Source: Anseongella ginsenosidimutans (GTDB lineage Bacteria > Bacteroidota > Bacteroidia > Sphingobacteriales > Sphingobacteriaceae). Taken from it: a stretch of DNA of 64,000 nt. Under the pieces are notes generated by a model. That model was not told where the DNA came from. It made no database searches and was given only the letters and a program-made list of their open reading frames with translations. The position numbers and the translations under genes were made by a program. Position 1 is the stretch's first letter. Each line of letters opens with the position of its first letter. The DNA lies in contig NZ_CP042432.1 of assembly GCF_008033235.1 (NCBI RefSeq), positions 4,030,001 to 4,094,000 on the forward strand, in the 5' to 3' direction. Positions 1-64,000 of this stretch are shown here, piece by piece.

Positions 1-239
1 GTATAGATTTTCCGCTCCTGGAGTACCAAGTAGCCCTCTGAAGTTACACCGCAGCCTTTGCCTATCTCAATGCTTTCGGGACCTGCTTTGATTTCGAGGC
101 CGCACACGATTCCGATGCCGATCAGGCGGTTCCTGGTCAGGCGTCCCTGTTCGTCAAGATAATTCACCACCTGGTTCAGGTGTTCGGCTGTTAATACCTG
201 GTCAGCTACGAAGACAGGATATGTGTTATACTCATTCAT
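1..239 (-). CDS. eCIS-associated large protein, N-terminal fragment (runs off left edge)
   Basis: Reading the minus strand from an ATG at 239 gives an open frame of 79 codons that is still open at the window edge. The visible start (VADQVLTAEHLNQVVNYLDEQ, then RLTRNRLIGIGIVCGLE and GCGVTSEGYL) is the kind of N-terminus I associate with a large conserved protein encoded after the baseplate genes in Bacteroidota contractile injection clusters. Its function is unknown to me. The start overlaps the stop of the preceding baseplate gene by 8 bases, so the two are almost certainly translated as one operon. The rest of the cluster, including the ATPase and any effector, probably lies beyond the left edge. 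Confidence 0.7.
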   Translation of the reverse strand, partial: MNEYNTYPVFVADQVLTAEHLNQVVNYLDEQGRLTRNRLIGIGIVCGLEIKAGPESIEIGKGCGVTSEGYLVLQERKIY

Positions 240-3200
240 CGTTATTGGATTTTATGTATGTCCCCAGAATTGTATTATTCAACAGTACCGGGTTGGAAGT
301 ACCGGTTTCGCAATCATGCAGCTGCGCCAGGGGATATTCGCTGTGCATCCCGCTCAGAATATCAATCAGTTTATTGCTGGCAAGGCGAAGCCCTTCCTGG
401 CCGGCCGGATCCGGTAAAATACCGGCTTCCAAAGCGGCAAGGGCTTCCATCCACTCTTTATAGGCGCGTTCAAAGGCATTCATAAGCGTATTGTTCAGCC
501 AGCAGATCTTCAGCATGCAGTGCGCAGGCGTCTCCGTTCTGGCCATGGTTTCGAAATAATCCCGGAATTCCACGGCCTTAAAGCGTTCATGCCAGTAGGG
601 AAGAACAATGGAAATACGGAACGAATAGGGATCTTCCTCCCCGCAGAAATGACAGTTTTCACCCAGGCATACCTGGAACAGCTTGTAAATATCTTCCGGC
701 GCTTCCCCCGGCAGTTCAGGGGGAGAAAATCTTGGGCGCAGCAACAAATGTTCTACCAGGTGCAGCCCTTCGCCCGGGCAGTCTTCTCCCATTTTCGCCG
801 CAATTTCAAGCACGGCGGCATCGCGGGAAGCGGCATCGGGGAACACTTCTCCGCTGACAGCAAGCGCCTGGCCGCTCTCATTTACAAGGTTGAAGGCGAA
901 GGCCCCCGGAACAGCCCCGGTGGATTGGTACGCGGCAACATTGCTGAGCAATCCCGCCAGTTCTTCCGTAATTCCGGCAATTTCCCCGGGCGCTGCGTAC
1001 TCCTGCAGTGATTTCAATAAGACTTTCCCCTCCTCGTCCACTACATTGAAAAAATAGCGCGGCGGACTATCCTCCGTTTTTTGAATATCTATATGATGCA
1101 GGCAGAATAAGAACCTTCTGCTAAAATCATCCATTCCCGAGAGGCGTGCAAGCCGTTTTTCGAGGCCGGAAACATTTGCCGTATTCCAGGCTGGTTCCCG
1201 GTAATTGAAGGCTTGTCCGCGTTCCCTGCTGATTACGGGGTAATCCCGGAGGAAGGCGATCTTATCTTCTATCAATGCCTGAGCATCAATTTCCTCGTAT
1301 TCATCGGCGTTCCGGTAAGCATAGAGCATTAAAACATACTCATTGAAGGATTCTCCGAAACGGGCCATCAAGTGATCCAGGAAACGGTTGCGCCGCTCAT
1401 ATAACAATTCCGGGCTTTCCAGCAGGAAGGCCCGCGCCTCTTTCACTTTTTCAGGGTCGGCGGGGGCCGGAGGCTGAAACACCTGCTTCAGGCTTGCTGC
1501 ATCCCTGTATATTTCCCCGGCGCCGTTCATCTGAGCCAGGTACTGGCCAAAATAAGTCTGGCTGAGGCTGCCCTCCAAAGAAAACAGGTCCTTTGCATGA
1601 GCCAGCTGCGAAAAGAAATCCGCCAGTAGCTGATCAAAAAAACGAAGGTAGGCCTTTAGCTGCTGCGCCTGCGCCTTCCTTTCAGGCCCCGCAGATTCGG
1701 GAAGCCCGTAGTTGCCGATCCCATAGGTCATGGGGAATTCCTGCTCTACCGACACATACTCGCCGGCCTGGCGGAATGTCCCCATGGGCATCGGAAAATC
1801 ATCGGCGCTGCCCTTTAATTTATCCTGGCTTGCCAGCCCGCGTAAATAATTAAGCGTGTCCAGGCTTTCATTAAGCCGGGGCCGGAAGGGCAGTTTACCT
1901 TTAAAAAACAAGACTTTGGACCGGAAAACAGACAGCACGGGCTTGCAGCCCTCATCCATTTTCAGGCACCAGCGCTGCCCGGCCTGCACCGGCTTCCCAT
2001 CGGCTCCGTATTTTGTGAGCAGCACATTCTTCACCGTCAGCACCCCTTCGATATCCATGATGAAATTGATGATGTCCGATACCAGGATGACCGTTCGGGG
2101 GCGGGTTTCTTTTAGTTCGTCCGTTTTGATAAAACCGTGGGTCAGCACCGGCCCCTGGAAGATCTCCTGAGCCGGCAGCCCCTGGTCTGTCAATTCCTTC
2201 AGGGTATAAAAATTGACCCGGGGATCCAGGTAATTTTCAAGTTCAAACAACACGCGGGCATATACTTTCTCAATATCGGCCCCGGCTTCCACCTCGATAT
2301 CCGCGCAAATCGCAATATCGCGTGTGCAAACGGTCTCCAGGGGGAGAAAATCCTCGCACAGGTTCCTGTTCCCGTGCAGTACTGCTTTAGCCTGGCTAAG
2401 TATGCCGGCTATCTTTTTTAGCTTCGCCTGGTAGAGGCTGAACATGGCAGCCAGCTGTTCTTCGTCATTCAGCTGAAGGCTGACCTCGCCTTCCACGGGG
2501 CTCAGATCCTGTTTCCCGGGAATGCTTACGTAAAATTCCAGTGTTTTTATGGTAGCCCCGGCAGACAGTTCGAAAGAAACCCTCCAGCCGCCATCCAGCT
2601 GTGTTACCTGCTTATTTGCCAGCGTAGCGGGGTCCGCAGACTGGAAAAAGACATGATCGGCCTCCTGCCAGGCAGGGAACAGCAGCTGGAATATCAAGCC
2701 CTGTAATTCTTCGCCTGGAAATTGGAATACCAGGCCGCCGTTATTCAGATCGCCGAACTCATCGCTTTCTTCCAGGTCAAGGACTACCCTGTACAGCCCG
2801 CGGAGTTCGATGGAATGCTCGGTTTTTTCATATGTGAGCATATCCTTTTTGCAATGGGCAAAGAGAGACACTTCCTGCGATGGTTTCCCGGCAAGCTGCA
2901 GCTGCTCATCCCTGAACGGATAAAGCCAGGCATTTCTTACTCCGTCAATATCCACCAGCAGCTTGCGGTAATCTTCCACCGTGAGCGGGGCGGCGCTTAA
3001 TATTTCTTTCGCACTGAAGAAAGCCTGCTGCTCGTCAATGCGGCCATTCTTAGCGGCGAGGAGGTCTTTTATATCGAAAGCGGTCCGGTAGCCGAGTTCG
3101 GTAAGGGCATAGCACAGCACTTCAAGGATGGTGACACCAGGATCATGCGAATTATAATCGGTCCACAGCTTGCTGCCCAGCTCTTCAATATACCGGAGCC

Positions 3201-3285
3201 CAAGCGACCGGAGAAACTCATAATCCAGGGCCGGAGCGAGTTTCCTTGTCTTGTCAATATAGATTCCTTCGCTTAGCATGCGCAT
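232..3285 (-). CDS. eCIS baseplate wedge protein, Afp12/gp6-like
   Basis: A 1017-residue protein whose N-terminus (residues about 15-75) carries the stretch SKLWTDYNSHDPGVTILEVL followed by CYALTELGYRT. This is the hallmark of the second baseplate J-type protein of extracellular contractile injection systems (Afp12/Pvc12 group). The C-terminal third has two cysteine-containing segments (CLGENCHFCGEE near residue 900) of unknown role. By homology it forms part of the baseplate ring around the spike and triggers sheath contraction. It overlaps the upstream baseplate gene by 13 bases and the downstream gene by 8, consistent with translational coupling. Met-3 could equally be the start. Assignment to the family is firm; the exact ring position is inference. 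Confidence 0.85.
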   Translation of the reverse strand: MRMLSEGIYIDKTRKLAPALDYEFLRSLGLRYIEELGSKLWTDYNSHDPGVTILEVLCYALTELGYRTAFDIKDLLAAKNGRIDEQQAFFSAKEILSAAPLTVEDYRKLLVDIDGVRNAWLYPFRDEQLQLAGKPSQEVSLFAHCKKDMLTYEKTEHSIELRGLYRVVLDLEESDEFGDLNNGGLVFQFPGEELQGLIFQLLFPAWQEADHVFFQSADPATLANKQVTQLDGGWRVSFELSAGATIKTLEFYVSIPGKQDLSPVEGEVSLQLNDEEQLAAMFSLYQAKLKKIAGILSQAKAVLHGNRNLCEDFLPLETVCTRDIAICADIEVEAGADIEKVYARVLFELENYLDPRVNFYTLKELTDQGLPAQEIFQGPVLTHGFIKTDELKETRPRTVILVSDIINFIMDIEGVLTVKNVLLTKYGADGKPVQAGQRWCLKMDEGCKPVLSVFRSKVLFFKGKLPFRPRLNESLDTLNYLRGLASQDKLKGSADDFPMPMGTFRQAGEYVSVEQEFPMTYGIGNYGLPESAGPERKAQAQQLKAYLRFFDQLLADFFSQLAHAKDLFSLEGSLSQTYFGQYLAQMNGAGEIYRDAASLKQVFQPPAPADPEKVKEARAFLLESPELLYERRNRFLDHLMARFGESFNEYVLMLYAYRNADEYEEIDAQALIEDKIAFLRDYPVISRERGQAFNYREPAWNTANVSGLEKRLARLSGMDDFSRRFLFCLHHIDIQKTEDSPPRYFFNVVDEEGKVLLKSLQEYAAPGEIAGITEELAGLLSNVAAYQSTGAVPGAFAFNLVNESGQALAVSGEVFPDAASRDAAVLEIAAKMGEDCPGEGLHLVEHLLLRPRFSPPELPGEAPEDIYKLFQVCLGENCHFCGEEDPYSFRISIVLPYWHERFKAVEFRDYFETMARTETPAHCMLKICWLNNTLMNAFERAYKEWMEALAALEAGILPDPAGQEGLRLASNKLIDILSGMHSEYPLAQLHDCETGTSNPVLLNNTILGTYIKSNNDE

Positions 3286-6200
3286 ACGTTTTCGTTGATG
3301 ATATGTGGATAAACCTTGTCTTCCGCTTTTACCGATACAAATACGGACCGGGCGGAGCTTGCCAGGGCTTCTTCCAGGTCATTTGACCGCAGGCCACCGT
3401 TGATGCAATACATTTTTACGCAGCTGATATGATCCACGTAGGGCCTTTCCTCTATAAAATTGATCAGCGCGCTTTTACTCAGCCTGCTGCCGAATTCAAT
3501 ATCGCTTTCCGTGTCAAATGCCCAGGGCGCCAGGAATTGCTCAAGTTCCATGCGAAGCTGCCGGGTGAAGAAGGCCATATCGTCGCTTCGGTACTGAACG
3601 TTGAATTCGAGTTGTATTTCTTCGAATAAGGGATTGCATACCTCCAGTTCCACATGGGGCGAGGCAATACCGGAGAGAAATTTCTTTATATCCTCCAGCA
3701 GGCCCAAACCTGCGCTGGGCCTTAAAGGATCAAAGGCGTTCCTGCCATGCAAATCGGGTACCGGTACCAACAGCACGTGTCCCGGGCTTAGTTCATTATT
3801 GCTTTGTGCATGATTAATGCATTTCACTTTATAAATGCCGGGAAACTTTTCCAGTACCAGCCGTTCATAATCCCAGATCGAAACCGCCCGCTGCTTATGA
3901 CGCAACCTTTCGCTTACCCAGCGGTACCAGGACGCATCGTCCTCCCGGGCCCTTCCTCCGAAAGAAGCATAGGGCTGCTCCACCTTTTTAATAGCCGGGT
4001 TACTAAGCAGCAGTTTGCTGATGGCTCCGGCGGGAAGCACCTGCTTAAAGCTATTTCCTTCTCCTTTATAATCCTGGAATTCTGCGGTCGCCGCCTGCGC
4101 GGCGACGGTGATGAGGCGGGGAATTGACTGGGTGTTTTTTGCGACGCTCGCCCTGATCCAGTGCAGCTGTTCGTCCATAAGGGTGCTTTTGCTGCTGGCT
4201 GCCGGGGGAATGGAGAACCTGATGATCCCCGATTTAAGCAGGCCGCCGGTTTCATCAGCGATCTCTTCCTTTTGGAAGGGTTTCCATTCATTTCCCGCAG
4301 CCAGGTAATGCCATACAACATCCTGTTGCGACGCCGCCGGGTCGGCCGTGCCTTCGGCCACCTGGAACAGCAAGGGTAGTGTCTGCCCGGTCTGCAATTC
4401 ATCCAGTCCAATGAACATTTCGCCTTCGGCGGGAAACTGCGGCAGCAGGTGGCCGGGAAATGCTTCGCCCGGCAAGCCCGTATAACCGAAAGGAGTCAGG
4501 TGAATGAAATTCCCTTTGTCCGGCCGGTTGAGGTCCAGGCCGGTGCCTGCCTCGTAATTGAGGCTTATTTCTTTCACCCGGGGCGTATAGGGTTCCTTTA
4601 TATCTCCCATATCAACCGAAGTGGTGGTGATTCCGTCGCTATTGGTCGCCGAAACCACCGCTATGCTTTCGGCAAGCCTTCTGGGATAGTCCGCATGCCC
4701 GAAGCTGCCTTTCAATATTATTTTGAGAAAACCCCATTTGGAAAGGGGCGAATAGTTGTTCGCGGCTGAATAGTCCCCCTGCACGTCCAGCTCCGGCAGC
4801 TGAAACTGCAGGGTCGTTTTCTTTTCCGGGCTGCTTCCCGAAAGGGCAAAAAGCGATTGAGAAGGTGAAAAAACCTCTTCTTTCCAGCGGGCATCCTCCA
4901 GGTAATGGATTTCAACCGGCGGATTTACGTCGAATGTTTCTGTCAGGGTTTCATGATTATCCCAGGTTAAAGCCAGGCTGGCATGTACCTTTCCGGCAGG
5001 ACGCCGGGCTTTCATGAACAATTCCCGGCAACCCATGATGAAGGATGAACCCTGGTGCGGAGCCGGGCCGAAAAGCTCAAAGGGTTTGGCAGGGTTAAGC
5101 GATCCTTCGTCATTTTCAATAAGAAGGCTCTTAACACCTTCAACCGTTACTTTTAAATGGATCCCCGAGATTCGCAGCCGCCACAGTTCATCGTCTGCCC
5201 TGCCTTCCCGCAATGTAAAAAGCGCCATAGGAATCTCTTGCTCAAACTGATACCCATGTACCTCCGGAGACCAGGACGTTACCGGCGGGTCTCCTCCGTC
5301 CAGGGTAACCTGCATGGAAAAGGACTGCCCGTCAGCGGCCACGGTAGTTTTCCCGGCTGCGGAAAGCGGCTCAAACCAGCCTTTTTCGGCGCTCAATTGC
5401 ACCCTGAAAAGACTGTTCAGCCTTGCCGGGTTCAGCCTGAAGAATTCCCCTCCGGTTACCTGGAAAGTAAAAGTGATCACCCGCTTTCCCTCAGCCAGGA
5501 ACAAATAATCGGAAGCAATGCCGAATCCGGCTCTTGCAAAGGCCCGGCCCGGCTCCCCGAAAGCGTTCCAGCTTTTATCGGCATGCAGCAGCGGGCCTCC
5601 CATTCCATCTCCCGAATTTGCCACAAAACCAGCGGAGATCCGGCTGCCGGAAGTTCCTTCTTCCCGCGTTGCAAACGTATTTTTAAGCGCGGCCACTTTC
5701 CCTTTCCCGAGGATGGCCTGCTCTTTCAGGCTGTAAAACAGCTCCTGTCCGTCCCGGTCCTTTCCGGCTTTAAACACCGTTCCCTGTTCCAGAAGTACGC
5801 CGGCGCTTGCTGTTTTAGCCAGTTCGAACAGGAGGTGTACCTGGTCGGGTTCCGGGTCCTTTTTTGTTAACCGGAGAATTTCCCGGTAATACAGGTCAAG
5901 ATGCCTGGCCGTGAAGGTATTGAGGCGCTCCTGCGAAATCCTGAACAATTTAATGAAGGTCAGGAAAAGTGCGTAATGCGGGCTGTGGCCGGGAAATTCA
6001 TCCATCGTCCGGTCCAGGTGGGCCGGGGCGGCGTTCACTATGCGGGCCAGTACTTTAAGATACTGGTCGGTAATGCCGGTGAACAGGTTATGCGTGGCGA
6101 TATTTTTTATTTTCAGGCCAGTGCTGGCCCCGGTGAACACAGGAGTAAAAGGAGGCCCGGCAGGATCATTCCAGATGCCGGAAAGATCTGTCGCATGAAA

Positions 6201-6779
6201 GTCCTGGGAAAGAAGCAGATCGCGCGGCCGGTCATTGAAAAGAAATGTGCCCGCAGGATCAATAAGGCCCTGATTGACCGCCTCCGCGTAGTATTTTTTA
6301 AGCCGGTCGAAATATTCCGGCAGGCCGGAACGAACGGTATTTCCCAGGACCTCCTTAAATTCAACATCCGCGGGAAGTGCCTGGTAATAATGATCCAGCA
6401 AAAGGGTAATGGAAAAGCAAAGGTCAAAAATGGTTTTGAAATAGTTTTTCAGTTCGGTTTCCTGCGCCGTGGCGCTTGACCTGATCTCCGAGTAAATATC
6501 CTTCGCATAGGTGATGTATTCCTGTATGTCAAGACGCGTCAGCGTAGCCAGGGTAACCGAGACATCCATCAGCATAAAGGGCCTCCAATCGCCTTCTGCC
6601 GCATTATGCTTGTTGTAATAATGAAGAAAGGCGGCATACTGCTTTGCAAAGAGGATCAGGTCCGGGTACTCCCGTTCATCCACGCTAACAAAGCCGGGCA
6701 GGAGAGCGGCGAGGACCCGCTCACCCTGGTTTACGCCCGGCCGTTTCAGGGGATTGGTATTATTACAAGGACTGCTCAT
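3273..6779 (-). CDS. eCIS baseplate J-like protein, Afp11-like
   Basis: A 1168-residue protein. The N-terminal 120 residues (LLPGFVSVDEREYPDLILFA, then a long helical stretch) and the C-terminal segment around residue 970 (RAVSIWDYERLVLEKFPGIY followed by KVKCINHAQ) match the large baseplate J-type wedge of contractile injection systems. The C-terminal domain is the part that resembles phage baseplate protein J. It is expected to form the wedge that joins gp25 and the sheath to the hub. The first ATG overlaps the gp25 stop as ATGA (6776-6779), so the pair is coupled. No frame defect was seen despite the length. Confidence 0.85.
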   Translation of the reverse strand: MSSPCNNTNPLKRPGVNQGERVLAALLPGFVSVDEREYPDLILFAKQYAAFLHYYNKHNAAEGDWRPFMLMDVSVTLATLTRLDIQEYITYAKDIYSEIRSSATAQETELKNYFKTIFDLCFSITLLLDHYYQALPADVEFKEVLGNTVRSGLPEYFDRLKKYYAEAVNQGLIDPAGTFLFNDRPRDLLLSQDFHATDLSGIWNDPAGPPFTPVFTGASTGLKIKNIATHNLFTGITDQYLKVLARIVNAAPAHLDRTMDEFPGHSPHYALFLTFIKLFRISQERLNTFTARHLDLYYREILRLTKKDPEPDQVHLLFELAKTASAGVLLEQGTVFKAGKDRDGQELFYSLKEQAILGKGKVAALKNTFATREEGTSGSRISAGFVANSGDGMGGPLLHADKSWNAFGEPGRAFARAGFGIASDYLFLAEGKRVITFTFQVTGGEFFRLNPARLNSLFRVQLSAEKGWFEPLSAAGKTTVAADGQSFSMQVTLDGGDPPVTSWSPEVHGYQFEQEIPMALFTLREGRADDELWRLRISGIHLKVTVEGVKSLLIENDEGSLNPAKPFELFGPAPHQGSSFIMGCRELFMKARRPAGKVHASLALTWDNHETLTETFDVNPPVEIHYLEDARWKEEVFSPSQSLFALSGSSPEKKTTLQFQLPELDVQGDYSAANNYSPLSKWGFLKIILKGSFGHADYPRRLAESIAVVSATNSDGITTTSVDMGDIKEPYTPRVKEISLNYEAGTGLDLNRPDKGNFIHLTPFGYTGLPGEAFPGHLLPQFPAEGEMFIGLDELQTGQTLPLLFQVAEGTADPAASQQDVVWHYLAAGNEWKPFQKEEIADETGGLLKSGIIRFSIPPAASSKSTLMDEQLHWIRASVAKNTQSIPRLITVAAQAATAEFQDYKGEGNSFKQVLPAGAISKLLLSNPAIKKVEQPYASFGGRAREDDASWYRWVSERLRHKQRAVSIWDYERLVLEKFPGIYKVKCINHAQSNNELSPGHVLLVPVPDLHGRNAFDPLRPSAGLGLLEDIKKFLSGIASPHVELEVCNPLFEEIQLEFNVQYRSDDMAFFTRQLRMELEQFLAPWAFDTESDIEFGSRLSKSALINFIEERPYVDHISCVKMYCINGGLRSNDLEEALASSARSVFVSVKAEDKVYPHIINENVCAC

Positions 6780-7183
6780 CTCACTTCACTCCCTTCGTTT
6801 TTATAGAATGGGAATACATAATTGGCCCGGGAATTCGTCCGCTTCACGGTATAGTCCACGATGATCAGGATGCGCCCTTCTGATTCGCCGGAATCGTCCA
6901 GGCTTATCCCGTTCAGCCTGATCCTGGGCTCATGAAAAAGAATGGCGGTTTTTACCAGGTCTTTGATATAGGCTTTAAAGGTAGTGGTCAGGGATTCAAA
7001 AACCAGTTCATCCAGGGCGCAGCCGTAGGAAGGCAGCATGACGCGCTCGCCGGGTCGCGTACTCAGCAAAACAGCCAGGCTGCTTTCCACATCGGCATGA
7101 TCGCTTAACATGGCCGTTTCCCCGCTGATATTATCAAAGGAAGGAGGAAAACTCCAGCCGGTACCTAAAAATGAAGTGGGCAT
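6776..7183 (-). CDS. eCIS baseplate protein, gp25/GPW family
   Basis: The 135-residue product starts at the ATG at 7183 (MPTSFLGTGWSFPPSF), which is where homology begins; the open frame extends further upstream only because it runs antiframe through the PAAR gene. The body (SDHADVESSLAVLLSTRPGE, then RVMLPSYGCALDELVFE) is the classic gp25/GPW lysozyme-like fold found in every contractile tail baseplate, with the conserved TRPGER motif. It contributes to the inner baseplate and nucleates the sheath. A 50-base gap separates it from the PAAR gene, and it overlaps the next baseplate gene by 4 bases. Confidence 0.9.
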   Translation of the reverse strand: MPTSFLGTGWSFPPSFDNISGETAMLSDHADVESSLAVLLSTRPGERVMLPSYGCALDELVFESLTTTFKAYIKDLVKTAILFHEPRIRLNGISLDDSGESEGRILIIVDYTVKRTNSRANYVFPFYKNEGSEVR

Positions 7184-7233
7184 CGTTTTATTTTTTAATC
7201 CGTTTTCAGCCTTATTTATCCGCCGGTCAGCAA

Positions 7234-7526
7234 TTATCCGCCGATCAGTACCGTGGGGCAGCCTGCTATAATGCTCCCGCCGTGTGCAGTCATGTCTCCC
7301 ATGCGTGCTGCCGGTTTCCCGCCGATAAGGACGGTCGAAGATCCGGCCGCGATCATGTCGGGGGGGCCCGCGCACACGCACATATCTCCGAGGGTGGCCG
7401 CCGGAAGGCCGCCTGTCAGTACCGTTACCGTTCCCGGCGGAAGCACCGGCCCGCCCACGTGCGGGGCTCCCCCGGGTTAAGCAGGGGGCAAATGTGCATG
7501 TCTGTGATCCTGGCTGCAAAGGGCAT
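7234..7526 (-). CDS. eCIS PAAR-like spike tip protein (one-base frame break)
   Basis: The natural start is the ATG at 7526 (MPFAARITDMHICPLLNPG). The frame then breaks at a run of five C (7469-7473, five G on the coding strand); adding one G restores PGGAPHVGGPVLPPGTV and runs to the stop at 7234, giving about 97 residues. Repeated GxP/A-x-GD motifs (PAATLGDMCVC, PAARMGDMTAHGG) and TVLIGG repeats are typical of the PAAR cone that sharpens the spike and can carry effectors. It lies 4 bases after the VgrG-like gene, as expected for its partner. A run of seven G at 7360-7366 inside the same gene is read correctly, so the broken run may be real or a consensus error. Confidence 0.8.
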
Positions 7527-7530
7527 TTTA

Positions 7531-9321
7531 TTAGTTTATTTTTACCAATCCACCTTTAATTTCCGTCAGGCCGGCGCCGTTGATCTTTACCGAAGCGCTT
7601 TTAATTTCGGCGCTCCCTCCCCCGGCGGTTATTTCGGAAGCGCCGGCCGATACACCGAACTGGGAAGAAGGGCTGAGAAGGATATTCACGGCTTCGAGTT
7701 TAATGTCCGCGGCCGCTTTCAGATTCAGGGAGGCGGCGCTGTCTATGGTTATGCCGGCGGCTTCCATCCGGATACTGTTCCCATGCTCGTCTTCCACGCT
7801 GATGGCGCCGGCACTATCATCCAGTGTAATTTTTTTTCCCGCGGGAGTTTCCAGCGTAAGTGAGCGGTCCGCGTCATGAAATATCATTTTAATGCCTTCC
7901 CTGCTCACATAGCCTTTCTCCGGGTTTGCGTTAGATGCGGTGAGCGGGGCGGCAAGCGCACTACTGTGCAGCATGCCCAGGATTACCGGGTGATCGGGAT
8001 CGTTATGAAGGAAGCCTGCGATCACCTCGTCGCCAAGCTCCGGCCTGAAAAAAGTACCGCGTGCATTGCCCGCATCCAGCGTTGCAACACGCATCCAGAG
8101 GCCTTCCTCCGCCGGATTGACCAGCGGCAGGCGTACCTTTACCCGGAATTCGCCTTCCGGGTCTTCCAGGTCGGTCACAATGCCTGTCTGCAACCCCTGA
8201 ACGGACGGGAACCAGCCCGATTGGGCCGATAAATGAAAGGGATTCAGCTGCTCGCTGAACCATTCGCCCGGCATGCCAAAATTCACCGTGGTATGCCAGT
8301 TGCCGCCCGCATATTCCTGCCGGACCGCGGAAACAAAAACAGGTCCGGTAAAACGTTCCCCTACCCCGTTGATCGTAATGAAATCTCCGGGTTTTACTTC
8401 CCTGAATCCCTGGAATCTGACATGTCCCCTGACTTTCGACAAACGGCTTTTCAGCGTTCGGGCGTTCGCCCATTCTTTTAATACGGCGGATTCCGCCTTT
8501 CCCGCGCCGGGCAGCAGGTATTCTTCCGGGCCGGTGATCTCCGAAAGGGATGCCGGGCTGAGATTGCCTGCCGAAGGCGCTTCCGGCTCATCCGACGTGT
8601 TTTCGGCCAGCTCCTGGTTACTGTAGTCCCAGGATCTCGCTTTGACGTGCGCTAATTGCTCCCTGGCGTCAATTTCTGCCTGATAGTCGATTATCGTCGC
8701 GCCGAAAAGGAGGTCAAGTACAGCGGGAGCAGATAAGTCGGGTTTTTTCAGAATGATCTTCCCATCTTCCACCAGGCAGATCCTGCCGGTCCGGTCCATC
8801 CGGGAAAGCATAAAATCCCAGTCGCTTGTATTGAACTGAACGGCCTCTTTATACCGGACGCCGGTACTTTCAATTTCACTTTCAAGTCCGTAACGTGCAA
8901 TGATTTCTTCGGCAATTTCCGCGTTGCTAAGATTTTCAAAATGCTTGTTTTTCTTACCGATGGTAAGTTTCACGGCTTTGTCCCTGCATTCAATGAGCAG
9001 TTCCGCTTTCCGGGCGGATATTTTGTTGGAATGGGAGACGATTATGCCGCGAAACAGACTGTTGTTATCATTGCGGTAGCCGATCCTTATCTCAATTTCG
9101 TTTCCCGGGATCAACTCTTCCCGGTTGCTGAGGGGGAAGTCTCCCAGGGAAGGATCTCCGTCACCGATCCGGACCCTGGCTAAAGGGATCTTGTTCACTT
9201 CCTTTTTTATGTCAATGGAAAGCAGGGGAATGGCCCTTGAAAGTTCGGCTCCATTAACTAGAATGGCGCAGGTAACGACATCCGCTTTTTCCGTGTGAGG
9301 TATAGTCCTGGATACTGCCAT
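7531..9321 (-). CDS. eCIS VgrG-like spike/hub protein, Afp8-like
   Basis: A 596-residue protein with a gp27-like hub region (about 1-370; ends near FGMPGEWFSEQLNPF), an OB-fold segment (about 385-450; GIVTDLEDPEGEFRVKVRLP and ELGDEVIAGFLHNDPDHPVIL) and a C-terminal beta-helix of short repeats (about 490-596; ITLDDSAGAISVEDEHGNSI, then repeated KI/EI units). This is the VgrG/gp27-gp5 architecture of the spike trimer under the tube. It sits between the LysM hub protein and PAAR tip genes, matching their physical order. The C-terminus carries no enzymatic extension, so any effector is likely loaded separately. Confidence 0.9.
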   Translation of the reverse strand: MAVSRTIPHTEKADVVTCAILVNGAELSRAIPLLSIDIKKEVNKIPLARVRIGDGDPSLGDFPLSNREELIPGNEIEIRIGYRNDNNSLFRGIIVSHSNKISARKAELLIECRDKAVKLTIGKKNKHFENLSNAEIAEEIIARYGLESEIESTGVRYKEAVQFNTSDWDFMLSRMDRTGRICLVEDGKIILKKPDLSAPAVLDLLFGATIIDYQAEIDAREQLAHVKARSWDYSNQELAENTSDEPEAPSAGNLSPASLSEITGPEEYLLPGAGKAESAVLKEWANARTLKSRLSKVRGHVRFQGFREVKPGDFITINGVGERFTGPVFVSAVRQEYAGGNWHTTVNFGMPGEWFSEQLNPFHLSAQSGWFPSVQGLQTGIVTDLEDPEGEFRVKVRLPLVNPAEEGLWMRVATLDAGNARGTFFRPELGDEVIAGFLHNDPDHPVILGMLHSSALAAPLTASNANPEKGYVSREGIKMIFHDADRSLTLETPAGKKITLDDSAGAISVEDEHGNSIRMEAAGITIDSAASLNLKAAADIKLEAVNILLSPSSQFGVSAGASEITAGGGSAEIKSASVKINGAGLTEIKGGLVKIN

Positions 9322-9327
9322 GTCCGG

Positions 9328-10031
9328 TTATTTTAATGGAGGAAAATCAATATTCTTTCCCGCCGCGATCTTTCTGAAGCTGTCGAGCCCGTTGGCAAGC
9401 GCCACGTCCACGTAATAGGCGGGTGTATCGTATATTTTATGCGCCATCAGGTCCAGGCGGTCACTCCCTTCAAATGTGCGCTGGTGCGTAATGTCCGGAG
9501 AAGAAGCGTCTTCCATAAGCACCCGGTGGTCAGGATTCACCCATTCTTTCATGCTCAGGGTGGCGATCACTCTCAGCGGGGTACCGTCAGGTTTGAACAG
9601 CTTGTATTCCAGGTCCAGCGATTCCAGCGTTCCCCTGAAAACTTCTTCCCCCAGGTGATCACCAGGTATGGATTGCGGTGCATTTCCCCGTGATAGTCCA
9701 GTACCAGGGCCTTGAGCTTTTTCACCTCTTCAGCTACTTCCACCGGCTTGGTACTCCCGATCAGGGAAAGATCCGCCGCAGAGGTTTCCCTGATGGCCCC
9801 CGTACCGTCTATAAGTATCTCGAAGTTCCAGGTATTGGGCGCCTGCCTAAAATACTTGAGCGGGCTGCCGCTGGCTCCTGCGTTTTCATCCTGGGCCAGT
9901 TCCAGCTGGTATTTATAAGTATAGGACGAAGGATTCACCCGGAACGTATAAGGTTCGGCTACGGGCGTACTGCAGCTGGCATCTGTGTACGCCTTTATCA
10001 GCATTTTCTCCAGTTGGCCAAGTGGTATCAT
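9328..10031 (-). CDS. eCIS LysM-domain hub/tube-adaptor protein, Afp7-like (one-base frame break)
   Basis: Starts at the ATG at 10031, which overlaps the DUF5908 stop (TGATG). Residues 1-128 (YTFRVNPSSYTYKYQLEL, then HRNPYLVITWG) are followed by a frame break at five G on the coding strand (9648-9652). Restoring one G gives WGEEVFRGTLESLDLEYKLF and continues through a C-terminal LysM-like module (DLMAHKIYDTPAYYVDVALA) to the stop at 9328, about 234 residues. This layout is that of the Afp7/gp53-type protein that links tube to hub. The break falls in a Trp-Gly (TGG GGG) context identical to those in the two sheath genes. Confidence 0.8.
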
Positions 10032-10204
10032 CAGCGTTCTTTTTTATCGTCCAGCAATTGCAGGATCTTTTCAATGCAATCTTTCACCAGTTCCTTTCGC
10101 ATTTTTTCGTACTCGCTCCTGGTGTACTGGCTCCAGCCGGAAGGAGCTATTTGCCTGGGGGCTACTACTGCCTTAATGTGCAGTTCTTTTATTTCGATGG
10201 GCAT
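10031..10204 (-). CDS. DUF5908 family small eCIS protein
   Basis: A 57-residue protein, easily missed because of its size. It begins MPIEIKELHIKAVVAPRQ and ends in a charged helix (KDCIEKILQLLDDKKER). The MPIEIKELxIKAxV start is the recognisable signature of DUF5908, a family I know only from contractile injection clusters, where it sits between tube and hub genes exactly as here. Its stop overlaps the start of the LysM gene. Function is unknown; a role as small baseplate cap or assembly chaperone is only a guess. Confidence 0.8.
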   Translation of the reverse strand: MPIEIKELHIKAVVAPRQIAPSGWSQYTRSEYEKMRKELVKDCIEKILQLLDDKKER

Positions 10205-10239
10205 AAGACTGTTTTTTTTGCGTGAATCATTACTTCCGC

Positions 10240-10734
10240 CTAAATGGCGGCGGCATTAAGGCCAGCGGCCAGGCCGGCGGACTGGTTCAGTATGTTGAAA
10301 TAGTTATAACTCAGCACCAGCGTTTCAATGGCCACCTGGCTTTGTTCGGCATTCAGGCTGCTGAATTCCACGCTTTTGGGAATCGCATTTACCACGTACC
10401 AGGACTGCACGGGAATATGCTGATCATTCAGCAGGGAAACCAGCAGGTTGGTTGGTTGAAATTCGAAGTGCTGAACCGCGTTGATGCACCATGCCATGAT
10501 CCCAGACGGCAGTTCAAACATTCCCCGTTTCAAGGTCAGATCGGTGTAGCTGGTCTTTACCGGCAGCTGGTGTTCGAAGCGGTTCTGCCCGCCTTCGCGG
10601 TAAGGTTCCATTTCCATATTAACCGAAAGCCCGCTTACTTCCTGGAAACGGAAATCCTGCGGCAGCTGGGGGAAAAGCTCAAAGGCCACTACGAAATGAA
10701 AACCCGTTAAGGGATAAGTGCCCGGGATAGCCAT
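10240..10734 (-). CDS. eCIS tail tube protein (second paralogue)
   Basis: A 164-residue protein of the phage T4 gp19-like tube family: FQEVSGLSVNMEMEPYREGG, then LKRGMFELPSGIMAW and the C-terminal VAIETLVLSYNYF. It resembles the neighbouring tube gene throughout but is longer, with an Ala-rich tail. Contractile injection clusters commonly encode two or three tube paralogues, of which one or two adapt the tube to the baseplate; the version next to the hub genes, as here, is the likely adaptor (Afp5-like). It follows the first tube gene by only two bases. Confidence 0.85.
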   Translation of the reverse strand: MAIPGTYPLTGFHFVVAFELFPQLPQDFRFQEVSGLSVNMEMEPYREGGQNRFEHQLPVKTSYTDLTLKRGMFELPSGIMAWCINAVQHFEFQPTNLLVSLLNDQHIPVQSWYVVNAIPKSVEFSSLNAEQSQVAIETLVLSYNYFNILNQSAGLAAGLNAAAI

Positions 10735-10736
10735 AA

Positions 10737-11168
10737 TTATTCGTTTTGGATGGTCAGGCCTTCATGAGCCAGCTCCATGGTTTCCAGGGCGACATCATTC
10801 CCTTCGGCGGTCAGATCAGTGGGAGTGACTTTCAGCGGCCAGGCATTTTTTACCTTCCAGACCACCACCGGCTCATGGTTCTCATTCAGCAGGCTGATCG
10901 TGAGGTCGCGCCGTTCTATCTGGTTCATATTTACGGTGTTGAACCAGTCGTAAAACTCGTTGTCCCCGGCAAAGGTGCCTCGTTTCAGCGTAATATTGCT
11001 GAACGTGCGCTGGCCGGGCATTTTCACTTTCGAAAATTCGGGGCTGGCCCCGTCCCGGTATTCAATCACCTCGGTAGTGATATCCAGGCCGGTTACTTCG
11101 GTAAACCCGATCTTGCTGCCGCCCCATTCGACCTGGAAATGAAATTTTGGAATTGGATAAGTTGCCAT
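10737..11168 (-). CDS. eCIS major tail tube protein
   Basis: A 143-residue gp19-like tube protein (MATYPIPKFHFQVEWGGSKI; TGLDITTEVIEYRDGASPEF; LKRGTFAGDNEFYDWFNT; C-terminal VALETMELAHEGL). The size and motifs are those of the Afp1/Pvc1 inner tube subunit that stacks as hexamers inside the sheath and is driven into the target cell. Position directly after the two sheath genes is standard. No frame problem. Confidence 0.9.
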   Translation of the reverse strand: MATYPIPKFHFQVEWGGSKIGFTEVTGLDITTEVIEYRDGASPEFSKVKMPGQRTFSNITLKRGTFAGDNEFYDWFNTVNMNQIERRDLTISLLNENHEPVVVWKVKNAWPLKVTPTDLTAEGNDVALETMELAHEGLTIQNE

Positions 11169-11194
11169 TATATTTAATTTAAGTGGTACAATCT

Positions 11195-13185
11195 TTAAGA
11201 TTCCTGCATTTTATGACTAAAACGCAATACAATGAACTCTGCCGGGCGAACCACAGCCATGCCTGTCTCCACGATCATCCGCCCTTCCAGGATATCCTGC
11301 GCCGTCATGGTTTGCCCCAGCCCTACCTTTACGTAAAAAGCATGTTCGGGCTTGGCGCCGGCAAGGGCGCCCGCGCGCCACTGAAGGGTCAGGAAATTCT
11401 CGATCATCGCCCGTACTTTAACCCAGGTATTGGCATCGTTCGGCTCAAAAACAAAAGGCTCGGTGGCTTTTTTTACCGATTCCTCCACCATATTGAAAAA
11501 GCGCCGCACGCTTACGTAACGCCACTCGTTGCTGTTCCCGTCAAGCGTCCTTGCCCCCATACCAGGGTACCTTTGCCGGTAAATTCCCGGATCGCATTGA
11601 TTGACTTCCCGGTAGTATGAACGTTCAGGCTTTCCTGCTCACGGTCGGCCAGCTTCAGGCAAGGGCCCGATACGCTCCTCAGGCTCACATTCGCCGGCGC
11701 CTTCCATACGCCCCGGGTACGATCTGTGGCGGCGTAAACGCCGGCGATAGCTCCTGAAGGCGGCATTAAACTGCTTTCCCTGCGGACGCGCTCATAGGCG
11801 ACCTTATAAAAAGGATGTTCCTTAAATAGTTTTTCTTCCTGGCGGGCGCTTCGAAACAGGGCGCTTTCGGCCAGGCGCCTGAAAGCAGCGGCTATTCCAT
11901 CGAAAGCGGTCTTCAAAACGGAAGAGTTACCGGCTGCACGGCCTTTTTCAAGGTTGTTCCCGGAACTTTGGTAATCAGCGGGATCGGCGGGAACGGTCGC
12001 CTGGCTTTCGCCGCCTAGCCATTCGGTCCCGTAAAGGGAACTATAGTCCGCTGCCGCGGTCACCAGGCCGGAGACCACCGCATTGGCCTCAAAACCCGCC
12101 AGGTTAACCAGGTGCTGCTGAAGTGTGGTGTCTGCCTTTAAAGACGCAAGGAGTGACCGTAGGGTCGCCGGCGTGGCGGGGTCGCTTTCCAGCGAGGGGA
12201 AAGCCAGCGCCATTTCCCTGGCAAACCGCAGCAAAACCGTAAACCGAGCTTTAATATTACTTCCATTGGCGGTGCCGGCATTGATCCCGTCTTCTCCATT
12301 GAGCAGCTCTTCGTAAAGGGCGGTAAGGTCATAATTATCCCTGTTCAGGGGCAGCGCGGTGACTTTGCCGAAAACCTGGTTCTCTTCCGCCAGCCTTGCC
12401 TGGAAATCGCCAACCAGGTTGCTGACGTCGGCAATGGCCACCGGGTTTGGGGGTGTGGCGTCATCTACCACTGCAATACGGGTAAAACTGACCGTTTTCT
12501 GGTAAAGAGAATAGAGCCAGGGGTAATAAGCCGCCACGTATTTCAGGTTTTCGGTGCCCGTTCCGTTCCGGAATTCCTCAAAAGGCGCTCCTGTAATACC
12601 GTCCTCTGGAAGATAACCGTCCACGATATCCAGGATGCCGAACCGGTCTTTCAGCCGGCCGCACTGGGCCGCTATCTGGGTGTGTACCTGCGCGGCGCCG
12701 GCGGCATCTAGTGAAACGCTGTCCGGCACAAGCAGGATGGTGGGTTCGTCCGCCTTTTCCACGGCCTTTAAACCTCCACGTATGCCGGAAGCATCATCGG
12801 CGCCGTATTCCACGGGGTCTTCATAACTTCCTACCGCCACCACATAGCAGGGGCCGCCGCCATTGTCAAAATAATGGCGCAGGGCATCATAAAGAAAATA
12901 CTTTCCCGGATTTCCGGCTTCGTCCAGCGGATTGATTTGTTGGATCCTGAAAGCGGGGTCAACCACTACCTGGTAGCTTGCCGGCTCATATGCACCCCCA
13001 AACAGGACGCTGAATTCAAGGAGCGAAGAGAGCCTGACGGGCGTGTTGATAAGCGAGCTGCCGCTTTTATCAGCCGTCAATTGCGTGTACCCGACAAAAG
13101 CCGGAACAGCGGTGGCTACTGCCGCCACCGAGGGCGGGAACAAAGCAATTTCTTCAAGATAAACGCCGGGTGTCTTATAAGCCAT
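11195..13185 (-). CDS. eCIS contractile sheath protein A (one-base frame break near C-terminal domain)
   Basis: Starts MAYKTPGVYLEEIALFPPS at 13185, the usual sheath N-terminus. Residues 1-544 are in one frame up to GKGTLVWG. At five G on the coding strand (11554-11558, TGG GGG) the frame must move back one base to give WGARTLDGNSNEW and the conserved C-terminal domain (FEPNDANTWVKVRAMIENFL) to the stop at 11195, 663 residues in all. Without the shift the protein ends 14 residues later. This is the longer paralogue, with an extra middle region (about 300-440) relative to sheath B. Sheath subunits polymerise around the tube and contract. An in-frame ATG lies at the break itself (MGARTL), so the C-terminal part could in principle also start separately. 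Confidence 0.85.
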
Positions 13186-13220
13186 GATACTTGATTTTTA
13201 AATCTCAGATGAATACGTTG

Positions 13221-14653
13221 TCAGGATTCCTGCATTTTATGGCTGAAACGCAGGATAATGAATTCCGCAGGACGGACCACAGCCATGCCTATCTCCACGA
13301 TCATCCGCCCCTCCAGGATATCCTGTGCCGTCATGGTTTGCCCCAGGCCTACCTTTACATAAAAAGCATGTTCGGGCTTGGCGCCTGCAAGGGCTCCCGC
13401 CCGCCACTGAAGGGTCAGGAAGTTCTCGATCATGGCCCTCACTTTAACCCAGGTATTGGCATCGTTCGGCTCGAAAACGAAGGGCTCGGCCGCCTTTTTC
13501 GTCGATTCTTCCACCATATTGAAAAAACGCCGTACACTAACGTAACGCCACTCATTGCTGTTCCCGTCAAGCGTCCTTGCCCCCATACCAGGGTACCTTT
13601 GCCGGTAAATTTCCGGATGGCGTTGACGGACTTTCCGCTGGTGTCCACGTTCAGGCCTTCCTGATCCTGGTCGTCTATTTCTACTACCGGCCTTCTGACA
13701 TAATTCAGGCTCACGTTGGCGGGTGATTTCCAGACCCCTCGCGTGGCATCCACACCGGCATACACGCCGGCGATAGCGCCGCCCGGAGGCAAAATAAGCG
13801 GCAGGCTGGCAATGGCATCCTTTACCCGGTGATAAAGATCATTGAAACTATGGAAGAGTGATTTGTCCTTATCTGCCTGCGAAGCGGTATCCGGAGCCCT
13901 CAGGACCGCATTTGCCGGAACCGCCGATCCGGAGACATTTACCAGCAGTTCATCGTAATTATAGGAAAGGCTGGTTTCCAGGTGCGGGTAATAGGCTGCT
14001 CCGTAGCGCAGCGAATTAGTACCTATATGGCTGCGAAAACCGATGGTATTGTCGTTTATGACACTCGCTTCACCGGGAGCGTTGAAATCTTTATGCCCTC
14101 CCTGAATATCGCAGATCACAAAGCGGTCTTTCAGTAATTCGCATTGGGCAAGGGCCGCCTGGTACACCCCGTAAAATTTGTCCGTATCCGAGATTCCTTC
14201 TGCATCCGGGAACACCAGCAGGGTGGGTTCGTCTTCCCTGGCAATGGCATTCAGCCCGGCAGTATGCGCGGTATCGGAAATAGTTTCCGAGCCGTCATCC
14301 GGCCCGATGGATACGATATAACAGGGGCCTCCCCCATTGGCAAAGTACAATTGCAGGGCATAATACATTCTGAATAAAGTACCGGGATCGCTTATTGAAA
14401 CCGTCGTCCCGCCGGCGGCGGAATCAACTGTAGCCGTGAAGGTTTCCGTCCTGGCTCCGAATACAAGTTCGTATTCGACCAGGGATTTAATTCTTACCGC
14501 CTTGTTCAGAAGGGGTTCCCCGTTAAACTCTGTTTCCCGCGTATATCCGATAAAAGCCGGGATAGCAGTTTCTACCTGGGCTACGGAAGGCGGAAGTTTA
14601 GGTACCTCGTCAATGTAAACACCAGGGGTACTCAGCGCTGCCAGATTTATCAT
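13221..14653 (-). CDS. eCIS contractile sheath protein B (same frame break as A)
   Basis: Begins MINLAALSTPGVYIDEVPKL. Residues 1-358 are followed by a break at five G on the coding strand (13580-13584), at the same TGG GGG codons as in sheath A; moving back one base joins the conserved C-terminal domain and gives 477 residues. Left unshifted, the frame would add 46 unrelated residues. The final 121 residues differ from sheath A at only about four positions, whereas the N-terminal parts are clearly diverged, consistent with shared packing constraints or gene conversion. Two or three sheath paralogues are normal in eCIS loci. The start lies 12 bases after the preceding stop. Confidence 0.85.
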
Positions 14654-14664
14654 AATTGTATTTT

Positions 14665-15414
14665 TTATGTAATAAAATTTATCCTGTATTCGATTGCTTC
14701 TGCCGGGGCTCTCCAGGCATCTTTATAAATATCCACCATTCCCTGAACCCCTGCGGCCAGGGCGGCTTCATCCGGAATCAGCTTCTCCTGCAGGGAAGGG
14801 CTTCCTTCCAGTACCACCAGGTGGGCGCCTCCCGGAAATGGGCGAAAATCCAGGCTGGCTTCCCCCTGAAGCGGGGAAATCGGGCGTGACAGATAAAATT
14901 CCATGGCCGCCCCTGCACTGATCTTTCGTGCTTTCACCGCGGTATATTGGCCGGGAGTAATAGCTGCCGCAGGCGTGTACGTACTCAAAGCGGCCTTTTT
15001 TTCATCAGCCAGGAGCGGGTCAGGCAGCAATTCGAGTATATTGCCGGACAGATCCGCGTCTATTTCCCCGGTGGTGGAAAGGTTATTAGCATAAAACACC
15101 GGCTTACCAAACCTAAGGACAGGATCATTAAAAATGCCCGGGATCCGGAAAGGATCTCCCGGCTTCGTACTCAGCCAAAAACTGAATGAGAGCGGCCGGT
15201 CGATAGCATAAGCGGGCGCCCAGTTCGTACCGTTCAAAACCTGCCTTCCAAAGCCGGTCAGTTTCCCGCCGGTAGTCCTGGTAATAAAGCCGTAGTTATC
15301 AAGCGCCTTCCTGGCAGCCGCCGACGGAAGCACACTGAAATCTTCCGCCGGCTGCCCGTTGATCAGGACGGCGATGATAAATTCGGGTTGATATCTCCAG
15401 GAGAACGTTTCCAT
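14665..15414 (-). CDS. conserved eCIS protein of unknown function
   Basis: A 249-residue protein between the DUF4255 gene (three-base gap) and sheath B. It contains two similar beta-rich halves with terms such as PGDPFRIPGIFNDPVLRFGK and SLDFRPFPGGAHLVVLEGS; no signal peptide or membrane segment and no catalytic motif was recognised. Its place between cap and sheath genes suggests a structural role such as sheath or tube terminator, but that is inference from position alone. Confidence 0.6.
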   Translation of the reverse strand: METFSWRYQPEFIIAVLINGQPAEDFSVLPSAAARKALDNYGFITRTTGGKLTGFGRQVLNGTNWAPAYAIDRPLSFSFWLSTKPGDPFRIPGIFNDPVLRFGKPVFYANNLSTTGEIDADLSGNILELLPDPLLADEKKAALSTYTPAAAITPGQYTAVKARKISAGAAMEFYLSRPISPLQGEASLDFRPFPGGAHLVVLEGSPSLQEKLIPDEAALAAGVQGMVDIYKDAWRAPAEAIEYRINFIT

Positions 15415-15417
15415 TTG

Positions 15418-16134
15418 TCAGCCGTTGTTCAGGTTTGCCGCCCCAAGGTTAATTTCTTCGACCATCGCGGAAGGAACTTCATCAGCGTCCTGTATAATGC
15501 AGACCCGCATCTTGTACACCACCGATGGAATATATTTCCCGCCCATAATCCCCCACAATTGGTTAAGTTCCGTGAAATTGGTCGAGTAAAGATCAAAAAC
15601 GACCTTGTTCAGATCCAGGGCGCCCAGTTCAGGAGTATCAGCTGGGGTGAAAACAAACTTCCGCTGAAAGAAGGCGATCACCTGGGAGATCCGGAGAAGC
15701 GCGGTGCCGTAGTTGTTCTTATTCGATCCGAAAAGCAGGTACACATTCAAATGGATTTCCGGCTCGCGTTCCTGCACCCGCGGAAGGCCGTCCTGGTTAA
15801 GGGAGGGGCGCCGGAAAGGAATGTTCCGCAGGGAGCCTTCCTGTTCAATATTGACAACCGAGGCTATCACCCTGTCGGTGAGGCTTTGGGCGGAAGTATC
15901 CTGGAAAGCGTCTATCAGGGAAATATTCCCGAGTACTACTTCTGGTTCCGCCGTGCCTATATAGTCGTTGAGGCGGGAAAGGATCGCTTGTATTGCCTGG
16001 TTAATCATATCCCAAAGGTTGGCTGCCGGCGCCGCAATTTCAAGGTAGCTGTCACGGTTTCTCAGGTCAGCAACTACGGAGTTTAAAAGCGCAGTTTTAC
16101 GGTTTCGGCCGCGTATAACTACGCAACCGCTCAT
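15418..16134 (-). CDS. DUF4255 (Pvc16 N-terminal-like) eCIS cap/terminator protein
   Basis: A 238-residue protein. The central part (LSRLNDYIGTAEPEVVLGNI; LNVYLLFGSNKNNYGTALLR; then the FTELNQLWGIMGGKYIPSVV stretch near residue 190) matches the DUF4255 family, whose member Pvc16/Afp16 caps the tail and sets sheath/tube ends. It is the first gene of the minus-strand eCIS run, so the operon promoter should lie in 16135-16201. The start at 16134 is the most upstream ATG. Confidence 0.8.
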   Translation of the reverse strand: MSGCVVIRGRNRKTALLNSVVADLRNRDSYLEIAAPAANLWDMINQAIQAILSRLNDYIGTAEPEVVLGNISLIDAFQDTSAQSLTDRVIASVVNIEQEGSLRNIPFRRPSLNQDGLPRVQEREPEIHLNVYLLFGSNKNNYGTALLRISQVIAFFQRKFVFTPADTPELGALDLNKVVFDLYSTNFTELNQLWGIMGGKYIPSVVYKMRVCIIQDADEVPSAMVEEINLGAANLNNG

Positions 16135-16147
16135 TTATGTAAAAACA

Positions 16148-16163
16148 AGCACTTATAAATGCT
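16148..16163. promoter_or_regulatory. near-palindrome between the divergent eCIS and 16202 genes
   Basis: AGCACTTATAAATGCT reads almost the same on both strands (centre TTATAA, outer AGCA/TGCT). It lies in the 67-base A/T-rich gap that must hold the promoters of both the eCIS operon and the rightward gene. It could be an operator, but no factor can be assigned. Confidence 0.3.
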
Positions 16164-16201
16164 ATTTTTACTTTAAATTTTTAACCATATCCAATAGAAT
16201 C

Positions 16202-16705
16202 ATGCAAACAAAAGAACCGGAATTCCCTATTACCGGCAGAGAGGGAGCCCCCATTGACATGAAAACCGCAACTTTATGGACCAGGAATTACAGGCGGATG
16301 CGTCCTGACGAACGAATATCCCATTTTTTCGGAAGGGTTCACCTGCAGGATATTCTTGACCAGGAGGGTTGTATGGGGATCAGGATCTACTACGCAAACA
16401 GTCTCCGGCTAAATGCCTGGCAGCAATTCCTGTTAAGTATCAGCAATTTTATAAGGAAGGGGCTTGCCAATGCCGAAGGGGAAGAACACCTGATCCTGGT
16501 TGGCTCAAACCGGGAAGGAAAAGACCAGCTGCCGGAAACAAGCGCGGGAAGCGAACCGTCGCAGCAAAATATCGTCACCAGTGGAATACAGACCATGTCT
16601 TTCCGGACATCGGCAGGCAGCGGAAATGATTTCAAAGTTATTGAACAGTCCAATCCCTGCCCCGGTTCACCCGGATGTCCCAAAAACAGTCTTACCGAGG
16701 GCTGA
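16202..16705 (+). CDS. conserved Bacteroidota protein with PGSPGCP tail, function unknown
   Basis: A 167-residue protein. I recognise the N-terminal pattern GREGAPIDMKTATLWTRNYR, then HFFGRVHLQDILDQEGCMGIRIYYA, as a small family widespread in Bacteroidota that ends in a Cys-Pro-rich tail (NPCPGSPGCPKNS). No signal peptide or catalytic motif is visible. It is divergent from the eCIS and 16 bases ahead of the membrane-protein/kinase/regulator set, with which it may be cotranscribed. The role is not known to me. Confidence 0.65.
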   Translation: MQTKEPEFPITGREGAPIDMKTATLWTRNYRRMRPDERISHFFGRVHLQDILDQEGCMGIRIYYANSLRLNAWQQFLLSISNFIRKGLANAEGEEHLILVGSNREGKDQLPETSAGSEPSQQNIVTSGIQTMSFRTSAGSGNDFKVIEQSNPCPGSPGCPKNSLTEG

Positions 16706-16721
16706 TCTTTAAGCCAATCTG

Positions 16722-17363
16722 ATGGGAGAACAGCTATCATTGAACGATCTTTCCGCGGCATCGGCATTATTGCCGGTGCTTGCGGGGATAGTGAATTTCC
16801 GCCGTCTTGACCGGACCGTGAAAACAGCAGCTGTCTTCTTTATGGTAGCTGCTTTGTTTGAACTGATCCTGGTACTGACAATAAGAATGGGCATTGCCAA
16901 CAATATGCCGCTGCTTCATTTGTTCATCGCTATCAGCATCGTTTTTTTCAGCATCATTTATTACCGGGCATTTTACAGCGCCGCCTTACGAAAGGCGGTG
17001 TTGTTCATGGGGCCGGCGGCCTTGCTGGTGATCGTGGCAAACGCCCTGTTGATTCAGGGCATATGGCTGTACCCTTCACTTTCAAACACCGTTCAGGGCA
17101 TTATGCTGATCAGCTTTTCTTTATTATATTTCTACCAGATCTTTACAAGGCAGGAATATATTCATATAGAAAAGCAGGCCCTGTTCTGGATCAATTCAGG
17201 GGTGCTGATCTATTTTTCGGTAAACATATTCCTGTTCATGCTCTTTAACCTGGTTATCGCACAGCAACGGCAGGAATTATACGCGATCCACTCTGTAACG
17301 AATATTTTTTCAAACATTTTATACGCGATAGGATTACTTTGCAAACCTCCGAAAACAACCTGA
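16722..17363 (+). CDS. multi-pass membrane protein upstream of a histidine kinase
   Basis: A 213-residue protein with about six to seven hydrophobic segments (for example TAAVFFMVAALFELILVLTI, LLHLFIAISIVFFSIIYYRA and VLIYFSVNIFLFMLFNLVIA). It resembles the membrane sensor-like proteins that precede HisKA_3 kinases in many Bacteroidota. Its 3' end overlaps the kinase frame by 25 bases, so it probably acts with that kinase as a signal-sensing partner; ligand unknown. Confidence 0.65.
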   Translation: MGEQLSLNDLSAASALLPVLAGIVNFRRLDRTVKTAAVFFMVAALFELILVLTIRMGIANNMPLLHLFIAISIVFFSIIYYRAFYSAALRKAVLFMGPAALLVIVANALLIQGIWLYPSLSNTVQGIMLISFSLLYFYQIFTRQEYIHIEKQALFWINSGVLIYFSVNIFLFMLFNLVIAQQRQELYAIHSVTNIFSNILYAIGLLCKPPKTT

Positions 17364-18133
17364 TCCCCGTACTGATCGTTGGCACGCTCGTCATTGTGGC
17401 ACTCATCATCTTTTTATTCCTTTTCGTCATTATTTACCAGAGAAGGATGTTAAAAAGTCAAACCGAGCTGCAGCAGCTTCAGACAGAGCAGCAAAGCGAC
17501 CTGCTGAAAGCGGTTTTTGAAGCCCAGGAAAGCGAGCGAAAAAGGCTGGCCGAAGACCTGCACGACAGCGTGGGCCAGGTACTTTCGGTCATAAAATTCA
17601 ACCTGCACCGCCTGGAAAAGGTCTGCGAAAACAAAACTGAAACCAGCGATCTGATGAGGAATACGCGGAACCTGGCCGAGGAATGTATCCTGGAAATCCG
17701 CAATATCATTCATAATATGATGCCTCACCTGCTTACGAATTTCGGCCTGGCCGAAGCGCTGAAGGAACTCTCCCGTAAGGTAGAGCAGCGCAGCGGGATC
17801 CAGGTGGATTTCGGCAGCACGCTCAGCGCCCGCTATCCCCCGGAGATAGAGATCACCTTTTACCGGATTGCGCAGGAACTGTTCAGCAATGCCATTAAAC
17901 ATTCAGGCGCAAGGGAAATAACCGTAACTTTATTCAAAGAAGAAGCCCGGTTAATCCTTTGCTTCCATGATAACGGAACAGGATTCGATATACAAAAAGT
18001 AAAACACGGTTTCGGGTTGAAGAATCTTAGCAGCCGCCTGCAGCTGGTGGACGGCAGCCTGCAAATTGATTCGGATTCCCAAAAAGGCACTTCCGTAACA
18101 GTTATAGTAACTCCCCCTGTATGGAATCAATAA
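17339..18133 (+). CDS. NarL-type sensor histidine kinase (HisKA_3)
   Basis: A 264-residue kinase with one N-terminal membrane helix (VGTLVIVALIIFLFLFVIIY, residues about 13-33), a short coiled coil, a HisKA_3 dimerisation domain with the phospho-accepting His in RLAEDLHDSVGQVLS, and a HATPase_c domain (N-box YRIAQELFSNAIKHSG, DNGTGFD, GFGLKNLSSRL). No periplasmic sensor is present, so sensing may rely on the upstream membrane protein. The start is a TTG at 17339; the first in-frame ATG near 17448 would remove the membrane helix. Its end overlaps the response regulator by 13 bases, making a cognate pair. Confidence 0.85.
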   Translation: MQTSENNLIPVLIVGTLVIVALIIFLFLFVIIYQRRMLKSQTELQQLQTEQQSDLLKAVFEAQESERKRLAEDLHDSVGQVLSVIKFNLHRLEKVCENKTETSDLMRNTRNLAEECILEIRNIIHNMMPHLLTNFGLAEALKELSRKVEQRSGIQVDFGSTLSARYPPEIEITFYRIAQELFSNAIKHSGAREITVTLFKEEARLILCFHDNGTGFDIQKVKHGFGLKNLSSRLQLVDGSLQIDSDSQKGTSVTVIVTPPVWNQ

Positions 18134-18777
18134 AACTTGCCATTGCGGACGATCATAAAATTTTCAGGGAAGGCCTCAAGGCCATACTGGAAGATCAGCC
18201 GTCCTTTCAAATCATCATCGAGGCCGGCAACGGAAGGGAACTGGCAGACCTTCTTCCGCTAAGAAAACCGGATGTGGTCCTCATGGATATAAAAATGCCG
18301 GTAATGGACGGAATGCAGGCTACCGCCTATATTCAGGAGCATTTCCCGGAAGTAAAAGTGCTGGCGCTTTCCATGTATCATGAAGATAAATACATCGTAG
18401 ACATGATGAAAGCGGGCGCGAGCGGTTATATTCTGAAGAATGCCGAACCCCGGGAAATCATCGAAGCGGTAACGACCGTTCATGCAAGGGAATTCTATTT
18501 TAACGAGCGCCTTTCCGTTACCCTGGTCAAGCAGCTGATAGGCGGGCGGGCGGGCCTCCGGGAAGACGGGCAGCAAAACATTGCACTAAATGAGCGCGAA
18601 ACAGAAGTACTGGGACTCATCTGCCAGGAATACAGCAACCTGGAAATAGCTGAAAAGCTGTTTTTAAGTGTCAGGACCGTGGAGGGCTACAGGACCCGCC
18701 TTTTTGAAAAGATCGGCGCAAAAAATGTAGCAGGGTTGGTGATCTTTGCGATAAAACAGGGAATTATCTCCGTTTAG
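18121..18777 (+). CDS. LuxR/NarL-family response regulator
   Basis: A 218-residue regulator: receiver domain (1-120) with acidic pair at ADDHK and phospho-acceptor Asp in VVLMDIKMPVMDG, followed by a C-terminal LuxR helix-turn-helix (LNERETEVLGLICQEYSNLE, then IAEKLFLSVRTVEGYRTRLF). It overlaps the kinase gene and should be phosphorylated by it. Targets are not evident; the neighbouring divergent eCIS operon is a possibility only by position. Confidence 0.9.
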   Translation: MESIKLAIADDHKIFREGLKAILEDQPSFQIIIEAGNGRELADLLPLRKPDVVLMDIKMPVMDGMQATAYIQEHFPEVKVLALSMYHEDKYIVDMMKAGASGYILKNAEPREIIEAVTTVHAREFYFNERLSVTLVKQLIGGRAGLREDGQQNIALNERETEVLGLICQEYSNLEIAEKLFLSVRTVEGYRTRLFEKIGAKNVAGLVIFAIKQGIISV

Positions 18778-18802
18778 GACCAACAAAAAAACGCCATCCC
18801 GG

Positions 18803-19165
18803 TTAAATGCCCGCAAAGGTTTCCTTCCAGAAAGGCAGGGTAACTACTTTTAACCGATCCTTTTTTAGTAACAGGGAGCCCTGGAGCAAACGGGCGATAT
18901 CCGTGATCTCCTTTCCGGAAACGGCTTCCATCTCCTTCATAAAATAGAACAAGAATGCCTTTTGGTCATTTTGTTTCCGGCAGGCTACCAGGGTCAGCAA
19001 TAACTTTTCATAAAAATGATCGTCGCTTACGCCTAGCCTGATACGCAGGTGCATATGGAAAACAAGCAGGTCTGCAACCATTTGCTTGTGGAAGGGGCAT
19101 AATGTGTCGGCCAGCTGTAAACAGATGATATCCGGATTATCCTTTACCTGAGAAACTACTCCCAT
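18803..19165 (-). CDS. hypothetical protein
   Basis: A 120-residue, mostly helical protein starting MGVVSQVKDNPDIICLQLAD with a CPFHK motif near residue 23. I do not recognise a family. It is convergent with the response regulator gene, 25 bases away, and stands alone. An A/T-rich gap of about 120 bases on its 5' side could hold its promoter. Confidence 0.5.
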   Translation of the reverse strand: MGVVSQVKDNPDIICLQLADTLCPFHKQMVADLLVFHMHLRIRLGVSDDHFYEKLLLTLVACRKQNDQKAFLFYFMKEMEAVSGKEITDIARLLQGSLLLKKDRLKVVTLPFWKETFAGI

Positions 19166-19284
19166 TCTTTCGTATACGATCTTAAAGCATAGATTACTTC
19201 AAAAGTATAATATTTTTTTATATTAAGAAAGTTTTGAGAATTCTTTGTCAGTGAACATCAGGTAAAATTAATTATGAATTAGAG

Positions 19285-19977
19285 TTACATGGTTGGCGTG
19301 ATAAGCAATTCTTCAATGGTCGAATGAACACTTAAACGAAAAGCGCCCACTATAGCAGAAGCCACATCGGCGGCAGTAGCAAACCGGCTCGCATCCACCG
19401 GAACTCCTTCCCAGGAGGCGGTAAGGGTGGATCCGGGAATCACAGAGGTCACTTTAACGCCAAAAGGCTTCAGTTCTTCCCGGAGCGTTTTGGAAAGCCC
19501 CAGCAAGGCGTACTTGGAAATTGTGTATGAGCCTGCCGCTACCACCGGCCGCAGGCTGGCCACGGAACAAATGTTGAAAATATGCCCGCTTTTCCGGGTT
19601 TTCATGCCCCCGGAGAAGAAACGCGCCCCATGGTAAGCAGCCAGCAAGTTCAATTCGAGGGTTTCTTCCAGCAAGCCTTCCGGTTCCTCCAGCAAGGTGG
19701 CTTCCCTGTACACCCCCGCGTTATTTACCAGCACATCAACATCCCCGAAGTTTTCCCTCGCCTTTTCAAAAAAGGCAATCAGTTCCTCCCTGCGGGAACA
19801 GTCTGCAGGGAAAGCGATGTGCCGGGCATCCGGATTTACCCGTCTGAGTTCGCCGGCTGTTTCGTCCAGTTCTTTCCTGCCGCGGGCACAAATGGCCACA
19901 GCCGCCCCCTCCCCGGCAAAAGCCAGCGCAATCGCTCTTCCGATCCCTTTGGAGCCTCCTGTTATTACTACGTTCAT
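19285..19977 (-). CDS. SDR-family oxidoreductase (3-oxoacyl-ACP reductase-like)
   Basis: A 230-residue short-chain dehydrogenase: Rossmann motif TGGSKGIGRAIALAFAGEG at the N-terminus, DVLVNNAG around residue 85, catalytic Ser in ICSVASLRP and the YTISK (Tyr-x-x-x-Lys) pair near residue 152. NADP(H) use is likely from the Arg/Lys near the nucleotide site. The substrate cannot be told. Transcribed alone, divergent from mlaE. Confidence 0.85.
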   Translation of the reverse strand: MNVVITGGSKGIGRAIALAFAGEGAAVAICARGRKELDETAGELRRVNPDARHIAFPADCSRREELIAFFEKARENFGDVDVLVNNAGVYREATLLEEPEGLLEETLELNLLAAYHGARFFSGGMKTRKSGHIFNICSVASLRPVVAAGSYTISKYALLGLSKTLREELKPFGVKVTSVIPGSTLTASWEGVPVDASRFATAADVASAIVGAFRLSVHSTIEELLITPTM

Positions 19978-20049
19978 ATTTATCTGGAAATATTTTTCTA
20001 CATTTAACTGCTAAGATAGGGGTCCACACGCACTCAACCCTACGTGTTT

Positions 20050-20077
20050 AGTTAAAGTGCTGCATTTTACTTTAACT
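20050..20077. promoter_or_regulatory. inverted repeat AGTTAAAGT/ACTTTAACT upstream of mlaE
   Basis: A perfect 9-base inverted repeat (20050-20058 and 20069-20077) with a 10-base spacer lies 32 bases before the mlaE start and in the divergent gap to the SDR gene. It lacks a T-run, so it looks more like an operator than a terminator. Confidence 0.35.
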
Positions 20078-20108
20078 TAGCGCGAAAACAAATTTAAAAT
20101 TGTTTTAA

Positions 20109-20843
20109 ATGGTTTTTTATCATTTCGGAAGATACATCCGCTTATTGAAGTCAAGCTTTTCACCGCCTGAGAATTACAGGATGTACTGGAAAGAACTGAC
20201 CGACGAAATGGTATCCATGGGAATCGGCTCCCTGGGCATTGTAGCGGTCGTCTCCGTCTCTTTCGGTGCGGTAATGGCTGTTCAAACGGCCTATCAGCTG
20301 ACCAGCGACCTGATCCCCAAAAGCCTCATTGCCACTATTACCCGGGATTCCTCTATTCTTGAACTGAGCCCCACTATCGGATGCCTTATTCTCACCGGCA
20401 GGATCGGATCCAGGATTGCTTCACAGATAGGCACCATGCGGGTAACCGAACAAATAGATGCCCTGGAGATCATGGGCATTAATTCACCGGCCTACCTGAT
20501 CCTGCCCAAACTGATCTCCGGCATTACAATGATCCCTCTGCTGGTGATCATTTCCATGTTCCTGAGTATCATGGGCGGCCTTGTTGCCTGTTCTGCTTCC
20601 GGGGTACTCAGCACACAGAGCTATTTGCAAACTATTACAGAAGGTTTTATTCCCTTCATGCTCACGGTGGGATTAATAAAATCCTTTATTTTTGCCTTTA
20701 TTATGACCACGGTTGCGGCTTACCAGGGGTTTTATGTACGCGGGGGCGCCCTGGAGGTAGGCGAATCCAGCACCAGGGCCATGGTGGTCAGCTGCATCAT
20801 GATCCTGGTCGCCGATTACCTGGTGGCCCAGATATTATTGTAA
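20109..20843 (+). CDS. mlaE: MlaE/YrbE-family lipid-transport permease
   Basis: A 244-residue inner-membrane permease with the MlaE signature region (SLGIVAVVSVSFGAVMAVQT; LGxLILTGRIGSRIASQIGT-like segment; MRVTEQIDALEIMGINSP) and five to six hydrophobic segments. It works with the ATPase gene eight bases downstream to move phospholipids between the membranes and maintain outer-membrane asymmetry. The periplasmic MCE partner MlaD is not encoded next to it in the window. Confidence 0.85.
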   Translation: MVFYHFGRYIRLLKSSFSPPENYRMYWKELTDEMVSMGIGSLGIVAVVSVSFGAVMAVQTAYQLTSDLIPKSLIATITRDSSILELSPTIGCLILTGRIGSRIASQIGTMRVTEQIDALEIMGINSPAYLILPKLISGITMIPLLVIISMFLSIMGGLVACSASGVLSTQSYLQTITEGFIPFMLTVGLIKSFIFAFIMTTVAAYQGFYVRGGALEVGESSTRAMVVSCIMILVADYLVAQILL

Positions 20844-20850
20844 ACGCGCT

Positions 20851-21606
20851 ATGATCGAGTTGAGCAACATCACTAAATCCTTTGGCGAAAAGACCGTGCT
20901 GGACGATATTTCGGCCTCCTTCCGGCCGGGGATCACTAACCTGATCATCGGCGGGAGCGGCTCGGGCAAAACCACCTTATTGAAATGTATGGTGGGCCTT
21001 CATGAGGTGGATAGCGGGGAAGTATGTTATAGCGGCAAGGACTTTACCAAAATGGATTTCAGGGAACGCATTCCCATCCGCAAGGAAATAGGCATGCTGT
21101 TCCAGGGCTCCGCACTTTTCGATTCAATGAACGTCGAACAAAATATCATGTTTCCCATGGATATGTTCACCACCATGAGCCTGAAGGAAAAACGTGAGCG
21201 GGTAAATTTTTGCCTGAAACGGGTGAGCCTGGATCCTGCCGATGTAAACCGGAAAATGCCGTCGGAGCTTAGCGGGGGCATGAAAAAGCGGGTAGGAATT
21301 GCCAGGGCCATTGCCCTGAAACCCAATTACCTGTTTTGCGATGAACCTAATTCAGGCCTTGATCCCTTAACAGCGATCGTTATTGACAAATTGATCTACG
21401 AGATCACAGATGAATACAATATGACCACGGTAGTAGTGACCCATGATATGAATTCAGTCATGGAGATCGGAGAAAATGTGATCTTCCTCCACCAGGGCAG
21501 GAAATGGTGGGAAGGGACCAAAGAAGAGATCCGCCGGACTGACAATAAGGAACTGAACGATTTCGTATTCGCCACTTCCTTTGCTAAAAACATGAAAGAA
21601 GATTAA
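20851..21606 (+). CDS. mlaF: MlaF-like ABC transporter ATPase
   Basis: A 251-residue ABC ATPase: Walker A GGSGSGKTTLL (about residue 35), Q-loop LFQGSALFDS, signature LSGGMKKRVGIARA, Walker B YLFCDEPNSGLDP and switch His in VVTHDM. The FQGSALFDSMNV segment is characteristic of the MlaF group. It is paired with mlaE and overlaps the next gene by one base (TAATG). Confidence 0.9.
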   Translation: MIELSNITKSFGEKTVLDDISASFRPGITNLIIGGSGSGKTTLLKCMVGLHEVDSGEVCYSGKDFTKMDFRERIPIRKEIGMLFQGSALFDSMNVEQNIMFPMDMFTTMSLKEKRERVNFCLKRVSLDPADVNRKMPSELSGGMKKRVGIARAIALKPNYLFCDEPNSGLDPLTAIVIDKLIYEITDEYNMTTVVVTHDMNSVMEIGENVIFLHQGRKWWEGTKEEIRRTDNKELNDFVFATSFAKNMKED

Positions 21607-22490
21607 TGCTTCAGCTGCTTACTCCCCTTAACTGGAAAGATTACGAACTTATTGACTGCGGCGCTTTTGAAAAGCTGGAGCGTTTCGGAGACCTTATTCT
21701 GGCCCGACCCGAACCGCAGGCCGTCTGGGACAAGGGGCTAATGGAAAAGGAATGGGAAAAATCCCTGGATATCCGCTTCCGCCCCCGGGGCGCCACGACC
21801 GGCAACTGGCTGAAAAAGAATCCTTCCCTCCCGGACCGCTGGCACATTCGTTATCAGACCGGGGAGCTGGACCTGCAATTCCGGCTCGGACTCACTTCCT
21901 TTAAGCATGTAGGTATTTTTCCGGAACAGGCTGTTAACTGGGATTTTATAGCCGCCTCTATTAAAAAGCTGGAAACTCCCGAACCCAAATTCCTGAACCT
22001 GTTTGCCTATACCGGAGGCGCTTCCCTTGCCGCACGCCAGGCCGGCGCGGATACTACGCATGTGGATTCCATTAAACAGGTAGTCACCTGGGGCAATGAG
22101 AACATGGCGCTATCTGGCCTGAAAGATATCCGCTGGGTGGTGGAAGACGCCATTAAATTTGTTAAACGGGAAGTAAGACGGGGCAAAAAATACCAGGGCA
22201 TTATCCTGGACCCTCCTGCCTACGGCCATGGCCCCAAGGGCGAAAAATGGAAACTGGAAGACCATATCAATGAAATGATCGGGGAAGTAGCTTCGTTGCT
22301 GGATGAAAAGGAACATTTCCTGGTCCTGAATACGTACTCCCTGGGCTTTTCCGCCCTGATCGTCGAAAACCTGTTAAGTACTTCTTTCCCGGGCGCTGAA
22401 CCGGAAGTGGGAGAATTATACCTGCAGGCCGGATCCGGGAGTAAGCTCCCGCTGGGAGTATGGGGAAGGCTGAGCAAGCTGAACCGGTAA
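21606..22490 (+). CDS. class I SAM-dependent methyltransferase, RlmI-like
   Basis: A 294-residue protein with SAM-binding motif LNLFAYTGGASLAARQAGAD, acidic loop THVDSIKQVV and catalytic-type motif IILDPPAYGHGPKG. It resembles the Bacteroidota relatives of rRNA (cytosine-C5) methyltransferases but is shorter than RlmI and lacks a clear PUA domain, so the rRNA target is uncertain. One-base overlap with mlaF implies cotranscription, although no functional link is obvious. Confidence 0.75.
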   Translation: MLQLLTPLNWKDYELIDCGAFEKLERFGDLILARPEPQAVWDKGLMEKEWEKSLDIRFRPRGATTGNWLKKNPSLPDRWHIRYQTGELDLQFRLGLTSFKHVGIFPEQAVNWDFIAASIKKLETPEPKFLNLFAYTGGASLAARQAGADTTHVDSIKQVVTWGNENMALSGLKDIRWVVEDAIKFVKREVRRGKKYQGIILDPPAYGHGPKGEKWKLEDHINEMIGEVASLLDEKEHFLVLNTYSLGFSALIVENLLSTSFPGAEPEVGELYLQAGSGSKLPLGVWGRLSKLNR

Positions 22491-22578
22491 TAGCCCCCTT
22501 TGCTGCGCTTTCTTTCATCAATTTTAATTTTATTTGGATTGCGTCTAAATAAACCCGATATTTGGGCCAGTTATTCAC

Positions 22579-22950
22579 ATGGAAGCAGCAAGAATTACAC
22601 AAGCGCAATTGGAAGAAGTATTCAGCACATCTGCCGGGGCCGTTTATCAGTCGGATGCCGAAAGGTGTTTGTACATAGATTTTGCCGGAAAGCATACCAA
22701 GCTGAATTTCCTGTGCCTGGTAAGGCTCAAAACCGCGGTAGAAAAGGTAGATATTGAGAAAATGCTGCTTGATGCCGCGGCGCCTGACCTGGAGATCATC
22801 TCCATTTGCGCCTGCGAGCATTGCTTTGTACTGGATGCCACCGGGATCCTCGCCCTCAGGGAACTGTTGCAAGGCGCCTTTGTCATGTTCAAGCTGAACC
22901 ACCTCATCAAGGATTGCCTTTACCGTCTGCCAGGCAGCTTCTGCATTTAA
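22579..22950 (+). CDS. hypothetical protein
   Basis: A 123-residue soluble protein starting MEAARITQAQLEEVFSTSAG with several cysteines (SICACEHCFVLD near residue 78). It begins after an 88-base A/T-rich gap and ends 90 bases before ferritin. It may belong to a small Bacteroidota family, but I recognise no function. Confidence 0.5.
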   Translation: MEAARITQAQLEEVFSTSAGAVYQSDAERCLYIDFAGKHTKLNFLCLVRLKTAVEKVDIEKMLLDAAAPDLEIISICACEHCFVLDATGILALRELLQGAFVMFKLNHLIKDCLYRLPGSFCI

Positions 22951-22980
22951 TCAAGACTAATTCCATATTTCATCGTCTGA

Positions 22981-23011
22981 TTGCTTTCAAAACTTATTAG
23001 CAATAACTTTG
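22981..23011 (+). promoter_or_regulatory. Bacteroidota-type promoter of the ferritin gene
   Basis: TTGC at 22981-22984, a 19-base spacer and TAACTTTG at 23004-23011 fit the Bacteroidota sigma-A consensus (TTTG, 19-21 bases, TAnnTTTG). Transcription would start near 23018, about 20 bases before the ferritin ATG. Confidence 0.6.
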
Positions 23012-23039
23012 TAGTATTGATAACAGGAGTAAATAAGTT

Positions 23040-23567
23040 ATGAAAGATCTGATTCGCATAAAAAGCATGCTTTCCACTGAAACGGAAACGCATCTTAATC
23101 AACAGATAAAGAAAGAGGCGTTTGCTTCTGCCATCTATCTTTCCATGGCCGGATGGTGTGACCGTAACGGCTATGAGGGAGCTGCCGACCATTTCTACAA
23201 GCAGTCCGACGAAGAAAGAGGGCATCAGCTGAAATTATTCAAATTCCTTTCGGATATGGGAGGAACCGCTGTTTCGCCGGAAGTGACCGGCATCAAGCAG
23301 GAATTCGGCTCTTTCCGGGAAGTATTTGAAGAAGCCCTGGAACATGAAATCACGGTAACCCAGTCTTTCAAGAATATTATGGCCCATTGCCATAAAGAAG
23401 GTGATTATGCTACGGCCGAATATCTCAATTGGTTCCTGAAAGAACAACGTGAGGAAGAATATGTGGCCCGCCGCATCCTCGAACTCTTTGACGTGATCGG
23501 CGAAAGCGGCACCGGACATTGGGATATTGACCGCCAGATCCATAAGATCGAATACCACGAAGCTTAA
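23040..23567 (+). CDS. ftnA: ferritin
   Basis: A 175-residue nonhaem ferritin. Ferroxidase-site residues are visible: Glu in IKKEAFASAIYLSMAGWC, the EERGHQLKLF (E-x-x-H) motif, and Glu residues in the fourth helix (WFLKEQREEEYVARRILE). It stores iron as a 24-mer in the cytoplasm. The start MKDLIRIKSMLS is the form common in Bacteroidota ferritins; Met-10 is an alternative. It has its own promoter and a downstream terminator, so it is monocistronic. Confidence 0.92.
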   Translation: MKDLIRIKSMLSTETETHLNQQIKKEAFASAIYLSMAGWCDRNGYEGAADHFYKQSDEERGHQLKLFKFLSDMGGTAVSPEVTGIKQEFGSFREVFEEALEHEITVTQSFKNIMAHCHKEGDYATAEYLNWFLKEQREEEYVARRILELFDVIGESGTGHWDIDRQIHKIEYHEA

Positions 23568-23588
23568 TTTTAAGATAAATAAATTTAA

Positions 23589-23619
23589 GGGGCAGCACGC
23601 ATTTGTGCCGCCCTTTTTT
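23589..23619 (+). terminator. intrinsic terminator after ferritin
   Basis: GGGCAGCAC and GTGCCGCCC form a nine-base stem with one A-C mismatch around a six-base loop, followed by six T (23614-23619), 21 bases after the ferritin stop. Confidence 0.8.
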
Positions 23620-23643
23620 ATTGATCATGAAAAAGGGACCCGG

Positions 23644-25203
23644 TCAGGCAGTTGAAACTTCTATGCTGATTTCTTCGATGATGTCGCTTGCAATAACGGC
23701 GCTCGCCGGACGTTTCCGCGCGGCGCTGTCTCCCGCCTTTCCGTGAAAGTACATCCCAAGAAGAGCCGCGTCACGGGGGTTGTAACCCTGGGCCAGCAAG
23801 GCAGTGATCATTCCCGTTAGTACGTCGCCGCTTCCGCCTTTGGCCATGGCGGGATTACCGGTAGAATTAAAGTAACAAGTCCCATCGGGCGCCGCCAGGC
23901 AGGAATGCGCCCCCTTCAATAGAACATGGGCCTGGTGCGTGGCAGCAAATTCGCGCAGGTGATGAAAGCGTTCATAACTGTTTCCAGCTTCGCCGGCCAG
24001 CCGGCTGAATTCTTTTACATGGGGTGTAAGCACTGAATTTTCAGGAATGCGGAAGCCGGGCTCCGTTTTAAGCAGCCCGGCAAGCAGGTTAAGCCCGTCT
24101 GCGTCAATGACCACGGGTTTCCTGAGCGCCTGCAGGAATCGCTTGTAGCCTTCCAGGGTCTTCGCTTCTGTACCAATGCCTGCCCCTACTCCCACTGCTG
24201 TATATTTTCCGGGACCAAAACTGAATACGGGATAATCGTCGGAATTATCCGGGAGTACCATTGCTTCCGGAACAGCGGTTTGCAGAATGGGATAAGAATG
24301 CTGGGGCACGCCCACACTTAGCAAGCCTGCTCCCGAACGGAGGCAGGCCCGGGCGGCCAGTATCGCTGCCCCGTTCTTGCCCCTGGACCCGGCAACAAGC
24401 AAGGCATGCCCGAAATTTCCTTTGTGATCGAATTTATGCCTGGGTTTGATGAGCGGATCTATGAAGGCCTTGTCTATGTATTCCATGTCCGAGCTAAGAC
24501 CGGGCAGGAAATCAGTATGGAGTCCTATGTCCAGTACGCTCAACGTTCCGCAGAACCTGCCGGCATCCGGAAAAAGGAAACTGGTTTTGGGTACCTGGAA
24601 AGTAAGGGTCGTATGAGCGGTAACAAGGTTCTTATAAATGGCGGCATTCCATTGTTCAATGTCCGCCGGCAAGCCGGTGGGTACGTCAATGCTGATCACC
24701 TGTCTCCCACTGTTATTGATATAGTTTACCGTTTCTGCCAGCAAGCCTTCCAGCGGCTTACTGATACCTGAACCAAGCAGGGCGTCGATGATCACCATCC
24801 GGCTGCCGGAGTCCGGCTCCTGCATTTCCGCATTTTTGTCCCGCCCGGGAAGTGCGGCGAGCTGATCGCCGGATACGACCTCATGGACGGGCACTTCGGG
24901 CACATTTTCCAGTCTTTTCAAGTTCAGGGAAAAGTCATCGGACCTGCGGTTAGCATGTTTCAGGACAACGACATCAACCCGGTAGCCATACCCGGCCAGC
25001 AGCCGCGCGATCACCAGGCCGTCCCCTCCGTTGTTACCAAGCCCGCAAAAGACCAGGAAGGCATACTCACGGCTGAAATGCCGGATCAGGTAGTCCGTAC
25101 AGGCTCTCCCTGCGCGTTCCATCAGGTCAGGGGAGGAAACCGGCTCATGCCGGACGGTAAAAGCATCCCATTCCCGTATTTGCTGTATGTTGAGCAGCTT
25201 CAT
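23644..25203 (-). CDS. nnr: bifunctional NAD(P)H-hydrate epimerase/ADP-dependent dehydratase
   Basis: A 519-residue two-domain metabolite-repair enzyme. The N-terminal YjeF_N epimerase (about 1-215) has FCGLGNNGGDGLVIARLLAG and the catalytic-type IDALLGSGISKPL; the C-terminal ribokinase-like dehydratase (about 235-515) has NFGHALLVAGSRGKNGAAIL and the GGSGDVLTGMI motif. It reconverts damaged NADHX/NADPHX to usable cofactor. Length is normal for the fused form. It is convergent with ferritin and 12 bases downstream of the 25216-26316 gene. Confidence 0.92.
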   Translation of the reverse strand: MKLLNIQQIREWDAFTVRHEPVSSPDLMERAGRACTDYLIRHFSREYAFLVFCGLGNNGGDGLVIARLLAGYGYRVDVVVLKHANRRSDDFSLNLKRLENVPEVPVHEVVSGDQLAALPGRDKNAEMQEPDSGSRMVIIDALLGSGISKPLEGLLAETVNYINNSGRQVISIDVPTGLPADIEQWNAAIYKNLVTAHTTLTFQVPKTSFLFPDAGRFCGTLSVLDIGLHTDFLPGLSSDMEYIDKAFIDPLIKPRHKFDHKGNFGHALLVAGSRGKNGAAILAARACLRSGAGLLSVGVPQHSYPILQTAVPEAMVLPDNSDDYPVFSFGPGKYTAVGVGAGIGTEAKTLEGYKRFLQALRKPVVIDADGLNLLAGLLKTEPGFRIPENSVLTPHVKEFSRLAGEAGNSYERFHHLREFAATHQAHVLLKGAHSCLAAPDGTCYFNSTGNPAMAKGGSGDVLTGMITALLAQGYNPRDAALLGMYFHGKAGDSAARKRPASAVIASDIIEEISIEVSTA

Positions 25204-25215
25204 TTTTTTTAAATT

Positions 25216-26316
25216 TTAGCTGCCCGGGCCGGACAGCCGCCTTTCGCTTTCATGTATTTTCTTTAAGATCTGCCGCAGGGTCTGCTTCAGGTGCAGCTTT
25301 ACGATCTCACCCATATTACTGCATTTCAGGAAATGCGGGTTCTCATAATATGCTGCCAGTTCCTGCGCAAGTTGCTGCCGCTTTTCCGGAGGCGATATCT
25401 CATCCTTCAGCATCGGGTCCAGCAGTTCCTTCAGGCGGTACCGTGAAGATCGCAGCCGGTTCACGATCAGCGCTCTTTCCTCCTGCTGGTATTGCAGGAT
25501 GGACTCAACCTTCAGGTATTTCCGGCTCAGTTCCATCAAGGGTTGATTCTCCCTGAAACATTTGGGCCGGTACATATCCAGCCGCCCGTCATACGACTGC
25601 TGGTCAAAATCAATGGCCCGTACGCGGAATTGCGAAGCCTCGAAATCAGGAGTAATGTCTATTACGTAGTTATACGACCGCATATCTCCTAATAAACGGA
25701 TAAAGCAGCGTTCATTGAACTTGATAAATTCTTTCGCGATCCGGGTTTGATTAAAGGGATTATCATCCAGGTGCTTCTTAATGAACATATCCCCCGGAAT
25801 TCCGGCAATATGTTCCTCAATGAGCGTATTCCCGTCTGTGAAGTAGCTGATCCTGTTCGGGGAAAGAATATGTTCCAGCTCCAGCCCGTAAATGCGGGAA
25901 GCGTCGGCTACTTTTACGTAGAAATGATCATAATTATCGTTCAGGTTGTTGACAATGCGTATCCTGAATGGCTTGGAATTTCCAAAAACGCAATAGTCTA
26001 CCCGGGCCACCGAAAGATCTTTCAGGAAAGAAGTATCGCCTTCGGTCTTTAGCTGGGCATAAACCAGGGCCAGCGCGGGATATAATTCCCGTATATCGGA
26101 GGGATCGTAATAAACCGTCTCCCACAGCAAATCGTTGCCTGAATTATCGTAAAGCGGAATAGAACCGGCGAAATGCAAAAGGTCATTGTAGGAAACCGGC
26201 ACCGCCACTTCCCTTCCGTAATGGCGCAGGTATTTCCTCAGTTCGCGGCTTACCTTGTAAAAAGGCTTCTTCCGCGAAGGTTTGAGGTCCCCCGTAGTAG
26301 AAAAAGATGAAAGCAA
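25216..26316 (-). CDS. conserved protein with kinase-like features, function unknown
   Basis: A 366-residue soluble protein. The middle (residues about 195-260) reads FIRLLGDMRSYNYVIDI and then RAIDFDQQSYDGRLD, reminiscent of the catalytic loop and DFD metal-binding segment of protein-kinase-like or aminoglycoside-phosphotransferase-like folds. The N-terminus is basic and the C-terminus helical and charged. Similar proteins occur across Bacteroidota, but I know no characterised member. Kinase activity is inference from the motif spacing only. Confidence 0.5.
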   Translation of the reverse strand: MLSSFSTTGDLKPSRKKPFYKVSRELRKYLRHYGREVAVPVSYNDLLHFAGSIPLYDNSGNDLLWETVYYDPSDIRELYPALALVYAQLKTEGDTSFLKDLSVARVDYCVFGNSKPFRIRIVNNLNDNYDHFYVKVADASRIYGLELEHILSPNRISYFTDGNTLIEEHIAGIPGDMFIKKHLDDNPFNQTRIAKEFIKFNERCFIRLLGDMRSYNYVIDITPDFEASQFRVRAIDFDQQSYDGRLDMYRPKCFRENQPLMELSRKYLKVESILQYQQEERALIVNRLRSSRYRLKELLDPMLKDEISPPEKRQQLAQELAAYYENPHFLKCSNMGEIVKLHLKQTLRQILKKIHESERRLSGPGS

Positions 26317-26399
26317 ATCCGGTTGGTTTTAAATTTACCGAATTTAACAAGATTTTAGGAAAGCGGCGGCGATGACCCGTCTTTTCGCAGTAAAAAGTA

Positions 26400-26819
26400 T
26401 TATTTCTCCCCGTTGATACTGAAGGAATGGGTAATTTCAGCTGTCTCGGCCAGCATGGCGTAAACCGAACAATACTTTTCTACCGACAACTGAATGGCTC
26501 GTTTTACCTTATCCCTGTCCAGCTCGCCGGTAAACTGGAAATCCATCCGGATGGCCTTAAAGACCGCTGGTGTATCGTCCACCCGTTCTCCGTCCAGGAC
26601 AATTTTCAGATCCTCAATTACCTGTCTTTGTTTTTTCAGGATAAGTATCACATCAATGGCGCTGCATCCGCCAAGCCCCATTAAAATAAGTTCCATCGGC
26701 CGTGCCCCCGCTCCTGCAGCCCCGATATCCCGGGATCCGTCAATATCTACCTTTACCCCTTCGGTGCCCACCGCCTCAAAGTGGAACGCATCGTCTATTC
26801 GTTGAAGTTCTACACGCAT
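26400..26819 (-). CDS. OsmC family peroxiredoxin-like protein
   Basis: A 139-residue OsmC/Ohr-fold protein: RPMELILMGLGGCSAIDVIL carries the first catalytic Cys and SVEKYCSVYAMLAETAEI the second. Members reduce organic peroxides or act as thiol-dependent hydrolases. It is a single gene flanked by the decayed ATPase locus. Confidence 0.85.
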   Translation of the reverse strand: MRVELQRIDDAFHFEAVGTEGVKVDIDGSRDIGAAGAGARPMELILMGLGGCSAIDVILILKKQRQVIEDLKIVLDGERVDDTPAVFKAIRMDFQFTGELDRDKVKRAIQLSVEKYCSVYAMLAETAEITHSFSINGEK

Positions 26820-26940
26820 CTCAAATTATTAGTTTAAAGTAAAAAGGTTAAAGGTTAAACTTGAAATCCGGCTCAAAGTTTGGATTAATTAAGAAAATCC
26901 CGGTACGGAGGCTGAATAATCTTTTGGAATTAAGTTTCCA

Positions 26941-26974
26941 TTACGTAAATTGCGTAACGTAAATTACGTAACGC
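26941..26974. repeat. TTACGTAA-type palindrome cluster
   Basis: TTACGTAA at 26941-26948 is a perfect palindrome. It is followed by GCGTAACGTAA and TTACGTAACGC (26952-26974), an inverted repeat of 11-base arms around one A with a single mismatch. The cluster sits 20 bases before the ATPase pseudogene and could be its old operator/promoter or the end of a small repeat element. Confidence 0.45.
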
Positions 26975-26995
26975 AGGTTGCAAAGTGTAGATATC

Positions 26996-27374
26996 ATGAA
27001 AACACCCACTAATCCATTTGTCCTTAGCGGATATTACGGTAAAAAATGGTTTTGCGATCGCGAAGAGGAACTGACTATATTGATGAAACACTTGCAAAAT
27101 GAACGAAACGTAGTCTTGTATTCATGGAGGAGAATGGGAAAGACAGCACTTATTCGTCGTATTTTTGAAGAAGCAAAACGCCACAACGAAACCGAATCTG
27201 TTTATGTAGATCTATTAGCCACACAGGATCTAAAAGAAGCAGTCCGCGCTTGGCGCCCCAAGCAGCGTAAGTACGGCCCTGAACGCTCTTCAAAAAAAGG
27301 AACTTGTTATTCAGGAAAATGGTCATTACTTCGTTCATGACGTACTTTTGGCACGGTGGCTGGAAAGGCTATAG
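26996..27374 (+). pseudogene. decayed AAA ATPase gene (internal deletion)
   Basis: The start (TNPFVLSGYYGKKWFCDREE, then Walker A-like SWRRMGKTALIRRIF) is that of the AAA-type ATPases abundant in Bacteroidota, normally about 380 residues. After roughly 85 residues the homology jumps, in another frame, to the known C-terminal ending (ALNALQKKELVIQENGHYFV, then HDVLLARWLERL) with a stop at 27372-27374. About 250 internal residues are missing and the two ends are out of frame, so this is a remnant. As it stands an ATG-started frame of about 114 codons ends at 27340. Repeats flank both sides. Confidence 0.75.
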
Positions 27375-27406
27375 TAACCGAGGTTACTGTGGCAAGGGTT
27401 ACTATA
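27370..27406. repeat. inverted repeat at the end of the ATPase remnant
   Basis: TATAGTAACC (27370-27379) and GGTTACTATA (27397-27406) are perfect 10-base inverted repeats that overlap the stop of the remnant; a further GGTTACT lies between them (27382-27388). No T-run follows. It may be a repeat-element scar or weak terminator. Confidence 0.4.
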
Positions 27407-27451
27407 ATCCGGGTTGATCGTTACTTCTAGAACAAAGGTGACAACGAATCA

Positions 27452-28147
27452 TCAAACATGCAGCCCGCATTCCTTACGGGAGGCGTGTTCCCACCACCAG
27501 CGGCCCGCGCGGAAATCTTCTCCTTCCAGGACGGCCCGTGTGCAGGGCTGGCAGCCGATGCTGGGGAAGCCCTTATCGTGAAGCGGGTTATAGGGAATGT
27601 TGAAGCGCCTTACGTATTCTTTTACCTCTTCCAATGTCCAGCTGAAAAGCGGATGGTATTTAACCAGTTCATGGCCGGCGTCCCATTCGGGATTTTCCAT
27701 GGTGGTCCGGTTGGCGGATTGTTCGCCGCGGATACCAGTGATCCAGCATTGCTGGCCTTTCAGGGCACGGTTGAGGGGCTCAACCTTACGGATAGCGCAG
27801 CATTCTTTGCGGTTCTCTATGGACTCATAGAAGCTGTAGGGTCCTTTTTCGGTCATTAGCTTCTCCACGTCCGCCGCCTGGGGCGAATACACCTCTATGG
27901 GTTTCTTGTACCTGTCAATGGTACGGTTCCATACATGATAGGTTTCATTGAACATGCGGCCTGTATCCAGGGTAAATACCCGGATGGGAAGATCGTTTTT
28001 AAAGATCATGTGCGTGATCACCTGGTCTTCCCAGCCGAAGCTGGTAGAGAATACTATTTTGCCCGGAAATTCTTCCGCAAAAGCGCCTAAGGCTTCCTCG
28101 GCGGAAAGGCCTTCTATCTTTTTCTTCAATCCTGATAAATCCATCAT
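27452..28147 (-). CDS. cysH: adenylyl-sulfate (APS) reductase, CysH family
   Basis: A 231-residue PAPS/APS reductase: SFGWEDQVITHM near residue 35, then two Cys pairs (ENRKECCAIRKVEPL and GCQPCTRAV) that mark the [4Fe-4S] APS reductase subgroup, and the C-terminal catalytic ECGLHV. It reduces APS to sulfite with thioredoxin. The gene is the last of the sulfite-reductase/siroheme/MetZ run, 81 bases after the fusion gene; that gap holds a palindrome and a shared motif, so it may also have its own promoter. Confidence 0.9.
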   Translation of the reverse strand: MMDLSGLKKKIEGLSAEEALGAFAEEFPGKIVFSTSFGWEDQVITHMIFKNDLPIRVFTLDTGRMFNETYHVWNRTIDRYKKPIEVYSPQAADVEKLMTEKGPYSFYESIENRKECCAIRKVEPLNRALKGQQCWITGIRGEQSANRTTMENPEWDAGHELVKYHPLFSWTLEEVKEYVRRFNIPYNPLHDKGFPSIGCQPCTRAVLEGEDFRAGRWWWEHASRKECGLHV

Positions 28148-28160
28148 ATAAGAATGATAT

Positions 28161-28202
28161 TTTCTATAGAAATAGTAGATTATTTACCGTGACTACCACT
28201 TC
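28161..28202. promoter_or_regulatory. cysH upstream palindrome and shared 11-base motif
   Basis: TTTCTATAGAAA (28161-28172) is a perfect 12-base palindrome starting 14 bases from the cysH start. On the plus strand ACTACCACTTC (28192-28202) is identical to an 11-base motif just upstream of the sulfite-reductase leader promoter (33166-33176, minus-strand reading), with matching flanks TAT and CAT. Possible binding sites for a common regulator, for example the Rrf2 protein at 33221; this is inference. Confidence 0.4.
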
Positions 28203-28228
28203 TATTTTTTCTGTTTTTACCTTGTTCA

Positions 28229-30055
28229 CTATTTAACTCCCTGAGCCTGTATTGAAGACTTTTCCAGGGCGCCGGTTAAGTCGGCGATAATATCTTCCAC
28301 GTCTTCCAAGCCTACGGATATACGGATGGAGCCCTCCTCAATAGCAATAGCAACTCTTTCCTCCGGCGTTAATTTTGAATGCGTGGTGGAGGCCGGATGC
28401 GTTGCAATTGTCCGCGTATCGCCGAGGTTGGAGGTAAGCAGGGTCATTTCCAGCGAGTCTAAAAAACGCCGGGCCCGCTGGTAACCGCCTTTGATGACGA
28501 ACGTAATAATTCCGCCGCCATGCTTCATTTGCTTTTTCGCAAGCTCATATTGCGGATGCGAAGGCAGGAAGGGATAGCGTACGCTTTCTACTTCGGGGTG
28601 GGCTTCCAGGATCTCCGCGATCCTGAGGGCGCTGCTGCAATGCCGGTCCATCCGCACGCCCAGGGTTTCCAGGCTTTTGGAAACCGTCCAGGCATTGAAA
28701 GCGGACATGGCAGGGCCCGTATGCCGGATAAAGAACATCAGCTGATCGATCAGATCCTGCCGGCCTACCAGGATGCCCCCCAGCACTCGGCCCTGGCCGT
28801 CCATATATTTAGTAGCCGAATGACTTACAATATCAGCGCCGTAGTGTATGGGTTTCTGGAGGTAGGGAGTGGCAAAGCAGTTATCCACGTTCAGGATAAG
28901 GCCGTGCTTTTTTGCCAGCTTTCCTACCCATTCCAAATCTATCAGTTCCAGGCCAGGATTGGAAGGCGTCTCCAGGAAGATCATCTTCGTGTTTTCCCGG
29001 ATGGCTTTTTCCCAGTCTTCCGGACGGGAGGCATCTACGTAGGTATGGGTGATGCCCCAACGGGGGAAAAGGCGGGTAAACAGCTGGTGGGTGGAACCGA
29101 AAATGGAACGGCAGGAAACCACATGGTCGCCGGCGCTTAACAGGCCGGCAATAGAAGCAAATACCGCGGCCATTCCGGAAGCGAAAGCAAGCCCGGCTTC
29201 GGCCCCTTCCAGGGCGCGTATCTTTTCAATGAATTCGCTGGTATTCGGGTTGGAATACCGGGAATAAATATTCCCCTGCTCCTCTTCGGCAAACAGGGCG
29301 CGGCCTTGTTCCGCATTATCAAAAATAAAGCTGGAGGTAAGGTATAGCGGAACGGAATGTTCCCGGTTGTCCGACCGTTCAGCCTGGATCCGTACAAGTT
29401 TTGATTGGTCTTTCATTGCTTCTCGCTGGATATTACGGCTGCGAATATAATCTTCCTTCTTTTCATTTGCCAACACCGCCGTGATCTCATTCAGCTTTTC
29501 CACCTTATGGGCAAAATCTCCGTTAAGGCCCTTTCGGATAACTTCCAGGTTATCCAGGGATTCGTTGATATTCTCCGGAATGGACTGGTTTAAAAATTCC
29601 TTTACTCTTTTCGCCACCGTCGGCGATTTTCCATTGGTGGAAATAGCCAGCTTCAGGTTCCCCTTTTGCACGATGGAAGAAAGATAAAAATCGCAAAGGT
29701 CCGGAGTATCGGCTACATTGGCAAGGATGTTCCTGGCAGCGGCCATCTTCCTGATCTCCAGGTTCAGTTCCCTGCTGGAGGTAGCGATGATCACGAGGTC
29801 TTGTCCCTCCAGGTCAGTGGCTTCAAATCCCTTTTCAAGCAAGAGTACCCCGGAATGAGCAGCAGCAAGCGTCCTGACGCCCTCGCTTATTTCCTTTGCC
29901 ACCAGGGTAACCGCCGCGGCAGGGCTGTTTCCCAGTAATGCGGAAAGCTTTTCCAGGCCCACCTTTCCCCCGCCGACGACCAGTGTTTTAAGCTGCTCCA
30001 GCTTTAGAAAAACGGGAAATAACCGGTTACGGCCTGTACCTGCTGCTTCCGCCAT
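28229..30055 (-). CDS. fusion of siroheme synthase (precorrin-2 dehydrogenase) and O-succinylhomoserine sulfhydrylase-like PLP enzyme
   Basis: One 608-codon frame joins two enzymes. Residues about 10-200 are a CysG-N/Met8-like precorrin-2 dehydrogenase (TLVVGGGKVGLEKLSALL; ISTNGKSPTVAKRVKEFL). Residues 214-608 are a Cys/Met-metabolism PLP enzyme of the MetZ type (VPLYLTSSFIFDNAEQGRAL; PLP Lys in HSATKYMDGQGRV; SNLGDTRTIATHPASTTHS). Met-214 (ATG at 29416) looks like the native MetZ start, with MKDQSKLVRIQ typical of stand-alone enzymes. A single extra base in the purine-rich linker would end domain one at TAA 29433-29435, so the fusion could reflect the same kind of one-base loss seen elsewhere here. 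Either way both enzymes fit the sulfur-assimilation operon. Confidence 0.75.
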   Translation of the reverse strand: MAEAAGTGRNRLFPVFLKLEQLKTLVVGGGKVGLEKLSALLGNSPAAAVTLVAKEISEGVRTLAAAHSGVLLLEKGFEATDLEGQDLVIIATSSRELNLEIRKMAAARNILANVADTPDLCDFYLSSIVQKGNLKLAISTNGKSPTVAKRVKEFLNQSIPENINESLDNLEVIRKGLNGDFAHKVEKLNEITAVLANEKKEDYIRSRNIQREAMKDQSKLVRIQAERSDNREHSVPLYLTSSFIFDNAEQGRALFAEEEQGNIYSRYSNPNTSEFIEKIRALEGAEAGLAFASGMAAVFASIAGLLSAGDHVVSCRSIFGSTHQLFTRLFPRWGITHTYVDASRPEDWEKAIRENTKMIFLETPSNPGLELIDLEWVGKLAKKHGLILNVDNCFATPYLQKPIHYGADIVSHSATKYMDGQGRVLGGILVGRQDLIDQLMFFIRHTGPAMSAFNAWTVSKSLETLGVRMDRHCSSALRIAEILEAHPEVESVRYPFLPSHPQYELAKKQMKHGGGIITFVIKGGYQRARRFLDSLEMTLLTSNLGDTRTIATHPASTTHSKLTPEERVAIAIEEGSIRISVGLEDVEDIIADLTGALEKSSIQAQGVK

Positions 30056-30061
30056 GTCCTG

Positions 30062-30838
30062 TTATAAATTGTTAATATAATCGTAGAACTCCCTGATCTT
30101 GTGAAACTCGGGATGTTCCGCCACGACTTCGCCGATAACGATCACAGCTGGATTACCTACCTGCTTTTCGGCAACGACTTCCCGGATGGTTTCAATGATG
30201 CCAATCGCGGTTTTCCGGTCGGGCAAGCTTCCGTTCTGGATGACAGCTACCGGCCAGTCCTTTTTCCCGGCATTCTTATACACCTCTATGATCTCGTCCA
30301 GTTTTTTGGTTCCCATCAGGATAATAACGGTGGCATCGGACCGGGCGGCCCGGGCTATATCAGCGGAAAGTTCCCCCTTGGTATTCGTGCCTGTGATCAC
30401 CCAGAAGCTTTCGCTGACGCCCCTGCTCGTGAGGGGAATCTTTTCCAGTTCCGGCACCGCAATACTGCTGGAAATTCCCGGAATGACGGCGGTTTCAATA
30501 TTATAGGATTCGGCATGATAAATTTCTTCATACCCGCGTCCGAATACAAAGGGATCGCCGCCTTTTAAGCGTACCACGTGCCCGTAATGGAAGGCAAAAT
30601 CCACGATGAGATCGTTTATCTGCCGCTGGGAATACGCATGGTTGCCGGCACGCTTGCCCACAAACACCTTTTTGGCGCCTGCAGGGGCAAACCGCAGCAG
30701 TTCTTCACTGATCAGTGCGTCATATAGTACCACATCCGCCGTAGCCAGTGTACGTATCCCCTTTAAGGTGATCAGTTCCGGATCCCCGGGGCCTGCTCCT
30801 ACGAGGGTTAGCTTTGGATGTTTAATTGTCCCGTTCAT
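30062..30838 (-). CDS. cobA: uroporphyrinogen-III C-methyltransferase (SUMT)
   Basis: About 258 residues from the ATG at 30838, one base after the sulfite-reductase stop; an in-frame start 54 bases upstream would overlap that gene. Motifs: LVGAGPGDPELITLKGI, GKRAGNHAYSQ, VRLKGGDPFVFGRG and IPLTSRGVS. It makes precorrin-2 from uroporphyrinogen III, which the next gene product oxidises on the way to siroheme, the cofactor of the sulfite reductase encoded upstream. Confidence 0.9.
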   Translation of the reverse strand: MNGTIKHPKLTLVGAGPGDPELITLKGIRTLATADVVLYDALISEELLRFAPAGAKKVFVGKRAGNHAYSQRQINDLIVDFAFHYGHVVRLKGGDPFVFGRGYEEIYHAESYNIETAVIPGISSSIAVPELEKIPLTSRGVSESFWVITGTNTKGELSADIARAARSDATVIILMGTKKLDEIIEVYKNAGKKDWPVAVIQNGSLPDRKTAIGIIETIREVVAEKQVGNPAVIVIGEVVAEHPEFHKIREFYDYINNL

Positions 30839-30839
30839 T

Positions 30840-32957
30840 TTAGCTATTCGTTTCAGCCAGTTCGCGGTTTTGCTCCCGGAAAGCAATGGCATTCCTGAGA
30901 AAATCGGCCGCTCCTGCTATATATTCTACGGCAAAACCTTCGCCGGGTTCATTTTTATTGATCCTGGTCACATGTTCCCGGAAGCCTTCAGGGAAAGTGA
31001 ACTTTCCGGCTGCCACATACCGGCTGTCAAATTCGTTCATTATCTTGATCTGGGTGCTGGGGTTCACGCCCTCGTCCAGTAAGAGTGCTTTTGCGGTATT
31101 GATATACAAGCCATAGCCATGATAAATAGCGTCGGCGTATCTGCCGGCCTCGAAATTTTCCTTCGCCAGCTCCAGCTTTTCTTCCGAATCAGCTAAAAGC
31201 GTAGCCACCAGGTCTATCACCACGCTGGCACACTCCCCTACGCCTATGGCGGTGGCGAACTGTTCGTCCTGTCCCCAGTCGATGAATTCATCCGGCCGAA
31301 GGGTGCTTGTATCGGCCAGGGGTTTCAGCAACTCGTAGAAATATTCCTTGCTGCGACGGTCATAATAATCATTGAAGTATTCCCCATCCTGGCTATTAGC
31401 CTCGTAATCGCGAAGCACCAGCCTTAATACATCCGGCCCCCTTTTACTGGGTACCTTGATCACTTTCTCAGCGGTGCGGCCTACCCCGTCGCCAACGATG
31501 CCTCCGCCCAGTAAGACCTGGAGGGCCGGGTACACCTTACCGGCGGCCTTCGCGGAACTTCCATGGAAACCGATGCTTGCAATACCGTGCTGGCCGCAGG
31601 AATTCATACAGCCGCTGATCTTTATCTTTATGTCGTTATTGTAAATAAGTTCGGGGAATTCATTGGTTATCACCCTTTCAAATACCCTGGTCACGTTCAT
31701 GCTGTCGGAGATGCCCAGGTTACAGGTATCGGTTCCCGGACAGGTAGTCACGTCCGCCACGCTTTCAAAGCCGGGTTCGGCCAGTTCAAGCTTGTCCAGT
31801 TCGGAAAAGAGATAAGGCAATGCTTCGGGCCGCGCGAATTTCAGGATAAGACCCTGGGTGGCAGCCACCCGGATATCGTCCGCTACATAGTCGCGCACGG
31901 CGCTTACCAGCTTGCGGGCAGTGCCTGTGCTGATATCGCCCGTCTGCACTTTTATCGATACTTTATAAAAGCCCTTCTGCTTTTGCTCGCTCACATTGGT
32001 CTTTAACCAGGCCTGGTATTTTTGCTCGTTCTCTATCTTTACTTCCGGTACAGGCCTTTCCGCCGGCGGCTGGGTTTCCGGTAAAATATGCCGGTTAATA
32101 GGATAGCTCTTCGATTTATTGGCCACCCGCTCTTCTTCCACCATCCTGACCACTTCTTCCAGCCCCAGGTTAGCGATCAGGTATTTCATGCGGGCTTTAT
32201 TCCGGTTATTCCTTTCGCCGTAGCGTTCAAAAACGCGGATCACCGACTCAATATAGGGGATCACCTGGTCTTCAGGAAGGAATTCATGGACCAGCTTGGA
32301 GGTCATCGGCTGCGCTCCCAGGCCGCCGCCGATCACCACTTTGAAACCGCGCACTTCCGTGCCGTTTTCCTGGCGAAGTTTCGGGATCAGGCCCACGTCG
32401 TGAATGAAGCTCCAGGCCGTATCGGATTCCGCGGAAGAAAAAGCAACTTTGAATTTCCGGCCCATGTCCTGGCAAATGGGATTACGCAGGAAATAACGGA
32501 AAGTTTCGTATGCGTAGGGCGAAACGTCAAAAGGCTCATCGGGATCAATGCCGGCAATGGGAGAGGCGGTTACGTTCCTTACCGTATTCCCGCAGGCTTC
32601 CCGGATGGTCACCTCGTCCTTGTCCAGCTGCGCCCATAGTTCGGGTGTACGGTCCAGGCTTACAAAATGGATCTGGATATCCTGCCGGGTGGTCAGGTGA
32701 AGATTGCCGGTTGCGTATTCATCAGAGACATCGGCAATGGCAAGCAGCTTTTTAAAGGTCAGGAATCCAAAAGGTATCTTGATCCTGACCATTTGTACTC
32801 CCTTCTGCCGCTGCCCGTAAATTCCCCGGGCCAGCCGTAAGCTGCGGAATTTTGTTTCCGGAATAGCTCCTTCATGGAAGCGCCTGATCTTCTTTTCCAG
32901 CTCAATGATCTCTCGTTCTACCACAGGGTTTTCCAGTTCAGTCCTGAAACTTTGCAT
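30840..32957 (-). CDS. ferredoxin-type sulfite/nitrite reductase with C-terminal HEPN-like domain
   Basis: A 705-residue protein. Residues 1-560 are the two-repeat siroheme/[4Fe-4S] reductase with ligands in TTCPGTDTCNLGISDS and KISGCMNSCGQHG. Residues about 590-705 are an extra helical domain (LAKENFEAGRYADAIYHGYG, then LYINTAKALLLDEGV) of the HEPN type found fused to this enzyme in Bacteroidota. The operon (siroheme genes, cysH) argues for sulfite as substrate. Translation starts at 32957, 20 bases after the leader terminator, so expression depends on readthrough of it. Confidence 0.88.
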   Translation of the reverse strand: MQSFRTELENPVVEREIIELEKKIRRFHEGAIPETKFRSLRLARGIYGQRQKGVQMVRIKIPFGFLTFKKLLAIADVSDEYATGNLHLTTRQDIQIHFVSLDRTPELWAQLDKDEVTIREACGNTVRNVTASPIAGIDPDEPFDVSPYAYETFRYFLRNPICQDMGRKFKVAFSSAESDTAWSFIHDVGLIPKLRQENGTEVRGFKVVIGGGLGAQPMTSKLVHEFLPEDQVIPYIESVIRVFERYGERNNRNKARMKYLIANLGLEEVVRMVEEERVANKSKSYPINRHILPETQPPAERPVPEVKIENEQKYQAWLKTNVSEQKQKGFYKVSIKVQTGDISTGTARKLVSAVRDYVADDIRVAATQGLILKFARPEALPYLFSELDKLELAEPGFESVADVTTCPGTDTCNLGISDSMNVTRVFERVITNEFPELIYNNDIKIKISGCMNSCGQHGIASIGFHGSSAKAAGKVYPALQVLLGGGIVGDGVGRTAEKVIKVPSKRGPDVLRLVLRDYEANSQDGEYFNDYYDRRSKEYFYELLKPLADTSTLRPDEFIDWGQDEQFATAIGVGECASVVIDLVATLLADSEEKLELAKENFEAGRYADAIYHGYGLYINTAKALLLDEGVNPSTQIKIMNEFDSRYVAAGKFTFPEGFREHVTRINKNEPGEGFAVEYIAGAADFLRNAIAFREQNRELAETNS

Positions 32958-32977
32958 AATACCTTCTTGTTTTGATT

Positions 32978-33015
32978 AAAAAAAAGGCCCTTTCAACTTC
33001 GGTGGAAAGGGCCTT
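32978..33015 (-). terminator. leader terminator (attenuator) before the sulfite-reductase operon
   Basis: On the minus strand AAGGCCCTTTC (33015-33005) and GAAAGGGCCTT (32994-32984) form a perfect 11-base stem around a 10-base loop, followed by eight T (32985-32978, partly inside the stem end). This is a strong intrinsic terminator placed between a short leader frame and the first operon gene, 20 bases before its ATG, the layout of an attenuator rather than of an end-of-operon signal. Confidence 0.8.
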
Positions 33016-33034
33016 GACATTTCTTGTATATGAT

Positions 33035-33124
33035 TTACGATATAGTCATTCTCTTCCGCCGCTTCACGAATTCCTTCATACAACAATTACACATCCCGAA
33101 AGTGTTAAAAGAATGGATCATCAT
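33035..33124 (-). CDS. Cys-rich leader peptide of the sulfite-reductase operon
   Basis: A 29-residue frame from ATG 33124 (second ATG at 33121) to TAA 33035-33037: it begins MMIHSFNTFG, continues MCNCCMKEF and ends KRRKRMTIS. Cys codons are numbers 12, 14 and 15, flanked by Met 11 and 16. A TAnnTTTG promoter element ends 18 bases before the ATG, and the intrinsic terminator starts 19 bases after the stop. Three Cys in 29 residues directly ahead of a cysteine-biosynthetic operon is the hallmark of ribosome-mediated attenuation. Translation and function are inference; no homologue search could be done. Confidence 0.65.
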   Translation of the reverse strand: MMIHSFNTFGMCNCCMKEFVKRRKRMTIS

Positions 33125-33142
33125 TTCTTTTTTTGTAAAGTG

Positions 33143-33176
33143 CAAATATATATATAATCTCTATGGAAGTGGTAGT
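33143..33176 (-). promoter_or_regulatory. promoter and candidate operator of the sulfite-reductase leader
   Basis: Minus-strand TATATTTG (33150-33143) fits the Bacteroidota -7 element TAnnTTTG; transcription would start near 33135, about 11 bases before the leader ATG. The -33 region (about 33172) is occupied by ACTACCACTTC (33176-33166), the 11-base motif shared with the cysH upstream region, instead of a clear TTTG. A factor bound there would overlap RNA polymerase. Confidence 0.5.
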
Positions 33177-33177
33177 G

Positions 33178-33204
33178 TTTCCGCCTATTTTTTTTCGGCG
33201 GAAA
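33178..33204. repeat. 8-base inverted repeat between Rrf2 gene and leader
   Basis: TTTCCGCC (33178-33185) and GGCGGAAA (33197-33204) enclose an 11-base loop with a run of eight T. Lying 17 bases after the Rrf2 stop, it may form a 3' hairpin of that transcript; on the minus strand no U-run follows the stem, so it is not a clear terminator. Confidence 0.4.
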
Positions 33205-33220
33205 TATTTTGTTTTGATAA

Positions 33221-33669
33221 TCAAGGGGTTAATTTCAAACTGCTGCTGAGTTCCTTTTCCCTGCTAACGATATCAGCAATGCTTGTTTCGGTAAGGATCT
33301 GCAGGGCTGCATCCCTTACGTCAATGAATACATTCCGGATACCACAGGTAACCTCGTCTTTGCATTCATCGCAGCGTTCGTAAAAATTCAGGCTCACACA
33401 GGGAAGAAGGGCTATGGGCCCGTCGGTAACGCGCAGTATTTGCACGAGCTTGACTTCCGCGGGGTCTTTAGCCATGTAATAGCCGCCCCCGCACCTTTCT
33501 TACTATGCAATACTCCCGCGTTACGGAGTTCAAGCAGGATCAGTTCAAGAAATTTTTTAGGGATTTTTTCCTCCTCTGCCAGCCTTGAGATCAATACGGG
33601 CACTCCCTTTTCACTTTTCGCCAATGCCACCAGCGCCTTTATAGCGTATTTTGTCTTTTTTGATAACAT
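33221..33669 (-). CDS. Rrf2-family regulator with Cys cluster (one-base frame break)
   Basis: Starts MLSKKTKYAIKALVALAKSE with a winged-helix N-terminus. The frame breaks at five C (33486-33490); adding one G on the coding strand restores SKKGAGGGYYMAKDP, the conserved Rrf2 wing, and runs to 33221, about 149 residues. The C-terminal half has four Cys (LPCVSLNFYERCDECKDEVT, then CGIRN), suggesting an Fe-S cluster or thiol sensor as in IscR/NsrR/CymR relatives. Position directly upstream of the sulfite-reductase leader makes it the likely regulator of sulfur assimilation here. Confidence 0.8.
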
Positions 33670-33783
33670 ATTTATCCCTCTAAAATAGGAATTTCTTTTT
33701 AATCCTCTGGTATTTTAAAATGAATGCCTATTTTTGCGTCCCTTACAAAACAGATCCTGCCGGAAGTTGTTTTGTGATATTAT

Positions 33784-33857
33784 TGCCCGATAGTATAATG
33801 GTAGTACGTCAGATTCTGGTTCTGATTGTCTAGGTTCGAATCCTGGTCGGGCAACCA
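33784..33857 (+). tRNA. tRNA-Gln (CTG anticodon)
   Basis: Acceptor arms TGCCCGA and TCGGGCA pair fully; anticodon stem TCAGA/TCTGA encloses loop TTCTGGT, so the anticodon is CTG (reads CAG). T-arm CTAGG TTCGAAT CCTGG is present, with discriminator A at 33854 and encoded CCA at 33855-33857. The D-arm (AGTATAATGGTAGTACG) is typical. Confidence 0.92.
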
Positions 33858-33910
33858 TTACCCTCCTCTCCTCTACCGGCCTCCGGGTTCCCGGCTTAGC
33901 GGCAAGCATT

Positions 33911-33956
33911 GCTGTTGCGGGCGCTACGCTAAGTGTTGCGGGCGTCAAGTGTTGCG
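33911..33956. repeat. short direct repeats TGTTGCG downstream of tRNA-Gln
   Basis: GCTGTTGCGGGCG (33911), AAGTGTTGCGGGCG (33931) and AAGTGTTGCGATCAC (33947) are tandem variants of one unit at 16-20 base spacing. A related GAGTGTTGCG and GTGCGATCAC occur near 37890-37920 beside the FMN-reductase gene. Function unknown. Confidence 0.35.
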
Positions 33957-33961
33957 ATCAC

Positions 33962-34725
33962 CTAAAAACGGAAGCCCAGGCATATTCCGGCACGGAGATC
34001 GATGAATGTACCGCTGATGTCCGCCCTTGTGCCATTATCATCCACTTCCACATCCGTTTTCATTCTTCGAAAGTCAAGGTCTTCCAGTTCCCTTCTCACC
34101 GCCTCCTGCTCTTCGGGGCTTAAGCTTATCTTACCCCTTAGTTTCCCGCCCGCCGGCCCGGCTGCTATGCCCACTAACCACCAATCCAGGTAAAGTTTCT
34201 CACCGAGCTTCCACTGGACCCCGGTAAGAACACCTGCGGTAATCTTATTCAGTTTCCCGCTTACTGGTATAGTCTTCCTTACCTCCTCCCCTTCCGGCCC
34301 TGTTAGTTGATATTCGTATTCGGGTAAATTTCCCTGGTAATGCGCAAAACGAATATACGGACCAAGGTAAAATCCCCGCGGGGCGCCAAGCTTGCCAGGG
34401 TAATAACGTCCCTCTGCCGTTACGGCCACATTACTAAGCTTGGCATTTTTCCATTCCTCGTAAACTTCCTCTCCGCCGATAAAAACTTAAGATCTTCAAG
34501 CAGGGGAACCGGGCCTTCCGGCATAAAACGGAAACCGCCTGCAAGCGTAAACCTGTCATCGATCCTGCGTTCATACTGAAACGAAAAATTCCGTAACACC
34601 GGTGAAGCCAGGTTCATCTTTACGATGTTTCGCCCGCTGCCGTCCGCGGAAGCAGAAACGTCCTGTGCAGCAGGCCGCCCGGACCAGCTGCAAAGAAAGA
34701 TCAGCAGGATAAAATATTTTTTCAT
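33962..34725 (-). CDS. DUF3575-like outer-membrane beta-barrel protein (one-base frame break)
   Basis: Starts at ATG 34725 with a signal peptide (MKKYFILLIFLCSWSGRPAA, cleavage after AQ). After KMNLASPVLRNFSFQYERRI the frame breaks at five A (34481-34485); one added T on the coding strand gives LEDLKFFIGGEEVYEEWKNA and rejoins VAVTAEGRYYPGKLGAPRGF to the terminal FRF at 33962, about 254 residues. The GAPRGFYLGPYIRF segment and C-terminal Phe are typical of small outer-membrane barrels of the DUF3575 kind. Ligand or role unknown. Confidence 0.7.
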
Positions 34726-34819
34726 CAGAATGATAATATAGTGATAATTCGTCTTTCCCTGGTAAAGACGACCCTTTTTTGTATTTTTGAAACAATCCTT
34801 ATTCCTTAAAAGATAATCT

Positions 34820-37090
34820 ATGGGGCATTTACCTGATTTAATTCGAGATTTAGCGCTCATCCTGGTCGCCGGTGCAATTACGACCATCATTTTCCGGAAA
34901 ATAAAGCAGCCTCTGGTATTAGGTTATATCATTGCCGGATTTCTTGTAGGCCCGCATTTTGAACTCATACCCACAGTCGTTGATAACGCGAACATAAAAA
35001 CGCTGGCCGATATCGGCGTGATCTTCCTTTTATTCGGGCTTGGCCTGGAATTCAGCTTTAAAAAACTTTTGAGGGTGGGAGGCGCGGCTTCCATCACCGC
35101 TTTCGTAGAGATCATTTTTATTACCACAACCGGTTATTTCGCCGGCCAGTTAATGGGCTGGACAACCATGGACAGCTTGTTTTTAGGAGGCATGCTGGCC
35201 AGTTCATCCACGACCATTATTATCCGCGCTTTCGATGAACTGGGAATGAAAACCAAGCAATTTGCACGGATTGTCTTTGGCGTCCTGGTGGTGGAGGATA
35301 TCGTGGTCATTCTGTTAATGGTATTGCTTTCTACTATGGCCGTGAGCCAGCAATTCGAGGGTTCGGAGATGCTGTTTACCGTGCTGAAACTTTTGTTTTT
35401 TCTGGCAGTTTGGTTTATTTCGGGTATTTTCCTGCTGCCTACCCTTCTGAAGAAGGCCCGGAAACTGCTGGATGAAGAAACCCTGCTGATCACCGCAATC
35501 GGGCTTTGCCTGGGCATGGTCGTGCTGGCTACCCAGGTAGGTTTTTCGGCGGAATTAGGGGCTTTTATTATGGGCTCCATTATCGCGGAAACTACTTCGG
35601 CCGAAAAAGTAGAACACCTGATCAAGCCCGTGAAAGATCTCTTCGGGGCCGTGTTTTTTGTTTCAGTAGGCATGATGATAGATCCAAGGGCGATAGCCGA
35701 ATACGGCCTGCCGGTGCTGGTGGTGACCCTGCTGACCCTGGTCGGGAAACTGTTCAGTACCACCCTTGGGGCGATGTTGTCCGGACAACCGTTGAAACAG
35801 TCCATGCAGGTTGGAATGAGCATGGCCCAGATCGGGGAATTTGCCTTTATCGTTGCCACGCTGGGGCTTTCCCTGGGAGTGATCTCCGATTTCCTTTTCC
35901 CGGTAGCGGTGGGCGCTTCAGCCATTACCACCTTTACCACGCCTTACCTGATCAAGCTTTCCGGCCCTTTCCACGATTCTCTTGTAAAGGTGCTTCCGGA
36001 AAAATGGGTCAACGCTTTAAACGCCTATTCTTCAAATACGCAAAAAATACAGGCTGAGAGCGACTGGAAGATCGTGCTTAAATCCTACGCACGGATCGTC
36101 GCGACCAACGGGGTGATCATACTGGCGCTGATGCTGCTGTCTTTTAATTTCCTGATCCCTTTCCTTGCCCGTAATTTCCAGGATGACATGCTCAGAAATA
36201 CGCTTGGCCTGGTCATCTCCTTAGGTATCGGCGCTCCCTTTCTGTGGGCCCTGATGGCCCGGCGCCCGGACAATATTGCCTATAAGGAGTTATGGACAAA
36301 CAGGAAATACAACCGCGGCCCCTTGCTGATCATTGAAATTCTGAGGAACGCCCTGGGGATCCTGCTGATCGGCTTCTGGGTGAACCGCTTCTTTTCCACG
36401 CTGGTAGCCTTGCTGGTAGCTGTTCCAATCATTATCCTGGTAATGGTCATTTTCTCCCAGCGTATCCAGACCCTGTACCGCCGCCTGGAAGGCAGCTTTT
36501 TAAGCAACCTCAATGCCCGCGAAAGAGCCGCTTTGGAAAATGAATCACTTGCTTCCGAGGTGCTGAAGCGGAACTCCTCCCTGCAGCCCGCCCTGGATCC
36601 CTGGGATGCGCATATCGTGGACCTGGAAGTGGGACAGCAGGCCGCCTATGCCGGCGAAACACTTAGAGACCTGGGATGGCGGGAAAAATACGGGATTAAC
36701 GTCGTGTACCTGAAACGCGGCGAGAAATTGATCCATGCTCCCGGGAGGGACCAGAAGGTGCTGCCTTTTGATCATGTGGGTATTATCGCAACGGATGACC
36801 AGCTGCAAACCTTCATGCCTGTATTCAATGCCACCGAGTCTTCCGCCGGCGCCAATATTACCACGGAAGATATTGCCCTGCAAAAGATCGTGATTGACGA
36901 ACACACCAGCCTGCGGGGCCGGACGCTTCGCGACTCAGGCATACGTGAGAACCTGAACGGCCTCGTTGTGGGAATCGAACGGGACGGGAACCGGATCCTC
37001 AACCCCGATTCCAACATGAAATTCGAATGGGACGATATTGTCTGGGTAGTTGGAGACAGGAAGCTGATCCAGCATCTCCGGGACCGGTAG
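34820..37090 (+). CDS. Kef-type monovalent cation:proton antiporter (CPA2) with RCK_C domains
   Basis: A 756-residue membrane protein. Residues 1-390 form the CPA2 exchanger (LFGLGLEFSFKKLL, LVVEDIVVILLMVLLS with the transport-site Asp, GAVFFVSVGMMIDPRA). Two or three further membrane segments follow (about 430-550), and the soluble end carries two TrkA-C/RCK_C-like modules (about 595-665, IVDLEVGQQAAYAGETLRDL; and about 690-750, IVIDEHTSLRGRTLRDSGIR). It likely exports K+ or Na+ in exchange for protons, gated by ligand binding. A TAnnTTTG element (34782-34789) lies upstream. Confidence 0.88.
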   Translation: MGHLPDLIRDLALILVAGAITTIIFRKIKQPLVLGYIIAGFLVGPHFELIPTVVDNANIKTLADIGVIFLLFGLGLEFSFKKLLRVGGAASITAFVEIIFITTTGYFAGQLMGWTTMDSLFLGGMLASSSTTIIIRAFDELGMKTKQFARIVFGVLVVEDIVVILLMVLLSTMAVSQQFEGSEMLFTVLKLLFFLAVWFISGIFLLPTLLKKARKLLDEETLLITAIGLCLGMVVLATQVGFSAELGAFIMGSIIAETTSAEKVEHLIKPVKDLFGAVFFVSVGMMIDPRAIAEYGLPVLVVTLLTLVGKLFSTTLGAMLSGQPLKQSMQVGMSMAQIGEFAFIVATLGLSLGVISDFLFPVAVGASAITTFTTPYLIKLSGPFHDSLVKVLPEKWVNALNAYSSNTQKIQAESDWKIVLKSYARIVATNGVIILALMLLSFNFLIPFLARNFQDDMLRNTLGLVISLGIGAPFLWALMARRPDNIAYKELWTNRKYNRGPLLIIEILRNALGILLIGFWVNRFFSTLVALLVAVPIIILVMVIFSQRIQTLYRRLEGSFLSNLNARERAALENESLASEVLKRNSSLQPALDPWDAHIVDLEVGQQAAYAGETLRDLGWREKYGINVVYLKRGEKLIHAPGRDQKVLPFDHVGIIATDDQLQTFMPVFNATESSAGANITTEDIALQKIVIDEHTSLRGRTLRDSGIRENLNGLVVGIERDGNRILNPDSNMKFEWDDIVWVVGDRKLIQHLRDR

Positions 37091-37121
37091 ATCCGGCGTT
37101 ATCCGCTCCGGCAGGTGATAG

Positions 37122-37157
37122 AAAAAAGAGAGGCGCGTCAATGTATAACGCGCCTCT
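37122..37157 (-). terminator. intrinsic terminator after the YceI gene
   Basis: AGAGGCGCGT (37157-37148 on the minus strand) and ACGCGCCTCT (37138-37129) form a perfect 10-base stem with a 9-base loop, followed on the minus strand by CTTTTTTC. It lies 30 bases after the YceI stop and also faces the end of the antiporter gene. Confidence 0.8.
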
Positions 37158-37186
37158 GGGTACCTGCTATTTCTTATACCGGGAAT

Positions 37187-37762
37187 TTATTGCTTTTTAA
37201 ATTCCCCGTCAGCTTTGATCTGCACCTCGTCGCTGAGCATGGGCGGCGAAAATTTGGAGCCGATGCCAAAGTCAGAACGTTTCAGGGTTCCGGTCAGCTG
37301 GAAACCGGCGGTAGACGAGTTATCACGGTCGCTTACATTGGTTCCCCTGTACCACAGGTCCATGGTCACCGGCTTAGTGACACCGTGCATAGTAAGGTCG
37401 CCCGTAAGTTTATACCTGTCTTTTCCGGCTTTCTTAATTCCCGTACTTTTGAAGGTGATCTTGGGAAACTTTTCCACGTCGAAAAAATCGGCGCTGCGTA
37501 AATGGTTGTCGCGCTTTTCAATTTCGGTATCGATGGAAGCGACCTCAATGGAAAGATCAAAGACCGCATCACTGAAATCTTCTTTAGCAGCTGTAATGGT
37601 GGATTCAAAACTGTTAAACAAGCCCGACACATCTGAAATTCCACTATGCGTAATGGAAAAAGCGACCTTGGAATGAGCCGGATCGGCTTGCCAGGTGGAT
37701 TGGGCAAAAAGTACCGAAGTACTCAGCAGGGCAATCGCCAGAAAGGAGAGGATTTTTTTCAT
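37187..37762 (-). CDS. YceI-family periplasmic protein
   Basis: A 191-residue protein with signal peptide (MKKILSFLAIALLSTSVLFA, then QSTWQADPAHSKVAFSITHS). The YceI lipocalin-like barrel is shown by DPAHSKVAFSITHSGISDV, LRSADFFDVEKFPKITFKST and LTGDLTMHGVTKPVTMD. Such proteins bind polyisoprenoids or similar lipids in the periplasm. Single gene with its own terminator. Confidence 0.9.
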   Translation of the reverse strand: MKKILSFLAIALLSTSVLFAQSTWQADPAHSKVAFSITHSGISDVSGLFNSFESTITAAKEDFSDAVFDLSIEVASIDTEIEKRDNHLRSADFFDVEKFPKITFKSTGIKKAGKDRYKLTGDLTMHGVTKPVTMDLWYRGTNVSDRDNSSTAGFQLTGTLKRSDFGIGSKFSPPMLSDEVQIKADGEFKKQ

Positions 37763-37933
37763 ATCTAAAATTGTTTGTGTGCAAAGTTACAAAGGCGGAA
37801 CGATGTAAAATAACAATTTAAGACAGAAAATCCAAACAGCAGCAGATTCCCCGGAAATGTTCCCTGGGCACAAGAATTTCTTCCGTCTGCGAGTGTTGCG
37901 TGGATTATTGTGCGATCACACGTGTGGCAATCA

Positions 37934-38494
37934 CTAGCCGGTTATTTTCTTTGCCTGTTTCACCAGCTGTTCCAGCAACTTGCGCATCAGGTCTTTCGCC
38001 GTTTCGTCGGTAAGGTTGCCCTGTTCGTCGAACTTGTCTGCCGCGTTAGCGATCATTACCTCCGGCTGGTTTACTGCATGCATATTCAGGAAAACGAACA
38101 TTTGCCGCAGGTGGTACTGTGCCCGGGCCGTGGCGATAGCGCCTATGGAAGCGCCCATTACAGCTGCCGGCTTCCCGTCAAAGGCATTATCGCCGTAGGG
38201 CCTGGAGGCCCAGTCAATGGCATTTTTCAGCACGCCGGGAACAGAGTAATTATATTCCGGCGTCACAAAGAGAATAGCGTCCGCTTCCCTCACCTTCTGC
38301 TTTAGTTCCACGATCTTTTGAGGCGGATTATTTTCCTCGTCCTGGTTAAAGCCGGGAATACTGCCTTCCAGTTCGAAAACTTCCAGCACCGCTCCTTCGG
38401 GTACCAGTTTTACCGCTTCCTGCAAGGTAGCCCGGTTGAAGGATTGCCGCCTCAGGCTTCCGGCGATACCGAGAATACGAAATTGAGAATCCAT
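37934..38494 (-). CDS. NADPH-dependent FMN reductase
   Basis: Start chosen at ATG 38494 (MDSQFRILGIAGSLRRQSFN), where the flavodoxin-like fold begins; an upstream in-frame start would overlap the promoter of the divergent MATE gene. FMN-binding GSLRRQSFN and the EYNYSVPGVLKNAIDWASRP motif define the azoreductase/chromate-reductase-like family. 186 residues, soluble. Confidence 0.88.
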   Translation of the reverse strand: MDSQFRILGIAGSLRRQSFNRATLQEAVKLVPEGAVLEVFELEGSIPGFNQDEENNPPQKIVELKQKVREADAILFVTPEYNYSVPGVLKNAIDWASRPYGDNAFDGKPAAVMGASIGAIATARAQYHLRQMFVFLNMHAVNQPEVMIANAADKFDEQGNLTDETAKDLMRKLLEQLVKQAKKITG

Positions 38495-38541
38495 AAGCTT
38501 TTTGCTTAGCGATTGCAAAAGCTGTACCGTATTTTTGCCGC

Positions 38542-39888
38542 ATGTCTGCGAATGCGCTTTACGGAGAAGCAAATAAAACGGTTAAACTGGCCAGCCCCAT
38601 TATCCTGGGGGAGCTGGCCCAGATGACCCTGAGCCTGATCGACACGGCGATGGTTGGAGCGGTAAGTTATAAGCAGCTGGCAGCGGTGGCGCTGGTAATG
38701 AGCGTGGTTAATATCCCCTTTATCTTCGGGATTGGCATGACCATGTCCATTTCGCAAATGGTGTCGATGGCGCACGGGCGCTACGACAGCCAGCGGGTAT
38801 CCCATTACTTCTATAACGGTTTCTGGCTGAGCGCGGCGACTGCCCTGCTGATCTTTCTCGGACTGGAATTCGGACGGAATATTCTTTTTCACCTGGACCA
38901 GGATCCGGAGGTGGCCCGCCTGGCCGTGCCCTTTCTGCGCATTACCAGCATTTCGGTGATTCCCATGCTTTTGTTCATGGCCCTGAAGCAGTTTACCGAC
39001 GGCCTTGAATATACCCGGACGGCAATGATCCTTTCATTGGCGGCACTGCCGCTGAACGCTTTCCTGAACTGGCTGCTCATTTTCGGCAACTGGGGATTCC
39101 CGCGGCTGGAACTGGTGGGCGCAGCCTGGGGAACGCTGATCAGCCGCAGCCTTATTTTCTTTATACTGGCCGGGATCATCATCAGCCATAAACGCTTTCG
39201 CCGTTACGTGGCCGTAAGGCGGAACCAATGGAAATTCAAGTGGGAGACAATGAAAGAATTACTGCGCATAGGCGTTCCAAGCAGCCTTCAGGCGGGAATG
39301 GAAGTAAGCGTTTTCGCGGTTTCGGCTATCCTGGTGGGCACGATCGGCGCTATTGAACAGGCAGCCCATCAGATTGCCATGAATTGCGCCGCCTTTACCT
39401 TCATGGTTTCGATGGGATTGGCACAGGGAGGATCCATCCGTATCAGCAATGCCTACGGGCGCGGTGACCGGCTAAAAATACAACAGATAGGCAAGAGCAG
39501 CCTGCTGACGGCACTGGCATACGGCCTCCTTTGCTGCATTGTCTTCGCCGTTTTCAGGCGGCAGCTGCCCCTGCTGTTTAATGATAATGCGGCCGTGATC
39601 AGCCTTGCCGCTACACTTTTGCTGTTTGCTTCCGTTTTCCAGATATCGGACGCCACACAGGCCGTGAACGTGGGCATTCTGCGGGGCATCAAGGATGTCA
39701 AAGTCCCTACCCTGCTTGTAGCGGTTTCTTACTGGATCATTGGCGTTCCCTCCGGTTACCTGCTGGCCTTTCACTTTAACATGGGCGCAACCGGTATCTG
39801 GAGCGGGCTGATCATAGGGCTGAGCCTGGTATCCTTCTTCCTGACCCTGCGTTTTCTGAAACTCGGAAAAGAGGCTCGGCTGAATTGA
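38542..39888 (+). CDS. MATE family multidrug efflux transporter
   Basis: A 448-residue protein with twelve expected membrane helices in two six-helix halves (PIILGELAQMTLSLIDTAMV; then GVPSSLQAGMEVSVFAVSAI in the second half). The first-half motif (LIDTAMVGAVSYKQLAAVAL) is typical of NorM/DinF-like MATE proteins that exchange drugs or dyes for Na+ or H+. Divergent from the FMN reductase and convergent with htpG, which it abuts without a gap. Confidence 0.9.
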   Translation: MSANALYGEANKTVKLASPIILGELAQMTLSLIDTAMVGAVSYKQLAAVALVMSVVNIPFIFGIGMTMSISQMVSMAHGRYDSQRVSHYFYNGFWLSAATALLIFLGLEFGRNILFHLDQDPEVARLAVPFLRITSISVIPMLLFMALKQFTDGLEYTRTAMILSLAALPLNAFLNWLLIFGNWGFPRLELVGAAWGTLISRSLIFFILAGIIISHKRFRRYVAVRRNQWKFKWETMKELLRIGVPSSLQAGMEVSVFAVSAILVGTIGAIEQAAHQIAMNCAAFTFMVSMGLAQGGSIRISNAYGRGDRLKIQQIGKSSLLTALAYGLLCCIVFAVFRRQLPLLFNDNAAVISLAATLLLFASVFQISDATQAVNVGILRGIKDVKVPTLLVAVSYWIIGVPSGYLLAFHFNMGATGIWSGLIIGLSLVSFFLTLRFLKLGKEARLN

Positions 39889-41775
39889 TCAGTCCCCGAT
39901 CAGGTGTACGCTCCGGTTGACAAATGCTGTCAGTTCGGCGCCGCTGAGCATGCCCCGGGAGAGCAAGGCCAGGTCAACCGCCTGCCGTGCAAGCAGCGCT
40001 TGTTTCTCCTGGTTCTCCGCATTCAGTATCCGTAAAATGAGGGGGTGATTGCCATTCACCACCACCTGGTACCGGTCGGGCATATTGCCGTAAAAACTCA
40101 TTCCTCCCGTCTTCGCCATTTCCTTCATTCGCTGGGTGAATTCATCAACGGTTACGGTAACCGGAGCGTCTCCCGGGCTAAGGGACTCCACTTCCACCGT
40201 CATATCCGGCTTATCCACCGCCCTGGCAAATACTTCCTTCACCCCTTTTACCTGTTCCTCGCTCAGCAGGGTTTCGGTTGCTTCCTCTTTAGGGATCAGT
40301 TTATCGGCCACATCCGAATCCACTCTTTTCAGGGAGGTCTTTTCCAGTTTTTGTTCCAGCTGGCTTACAAAATGGTTGTCAACCGGGGAATCCAGCAGCA
40401 ACACATCATAGCCTTTTTTTGCCGCCGACTGAATATAGGTATCCTGTACCGCGGGATCTGAAGAATAGAGGTAGACCAGGTTGCCGTCTTTGTCCGTTTG
40501 CAGGCCGGCCGCCTTTTCACGGTATTCTTCAAGGGTAAAATGTTCTCCTTTTACGTTGGTCAGCAGGCCGAATTCTTTCGCCTTTTCGTAAAACTTTTCA
40601 TCGGTGATCATTCCGTATTTTACGAAGAGGCCGATATCCTTCCATTTTTCCTCGTATCCCTTCCGGTCATTCTTGAAAAGTTCCGACAGTTTATCGGCGA
40701 CTTTTTTACTGATATAGCTATTGATCTTCTTTACGCTGCTGTCGGCCTGCAGGAAGCTGCGGGAAACATTCAGCGGAATGTCCGGCGAATCGATGATACC
40801 ATGCAGCAGCATCAGGAAATCCGGGACAATGTCTTTTACCTCATCGGTAATGAAAACCTGCCGGGAAAAGAGCTTGATCTTATTCCGCTGGAATTCCAGT
40901 TCATTCTTTACCTGCGGAAAATAAAGAATACCAGTCAGGTTAAAGGGATAATCTACGTTAAGATGGATCCAGAAAAGCGGATCCGGCGACATCGGGTAAA
41001 GTTCCCGGTAAAATTCCAGGTAATCTTCATCCTTCAGGTCGGCGGGCTTCCGGGTCCAGGCGGGCGAGGTGTTATTAATGATATTATCGCTCTCCACCTG
41101 TTTGTACTTCGGCTTACCTTCTTCATCCTCTCCGTCGGGCTCCTGTAAGGATTTCGTGCCGAATTTAACCGGAACGGGCAGGAATTTACAATACTTGTCA
41201 AGGATCACCTGCAGCCGGTAGCGGTCCAGGAATTCTTTCGCGTCTTCGTTGATATGAAGAATAATGTCTGTCCCCCGCTCCGTCCGCTTTCCTTTTTTTA
41301 TTTCAAAACTGGTGCTGCCGTCGCATTCCCAATGGACCGGCTCCGCTCCTTCCTGGTAGGAAAGGGTTTCTATTTCCACCAGTCCCGCCACCATAAAGGC
41401 TGAATAAAAGCCCAGCCCGAACTTCCCGATGATCTCACCGGCATCCTTTGCCTTTTCATACTTTTCCAGGAATTCGCTGGCGCCGGAAAATGCGATCTGG
41501 TTGATATATTTTTTTACCTCTTCAGCCGTCATGCCAATACCGCGGTCTGAAATAGTGATGGTCTTTTCCTTTTCGTCAAATGCAACTTCCACCCTGAGAT
41601 CGCCCAGATCTCCGCTGAACTGCCCCAAAGAGGATAGCCGTTTGGCTTTCTGGGTCGCATCAACTGCGTTGGAGACCAGCTCGCGCAGAAAGATCTCGTT
41701 ATCAGAGTATAAAAATTTCTTAATGATGGGGAAGATGTTCTCCGTGTGAATTGAAATAGTTCCTTTTTCCTGCAT
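39889..41775 (-). CDS. htpG: molecular chaperone HtpG (Hsp90)
   Basis: About 628 residues from ATG 41775 (MQEKGTISIHTENIFPIIKK), which matches known HtpG starts better than the in-frame codon 39 bases upstream. The GHKL ATPase is clear: EIFLRELVSNAVDATQKAKR (Mg-binding Asn), DRGIGMTAEEV and GKFGLGFYSAFMVA. The middle domain has the catalytic Arg region (NVSRSFLQADSSVKKI). Length and domains are normal. It refolds stressed proteins in the cytoplasm. Confidence 0.95.
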   Translation of the reverse strand: MQEKGTISIHTENIFPIIKKFLYSDNEIFLRELVSNAVDATQKAKRLSSLGQFSGDLGDLRVEVAFDEKEKTITISDRGIGMTAEEVKKYINQIAFSGASEFLEKYEKAKDAGEIIGKFGLGFYSAFMVAGLVEIETLSYQEGAEPVHWECDGSTSFEIKKGKRTERGTDIILHINEDAKEFLDRYRLQVILDKYCKFLPVPVKFGTKSLQEPDGEDEEGKPKYKQVESDNIINNTSPAWTRKPADLKDEDYLEFYRELYPMSPDPLFWIHLNVDYPFNLTGILYFPQVKNELEFQRNKIKLFSRQVFITDEVKDIVPDFLMLLHGIIDSPDIPLNVSRSFLQADSSVKKINSYISKKVADKLSELFKNDRKGYEEKWKDIGLFVKYGMITDEKFYEKAKEFGLLTNVKGEHFTLEEYREKAAGLQTDKDGNLVYLYSSDPAVQDTYIQSAAKKGYDVLLLDSPVDNHFVSQLEQKLEKTSLKRVDSDVADKLIPKEEATETLLSEEQVKGVKEVFARAVDKPDMTVEVESLSPGDAPVTVTVDEFTQRMKEMAKTGGMSFYGNMPDRYQVVVNGNHPLILRILNAENQEKQALLARQAVDLALLSRGMLSGAELTAFVNRSVHLIGD

Positions 41776-41881
41776 GATCTTCTGATTTGAAACACCAGCT
41801 CTTCCGCAAGTCACATTCCAAAGTGCGGAAAACAGTCAAATTGGCAGACAAATGCTATCTTTACCCGCAAAAGTGTTCATA

Positions 41882-42667
41882 ATGCGACTTGAAAGACATC
41901 CTGGTTTCCTGTGCTTCCTCGCCTTTGTTTCCCTGCTCTTGATTTCTAATCTGCCGGCAGCCGCCCAAACCCTGTACGTGATGAGCTATAATATTCATCA
42001 TGGGGCCGACCGCGCGGAGAAGCCGACCCTGGAAGAGATCGGGCGCTTTATCAAAACATCGGGAGCGGACCTGATAGGATTGCAGGAAGTTGACAGCCTT
42101 TGCGGGCGTTCAGGCAACGTGGACCAGATGAAAGAGCTGGCGGCGATTACCGGGATGCATTATGCTTTTGTCAGGCACTTCGCTTACGACGGAGGCGCCT
42201 ATGGGTTGGGCATACTCTCCCGCTACCCTGTTTCCGAGGTGAAAAATCACCGGATCACCTCGCTTTCAAAAGCAGGAAAGGGTTCGCTTGCCTTGCTTTC
42301 GGCAGTCATTACCTTACCGGGGAAGAAGAAAGTGCAGTTTGCCACCGTCCATTTCGCCCTTGATCAACCTACCCGCCTCACCCAGTCCGGTGAAACCATG
42401 GAATTCTTAAAAGGTTCGCTCCCGGTAATTCTTACCGGCGACCTCAATGCCGAACCAGGGCAGGAAGAAATTACGCAGTTGGGGAAGATTTTTTCGTTCG
42501 GCGGCCTTCACAGCGGGCCCACCTATCCCGACCAGGAGCCGGTAAAAAAAATCGATTACATCCTGGTGAGCAAAGACCACCTGAAAAAATTTACGCGAAC
42601 AAAGGTATGGGAAGGCGTTCAGCATTCAGATCACCTGCCTTTATCAACTGAAGCGAAGCTGAGATAG
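41882..42667 (+). CDS. secreted endonuclease/exonuclease/phosphatase family protein
   Basis: About 261 residues from ATG 41882 with a signal peptide (FLCFLAFVSLLLISNLPAAA). EEP-fold metal and catalytic motifs appear in order: VMSYNIHHGAD, ADLIGLQEVDS, TGDLNAEPGQEE and the terminal HSDHLPL. Exported members in Bacteroidota are phosphodiesterases or phosphatases of unknown substrate, for example lipid or sugar phosphates. Confidence 0.85.
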   Translation: MRLERHPGFLCFLAFVSLLLISNLPAAAQTLYVMSYNIHHGADRAEKPTLEEIGRFIKTSGADLIGLQEVDSLCGRSGNVDQMKELAAITGMHYAFVRHFAYDGGAYGLGILSRYPVSEVKNHRITSLSKAGKGSLALLSAVITLPGKKKVQFATVHFALDQPTRLTQSGETMEFLKGSLPVILTGDLNAEPGQEEITQLGKIFSFGGLHSGPTYPDQEPVKKIDYILVSKDHLKKFTRTKVWEGVQHSDHLPLSTEAKLR

Positions 42668-42700
42668 CAGCCGCCTTTCTGGCACCATTATGGGACCAGG

Positions 42701-43855
42701 TTGTTTATGCAACCTTTATCAGCAACCGACTTTACAAAACTGGCCACTTTCCGGTCTTCGCCGGCCATTTCCATCTATATTCCCACGCATCGATCAGGGG
42801 TGGAAGTGAACGAGCTTCAGGACGCGCAATTATTCAAGAGCCTGCTCCAGGAAACGCGGAAAAAGCTGGATGAACATGGAATGAAAAAGGGCGAAATAGC
42901 CCCTTTGGTCCAGGCAGGCGCAGACCTGTTGGAGGATGACGATTTCTGGCGGAACCAGCAGCAGAGTTTAGGCGTTTTTATGGGAAAAGATTTTTTCTTC
43001 GCTGTAAAAATGCCTGACAAGGTAAACAGCGAAGTTTTTGTCGGCCCCCATTTTCATGTGATTCCCCTGTTCCCGCTGCTGAAACCCAAGCCTTTTTTCT
43101 TCCTGGTGCTTAGTAAAGGGAATGCCCGCTTTTTCCGCGGCAACCGGTTTGGAATAGGGGAAATGGAGGTGAAGGGCCTTCCGAACGGAATCGATGACGT
43201 CATCCATTTCGAAGAAAAAGGCGGGCAGCAAACCTTCCGCCGCGGTGGCAACAAAGGGAAAGCCGCCTTCCACGGGCACGGTGCAGGCCTGGCGGACGAA
43301 GACGAATACATTGCGCTGTACCTGAAAGAAGTGGATCAGACGCTGATGACTGAGGTGCTTGCCGCAGAAAAGGCGCCGCTGCTGCTGGCGGGAGCCGAAG
43401 GAATGATCACCCGGTACAGGCAGGAATCCCGCTACCCGCATGTGGCGGCAATGAGCCTCCCGGGGAATCACGAACACGAGAATACCAGCGACCTGTTTGA
43501 AAAAGTCCTCCCGGTACTGCAGCCCTATTTCGAAGAGGATACGGAAAACGCGTTAAAAAACTATTATAATCATTCTGCCACTTCCCTTTCTTCTACTGAT
43601 CCTTTCAAAGTATTCGCTGCCTGCTTTTACGGGAAGGTTTCCGACCTCTTCGTGGATGCGGGCCTTCACATAAGGGGCGTGTTTAACCCGGAAACCGGGC
43701 AGGCGAGCTTCCGGGAAAACTTCGGTATAGCTACTGACTGCCTTGTTAACCAGGGAGCGGTCCAGGCCTACCTGGCCAATGGCAATGTGCATGTGCTGAA
43801 AAAAGAAAAGATGCCGGAGGGAGGCAAGGTAGCGGCGTTTATGAGATATGCATAA
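42701..43855 (+). CDS. baeRF-type (bacterial archaeo-eukaryotic release factor-like) protein
   Basis: A 384-residue soluble protein. SISIYIPTHRSGVEVNELQD-like N-terminal region (residues 22-42), the long middle segment with FFLVLSKGNARFFRGNRFGI, and the C-terminal DLFVDAGLHIRGVFN region match the baeRF families that resemble eukaryotic release factor 1 domains 2/3. They are thought to act in ribosome rescue or stress; none of this is shown directly here. It heads the stress-related gene neighbourhood. Confidence 0.7.
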   Translation: MFMQPLSATDFTKLATFRSSPAISIYIPTHRSGVEVNELQDAQLFKSLLQETRKKLDEHGMKKGEIAPLVQAGADLLEDDDFWRNQQQSLGVFMGKDFFFAVKMPDKVNSEVFVGPHFHVIPLFPLLKPKPFFFLVLSKGNARFFRGNRFGIGEMEVKGLPNGIDDVIHFEEKGGQQTFRRGGNKGKAAFHGHGAGLADEDEYIALYLKEVDQTLMTEVLAAEKAPLLLAGAEGMITRYRQESRYPHVAAMSLPGNHEHENTSDLFEKVLPVLQPYFEEDTENALKNYYNHSATSLSSTDPFKVFAACFYGKVSDLFVDAGLHIRGVFNPETGQASFRENFGIATDCLVNQGAVQAYLANGNVHVLKKEKMPEGGKVAAFMRYA

Positions 43856-43887
43856 ATTTCTCAAAACAAACAGAAAGCGAGGTACTC

Positions 43888-44358
43888 ATGACAACAAACC
43901 AGGCGCTGAATTTTGATAAGTACGCACAGGAAGGCAACCTGTTCATGCACGAACTCGGCGAAATGCTCAACCACCCCGGGGAGCAGGATCGCGCCCAGGC
44001 AGGGAGGCTGCTTCGGGCTGTTCTGCATACCCTCCGTGAGCATATCAGCGTAGGACAGTCCCTGAACCTGATCGCCCAGTTCCCCATGTTCCTCAAGGCG
44101 ATCTATGTGGATCAATGGAAGCTTTCCGCTGATCGGGAAAGGATAAAAACGATGGAAGAATTTACGGGGGAGGTAGAGAACAAACAGCGTGAAGAAGGAG
44201 AAGTTAATTTTGACTGGAATGAACCTACCAGCACGCTGGTGGAAAAGGTCCTTATCTCCCTGGGCAAGTATGTCTCCGCGGGAGAGTTAAGCGACGTAGA
44301 AGCTGAACTTCCCGGCGAAATACGCCGCTTCCTGCAAGAGCGCGTGGGCGGTGAATAA
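43888..44358 (+). CDS. DUF2267 protein
   Basis: A 156-residue protein made of two helical repeats (AGRLLRAVLHTLREHISVGQ, then SLNLIAQFPMFLKAIYVDQW, and VEKVLISLGKYVSAGELSDV), characteristic of DUF2267. The family is common beside general-stress genes; its biochemical role is unknown. It lies 32 bases after the baeRF gene and 15 before the SDR gene, likely one operon. Confidence 0.8.
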   Translation: MTTNQALNFDKYAQEGNLFMHELGEMLNHPGEQDRAQAGRLLRAVLHTLREHISVGQSLNLIAQFPMFLKAIYVDQWKLSADRERIKTMEEFTGEVENKQREEGEVNFDWNEPTSTLVEKVLISLGKYVSAGELSDVEAELPGEIRRFLQERVGGE

Positions 44359-44373
44359 AATTAATGCACGACT

Positions 44374-45242
44374 ATGCAAAAATCAGAAGAAAAAAAGCCG
44401 CTGCAGCCTCCGCAACACCAGGCAAGACAGCCGGGTCTTGAGTCGGAGATGATCCCCCGCCCGGAATACGAAGGCGGACCCAAAACCTTTGCCGGCAGGC
44501 TTGAAGGGAAAAAAGCCATTATTACAGGAGGCGACAGCGGGATCGGACGCGCCGTAGCGGTGGCCTTTGCAAGGGAAGGCGCCGATATCTGCATCGCCTA
44601 CCTGGACGAACAAAAGGACGCGGAAGAAACAAGAGCAGCCGTTGAAAAATTCAGCAGGACCTGTATCCTGGTACCCGGGGACCTCAGCAAGGAAGCCCAT
44701 TGCAGGGAGGTGGCAGCTACTGCTGTGCGGGAACTCGGAGGCATTGACATCCTGGTAAATAACGCAGCTGTCCAGTTTCCTCAAAAAAGCCTGGAAGATA
44801 TCACCTCCAGCCAGTTGGAGCAAACGTTCGCGATCAATATCTTTGCTCATTTCTACTTAAGCAAAGCCGTGCTGAAGTACCTGAAAGCGGGAAGCAGCAT
44901 TATTAATACAACGTCGGTAACCGCCTACCGGGGAAGCGCCCATCTGATCGATTATGCGGCTACCAAGGGGCCATTGTATCCTTCACCCGTTCGCTCGCGT
45001 CCGCACTGGCCGAAAAGAAGATACGCGTAAACGGCGTGGCTCCCGGCCCCATATGGACACCACTGATCCCGGCCAGCTTCCCGGCGGAACACGTGGCGGA
45101 ATTCGGTTCCGATGTTCCGCTAAAACGCCCCGGACAGCCGGAAGAAGTAGCGCCCTGCTATGTTTTCCTGGCTTCTGAGGATGCGAGTTATATGACCGGG
45201 CAGGTACTCCATCCGAACGGCGGAGAAATTGTTAACGGTTAA
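44374..45242 (+). CDS. SDR-family oxidoreductase, YghA-like (one-base frame break)
   Basis: N-terminal extension (SEMIPRPEYEGGPKTFAGRL) followed by TGGDSGIGRAVAVAFAREGA and DILVNNAAVQFPQ identify the YghA-type dehydrogenase. Just after the catalytic YAATKG the frame breaks at four G (44967-44970); one more G restores YAATKGAIVSFTRSLASALA and then RVNGVAPGPIWTPLIPASFP to the stop at 45240-45242, about 289 residues. Such enzymes (general-stress aldehyde/alcohol dehydrogenases) are typical of this gene neighbourhood. Confidence 0.8.
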
Positions 45243-45252
45243 AAGCTGGCAT

Positions 45253-45756
45253 ATGCAGGAAGAAGACAAAATAGAACCCGTAAAGTCCCTTCCGCAGGTT
45301 AAAGAAAACCTGCCTTTACAGCGAACCGCCTTTAAAATACAAAAAGTATGCTGGGTAGTGATTTTGGCAGTTACGCTGCTGATCGGACTGGGCTTCTTCG
45401 GTAACGGGCCGGTAAGCAAGGTTATGTCGGCGAAAGAGAATATCACGCTGGAATACGAACGGTTTTCAAGGTACCAGGGCCAGATGAAAACAACCATTCA
45501 TTTAGAGGGCGGCCCCCGCATCGCGAATATCCGGATTCCTATCACCTACCTGTCCGGTTTCAAACTGGAAACGGTATTTCCGGAAAGCTATGAAAGCAAA
45601 ATCGAGGGCGATGCTATTGTTTATTCCTTTGATACTGGAAATAACCAGTCACTAACCATCCATTTCTTTGCTTGTCCTGAAAGATCCGGCCTTATCGAAG
45701 GAACCTGGACGGTGAACCAGCAGGCCTTCCCCTTAACCCATATTATTTATCCCTGA
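45253..45756 (+). CDS. single-pass membrane protein preceding DUF421 protein
   Basis: About 167 residues from ATG 45253; one membrane helix (CWVVILAVTLLIGLGFFGNG) then a beta-rich extracytoplasmic domain (KENITLEYERFSRYQGQMKT; then GPRIANIRIPITYLSGFKLE). Five bases separate it from the DUF421 gene, a pairing seen in other Bacteroidota and Proteobacteria, suggesting the two act together in the envelope. Function unknown. Confidence 0.65.
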   Translation: MQEEDKIEPVKSLPQVKENLPLQRTAFKIQKVCWVVILAVTLLIGLGFFGNGPVSKVMSAKENITLEYERFSRYQGQMKTTIHLEGGPRIANIRIPITYLSGFKLETVFPESYESKIEGDAIVYSFDTGNNQSLTIHFFACPERSGLIEGTWTVNQQAFPLTHIIYP

Positions 45757-45760
45757 ACAC

Positions 45761-46207
45761 ATGAACCCCTTAATCAGAGGCGTTGTTATTTACATCTTTC
45801 TCCTGGTATTGTTCAGGATACTTGGAAAGCGCAGCCTTTCCCAGATAACGACTTTCGATTTTGTCTTGCTTTTGGTGATCGGCGAGGTTACCCAGCAGGC
45901 CCTGCTTGGCGAGGATTATTCCATGACCAATGCCCTGGTCCTTATCGTGGTCCTGGTAGGCGTTGACCTTATATTATCAAAGTTAAAAGATAAGTTCAGC
46001 CTGCTGGCAAGAATGATCGAGGGCAGTCCGCTGATCATCGTGGAAAATGGCAAGCCGCTGAAAATACGAATGAAAAAGTCTGGTGTTGACGAAGAGGACA
46101 TCCTGGAAGCAGCCCGCTTACGGTTCGGCCTCACCAAAATGGAAGAGATCAAATATGCCATCCTGGAACGGGATGGAGAAATTTCCATTATTCCGGCGGA
46201 AAAATAA
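45761..46207 (+). CDS. DUF421 (YetF-like) membrane protein
   Basis: A 148-residue protein: two to three N-terminal helices (VVIYIFLLVLFRILGKRSLS, then FDFVLLLVIGEVTQQALLGE) and the conserved cytoplasmic YetF domain (EGSPLIIVENGKPLKIRMKK). The RILGKRSLSQITTFDFV motif is diagnostic. Family function is unresolved, with spore and stress links in other bacteria. Confidence 0.85.
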   Translation: MNPLIRGVVIYIFLLVLFRILGKRSLSQITTFDFVLLLVIGEVTQQALLGEDYSMTNALVLIVVLVGVDLILSKLKDKFSLLARMIEGSPLIIVENGKPLKIRMKKSGVDEEDILEAARLRFGLTKMEEIKYAILERDGEISIIPAEK

Positions 46208-46242
46208 CGCCGCCCGGGACCACGACAACATAATTAGATATT

Positions 46243-47802
46243 ATGGAAAGAGATTCTTCAACCAAGAGTATCTGGCAAACGCTGGAAAGCCCCGTGTTAC
46301 CGCCGACGGTCCCCGGCAAAAACGACGTTTTTGATGTGGCGGTCATCGGAAGTGGCATTACTGGTTTAACTACGGCCTTCCTCCTTCAGGAAGCCGGCAA
46401 AAAATGTGTTCTCCTGGAGGCACGCACATTGGGATACGGGACCACCTCCGGAACTACCGCCCACCTGAATACCTATATTGATACTTCCTTTCATGCCCTG
46501 GAGAAAAAGTTCGGCAAAGAAAATACGCGCCTCACCGCAACCGCCCTGAAAGAAACCGTGGCAATGGTTTACGAGCTGGTCGCCCGCCTGGAAATATCCT
46601 GTGATTTCCTGTTCCGGGAAGGCATTGTTTTTTCGGGCAATGCCGAAGAGACCAGGGAGCTGGAAAAGATGGCGGAAGCATCTCTGGAGGCAGGCATCCC
46701 GGTTACTATGCCAACGGATACCTCGCTGAACGTTCCTTTCGAAAAATGCCTTTCTTTTCCCCAGCAGGCGCAATTCCATCCAATGAAATACATATATGGC
46801 CTTGCGGCAAAGTTTATAGAAGCGGGCGGGCTTATTATGGAAGAACAGCGGGTTACTGATATCGAAGGAGATGACAGTCCTTACCTGCTGTTAACGGAAA
46901 AAGCCCCATTGCGGGCCAGGGAAGTAGTTTATGCAACTCACATTCCTCCGGGTGTAAACCTGCTTCATTTTTACTGCGCGCCTTACAGGAGTTATGTGCT
47001 GGGAATGCAGCTGCAGGAGGAAGATCAGTACCCTGAAAGCCTTGTATACGATCTCCAATCCCCTTATCATTACTTAAGAACGCAGCAAACAGACGGAAAA
47101 AATTACCTGATCCTTGGCGGGGAGGATCATAAAACGGGTGAAGGTGCTGATCCCGGTCAGTCCTTTCTCCGCCTCGAAAATTATGCGAGAACTCATTTCG
47201 GAATACGTTCGGTTGATTTCAAATGGTCGGCGCAATATTATGTTCCCGCTGACGGGCTTCCCTATATCGGGCGCCTGCCCGGCAGAACCGGGCCTGTCTA
47301 CGTCGCCACCGGCTTTGGCGGAAACGGCATCACTTTCGGCAGCCTGTCAGGAAAAATCATTTCAGATCTTATTATACAAGGAAGCAGCCCCTATGAAGAA
47401 CTGTTCCGGCCGGGGCGGGTAAAGCCGGTGGCCGGCTTTAAAAATTTCCTGAAGGAAAACGCGCAGGTAATAAAACACTTTATCACGGACAGGATCGTTA
47501 CGGGAGAGCTGCAAAACCTGGCGGAACTGGACCGCGGAGAAGCTACGATCGTCAACTACCAGGACAAAAAGCTGGCGATGTACAAAAATGCCGCGGGTGA
47601 AATCATGGCTCTGAGCCCGGTTTGCCCGCATGCCAAATGTTTTGTTCAGTGGAACCCGGCAGAAACCAGCTGGGATTGCCCCTGCCACGGTTCCCGTTTC
47701 AGCCCGCAGGGTGACGTCCTGACAGGACCCGCCGTAACGGGCCTGGAACGCGTAGACACCCGGGGGCCGGAATTCCGGGAACACAAGAAACCGGGGCAGT
47801 AA
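46243..47802 (+). CDS. FAD-dependent oxidoreductase with C-terminal Rieske [2Fe-2S] domain
   Basis: A 519-residue protein. The N-terminal glycine-oxidase/DadA-like FAD domain begins VAVIGSGITGLTTAFLLQEA and ends near YVATGFGGNGITFGSLSGKI. The C-terminal Rieske domain (about 425-519) has cluster ligands CPHAKC and, after a short spacer, WDCPCHGSRF. The fusion is common in soil bacteria next to stress genes. The substrate is unknown; it probably passes electrons between an organic donor and another redox protein. Confidence 0.88.
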   Translation: MERDSSTKSIWQTLESPVLPPTVPGKNDVFDVAVIGSGITGLTTAFLLQEAGKKCVLLEARTLGYGTTSGTTAHLNTYIDTSFHALEKKFGKENTRLTATALKETVAMVYELVARLEISCDFLFREGIVFSGNAEETRELEKMAEASLEAGIPVTMPTDTSLNVPFEKCLSFPQQAQFHPMKYIYGLAAKFIEAGGLIMEEQRVTDIEGDDSPYLLLTEKAPLRAREVVYATHIPPGVNLLHFYCAPYRSYVLGMQLQEEDQYPESLVYDLQSPYHYLRTQQTDGKNYLILGGEDHKTGEGADPGQSFLRLENYARTHFGIRSVDFKWSAQYYVPADGLPYIGRLPGRTGPVYVATGFGGNGITFGSLSGKIISDLIIQGSSPYEELFRPGRVKPVAGFKNFLKENAQVIKHFITDRIVTGELQNLAELDRGEATIVNYQDKKLAMYKNAAGEIMALSPVCPHAKCFVQWNPAETSWDCPCHGSRFSPQGDVLTGPAVTGLERVDTRGPEFREHKKPGQ

Positions 47803-47892
47803 TGAGCGATGCATTCCAGAAGTAACGCTGCAACACCATGATTCGGGCAATAGCGGGCAATAGCGCGTTGTAAATTAGCCGCGGAAATTGCT

Positions 47893-48186
47893 TTATTCGT
47901 CCGCTGAATCCCGGTCTATCAATTTATTAAATCGGCTTTCCCCTCCTCCGGCCCCTTCTTCCTGATAAAGAAAGGCAAGGTTTTTCTCCTCGAACTTTTC
48001 GAAAAATTCCTCCCAGGAGATCTGTTCCAGCGCCTCCTCTTTTCCATCAGGAAAATCGATCCTTAAAAGGCCGGGAGCGTCATCCTGGCCCGTGCTTTTC
48101 ACATGCGCTGGTTTTCCGCCTCTTTTTTCGGCCCATTCCCTGATAGTGGTATGGTCAGTAGTGATGGTTGATCCTTTCGACGACAT
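47893..48186 (-). CDS. small acidic hypothetical protein
   Basis: A 97-residue protein beginning MSSKGSTITTDHTTIREWAE, then KRGGKPAHVKST and LLRIDFPDGKEEALEQISWE. I recognise similar short proteins, sometimes loosely labelled as glucan-branching-enzyme-related, in Bacteroidota and Proteobacteria, but no function is established. It is near the GH13/trehalose genes and shares their strand. Confidence 0.55.
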   Translation of the reverse strand: MSSKGSTITTDHTTIREWAEKRGGKPAHVKSTGQDDAPGLLRIDFPDGKEEALEQISWEEFFEKFEEKNLAFLYQEEGAGGGESRFNKLIDRDSADE

Positions 48187-48227
48187 AATGGTTATACTTT
48201 AAGTTTACAATTCCTGTTTCGGTGGTT

Positions 48228-48800
48228 TTAAAAAACTTCGGCCGGTTCCCTTTTCTTTTTCGGTTTGGCGCTTGTTTTTTTAGCCTTTTCCTTTACCGCT
48301 GCCTTCTCCTTTTCCAACTCTTCCGGTTCCATTTCAAGCTGTTCTATTAATTTACGCAGCAAGCGGATCAACCGGTTTCGCTGTCCTTTTTCACTTACGC
48401 TCCATTTATCCTTATCCGCCCGTTTATGGGCCAGCTTGTATTTAAGCCCTGTCATAGCAGTGGTATAGCTGTTCGCATCCAGCTTCCGTACATGCTGGTG
48501 CGCGAGGATATACCAATGGTATTCGGTCCCAACGGGTACACCCGAGCCTTTAGGGGCTTTGCCTGCCCGCCGTTTGGTTACACCAAAGGACATTTTCCAC
48601 ATGTCCGGGGTTAATTTGGTTTCTTTCCATACTCCCTGGTCATAATGCCATTTATGTCCCCGGCCAATCTTCATCCCCGTATAAAGCCGGCCTTCGTATT
48701 CCTTGAATTCGTTATAGGACACGGAAAGATCCTTTTCCGCTTCTTTGTCTTGTCCTTCTTTGTTTTTTCCAGCCCCTGCTGAAGATGGTTTCTTTGCCAT
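48228..48800 (-). CDS. hypothetical protein with Lys-rich tail
   Basis: A 190-residue protein with a folded middle (EGRLYTGMKIGRGHKWHYDQ; YHWYILAHQHVRKLDANSYT) and charged, Lys/Glu-rich ends (KAKKTSAKPKKKREPAEVF at the C-terminus). The tail could bind nucleic acid. No family recognised. It is 41 bases upstream of the 97-residue gene and likely cotranscribed with it. Confidence 0.55.
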   Translation of the reverse strand: MAKKPSSAGAGKNKEGQDKEAEKDLSVSYNEFKEYEGRLYTGMKIGRGHKWHYDQGVWKETKLTPDMWKMSFGVTKRRAGKAPKGSGVPVGTEYHWYILAHQHVRKLDANSYTTAMTGLKYKLAHKRADKDKWSVSEKGQRNRLIRLLRKLIEQLEMEPEELEKEKAAVKEKAKKTSAKPKKKREPAEVF

Positions 48801-49035
48801 TAGCTACGGTTTTAGTGATAGCTTCTGATAACCTCATCAAAAACGACAAAAATGGTGCCCCCTCCTTGCGCCGCCGGACCTGCTTTTCGCTGAGACATTT
48901 TCTACACAACTGTTTCATAAATATCCCGTCAAAACCTGCGTAAATACCCCGCCACAACCTGCGCGAACCCTTTCCGCCCGCCCAGCCGCTTAAAAGCAAA
49001 AGCAGCAAGGTTTTGGAATAAGAGAAAGGAAAACA

Positions 49036-49794
49036 ATGATCATGGAAAATACCTTTCAAGCGAATCCGCCGGTTGGCGGAACCAATGTAATTAACGTGGG
49101 AAAGCTGGAGCGAATGGCCTCTATAGGAATGGGGATGGGCCTTTTATGCAGCGCTCTCCGAAGCAAAGGTTTTTTTAAGTATGCGGCCATTTTGGGGGCC
49201 GGCGGCTACCTGCTCTATCGCGGAGCCTCCGGGAACTGTCCACTCTCGTCCAGCATGGGGATAAGGGGCGGACAGGGCACTAACCTGCACGGAAAACGCG
49301 CTGCGCTTATTGAGATCAACAGCTTTCTTACTGTGAACAGGCCGAGGGAAGCTGTCTATACTTTCTGGCGAAAACTTGAAAATCTCCCCCGCTTTATGAC
49401 TCACCTGGAAAAGGTGGAAGCAACCGATGAAAGGCATTCGCGTTGGACGGCAAAATTCCCCGGCGCCCCCGGCAGTATCAGCTGGGACGCAGAGATAATC
49501 CGGGATGAAGAAGGCTCTCTGATCGCCTGGCGCTCCCTGCCCGGCTCAACGATTGAAAACGCCGGAGAGGTGACCTTCACAGATGCTCCCGGCGAGCGCG
49601 GAACGGAAGTAGAGGTACGCATCAGCTATCGCCCGCCGGCCGGGAACCTGGGTGAGGGTGTGGCCAGGCTTCTGAACCCAGTTTTGGAGGATCTGATCAG
49701 GGAAGATATCCGCAATTTCAAGCAGTACCTGGAATCAGGTGAAATACCCGCTATCAAGGATCAGGCTTCGGCAGGGCAAACCCCGGGATCATAA
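49036..49794 (+). CDS. SRPBCC-family protein with N-terminal DUF2892-like membrane segment
   Basis: A 252-residue protein. Residues 20-75 (VGKLERMASIGMGMGLLCSA, FFKYAAILGAGGYLLYRGAS) form a DUF2892/YgaP-like double membrane hairpin; residues 95-235 are an SRPBCC/polyketide-cyclase fold (VNRPREAVYTFWRKLENLPR; SWDAEIIRDEEGSLIAWRSL). This fused arrangement is known from stress-gene neighbourhoods of soil bacteria. Lipid or small-molecule binding is likely but unproven. The codon before the apparent start (49036) leaves ATG 49042 as an alternative. Confidence 0.75.
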   Translation: MIMENTFQANPPVGGTNVINVGKLERMASIGMGMGLLCSALRSKGFFKYAAILGAGGYLLYRGASGNCPLSSSMGIRGGQGTNLHGKRAALIEINSFLTVNRPREAVYTFWRKLENLPRFMTHLEKVEATDERHSRWTAKFPGAPGSISWDAEIIRDEEGSLIAWRSLPGSTIENAGEVTFTDAPGERGTEVEVRISYRPPAGNLGEGVARLLNPVLEDLIREDIRNFKQYLESGEIPAIKDQASAGQTPGS

Positions 49795-49829
49795 AAGGGT
49801 GATGCGCTGCCTGCGGGCGGTATTCACAC

Positions 49830-51439
<1,610 letters not shown>

Positions 51440-51450
51440 TTAAGAATAAT

Positions 51451-53094
51451 TTAGGATAAGAATGAGCTGTAACGGAACCAACGGTATCCATATTTATTGA
51501 GGTGGATCCTTCTGGACCCCGGGTCAAAGGCTTCGTACACCTTATCCCCGAAAACATCGATCAGGTGAATTATTTCTTTGTCTGCCAGCGATTTTCCTTC
51601 AAGCACAATATCGCATTCCCGGGAAGAGAAATTGTGAACGGCCAGCGAAAACCCTTCTTTCCATCTGCAGCAATGAATCATTACCGCGGGATCGCCGGAA
51701 GGGATTATCTCATATTCGCCCCTTCCGAATTCAATGCATTCTTTACGCACGCTAATAGCCCGCTTTATCCAGTCCAGGAAGGAATTCGTTTCGCGCATCT
51801 GGCGGTGTACATTTAAGACCTGGTAGCCATACTCACCTTCGCGGATAACGGGCATCACCAGCTGCTCCGGGCTTGCCCTGGAAAACCCGCCGTTTTCTTC
51901 CTCAGACCATTGCATAACTGTACGTACGCTATTTCGTTCCTTGAGACTAAGATCATCCCCCATACCAATCTCATCGCCGTAACGGAAAACAGGCGTACCC
52001 GGCAATGAAAACAATAAGCTGTAGGCAAGCTCCAGGCGCTGCCTGTCGTTTTTAAACATGGGCGGCAGCCGGCGTCTTATCCCCCTGTTATAGATCCGCA
52101 TGTTTTCTTCCGGGGCGAAGGCCGCGTAAACCTCCTCCCTTTCTTTTTTCTTCAAACGTTCCAGGTCCAGTTCATCATGATTCCGAAGGAACGTGGCAAA
52201 CTGTTCCCAGCCTCCCGGACGGGGTAGTTTCTTCAATGCTTTGATCACCGGCCCCGCCTCCTCCCGTGCAAATGCCAGGAAAAGGAAATTATCCAGGTAA
52301 AAGTTAAACAGCATATGCATCTGGTCTGCCTCTCCGAAAAAATCGCGGTAATGTTCCGGCTCGGTATCTACTTCGGCCAGCAAGAGGGCGTCTTTCCTTT
52401 GTTCTTCCACGAAATTCCGCCATTCCCGGAGAAGATTATGCGGGTCATGCCCGAATTTTTCTTTCCCTTTTTCCCGCAGCATATGTGGAACAGCGTCCAT
52501 CCGGAAGCCGGCAACGCCTAACTTGAGCCAGAAACGCATGATCCACCTGATCTCTTCCTGCACGTCGGGGTTGGTCATATTAAGATCCGGCTGGTGACGG
52601 TAAAAAGTATGGTAATACCAGGCCTGGGCCATCTCATCATATTCCCAGTTACCTCCCTGCTCTTTGCCGAAAACAGTATCCGGGCTGGATTGGCGCGGCT
52701 CGTTTTCCAGCCATATATAATAGTTCCTGTATTTGCAATTTTTGTCTTCGCGGGCCCGAAGAAACCAGGGATGCTGGTTGGACGTATGGTTTACCACCAG
52801 GTCAACCAGTACCCGGATGCCTCTGTCCCCCGCCTTATCCACGAATTCAACGAAGCTCCCGAGGTTTCCAAGGTCGGGGTCCACGCTATAGTAATCAGAG
52901 ATATCATATCCGTTATCTTTTTGAGGAGAAGGATAAAAGGGCTGCAGCCAGATGCAGGTGATCCCCAGACCGGCCAGGTAGTCCAGCCTGTGTTCAAGCC
53001 CTCTGAAGTCGCCTTCTCCATCGCCATTGGAATCCATAAAAGTTTTAACGTCCAGGGAATAGATGATCGCATTCTTATACCAGTTGCTGGCCAT
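51451..53094 (-). CDS. treS: trehalose synthase-like GH13 enzyme (maltose alpha-D-glucosyltransferase)
   Basis: About 547 residues from ATG 53094 (MASNWYKNAIIYSLDVKTFM), four bases after the oxidoreductase gene. GH13 motifs: DLVVNHTSNQHPWF, nucleophile in GVAGFRMDAVPHM, acid/base in ALLLAEVDTEPEHY, and FLRNHDELDLERL. The NWYKNAIIYxLDVKTFxDxxGDG start and NHDELDL fit the TreS group that interconverts maltose and trehalose, an osmoprotectant. It lacks the fused maltokinase domain of some TreS proteins. Amylase-type activity is an alternative. Confidence 0.8.
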   Translation of the reverse strand: MASNWYKNAIIYSLDVKTFMDSNGDGEGDFRGLEHRLDYLAGLGITCIWLQPFYPSPQKDNGYDISDYYSVDPDLGNLGSFVEFVDKAGDRGIRVLVDLVVNHTSNQHPWFLRAREDKNCKYRNYYIWLENEPRQSSPDTVFGKEQGGNWEYDEMAQAWYYHTFYRHQPDLNMTNPDVQEEIRWIMRFWLKLGVAGFRMDAVPHMLREKGKEKFGHDPHNLLREWRNFVEEQRKDALLLAEVDTEPEHYRDFFGEADQMHMLFNFYLDNFLFLAFAREEAGPVIKALKKLPRPGGWEQFATFLRNHDELDLERLKKKEREEVYAAFAPEENMRIYNRGIRRRLPPMFKNDRQRLELAYSLLFSLPGTPVFRYGDEIGMGDDLSLKERNSVRTVMQWSEEENGGFSRASPEQLVMPVIREGEYGYQVLNVHRQMRETNSFLDWIKRAISVRKECIEFGRGEYEIIPSGDPAVMIHCCRWKEGFSLAVHNFSSRECDIVLEGKSLADKEIIHLIDVFGDKVYEAFDPGSRRIHLNKYGYRWFRYSSFLS

Positions 53095-53098
53095 ACTG

Positions 53099-54070
53099 TT
53101 ACGGTTTAAAAATGGGTAAAACCTTATCTCCGAACACTTCAATGAATTGCTCCTGTTCGGTATTTACATTATGAAGAATAATGAGTTCAAAGCCCAGCTG
53201 CGCGTAACGCTCAATCCATTCCGCATGCACTCCCGGTTCAGCGGAAATGTGGACATAACGGTCCAGGTCCGCAGGCTTTATAAATTTTGCCGCCTGTTCG
53301 AATTGCCAGGGAAACCGCAGCTCGCTTAGCATGCTACTGTTGAAAATATTGGACTTCCATTGCGAAAACGCCCCATATCGCGCCTTTTCATCATTGCTGT
53401 CATAGGAAAGCTGTACTTTTAAAAACATCGGTTTTCCGGCTCCTCCGCCTTCCTGGAAAGCCTCTACTACCTTTTCCAGCTGATCCATTGGCTGAGAGAT
53501 AGTAATCAGCCCGTCAGCCCAGCCCCCCATCCAGCGCGCCGTTTCCGGGGTAATGGCGGCGCCGATAACCGGGGGGATTTTTTCGGGAAGCGTGTATAGC
53601 CTGGCTTCTTCCACTTTTACGAGACCGTCCCAGGTGACGGTTTCACCGGCCCACAAAGCCCTGATAATGTCCACGCATTCCTTCAGCCGGTCGTTACGGA
53701 TGGCCTTGCCCGGCCATTTTTCGCCCGTAATTGATTCGTTCAGCGCCTGCCCGCTCCCCTGTCCGAGCCAAAACCTTCCGGGATACATCTCGCATAACGT
53801 GGCCGCCGCCTGTGCGATAATAGCCGGGTGGTAACGCTGACCGGGCGCATTAACGATACCGAAATTCAATGAGGTGGCCTGGAAAGCCGCACCGAGCCAG
53901 GTCCAGGCGAAGCCTGACTGGCCCTGCTTCCTGCTCCAGGGGCAGAAATGATCAGAAGAAAGGGCCGTGTGAAATCCGGCCCTTGCGGCAAATAAGGCAT
54001 AATCAAGCAATTCACCGGGCCGGAACTGCTCGTGGGAAACATGGTATCCAATTTTTGGGTTGGCAGGCAT
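53099..54070 (-). CDS. LLM-class flavin-dependent oxidoreductase
   Basis: A 323-residue luciferase-like TIM barrel: GYHVSHEQFRPGELLDYALF, then SDHFCPWSRKQGQSGFAWTW and RFWLGQGSGQALNESITG. It matches the subgroup (often F420-annotated) that occurs beside trehalose/stress genes; Bacteroidota lack F420 biosynthesis, so FMN is the likelier cofactor. Substrate unknown. First gene of the minus-strand run with treS and the glucosidase. Confidence 0.85.
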   Translation of the reverse strand: MPANPKIGYHVSHEQFRPGELLDYALFAARAGFHTALSSDHFCPWSRKQGQSGFAWTWLGAAFQATSLNFGIVNAPGQRYHPAIIAQAAATLCEMYPGRFWLGQGSGQALNESITGEKWPGKAIRNDRLKECVDIIRALWAGETVTWDGLVKVEEARLYTLPEKIPPVIGAAITPETARWMGGWADGLITISQPMDQLEKVVEAFQEGGGAGKPMFLKVQLSYDSNDEKARYGAFSQWKSNIFNSSMLSELRFPWQFEQAAKFIKPADLDRYVHISAEPGVHAEWIERYAQLGFELIILHNVNTEQEQFIEVFGDKVLPIFKP

Positions 54071-54136
54071 ATCCGAAAACAGTACAGAATCATGCCAGTT
54101 TGCCGGTGGCGCCTGCCGCGCCTGTATTCCGGGAAC

Positions 54137-54493
54137 CTATTTTTCTTTTGGCTGCTCAAAAACCATATAGCTCTTTATTTCTCTTACCTTGCCGTTTTCA
54201 AGCTCATACACATCGCAGAAATAACTGTTTTTAAGACTGCCGTCCTTTTCTTTGCTGGTCACCGAACCGGTAGCTGCAACTTTATTCCCTTCTTCAATAA
54301 TGTCCTCAATTCCGCTGGAAGTCATTTCAGGAACTGATTTAAAGAATTCCCTGATGGCATCTTTTCCCGGCGCCAGGTTAAAAAAACCCGGCCACCCCAT
54401 TTTTACATCTTCTGTCATATATGACAAAGCCGTTTCCAGGTCTGCGGCCAAAAAAGCGTCCACGACCTTTTTTACTGTTTCCTTGTTGTTCAT
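54137..54493 (-). CDS. SnoaL-like (NTF2-fold) protein
   Basis: A 118-residue protein: FLAADLETALSYMTEDVKMG, then ELENGKVREIKSYMVFE, the pattern of SnoaL/limonene-epoxide-hydrolase-like NTF2 folds. No catalytic residues can be assigned. The 230 bases upstream, shared with the divergent kinase gene, hold A/T-rich sequence and nothing else I recognise. Confidence 0.75.
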   Translation of the reverse strand: MNNKETVKKVVDAFLAADLETALSYMTEDVKMGWPGFFNLAPGKDAIREFFKSVPEMTSSGIEDIIEEGNKVAATGSVTSKEKDGSLKNSYFCDVYELENGKVREIKSYMVFEQPKEK

Positions 54494-54766
54494 TGTTTTG
54501 AGTGTTGATTATGTACAAAAATGGCAGGATTCTTTTTTATGCGAAGGGTGCAAAGACGGCAATCTTCGGGTCAAATGCGACGCCCGAAAAAAATTTCTTT
54601 CAAAAACAGGAACCGATCAGTACCTTTATCCAAACAATAAGATTATTTTAATATACGAAGAGACCTATACGTCAATCCTCATTGAATTCTTTCCTGAAAG
54701 CATACCAGCTAGTGTGCCGGGATGCTTTTCCTGAGCATTTGCCGTGCGGATCTTTACTTCTTGCCT

Positions 54767-55999
54767 ATGCTGAAGAAGATTTATCATTATCTGGCCGGAG
54801 ATAGTCTATCATACAGTTTTGAACACCGGGTGTTCAACCTCACCAGTTTCATTATTATGGTATTTGGTATGCAAGCCGCCATTCTTAATTATCTGATAGG
54901 TTTGCATATAGTTACCGTTTGGCTGGCCATATCCGGCTCGGTGGTATCTGCCTCACTTTTTTATCTGTCACGGGTACGTAAATGGTTTACGGCGACTACC
55001 ATTTTTGTCTTTATAACGGCCACTATCTTCGTTCTTGGAGGATCGTATTTTTATAACGGCGGCTCATCAAGTCCTGTTTTGTACTTTTTGTTCGTGCTTT
55101 TAAACATCTTTTTACTGATTGCTTCGCGAAAACACCAGCTGTTAATTTACGGACTGCTGGCAGGCGCCATCCTTGCTCTTTTATTGCTGGAATACTATTT
55201 TCCGGAAATGGTGGTGCCCTACTCCTCTTTTGAGGAGCGGATGACTGATCATATTACCTTATTAATTTATTGCCCCCTCTTCACCATGGTTGTTATTGTC
55301 CTGTTTCGCCGCAGTTATGACTGGGAACAGGAAATGGTACTGAGGCAAAAGCAAAAACTGGAAGAAGTTAACCGCATTACAACAGAAAAGAACGAATACA
55401 TCGAATCGCTCATCAGGGAACTGCATCACCGGGTGAAAAACAACCTGCAAATAGTATCCGGCTTATTGTCGCTGCAGTCCAACCGCCTGCAGGACAATAA
55501 TGCGAGAATGGCGCTGGAAGAAGGAAAAACCAGGGTGGACGCCATAGCGATGATCCATCAAAAACTTTATATGGATAACGCCCTGGCTACGGTAAACATA
55601 GAGGAATACCTTAGCAACCTTTCTTCTTCGCTGGCGAATAGCTTCGGCTATGATGCCGCCTGCATTCATACAGATATCCGGTTGAATAACCATTCAATGG
55701 GTATTGACATGGCCATACCCATCGGCTTAATAGTAAATGAGCTGGTAACCAATTCCTTTAAACATGCTTTTCAGGAAACTACCGAACCCCGTATAGTAGT
55801 AAGCTTACAGGAACGACAGGAAAAGCTGCTTGAGTTAACCGTTGCCGATAATGGAAAAGGGCTGGGTGATCCGGAAAAACTGAAAGATTCAGATTCCTTT
55901 GGCATGAAGCTGCTTCGGATACTGGTTGAACAAATAAACGGGGCAATGACCATCCGGCAAGATGCAGGAACCGCCTTTACTATTGAAATACGCGCCTGA
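54767..55999 (+). CDS. HisKA_2-type sensor histidine kinase
   Basis: About 410 residues from ATG 54767 (MLKKIYHYLAGDSLSYSFEH). Five to six membrane helices (about 30-190) without a large external domain, a short linker, then a HisKA_2 domain with phospho-accepting His in LIRELHHRVKNNLQIVSGLL and a HATPase_c domain (IPIGLIVNELVTNSFKHAFQ, VADNGKGLGDP, SFGMKLLRILVEQ). HisKA_2 kinases often signal light or general stress. The response regulator gene starts four bases later, forming a pair. Confidence 0.85.
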   Translation: MLKKIYHYLAGDSLSYSFEHRVFNLTSFIIMVFGMQAAILNYLIGLHIVTVWLAISGSVVSASLFYLSRVRKWFTATTIFVFITATIFVLGGSYFYNGGSSSPVLYFLFVLLNIFLLIASRKHQLLIYGLLAGAILALLLLEYYFPEMVVPYSSFEERMTDHITLLIYCPLFTMVVIVLFRRSYDWEQEMVLRQKQKLEEVNRITTEKNEYIESLIRELHHRVKNNLQIVSGLLSLQSNRLQDNNARMALEEGKTRVDAIAMIHQKLYMDNALATVNIEEYLSNLSSSLANSFGYDAACIHTDIRLNNHSMGIDMAIPIGLIVNELVTNSFKHAFQETTEPRIVVSLQERQEKLLELTVADNGKGLGDPEKLKDSDSFGMKLLRILVEQINGAMTIRQDAGTAFTIEIRA

Positions 56000-56003
56000 T
56001 ACG

Positions 56004-56600
56004 ATGAAAAAAAATGCCTGTGTCCTTATTGTCGAAGATGAGCTGATCACCGCTGAAAGCATTGCCGAGTTGCTGGCCCAGGAAGGATATAAAATAGCCG
56101 GTACCGCCAAGGACGCCGCGAAAGCGCTGGATATCTGCGCGCTGGCAGAAGATACTCCCCAGGTTGTTATTTGTGATATCAATATCAAAGGAGAGATTAA
56201 AGGAATATCGTTGGCAAGGCAGCTGAAGGAACTATTCGGTTGTGAAATTATTTTTCTGACTGCCTACTCGGACACAAAAACACTCAAAGAAGCGTTTGAA
56301 GCCGAACCGGTCATGTATGTGGTAAAACCTTACAGCGACACCCAATTATTGGTAGCGGTACAAATGGCCTTTCATAAAGTATTTAAAAAAGAGAATATAG
56401 ACAGGGGCAGCAAGCTGGTGCTTACCGAAAGGGAAAGAGAAATTGCCCAGCTGGTGGCTGACGGCCTGGCTTCCAAACAAATCGCCCAAAAGCTTCACAT
56501 TAGCGTTGAAACGGTAAAAACCCACCGCAAACGCATGCTGCAGAAAAACAGCATTTACAATTTTCCCCAGCTGGTTTATTTAATGACGCAGGAAGCCTGA
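56004..56600 (+). CDS. response regulator with LuxR-type DNA-binding domain
   Basis: About 198 residues from ATG 56004 (MKKNACVLIVEDELITAESI). Receiver Asp in QVVICDINIKGEIKGISLAR; conserved Thr and Lys regions at IIFLTAYSD and VVKPYSD. The C-terminal LuxR helix-turn-helix reads LTEREREIAQLVADGLASKQ, then IAQKLHISVETVKTHRKRM. It is the partner of the kinase immediately upstream. Confidence 0.88.
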   Translation: MKKNACVLIVEDELITAESIAELLAQEGYKIAGTAKDAAKALDICALAEDTPQVVICDINIKGEIKGISLARQLKELFGCEIIFLTAYSDTKTLKEAFEAEPVMYVVKPYSDTQLLVAVQMAFHKVFKKENIDRGSKLVLTEREREIAQLVADGLASKQIAQKLHISVETVKTHRKRMLQKNSIYNFPQLVYLMTQEA

Positions 56601-56625
56601 CCTTGCAGAGGTATACCTCCGGAGG

Positions 56626-58065
56626 TTATGGTTTTAAAATGACTTCGGTTGCTCCTGTGGCTGATCCGGGCATTTCGCCGCGGACCTTTTCGCCCCGGAG
56701 GCGTTCGCCGGTTTCACGGTCAAACCAGTCGGTGGTAAGGTTTGCGGGGATATTGTCTTTTGTCTCTTTTTGCCATTGATGCAATACAGCCCGGAGCTGT
56801 TCCAGAGCTTCCCGGTATTCCGGTACGGAGGCAAGATTTACCAGCTGCATGGGATCCTTTGCGTTATCATACAGCTCCTCATAAGGTCTGGGAGCCATAA
56901 AGATGTCATTCTGGGCGGCTGTTAGCCTGCCCTCATCGCGTAATTTCTTCAGGTCGTCAAATGAGGGACTGGTATTTGAATCCGCGGGACCCTGGTTGCT
57001 CAGGGATGGGCGAGCATTGAAAATATAGAGAAATTCGCGTGTCCTGACCATTCTTTCATAAGCTTCGTAATCGTGCCAGTTGTGTTCCGCGAATACATGT
57101 TCCCGGAAAGGAAGCGAAGGGTTGCTGAGGAGTTTCCTGAAGCTCTTGCCCTGGATTGCCCGAATAGATTCCACGCTTGCTATTTCCAGAAGCGTAGGCG
57201 CAATGTCCACCGCGCTGATCATGCTTTCGCTTACACTTCCCGGGTTATTTATTCCTTCTGTCCATTTTATAATGAAAGGTGTTTTTATGCCGCTATCGTA
57301 CAACCTGGTTTTGTCACGCGGAAAGGGACGCCCGTTATCGGCCATGATGAGGATCAGGGTGTTCTTTTCAATACCCTGCGCCCTGAGTTCTTTCACTACT
57401 TCGCCTACGTAATGGTCCAGCCGCGAAATCTCATTGTAATAAGATGCAATATCCTCCCGGGTTGAACGGGTATCGGCCAGGTACGGCGGCACGATTACTT
57501 TATCAGGGTCATGCGGCGTATCGAAATCGTCGGCCTGCCATTTCCGGTGTGCGTCGGTGGAGGCAAACCATGCAAAGACAGGTTTGTCCCTCGGCCTCTC
57601 CCGTAAGCACCTCACCCATCTTTCCTCGCCGCCGGTTCCAGCTTCTTTCAGTTCATAAGCTTTGTCGAAAGCGCGTAAGGCGGGGGCGCCAAAATGAGAC
57701 TTCCCTGCCTGCACCGTATAATAACCGGATTCTTTTAAAAGCAACGGAAAAGGCACCTGATCCTCCGGCAGTGGCGTATGTAATTCCGCTGCGCCTGTGT
57801 TGTGCGGATACCTGCCGCTGAGTATGCTGTTCCGGCTCGGGCTGCAGGAACTGATGGTTAAAAAGGCATTTTCAAAGCGAATACCTTCTTTCGCAATTTT
57901 ATCTATATGAGGTGTCCTGACAAACGGGTTGCCATAACACCCGATATCGTTCCAGCTGACATCATCAGCAATGATAAAAATAATATGGGGTCTCTTAAGG
58001 GCCTGCCCTGCCGCCGGCTGAGCGGACAGCCCTATCAGCATAAAGAATAAAAAACTTCTTTGCAT
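56626..58065 (-). CDS. secreted sulfatase, heparan N-sulfatase-like
   Basis: A 479-residue sulfatase with signal peptide (MQRSFLFFMLIGLSAQPAAG). Metal-binding IIFIIADDVSWNDIGCYGNP and the formylglycine motif Cys-x-Pro-x-Arg in ISSCSPSRNSILSGRYPHNT are clear; the PHNTGAAELHTPLP continuation resembles N-sulfoglucosamine sulfohydrolases. Being Cys-type, it needs a maturase not encoded in the window. Its place next to the SusC/SusD genes suggests removal of sulfate from a host or algal glycan taken up by that system. The exact sulfate position is inference. Confidence 0.85.
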   Translation of the reverse strand: MQRSFLFFMLIGLSAQPAAGQALKRPHIIFIIADDVSWNDIGCYGNPFVRTPHIDKIAKEGIRFENAFLTISSCSPSRNSILSGRYPHNTGAAELHTPLPEDQVPFPLLLKESGYYTVQAGKSHFGAPALRAFDKAYELKEAGTGGEERWVRCLRERPRDKPVFAWFASTDAHRKWQADDFDTPHDPDKVIVPPYLADTRSTREDIASYYNEISRLDHYVGEVVKELRAQGIEKNTLILIMADNGRPFPRDKTRLYDSGIKTPFIIKWTEGINNPGSVSESMISAVDIAPTLLEIASVESIRAIQGKSFRKLLSNPSLPFREHVFAEHNWHDYEAYERMVRTREFLYIFNARPSLSNQGPADSNTSPSFDDLKKLRDEGRLTAAQNDIFMAPRPYEELYDNAKDPMQLVNLASVPEYREALEQLRAVLHQWQKETKDNIPANLTTDWFDRETGERLRGEKVRGEMPGSATGATEVILKP

Positions 58066-58097
58066 GTAGTTATTGCCCGTAAAAAATATAGCGCATT

Positions 58098-58144
58098 ATA
58101 TGCAATTTATAAAAAATCAGCAAATGTATATGCTATTGCATATA
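58098..58144. promoter_or_regulatory. palindromic operator-like sequence upstream of sulfatase
   Basis: TATATGC TATT GCATATA (58127-58144) is a perfect 7-base inverted repeat, and ATATGCAAT (58098-58106) with ATTGCATAT (58135-58143) forms a second, longer-range one. All lie 33-80 bases before the sulfatase ATG at 58065 and may bind the regulator of this glycan locus. The rest of the 191-base gap shows no gene. Confidence 0.4.
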
Positions 58145-58256
58145 GGCAGAAGACCTTATACATCCGGGTGAAACCCTGGGGAGCCAGGTTCACTTCAGAA
58201 GCTGAGCGAAGCAATGGCCCGTCCAGGGAAACGCCCTTTAGACAAGTTACCGGTAA

Positions 58257-59162
58257 TTACCTGACTTCCATGCGGAGTTCTTCCTGCATGAGATGTGTTT
58301 CTTCGTCGTCACCAATGGTGTATTCGTAAGACAGCAGGAAAACGTTGTAGGTCCGGCCAAAAGATTCTTCTTTGGTGAAGGTATTCGGATAATCCGGATC
58401 GTCATTTATTTGAGTCACTTTAATATTCTTATATGGTGAAATCAGTACGCGGTTGTCGCCGGTGACCTCCAGTACAATGGCCGTTTCATTGATCTTATCG
58501 ACATCAGGCTCGTATGACTCGTTGCCGGCAATGACCCGTACTTTATTGCGGCTCAGGGGAAACATTTTTTTATTACCCGCGGTAACCGCGCTATCGAGGA
58601 GCCCGCGCATGGCATACAGACCATCGTCGGCTTGCGACGCGTAATCGTTTTTGAGAAGCACCTGGTAGAGGATGGTATTCTTATCCGCATTGATTTCATA
58701 GGCCGGATTGCTTTCCATCTTTAATGCAATGAAATAGGTGGTATCAGGGGATAACCCCTCCGGATTGATACTGACCATTGTTTTTCCTGTGCGTTCCCCC
58801 GCGGGAATGGTAACCGTATAGTCGGGGATTTCATAATGTTTCCCGGGCAACAACCGGGCGTACAGGCTGGAATCCGCATCGAATAGCGACCTGTTGTATA
58901 GGTCGAACTGTGCGGGATCCTCTGTTAGTTCAATGACGATATCCTCATTGGTCGCATGAGTCCCGCCGGCGGACACAGCGATATAGCCGGTAACGTCCTC
59001 TCCGGTAAGGGGAATTTCCTCTTCGAAAGTGTTGTAGTATTCACTACTGATGAGGGCGACCACATTTTTGTACATTTCCTTTTCGAACAACTCCTGGTCT
59101 TCACACGAAACTGATATCGTGGTAAGAGAAAGGATGGTAATTGCTATATAAATCCGTTTCAT
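58257..59162 (-). CDS. DUF1735/DUF4361-type surface glycan-binding lipoprotein
   Basis: A 301-residue lipoprotein: signal peptide with lipobox ending at Cys-20 (ISVSCEDQELFE). A DUF1735 immunoglobulin-like N-terminal domain (about 40-170, PDYTVTIPAGERTGKTMVSI) precedes a C-terminal DUF4361-like domain (GLYAMRGLLDSAVTAGNKKM onward). Such proteins are encoded next to SusC/SusD and help hold glycans at the cell surface. It follows SusD by 23 bases, so it is the third gene of the operon. Confidence 0.85.
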   Translation of the reverse strand: MKRIYIAITILSLTTISVSCEDQELFEKEMYKNVVALISSEYYNTFEEEIPLTGEDVTGYIAVSAGGTHATNEDIVIELTEDPAQFDLYNRSLFDADSSLYARLLPGKHYEIPDYTVTIPAGERTGKTMVSINPEGLSPDTTYFIALKMESNPAYEINADKNTILYQVLLKNDYASQADDGLYAMRGLLDSAVTAGNKKMFPLSRNKVRVIAGNESYEPDVDKINETAIVLEVTGDNRVLISPYKNIKVTQINDDPDYPNTFTKEESFGRTYNVFLLSYEYTIGDDEETHLMQEELRMEVR

Positions 59163-59185
59163 CTGTTTGTTTTTTATCGGTTAGC

Positions 59186-61216
59186 CTAATAGCCCGGATT
59201 TTGATCGAGTGAGGGCAATCTTCTCATTTCGGCGCGCGGTATGGGTACCCACACCAGCTTTTTGTTTACTTCCCGGGTGAGGAATGATGAGGTGCCCGGA
59301 ATGACCCGTTGATAATAGGTTTCCTTTGTGGCGCCGTCCGGGTTCATGCCGCGTATGGGCTCCCGCTCTGTTTGCTCATAGATGCCCCAGCGGCGCACAT
59401 CATAGAAGCGCCTGTTTTCCCACAGAAATTCGACCATGCGTTCGCGTTCGATTTGCTTTTGGACTTCATCCACACTGCCGATCTGGCCGTTTGTCAGCCC
59501 GGGCAGCCCGGCCCGGTAGCGGACCATGTTGAAGGCCCTTTTAATTTCCTCCGCGTCGCGGGATACCGTGTATTGCTGTCCGCCTAATTCTACCGTGTGG
59601 CTGCTCTCCAGCTTATTGAGAGCCTCCGCGTACGACAGCAGGATCTCCGCATAGCGAATAATGGGATAAGCTTTGCGGATATGCCGCGCACCCGTACCCA
59701 GCCATGCGTCCATGGGATGGTTGAATTTTTTGATAACGTATCCGGTGATCGGGTAATTCGGGGACGCGGCGCTTACTCCGCCGCGGCCATCGGCGCCCTG
59801 GTAATAATACATGGCGGTGTAGTTATTCGTCTCCGTGCTGGACAGTGCTTGCCAAACGGCTTCATTGAAGCCGACAGATGCGTAAAACCGCATTTCCCGG
59901 TTAGCATACATATTATACACCCCGGAATTGAGCGGATACCCGGAAAAAAACCGTGGTTCCGTAGTAAAGCCGGTTTCCGAATAATACCCATCGCCCGCAG
60001 CCTCCTCTATGGTGCGGCCATCGTCCATCAGGTAAGCATCAACTACTTTTTGAGTCACACAAAAGCGCCCCCAGCCACCGAGTGAAGGCGGGAACGAGCC
60101 TTTGCTGATGTATTCATTGATGTAACCGGTGTTTCTGCCCCAGATCAGCTCAGGGTTAATCGCAGCAACGGCTTCACCGGTAAAAATATCTGAATATGAT
60201 TTAAACGCGTCAATGCCGGCGGCGCCATTCGGAAAGGTATTGTAAAAATCAGGATCTGACGTGACACCTTCGGGCAGGGCAGGCGTCTTATCATCGGCTG
60301 GTACCGTATAAAGCCGGTATTTTCCGAGGTCTATTACCCGCTTTGCTGCCGCGGCGGCCACCGCCCAGCGACGCTCATCGTATTGCTGGGATACGTAGTG
60401 TACACCATCGGTTGAGCGCGTCCAGTTACCAAAATAACTACTGGCCACCGGACCGCCATTGAAGAGGGGACTGGCGTGGATCAGGCGCAGCCGCGCCACC
60501 AGCGCCAATGCGGCTCCCCGGGTAGGGCGTCCAAAATCCAGGATGGAAACTTCATTGGGAAGTAACAGGGCCGCTTTTTCAAATTCCCCGCAGGTATATT
60601 CCATGGCTTCGTCGTAAGTGGCTCTGGGCCGGTCATAGTATTCGAGGGGTTCGTTGGTATTAACGACCTCATCGCCCAGCAGGATCGGCGGACCAAAATC
60701 CACGAGCAGGTTGTAATAGGCGTAGGCACGGATAAAGCGGGTATATCCTTCGATCCGGAGCCGGTCTGTATTCGAAAGGTCTTTGGGGCGGTCGAGGTTT
60801 TGCAGGATGGAGTTGCATTTCCGGATGATCTTGTAATAGTTGCCCCATTGGTTGAGATTATATTCGTTTGATGACCCGCCGCCGAAAAAATCCGGACTTA
60901 TATTCCCGGTAGCGAAATCCATCCCGTAATAAACGTTTGCCGACCCGCCGCCGGTAAGCCCGTTAAAGCCCTCATCAGTGGCCATGGGCCCCGGGGTATA
61001 GCCGTAGCGAATGGTATTTGATTCGTCAGGAAACATCGCGGCAGCGCCCCACATATAGGCCTCCATGTAGCGGGCGTTTGCGAACGCCGAATCAATGTTA
61101 AATTCATCGTCAAAATAATCATCGATATTCAGGTAGTCTTTGCAGGAAGAGGCCACGATTATCAGCTGGATAATAAGGGCCGCTTTAGCGATGCGTTTTA
61201 TAATTGAGGTTTTCAT
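59186..61216 (-). CDS. SusD/RagB-family outer-membrane glycan-binding lipoprotein
   Basis: A 676-residue lipoprotein (Cys-25 after LIIVASSC). The all-helical SusD fold is shown by the TPR-like N-terminal half (YYKIIRKCNSILQNLDRPKD; GYTRFIRAYAYYNLLVDFGP), the FNMVRYRAGLPGL segment near 585 and the diagnostic C-terminal ERMVEFLWENRRFYDVRRWG. It forms the lid on the SusC channel and binds the incoming glycan or peptide. It lies 15 bases after SusC. The substrate class cannot be read from the protein; the sulfatase nearby suggests a sulfated sugar. Confidence 0.92.
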   Translation of the reverse strand: MKTSIIKRIAKAALIIQLIIVASSCKDYLNIDDYFDDEFNIDSAFANARYMEAYMWGAAAMFPDESNTIRYGYTPGPMATDEGFNGLTGGGSANVYYGMDFATGNISPDFFGGGSSNEYNLNQWGNYYKIIRKCNSILQNLDRPKDLSNTDRLRIEGYTRFIRAYAYYNLLVDFGPPILLGDEVVNTNEPLEYYDRPRATYDEAMEYTCGEFEKAALLLPNEVSILDFGRPTRGAALALVARLRLIHASPLFNGGPVASSYFGNWTRSTDGVHYVSQQYDERRWAVAAAAAKRVIDLGKYRLYTVPADDKTPALPEGVTSDPDFYNTFPNGAAGIDAFKSYSDIFTGEAVAAINPELIWGRNTGYINEYISKGSFPPSLGGWGRFCVTQKVVDAYLMDDGRTIEEAAGDGYYSETGFTTEPRFFSGYPLNSGVYNMYANREMRFYASVGFNEAVWQALSSTETNNYTAMYYYQGADGRGGVSAASPNYPITGYVIKKFNHPMDAWLGTGARHIRKAYPIIRYAEILLSYAEALNKLESSHTVELGGQQYTVSRDAEEIKRAFNMVRYRAGLPGLTNGQIGSVDEVQKQIERERMVEFLWENRRFYDVRRWGIYEQTEREPIRGMNPDGATKETYYQRVIPGTSSFLTREVNKKLVWVPIPRAEMRRLPSLDQNPGY

Positions 61217-61231
61217 GTCTTTGATACTGTT

Positions 61232-64000
61232 TTAAAGATTGAGATATACCTGGAAGGAATAGGTGGTTGGTATCGGGTATTTACGCCCGTTCCAACGCGC
61301 CTGCTCCGGATCAAAGATCTTCACCTTATCCCAAACGTAGAGGTTATTGCCTATTAACTGCAGGTCCATCGAGGAAATACCGATCTTTTGCAGGAATTGC
61401 GGATTCACATGATAATTCAGGGTGATCTCCTGTAAACGCAGGTAGCGCGAGTCTCCCTGCCAGAATGAAGACAGCTGGCTGTTATTGGCATTGTTGCCAT
61501 ATTGCAGGCGCGGAAAGCGCGCATTGGGGTTTTCTGCCAGCGCCGGGTCAATGCCATGCGCCAGGGCATAATCCATCGGGATCCACCGGTTAGCCGGGTC
61601 AGCCGCCAGGGTAAGCACGTTGCCCGAGGTGCCTTCGAAGAAAGGCATATAGCCCATACCGTTGACGCGTGTTTCATCGTTTACCGTAGTGCGCTGCCCC
61701 ACGTAGAAGAAGGAGGTTCTTCCGGTACCCTTGAACAGTACGCCAAGCGTCAGGTTTTTGTAGCGGACTTCCGCACCCAGGCCGTACATCAGCAGTGGAT
61801 AAGTGCTATGCGTCAGCGGTACTTTATCCAATTCATCAATCAAACCGTCCCCGTTTACATCCTTGTATTTGATGTCACCCGGCATCACCTCTCCAAAGGT
61901 TTGCTGAGGGCTGTATTTGATGTCTTCCTCGTCTTTAAACAAGCCGATGGCCTGGTATCCGCGGATAGAACCGTATGGGAAACCATTGTACTCCAGGTAA
62001 GGGTACTCCAGGTAGGCCTGTTCCCAGTTTTGTACAATATTTTTGGAATAGGTGAAATTTCCACGTACCGTGACCCCGATGTCGGGCGACAACTCGGTGG
62101 TATAACTGATGTTTCCGTCCGCCCCGGTGCTTTTCATCCGGCCCACATTGGCAAAAGGATTGGAGACGACACCTACGTATTCCGGTACCTGGACCCTTTG
62201 CTGGAAAATGCCGTTACGCTGATCCTGGAAAAAGTCGATGACAAAATCCAGTTTGTAGTCAAATAGCTTCCCTTCTATCCCGATATTGGATTTGATGGCG
62301 CGTTCCCAGGCAAGGTTATCCGCCCCGATCCTGGTTTCGTTAATGGTTTCGATGTCTCCCACACCCCATACACCTCCCGAACCTACATTGACCTTGGTCA
62401 GGTAAGGAAAGCGGATGTCGGAAATCCGGTCGTTGCCCACGGTACCGTAGGAAGCACGGATCTTCAAATAATTAAGCCAGGGTGCGGCTTCTTTCATAAA
62501 ACCATAACTGGTAGGAACCCAACCCACAGCGATTGATGGAAAAAAACCGTACTGCCTGCCCGGCTGGAAATTTTCAGACCCGGTATAACCGAAATTGACA
62601 TCCAGCAGGTAGGTATCCCGGAAACCATAGGTCAGCCGGCTGGATACCCCCTGGTAGCGCAGCGGAATGGCCTCCAGGTTGCTTGTAGCGTCGTCGGTAT
62701 CTTTCGCATCACTAATGTAATAGTAAATTAGTCCGGATACGCGGTGGTCATCGCCGAATATCTGGTCGTAGTTAATGACGGATTCGAGGTGGTATTTACG
62801 GTACTGCCGGGTAGACCTGTTATAGGAAGCCGATTGCTCCTGTACCGTTTCCTGCATAATAAGCGATCCGTTATAATCCCTGCCCAGGGCGGTGTAGAGC
62901 GCAGGCTGTATATACCTGCGTTCCGCAAAAAAGCTGTGAATATCATAAGCGCCCTGCACACGGAATTTGAGCCCGTCCAGCACGCCGGAAAGATCCTGGT
63001 TAAGGGCCAGCGTTGATTTGCCTTTGAATACCTGGTTGGAGGCCTGGCCTGTGCGATTGATCATGACATATGGCGAGGATTGTTCTCCAGTCCCCGGCCC
63101 GGTAACAGGCCATTGGAATACTGGCCGGGGATCGCCAGCGGCGTGAGCCGCGACTGCGCACCCCAGATATAGTCGGTATTGGCTATGCCTGGCTGGTCCA
63201 GCTTGGATAAAAACCCATCCGACCCCAGGTAGACCGTCGTCGTAGGGGTCAGGTTGATATCCAGGTTAATCCGGTAGTTATACGTGTTGAAGCCCACGTT
63301 CGAACTGTAAACGCTGTTTTCATCTACCTTATAGGCCGCCGTTTCGCTGTCGCCGCCCAGGCTCAGGAAATAGCGTGCTACTTCACTCCCGCCGCGGCCG
63401 CTGACATAGTAACTCTGGCGCCAGAAGTTTTTGTTCAGGATTTCGTCCTGCCAGCTCACATCCGGGTACATGTCCGGATCCAGGCCATCCCGGATGATCC
63501 CCATTTCGGTTTCATCATAGAGCGGTGAGTCTCCCCGGATAATACTGGCTTCATTGGCCAGGCGTGCATAATCATATGCGCGCAGGTATTGAGGCAGGCG
63601 ATTGAGCCGGGAAAGGGTGGTATTGGCACGGGCCGTGATCTGGATTTGATCCACAAGCCCTCTTTTTGTCGTGACCAATACTACGCCGTTAGCGCCCCGC
63701 ACCCCGTAAACGGCGGTAGCTGAAGCATCTTTCAGGATGGAGAAACTCTCGATATCCGCCGGATCGATGGTGTTCAGGTCGCCTTCCAAACCGTCGATCA
63801 GCACCAGGGCGCTGCTGTTGGCGCCGAATGTGCCAATGCCGCGCACCCAGAAATCGGCAATGTTCTGCCCTGGCTCACCGCTGCTTTGCATAGAAATGAC
63901 GCCTGCCGCCCGTCCGCCTAAAAGGTTGGAAATGGATGCAGCAGGAGATTGCAGGTCTTTAACGTCAACGGAAGTAACGGCGGCTACAGAGCTGATTTTT
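61232..64000 (-). CDS. SusC/RagA-family TonB-linked outer-membrane transporter, N-terminus beyond window (one-base frame break)
   Basis: The reading frame is open at the right edge and begins inside the plug domain (VAAVTSVDVKDLQSPAASIS, then SNLLGGRAAGVISMQSSGEP; FWVRGIGTFGANSSALVLID; FSILKDASATAVYGVRGANG). After RGLENNP the frame breaks near 63071-63080; one extra base gives NNPSPYVMINRTG and joins the barrel (FRVQGAYDIHSFFAERRYIQ to the terminal YLNL at 61232). Both halves are otherwise intact, about 920 residues visible. SusC imports oligosaccharides or peptides with SusD; TonB box and signal peptide are outside the window. Confidence 0.9.

Follow-up and report, generated by a model that had tools for sequence, protein, structure and literature searches.

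The window, i.e., the whole 64-kb stretch of DNA that was analysed, belongs to a genome of 4.32 Mb in one contig and carries on its minus strand an operon headed by a sulfite reductase (SiR) gene (30840..32957), the first gene of the putatively controlled set. Its product of 705 aa matches the Pfam families NIR_SIR and NIR_SIR_ferr, and its C-terminal extension matches HEPN weakly (23.1 bits against a cut-off of 22). The next genes on the same strand encode a uroporphyrinogen-III C-methyltransferase of the siroheme pathway (30062..30892; TIGR01469, 270.9 bits, above cut-off), a protein in which a CysG N-terminal domain is fused to a MetZ-like (O-succinylhomoserine sulfhydrylase-like) domain (28229..30055; Pfam and NCBIfam) and the APS/PAPS reductase CysH (27452..28147; NF002537, 270.6 bits; TIGR02055, 247.7 bits). 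The operon content proposed by an earlier, sequence-only reading of this DNA (sulfite reductase, siroheme, MetZ, cysH) was borne out by these domain matches.

Along the minus strand, the region in front of the operon consists of a split Rrf2-family gene, a palindrome-like stretch, a promoter element of the Bacteroidota -7 type, a short leader frame, a hairpin followed by T8, and the SiR ATG. The -7 element, TATATTTG at 33150..33143, corresponds to the TAnnTTTG promoter that had been read there before, and its position places the expected transcript start near 33137. The leader frame, MMIHSFNTFGMCNCCMKEFVKRRKRMTIS (33124..33035, minus strand), comprises 29 codons read from the sequence and ends with a stop codon at 33037-33035. 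The putative regulatory codons Met11 Cys12 Asn13 Cys14 Cys15 Met16 occupy 33077..33094 of the same strand, with the Cys codons at 33091-33089, 33085-33083 and 33082-33080. A TTG at 33145 was considered as an alternative start of the leader and discarded because it overlaps the -7 element.

The predicted intrinsic terminator (32978..33015, minus strand) has an 11-bp stem, a 10-nt loop and T8. Its hairpin, AAGGCCCTTTC-CACCGAAGTT-GAAAGGGCCTT, spans 33015..32984 with an 11-bp outer stem and a predicted folding energy of -18.6 kcal/mol, the eight T lie at 32985..32978, and the SiR ATG follows at 32957, 20 bases past the T-run. Sequence and fold prediction agree in this with the anatomy first described, namely a 29-codon frame with M-C-N-C-C-M, an 11-bp stem, eight T and an ATG 20 bases on.

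In a close relative (L003/L088, 91% identical), the leader is MNHSFSAFRMCDCCMMGFARRRKRRTVS and its position is unchanged; among named relatives, the closest is a MAG of Anseongella ginsenosidimutans, whose SiR is 91% identical. The leader peptide had zero matches among NCBIfam models, and within the host genome the exact leader motif occurs without mismatch in this copy alone. Another sulfur gene cluster of the host genome (L229, about C1:1730000-1738300) is of the cysQ-transporter-cysC-cysD-cysN-like type with a UDP-GlcNAc 2-epimerase-like last gene, where the gene names, CysD excepted, were assigned by eye from protein starts. In front of its cysC-cysD-cysN genes, no Cys leader with a terminator was found, and the cluster perhaps serves to supply PAPS for polysaccharide sulfation.

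Cysteine codons upstream of sulfite reductase genes in Bacteroidia

Short Cys-rich frames are not rare in the window, which contains 14 frames with three Cys in seven codons, three of them (3/14) with some hairpin and T-run behind. Taken alone, the frame in front of the SiR gene is not decisive against chance, and for this reason SiR upstream regions were gathered at the level of relatives, order and class and from a named genome collection, giving a sample of 199 distinct Bacteroidia regions.

An ATG frame with at least three Cys in seven codons was present in 58 of the 199 regions; dinucleotide shuffles lead one to expect 2.1, and the reverse-strand control gave 5. With at least four Cys in seven codons, 18 regions were observed versus 0.1 expected. 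Within the same named loci, the Cys frame was detected in 28/74 SiR regions and in 6/582 regions before other long ORFs. A scan of all 20 amino acids, performed with a separate and smaller shuffle set than the one behind the 58 vs 2.1 figure, yielded a strong excess for Cys (58 vs 1.4) and Met (30 vs 0.6) only, the excess being at most mild for Ala (15 vs 5.8), Gly (12 vs 5.2) and Thr (18 vs 8.2). Judged over the 199 regions, these sequence counts argue decisively that the Cys frame before SiR is more than a chance occurrence.

In 99 of the 199 regions, a U-tract hairpin lies behind a Cys cluster; this number probably includes some chance cases (e.g., L017, L112, L194 and L212). The remaining regions carry at least 14 family labels by our own tally (f1, f2, f10, f13, f16, f19, f21, f25, f32, f38, f41, f44, f45 and f46). 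The search among relatives that the sequence-only reading had proposed as a check on its attenuator was carried out and came out in its favour: frame, Cys codons and terminator recur before SiR in at least 14 Bacteroidia families, while the flanking peptide and the stem drift. Features absent from that reading are the candidate antiterminator, the Met codons around the Cys codons, the tandem modules and the operator-like palindrome near the promoter. The -7 element lies upstream of the Cys codons in 75 of the 99 loci.

The 92 leader peptides analysed were all different, with a median length of 24 aa. Both Cys codons are used in the clusters (TGT 146, TGC 118), so that, in peptides that all differ, it is the Cys residue and not the base that is conserved. 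Cys spacing varies (CC, CxC, CCCC, CxxC), residues besides Cys and Met drift, and, apart from the Cys codons and the stem logic, the sequence is little conserved. Met accounts for 20.7% of residues adjoining the Cys cluster versus 3.7% elsewhere in the leaders; since it is enriched on both sides of the cluster, we suggest that the leader may read Cys and Met alike. An explanation of the Met enrichment as a mark of MetZ in the operon was set aside, the leader-bearing Chitinophaga loci matching mostly the CysG-N part of the fusion protein.

Six loci (L025, L171, L183, L188, L202 and L225) carry two leader-terminator modules in series, which could work as a two-step switch, and the peptide of some tandem modules consists almost solely of Met and Cys (MMCCMMCA). 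At another locus (L130, about 74-180, plus strand), a homoserine dehydrogenase gene that lies upstream of SiR has a leader with CMCCCCCC in front of it, so Cys leaders also occur beyond the SiR start. In many genomes (e.g., L013, L014, L018, L020 and L159), the SiR gene has no leader; the putative leader control is therefore dispensable, a point that counts against it, and one of at least two regulatory solutions.

Leader RNA pairing and the proposed switch

In the window, 33061-33053 (CGGCGGAAG) may pair with 33008-33000 (UUUCCACCG) to form a candidate antiterminator (33000..33061, minus strand; predicted fold) of 8 bp with one mismatch, which would occupy the 5' arm of the terminator. Its predicted energy is -11.5 kcal/mol versus -18.6 kcal/mol for the terminator, with p = 0.14 individually, and the pairing is retained in L088. 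In the window alone, this fold is suggestive; by our own footprint estimate, a ribosome that has reached the stop codon would cover the antiterminator in part only.

The corresponding pairing was evaluated in 92 loci, each against its own shuffles. The spacer from the Cys codons to the terminator pairs with the terminator 5' arm at a mean z of -1.88 (45% of loci at p<0.05), whereas the 3' arm, which served as a built-in control, gave a mean z of -0.21 (5% at p<0.05). The corresponding KS p of about 3e-31 for the 5' arm treats the loci as independent although they are related, and pooled p-values are for this reason too small. Where the pairing was significant (41 loci), the strand of the antiterminator starts at a median of 14 nt past the last Cys codon; measured from the first Cys codon, the distance is never below 14 nt. 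In nearly all of these loci, the strand lies on or next to the leader stop codon or, within the frame, upstream of it, and a ribosome at the stop codon could reach it in 98%. The distance from the last Cys to the terminator is confined to the narrow range of 46-77 nt (5-95%).

In an alignment of 16 Sphingobacteriaceae-type loci, with helix positions picked by the analyst after viewing the sequences, 84% of cells in the antiterminator helix were paired compared with 21-47% when the helix was slid, and 14 compensatory double changes were counted versus 6.7 (2/500 shuffles). Textbook alternative pairings are present in L038, L042 and L047, with GGAGGCUGU/ACAGCCUCC against CCUCC...GGAGG. Over the locus set, antiterminator and terminator are mutually exclusive in the predicted folds, and a stall at the regulatory codons would free the former. 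Because its strand starts about 14 nt past the last Cys codon and lies near the stop codon, a stalled ribosome would leave it free and a run-on ribosome would mask or disrupt it, a predicted geometry that matches classical ribosome-mediated attenuation.

What has been observed directly is the anatomy, the fact that it recurs, the surplus of Cys and Met codons, and a surplus of 5'-arm pairing at the right distances. Three hallmarks of attenuators are among these features: a cluster of end-product codons in a short leader, an intrinsic terminator between the leader and the first gene and, over the locus set, a predicted antiterminator that excludes the terminator. On these data, it is highly likely that the SiR operon is controlled by a ribosome-mediated transcription attenuator that senses charged Cys-tRNA, probably helped by Met-tRNA. 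Since the layout is found again, made of different sequence, in at least 14 Bacteroidota families, the switch would very probably turn sulfur assimilation on when cysteine, and perhaps methionine, is short. To our knowledge, coupling between ribosome and RNA polymerase is not established in Bacteroidota, and this counts against an attenuator.

We infer for such a switch that the frame is translated, that ribosomes stall in it, that transcription terminates or reads through, and that cysteine is the signal. RNA polymerase would start near 33137 and a ribosome would enter the short frame at once. With plentiful cysteine, the ribosome would reach the stop codon at 33037-33035 and lie over the 5' strand of the antiterminator, the hairpin at 33015-32984 would form, and transcription would end before the SiR gene. 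When Cys-tRNA is scarce, the ribosome would stall at Cys12-Cys15 and leave the RNA from about 33065 onward free, so that 33061-33053 could pair with 33008-33000, the terminator would be blocked and the operon would be read.

The alternative that fares best, although we consider it improbable, is translational control in the mycobacterial style, in which the SiR start becomes accessible once a ribosome stalls on the polycysteine frame, while the hairpin is no terminator. It would account for Cys-rich uORFs placed right before sulfur genes and for near-leaderless 5' ends as in mycobacteria, the distance from TAnnTTTG to the start codon having a median of 13 nt. It does not account for the U-tract hairpin behind the frame or for the apparent selection of an antiterminator on the 5' arm of that hairpin, and the cysteine leaders of actinobacteria, mycobacterial ones included, have no intrinsic terminator (PMC1262725).

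Slightly less probable still is an action of the Cys-rich peptide itself, either as a ligand of metal, heme or an iron-sulfur cluster or as an arrest peptide that responds to sulfide or redox state, rather than as a gauge of Cys-tRNA charging. CxCC-like motifs are able to bind metal and SiR requires siroheme and Fe-S, but the Cys spacing is unconserved and the residues other than Cys and Met drift, which favours the counting of codons over an acting peptide. Very improbable is a riboswitch that binds a metabolite or a tRNA (SAM type or T-box) and in which the short frame is incidental. Elements of this kind often govern sulfur operons in other phyla, but no Rfam riboswitch or T-box model matched the leader at the gathering threshold, with sub-threshold noise only, and conservation is low beyond the Cys codons and stem logic. 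Just as poorly placed is a hairpin that merely terminates upstream transcription behind Cys codons present by chance: a same-strand Rrf2 gene does lie just upstream and 14 such frames do arise in 64 kb, yet the Cys enrichment, the -7 element lying behind the Rrf2 gene and ahead of the frame, the narrow Cys-to-terminator spacing and the antiterminator pairing already disfavour it strongly.

Relation to known leader-peptide systems

The proposed attenuator shares with the trp, his, ilv, thr and pheA-type attenuators of Proteobacteria the series of promoter, short end-product-rich frame, antiterminator, terminator and biosynthetic genes, together with a spacing that suits a stalled ribosome. Unlike these, the Bacteroidia leader would respond to Cys, possibly Met, and often begins no more than a few nt from the expected 5' end.

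The mycobacterial precedent invoked by the sequence-only reading holds for Cys-rich uORFs before sulfur genes but not for a likeness based on a terminator, since the control described by Canestrari in Mol Microbiol in 2020 is reportedly translational. The nearer mechanistic relatives are for that reason the attenuators of trp/his type and the one predicted before cysS in Rhodobacterales. Polycysteine frames in mycobacteria are leaderless (Canestrari 2020, doi 10.1111/mmi.14498, as cited in PMC13236596) and cysteine-responsive, and they resemble the Bacteroidia frames in being short, Cys-rich, near-leaderless and placed before sulfur genes; in contrast to them, a U-tract hairpin is present here, so that the terminator-free character of that group does not apply. 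The Rhodobacterales element, uORFC-8-2 upstream of cysS, combines tandem Cys codons with a U-tract terminator and is predicted to act by ribosome-mediated attenuation (PMC8632094). Compared by description only, it controls cysteinyl-tRNA synthetase in alphaproteobacteria, whereas the Bacteroidia leader precedes sulfite reductase.

For Flavobacterium psychrophilum, a member of the same phylum, leader-peptide attenuation before amino-acid operons is mentioned in unspecific terms, and neither cysteine nor sulfite reductase figures among the cases in its main text (PMC9723704). No cysteine attenuator in Bacteroidota was described in the main texts of the open-licence literature searched, and within that scope the statement of the sequence-only reading that it knew of no such example likewise stands. 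By mechanism, the system would be a leader-peptide attenuator; the amino acid, the operon, the spread through the class, the tandem use and the probable second control would be new.

It would offer a concrete, testable control mechanism for assimilatory sulfate reduction in Bacteroidia, of which we found no description in the literature searched, and a natural reporter for Cys-tRNA charging in the class. Ribosomes of Bacteroidia do not use Shine-Dalgarno sites (PMC9976891), and the leader would provide a handle on transcription-translation coupling in bacteria that initiate without such pairing. The many drifted copies, tandem ones included, form a good data set on attenuator evolution.

Palindrome and Rrf2-family gene upstream of the promoter

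An operator-like imperfect palindrome, CTACCACTTCCATAG (33161..33175, minus strand), is a weak match, with about three mismatches, to the motif CTAYWRAWTYTRTAG. This motif was derived by eye from SiR upstream regions and counted at no more than two mismatches, and it is enriched before SiR both with a leader (35 vs 3.4) and without one (33 vs 3.6). It lies immediately 5' of the -7 element in Sphingobacteriaceae and immediately 3' of it in Chitinophaga.

The Rrf2-family regulator gene of the window (33221..33669, minus strand) is split over two frames, with the Rrf2 Pfam match on the C-terminal part. It is broken at a G-rich stretch, and the copy in L088 is intact (149 aa); either a true frameshift or an assembly error may account for the break. 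Between this gene and the promoter, a second hairpin, TTTCCGCC...GGCGGAAA (33180-33205, minus strand), was noted, with no minus-strand T-run.

An Rrf2 gene adjoins the SiR locus in several genomes. Together with the palindrome enrichment, this makes an Rrf2-family regulator plausible as a second control, i.e., a repressor or activator acting on the CTA-N9-TAG-like palindrome, perhaps the adjacent Rrf2 protein. Such a protein-based layer is less certain than the attenuator. More tentatively, and with chances we put somewhat below even, the two may belong to one class-wide system, a repeatedly rebuilt Bacteroidia attenuator that counts Cys and Met codons, sometimes in series, and is joined by a palindromic operator for an Rrf2-type regulator. 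If so, its working would imply that ribosome and RNA polymerase are closely coupled in a phylum that does not initiate translation at Shine-Dalgarno sites.

In five leaderless loci (L018, L020, L021, L022 and L163), CTAATTCTATAG-like palindromes occur within the last 20 nt before the SiR ATG, which suggests a repressor site that replaces or precedes the attenuator.
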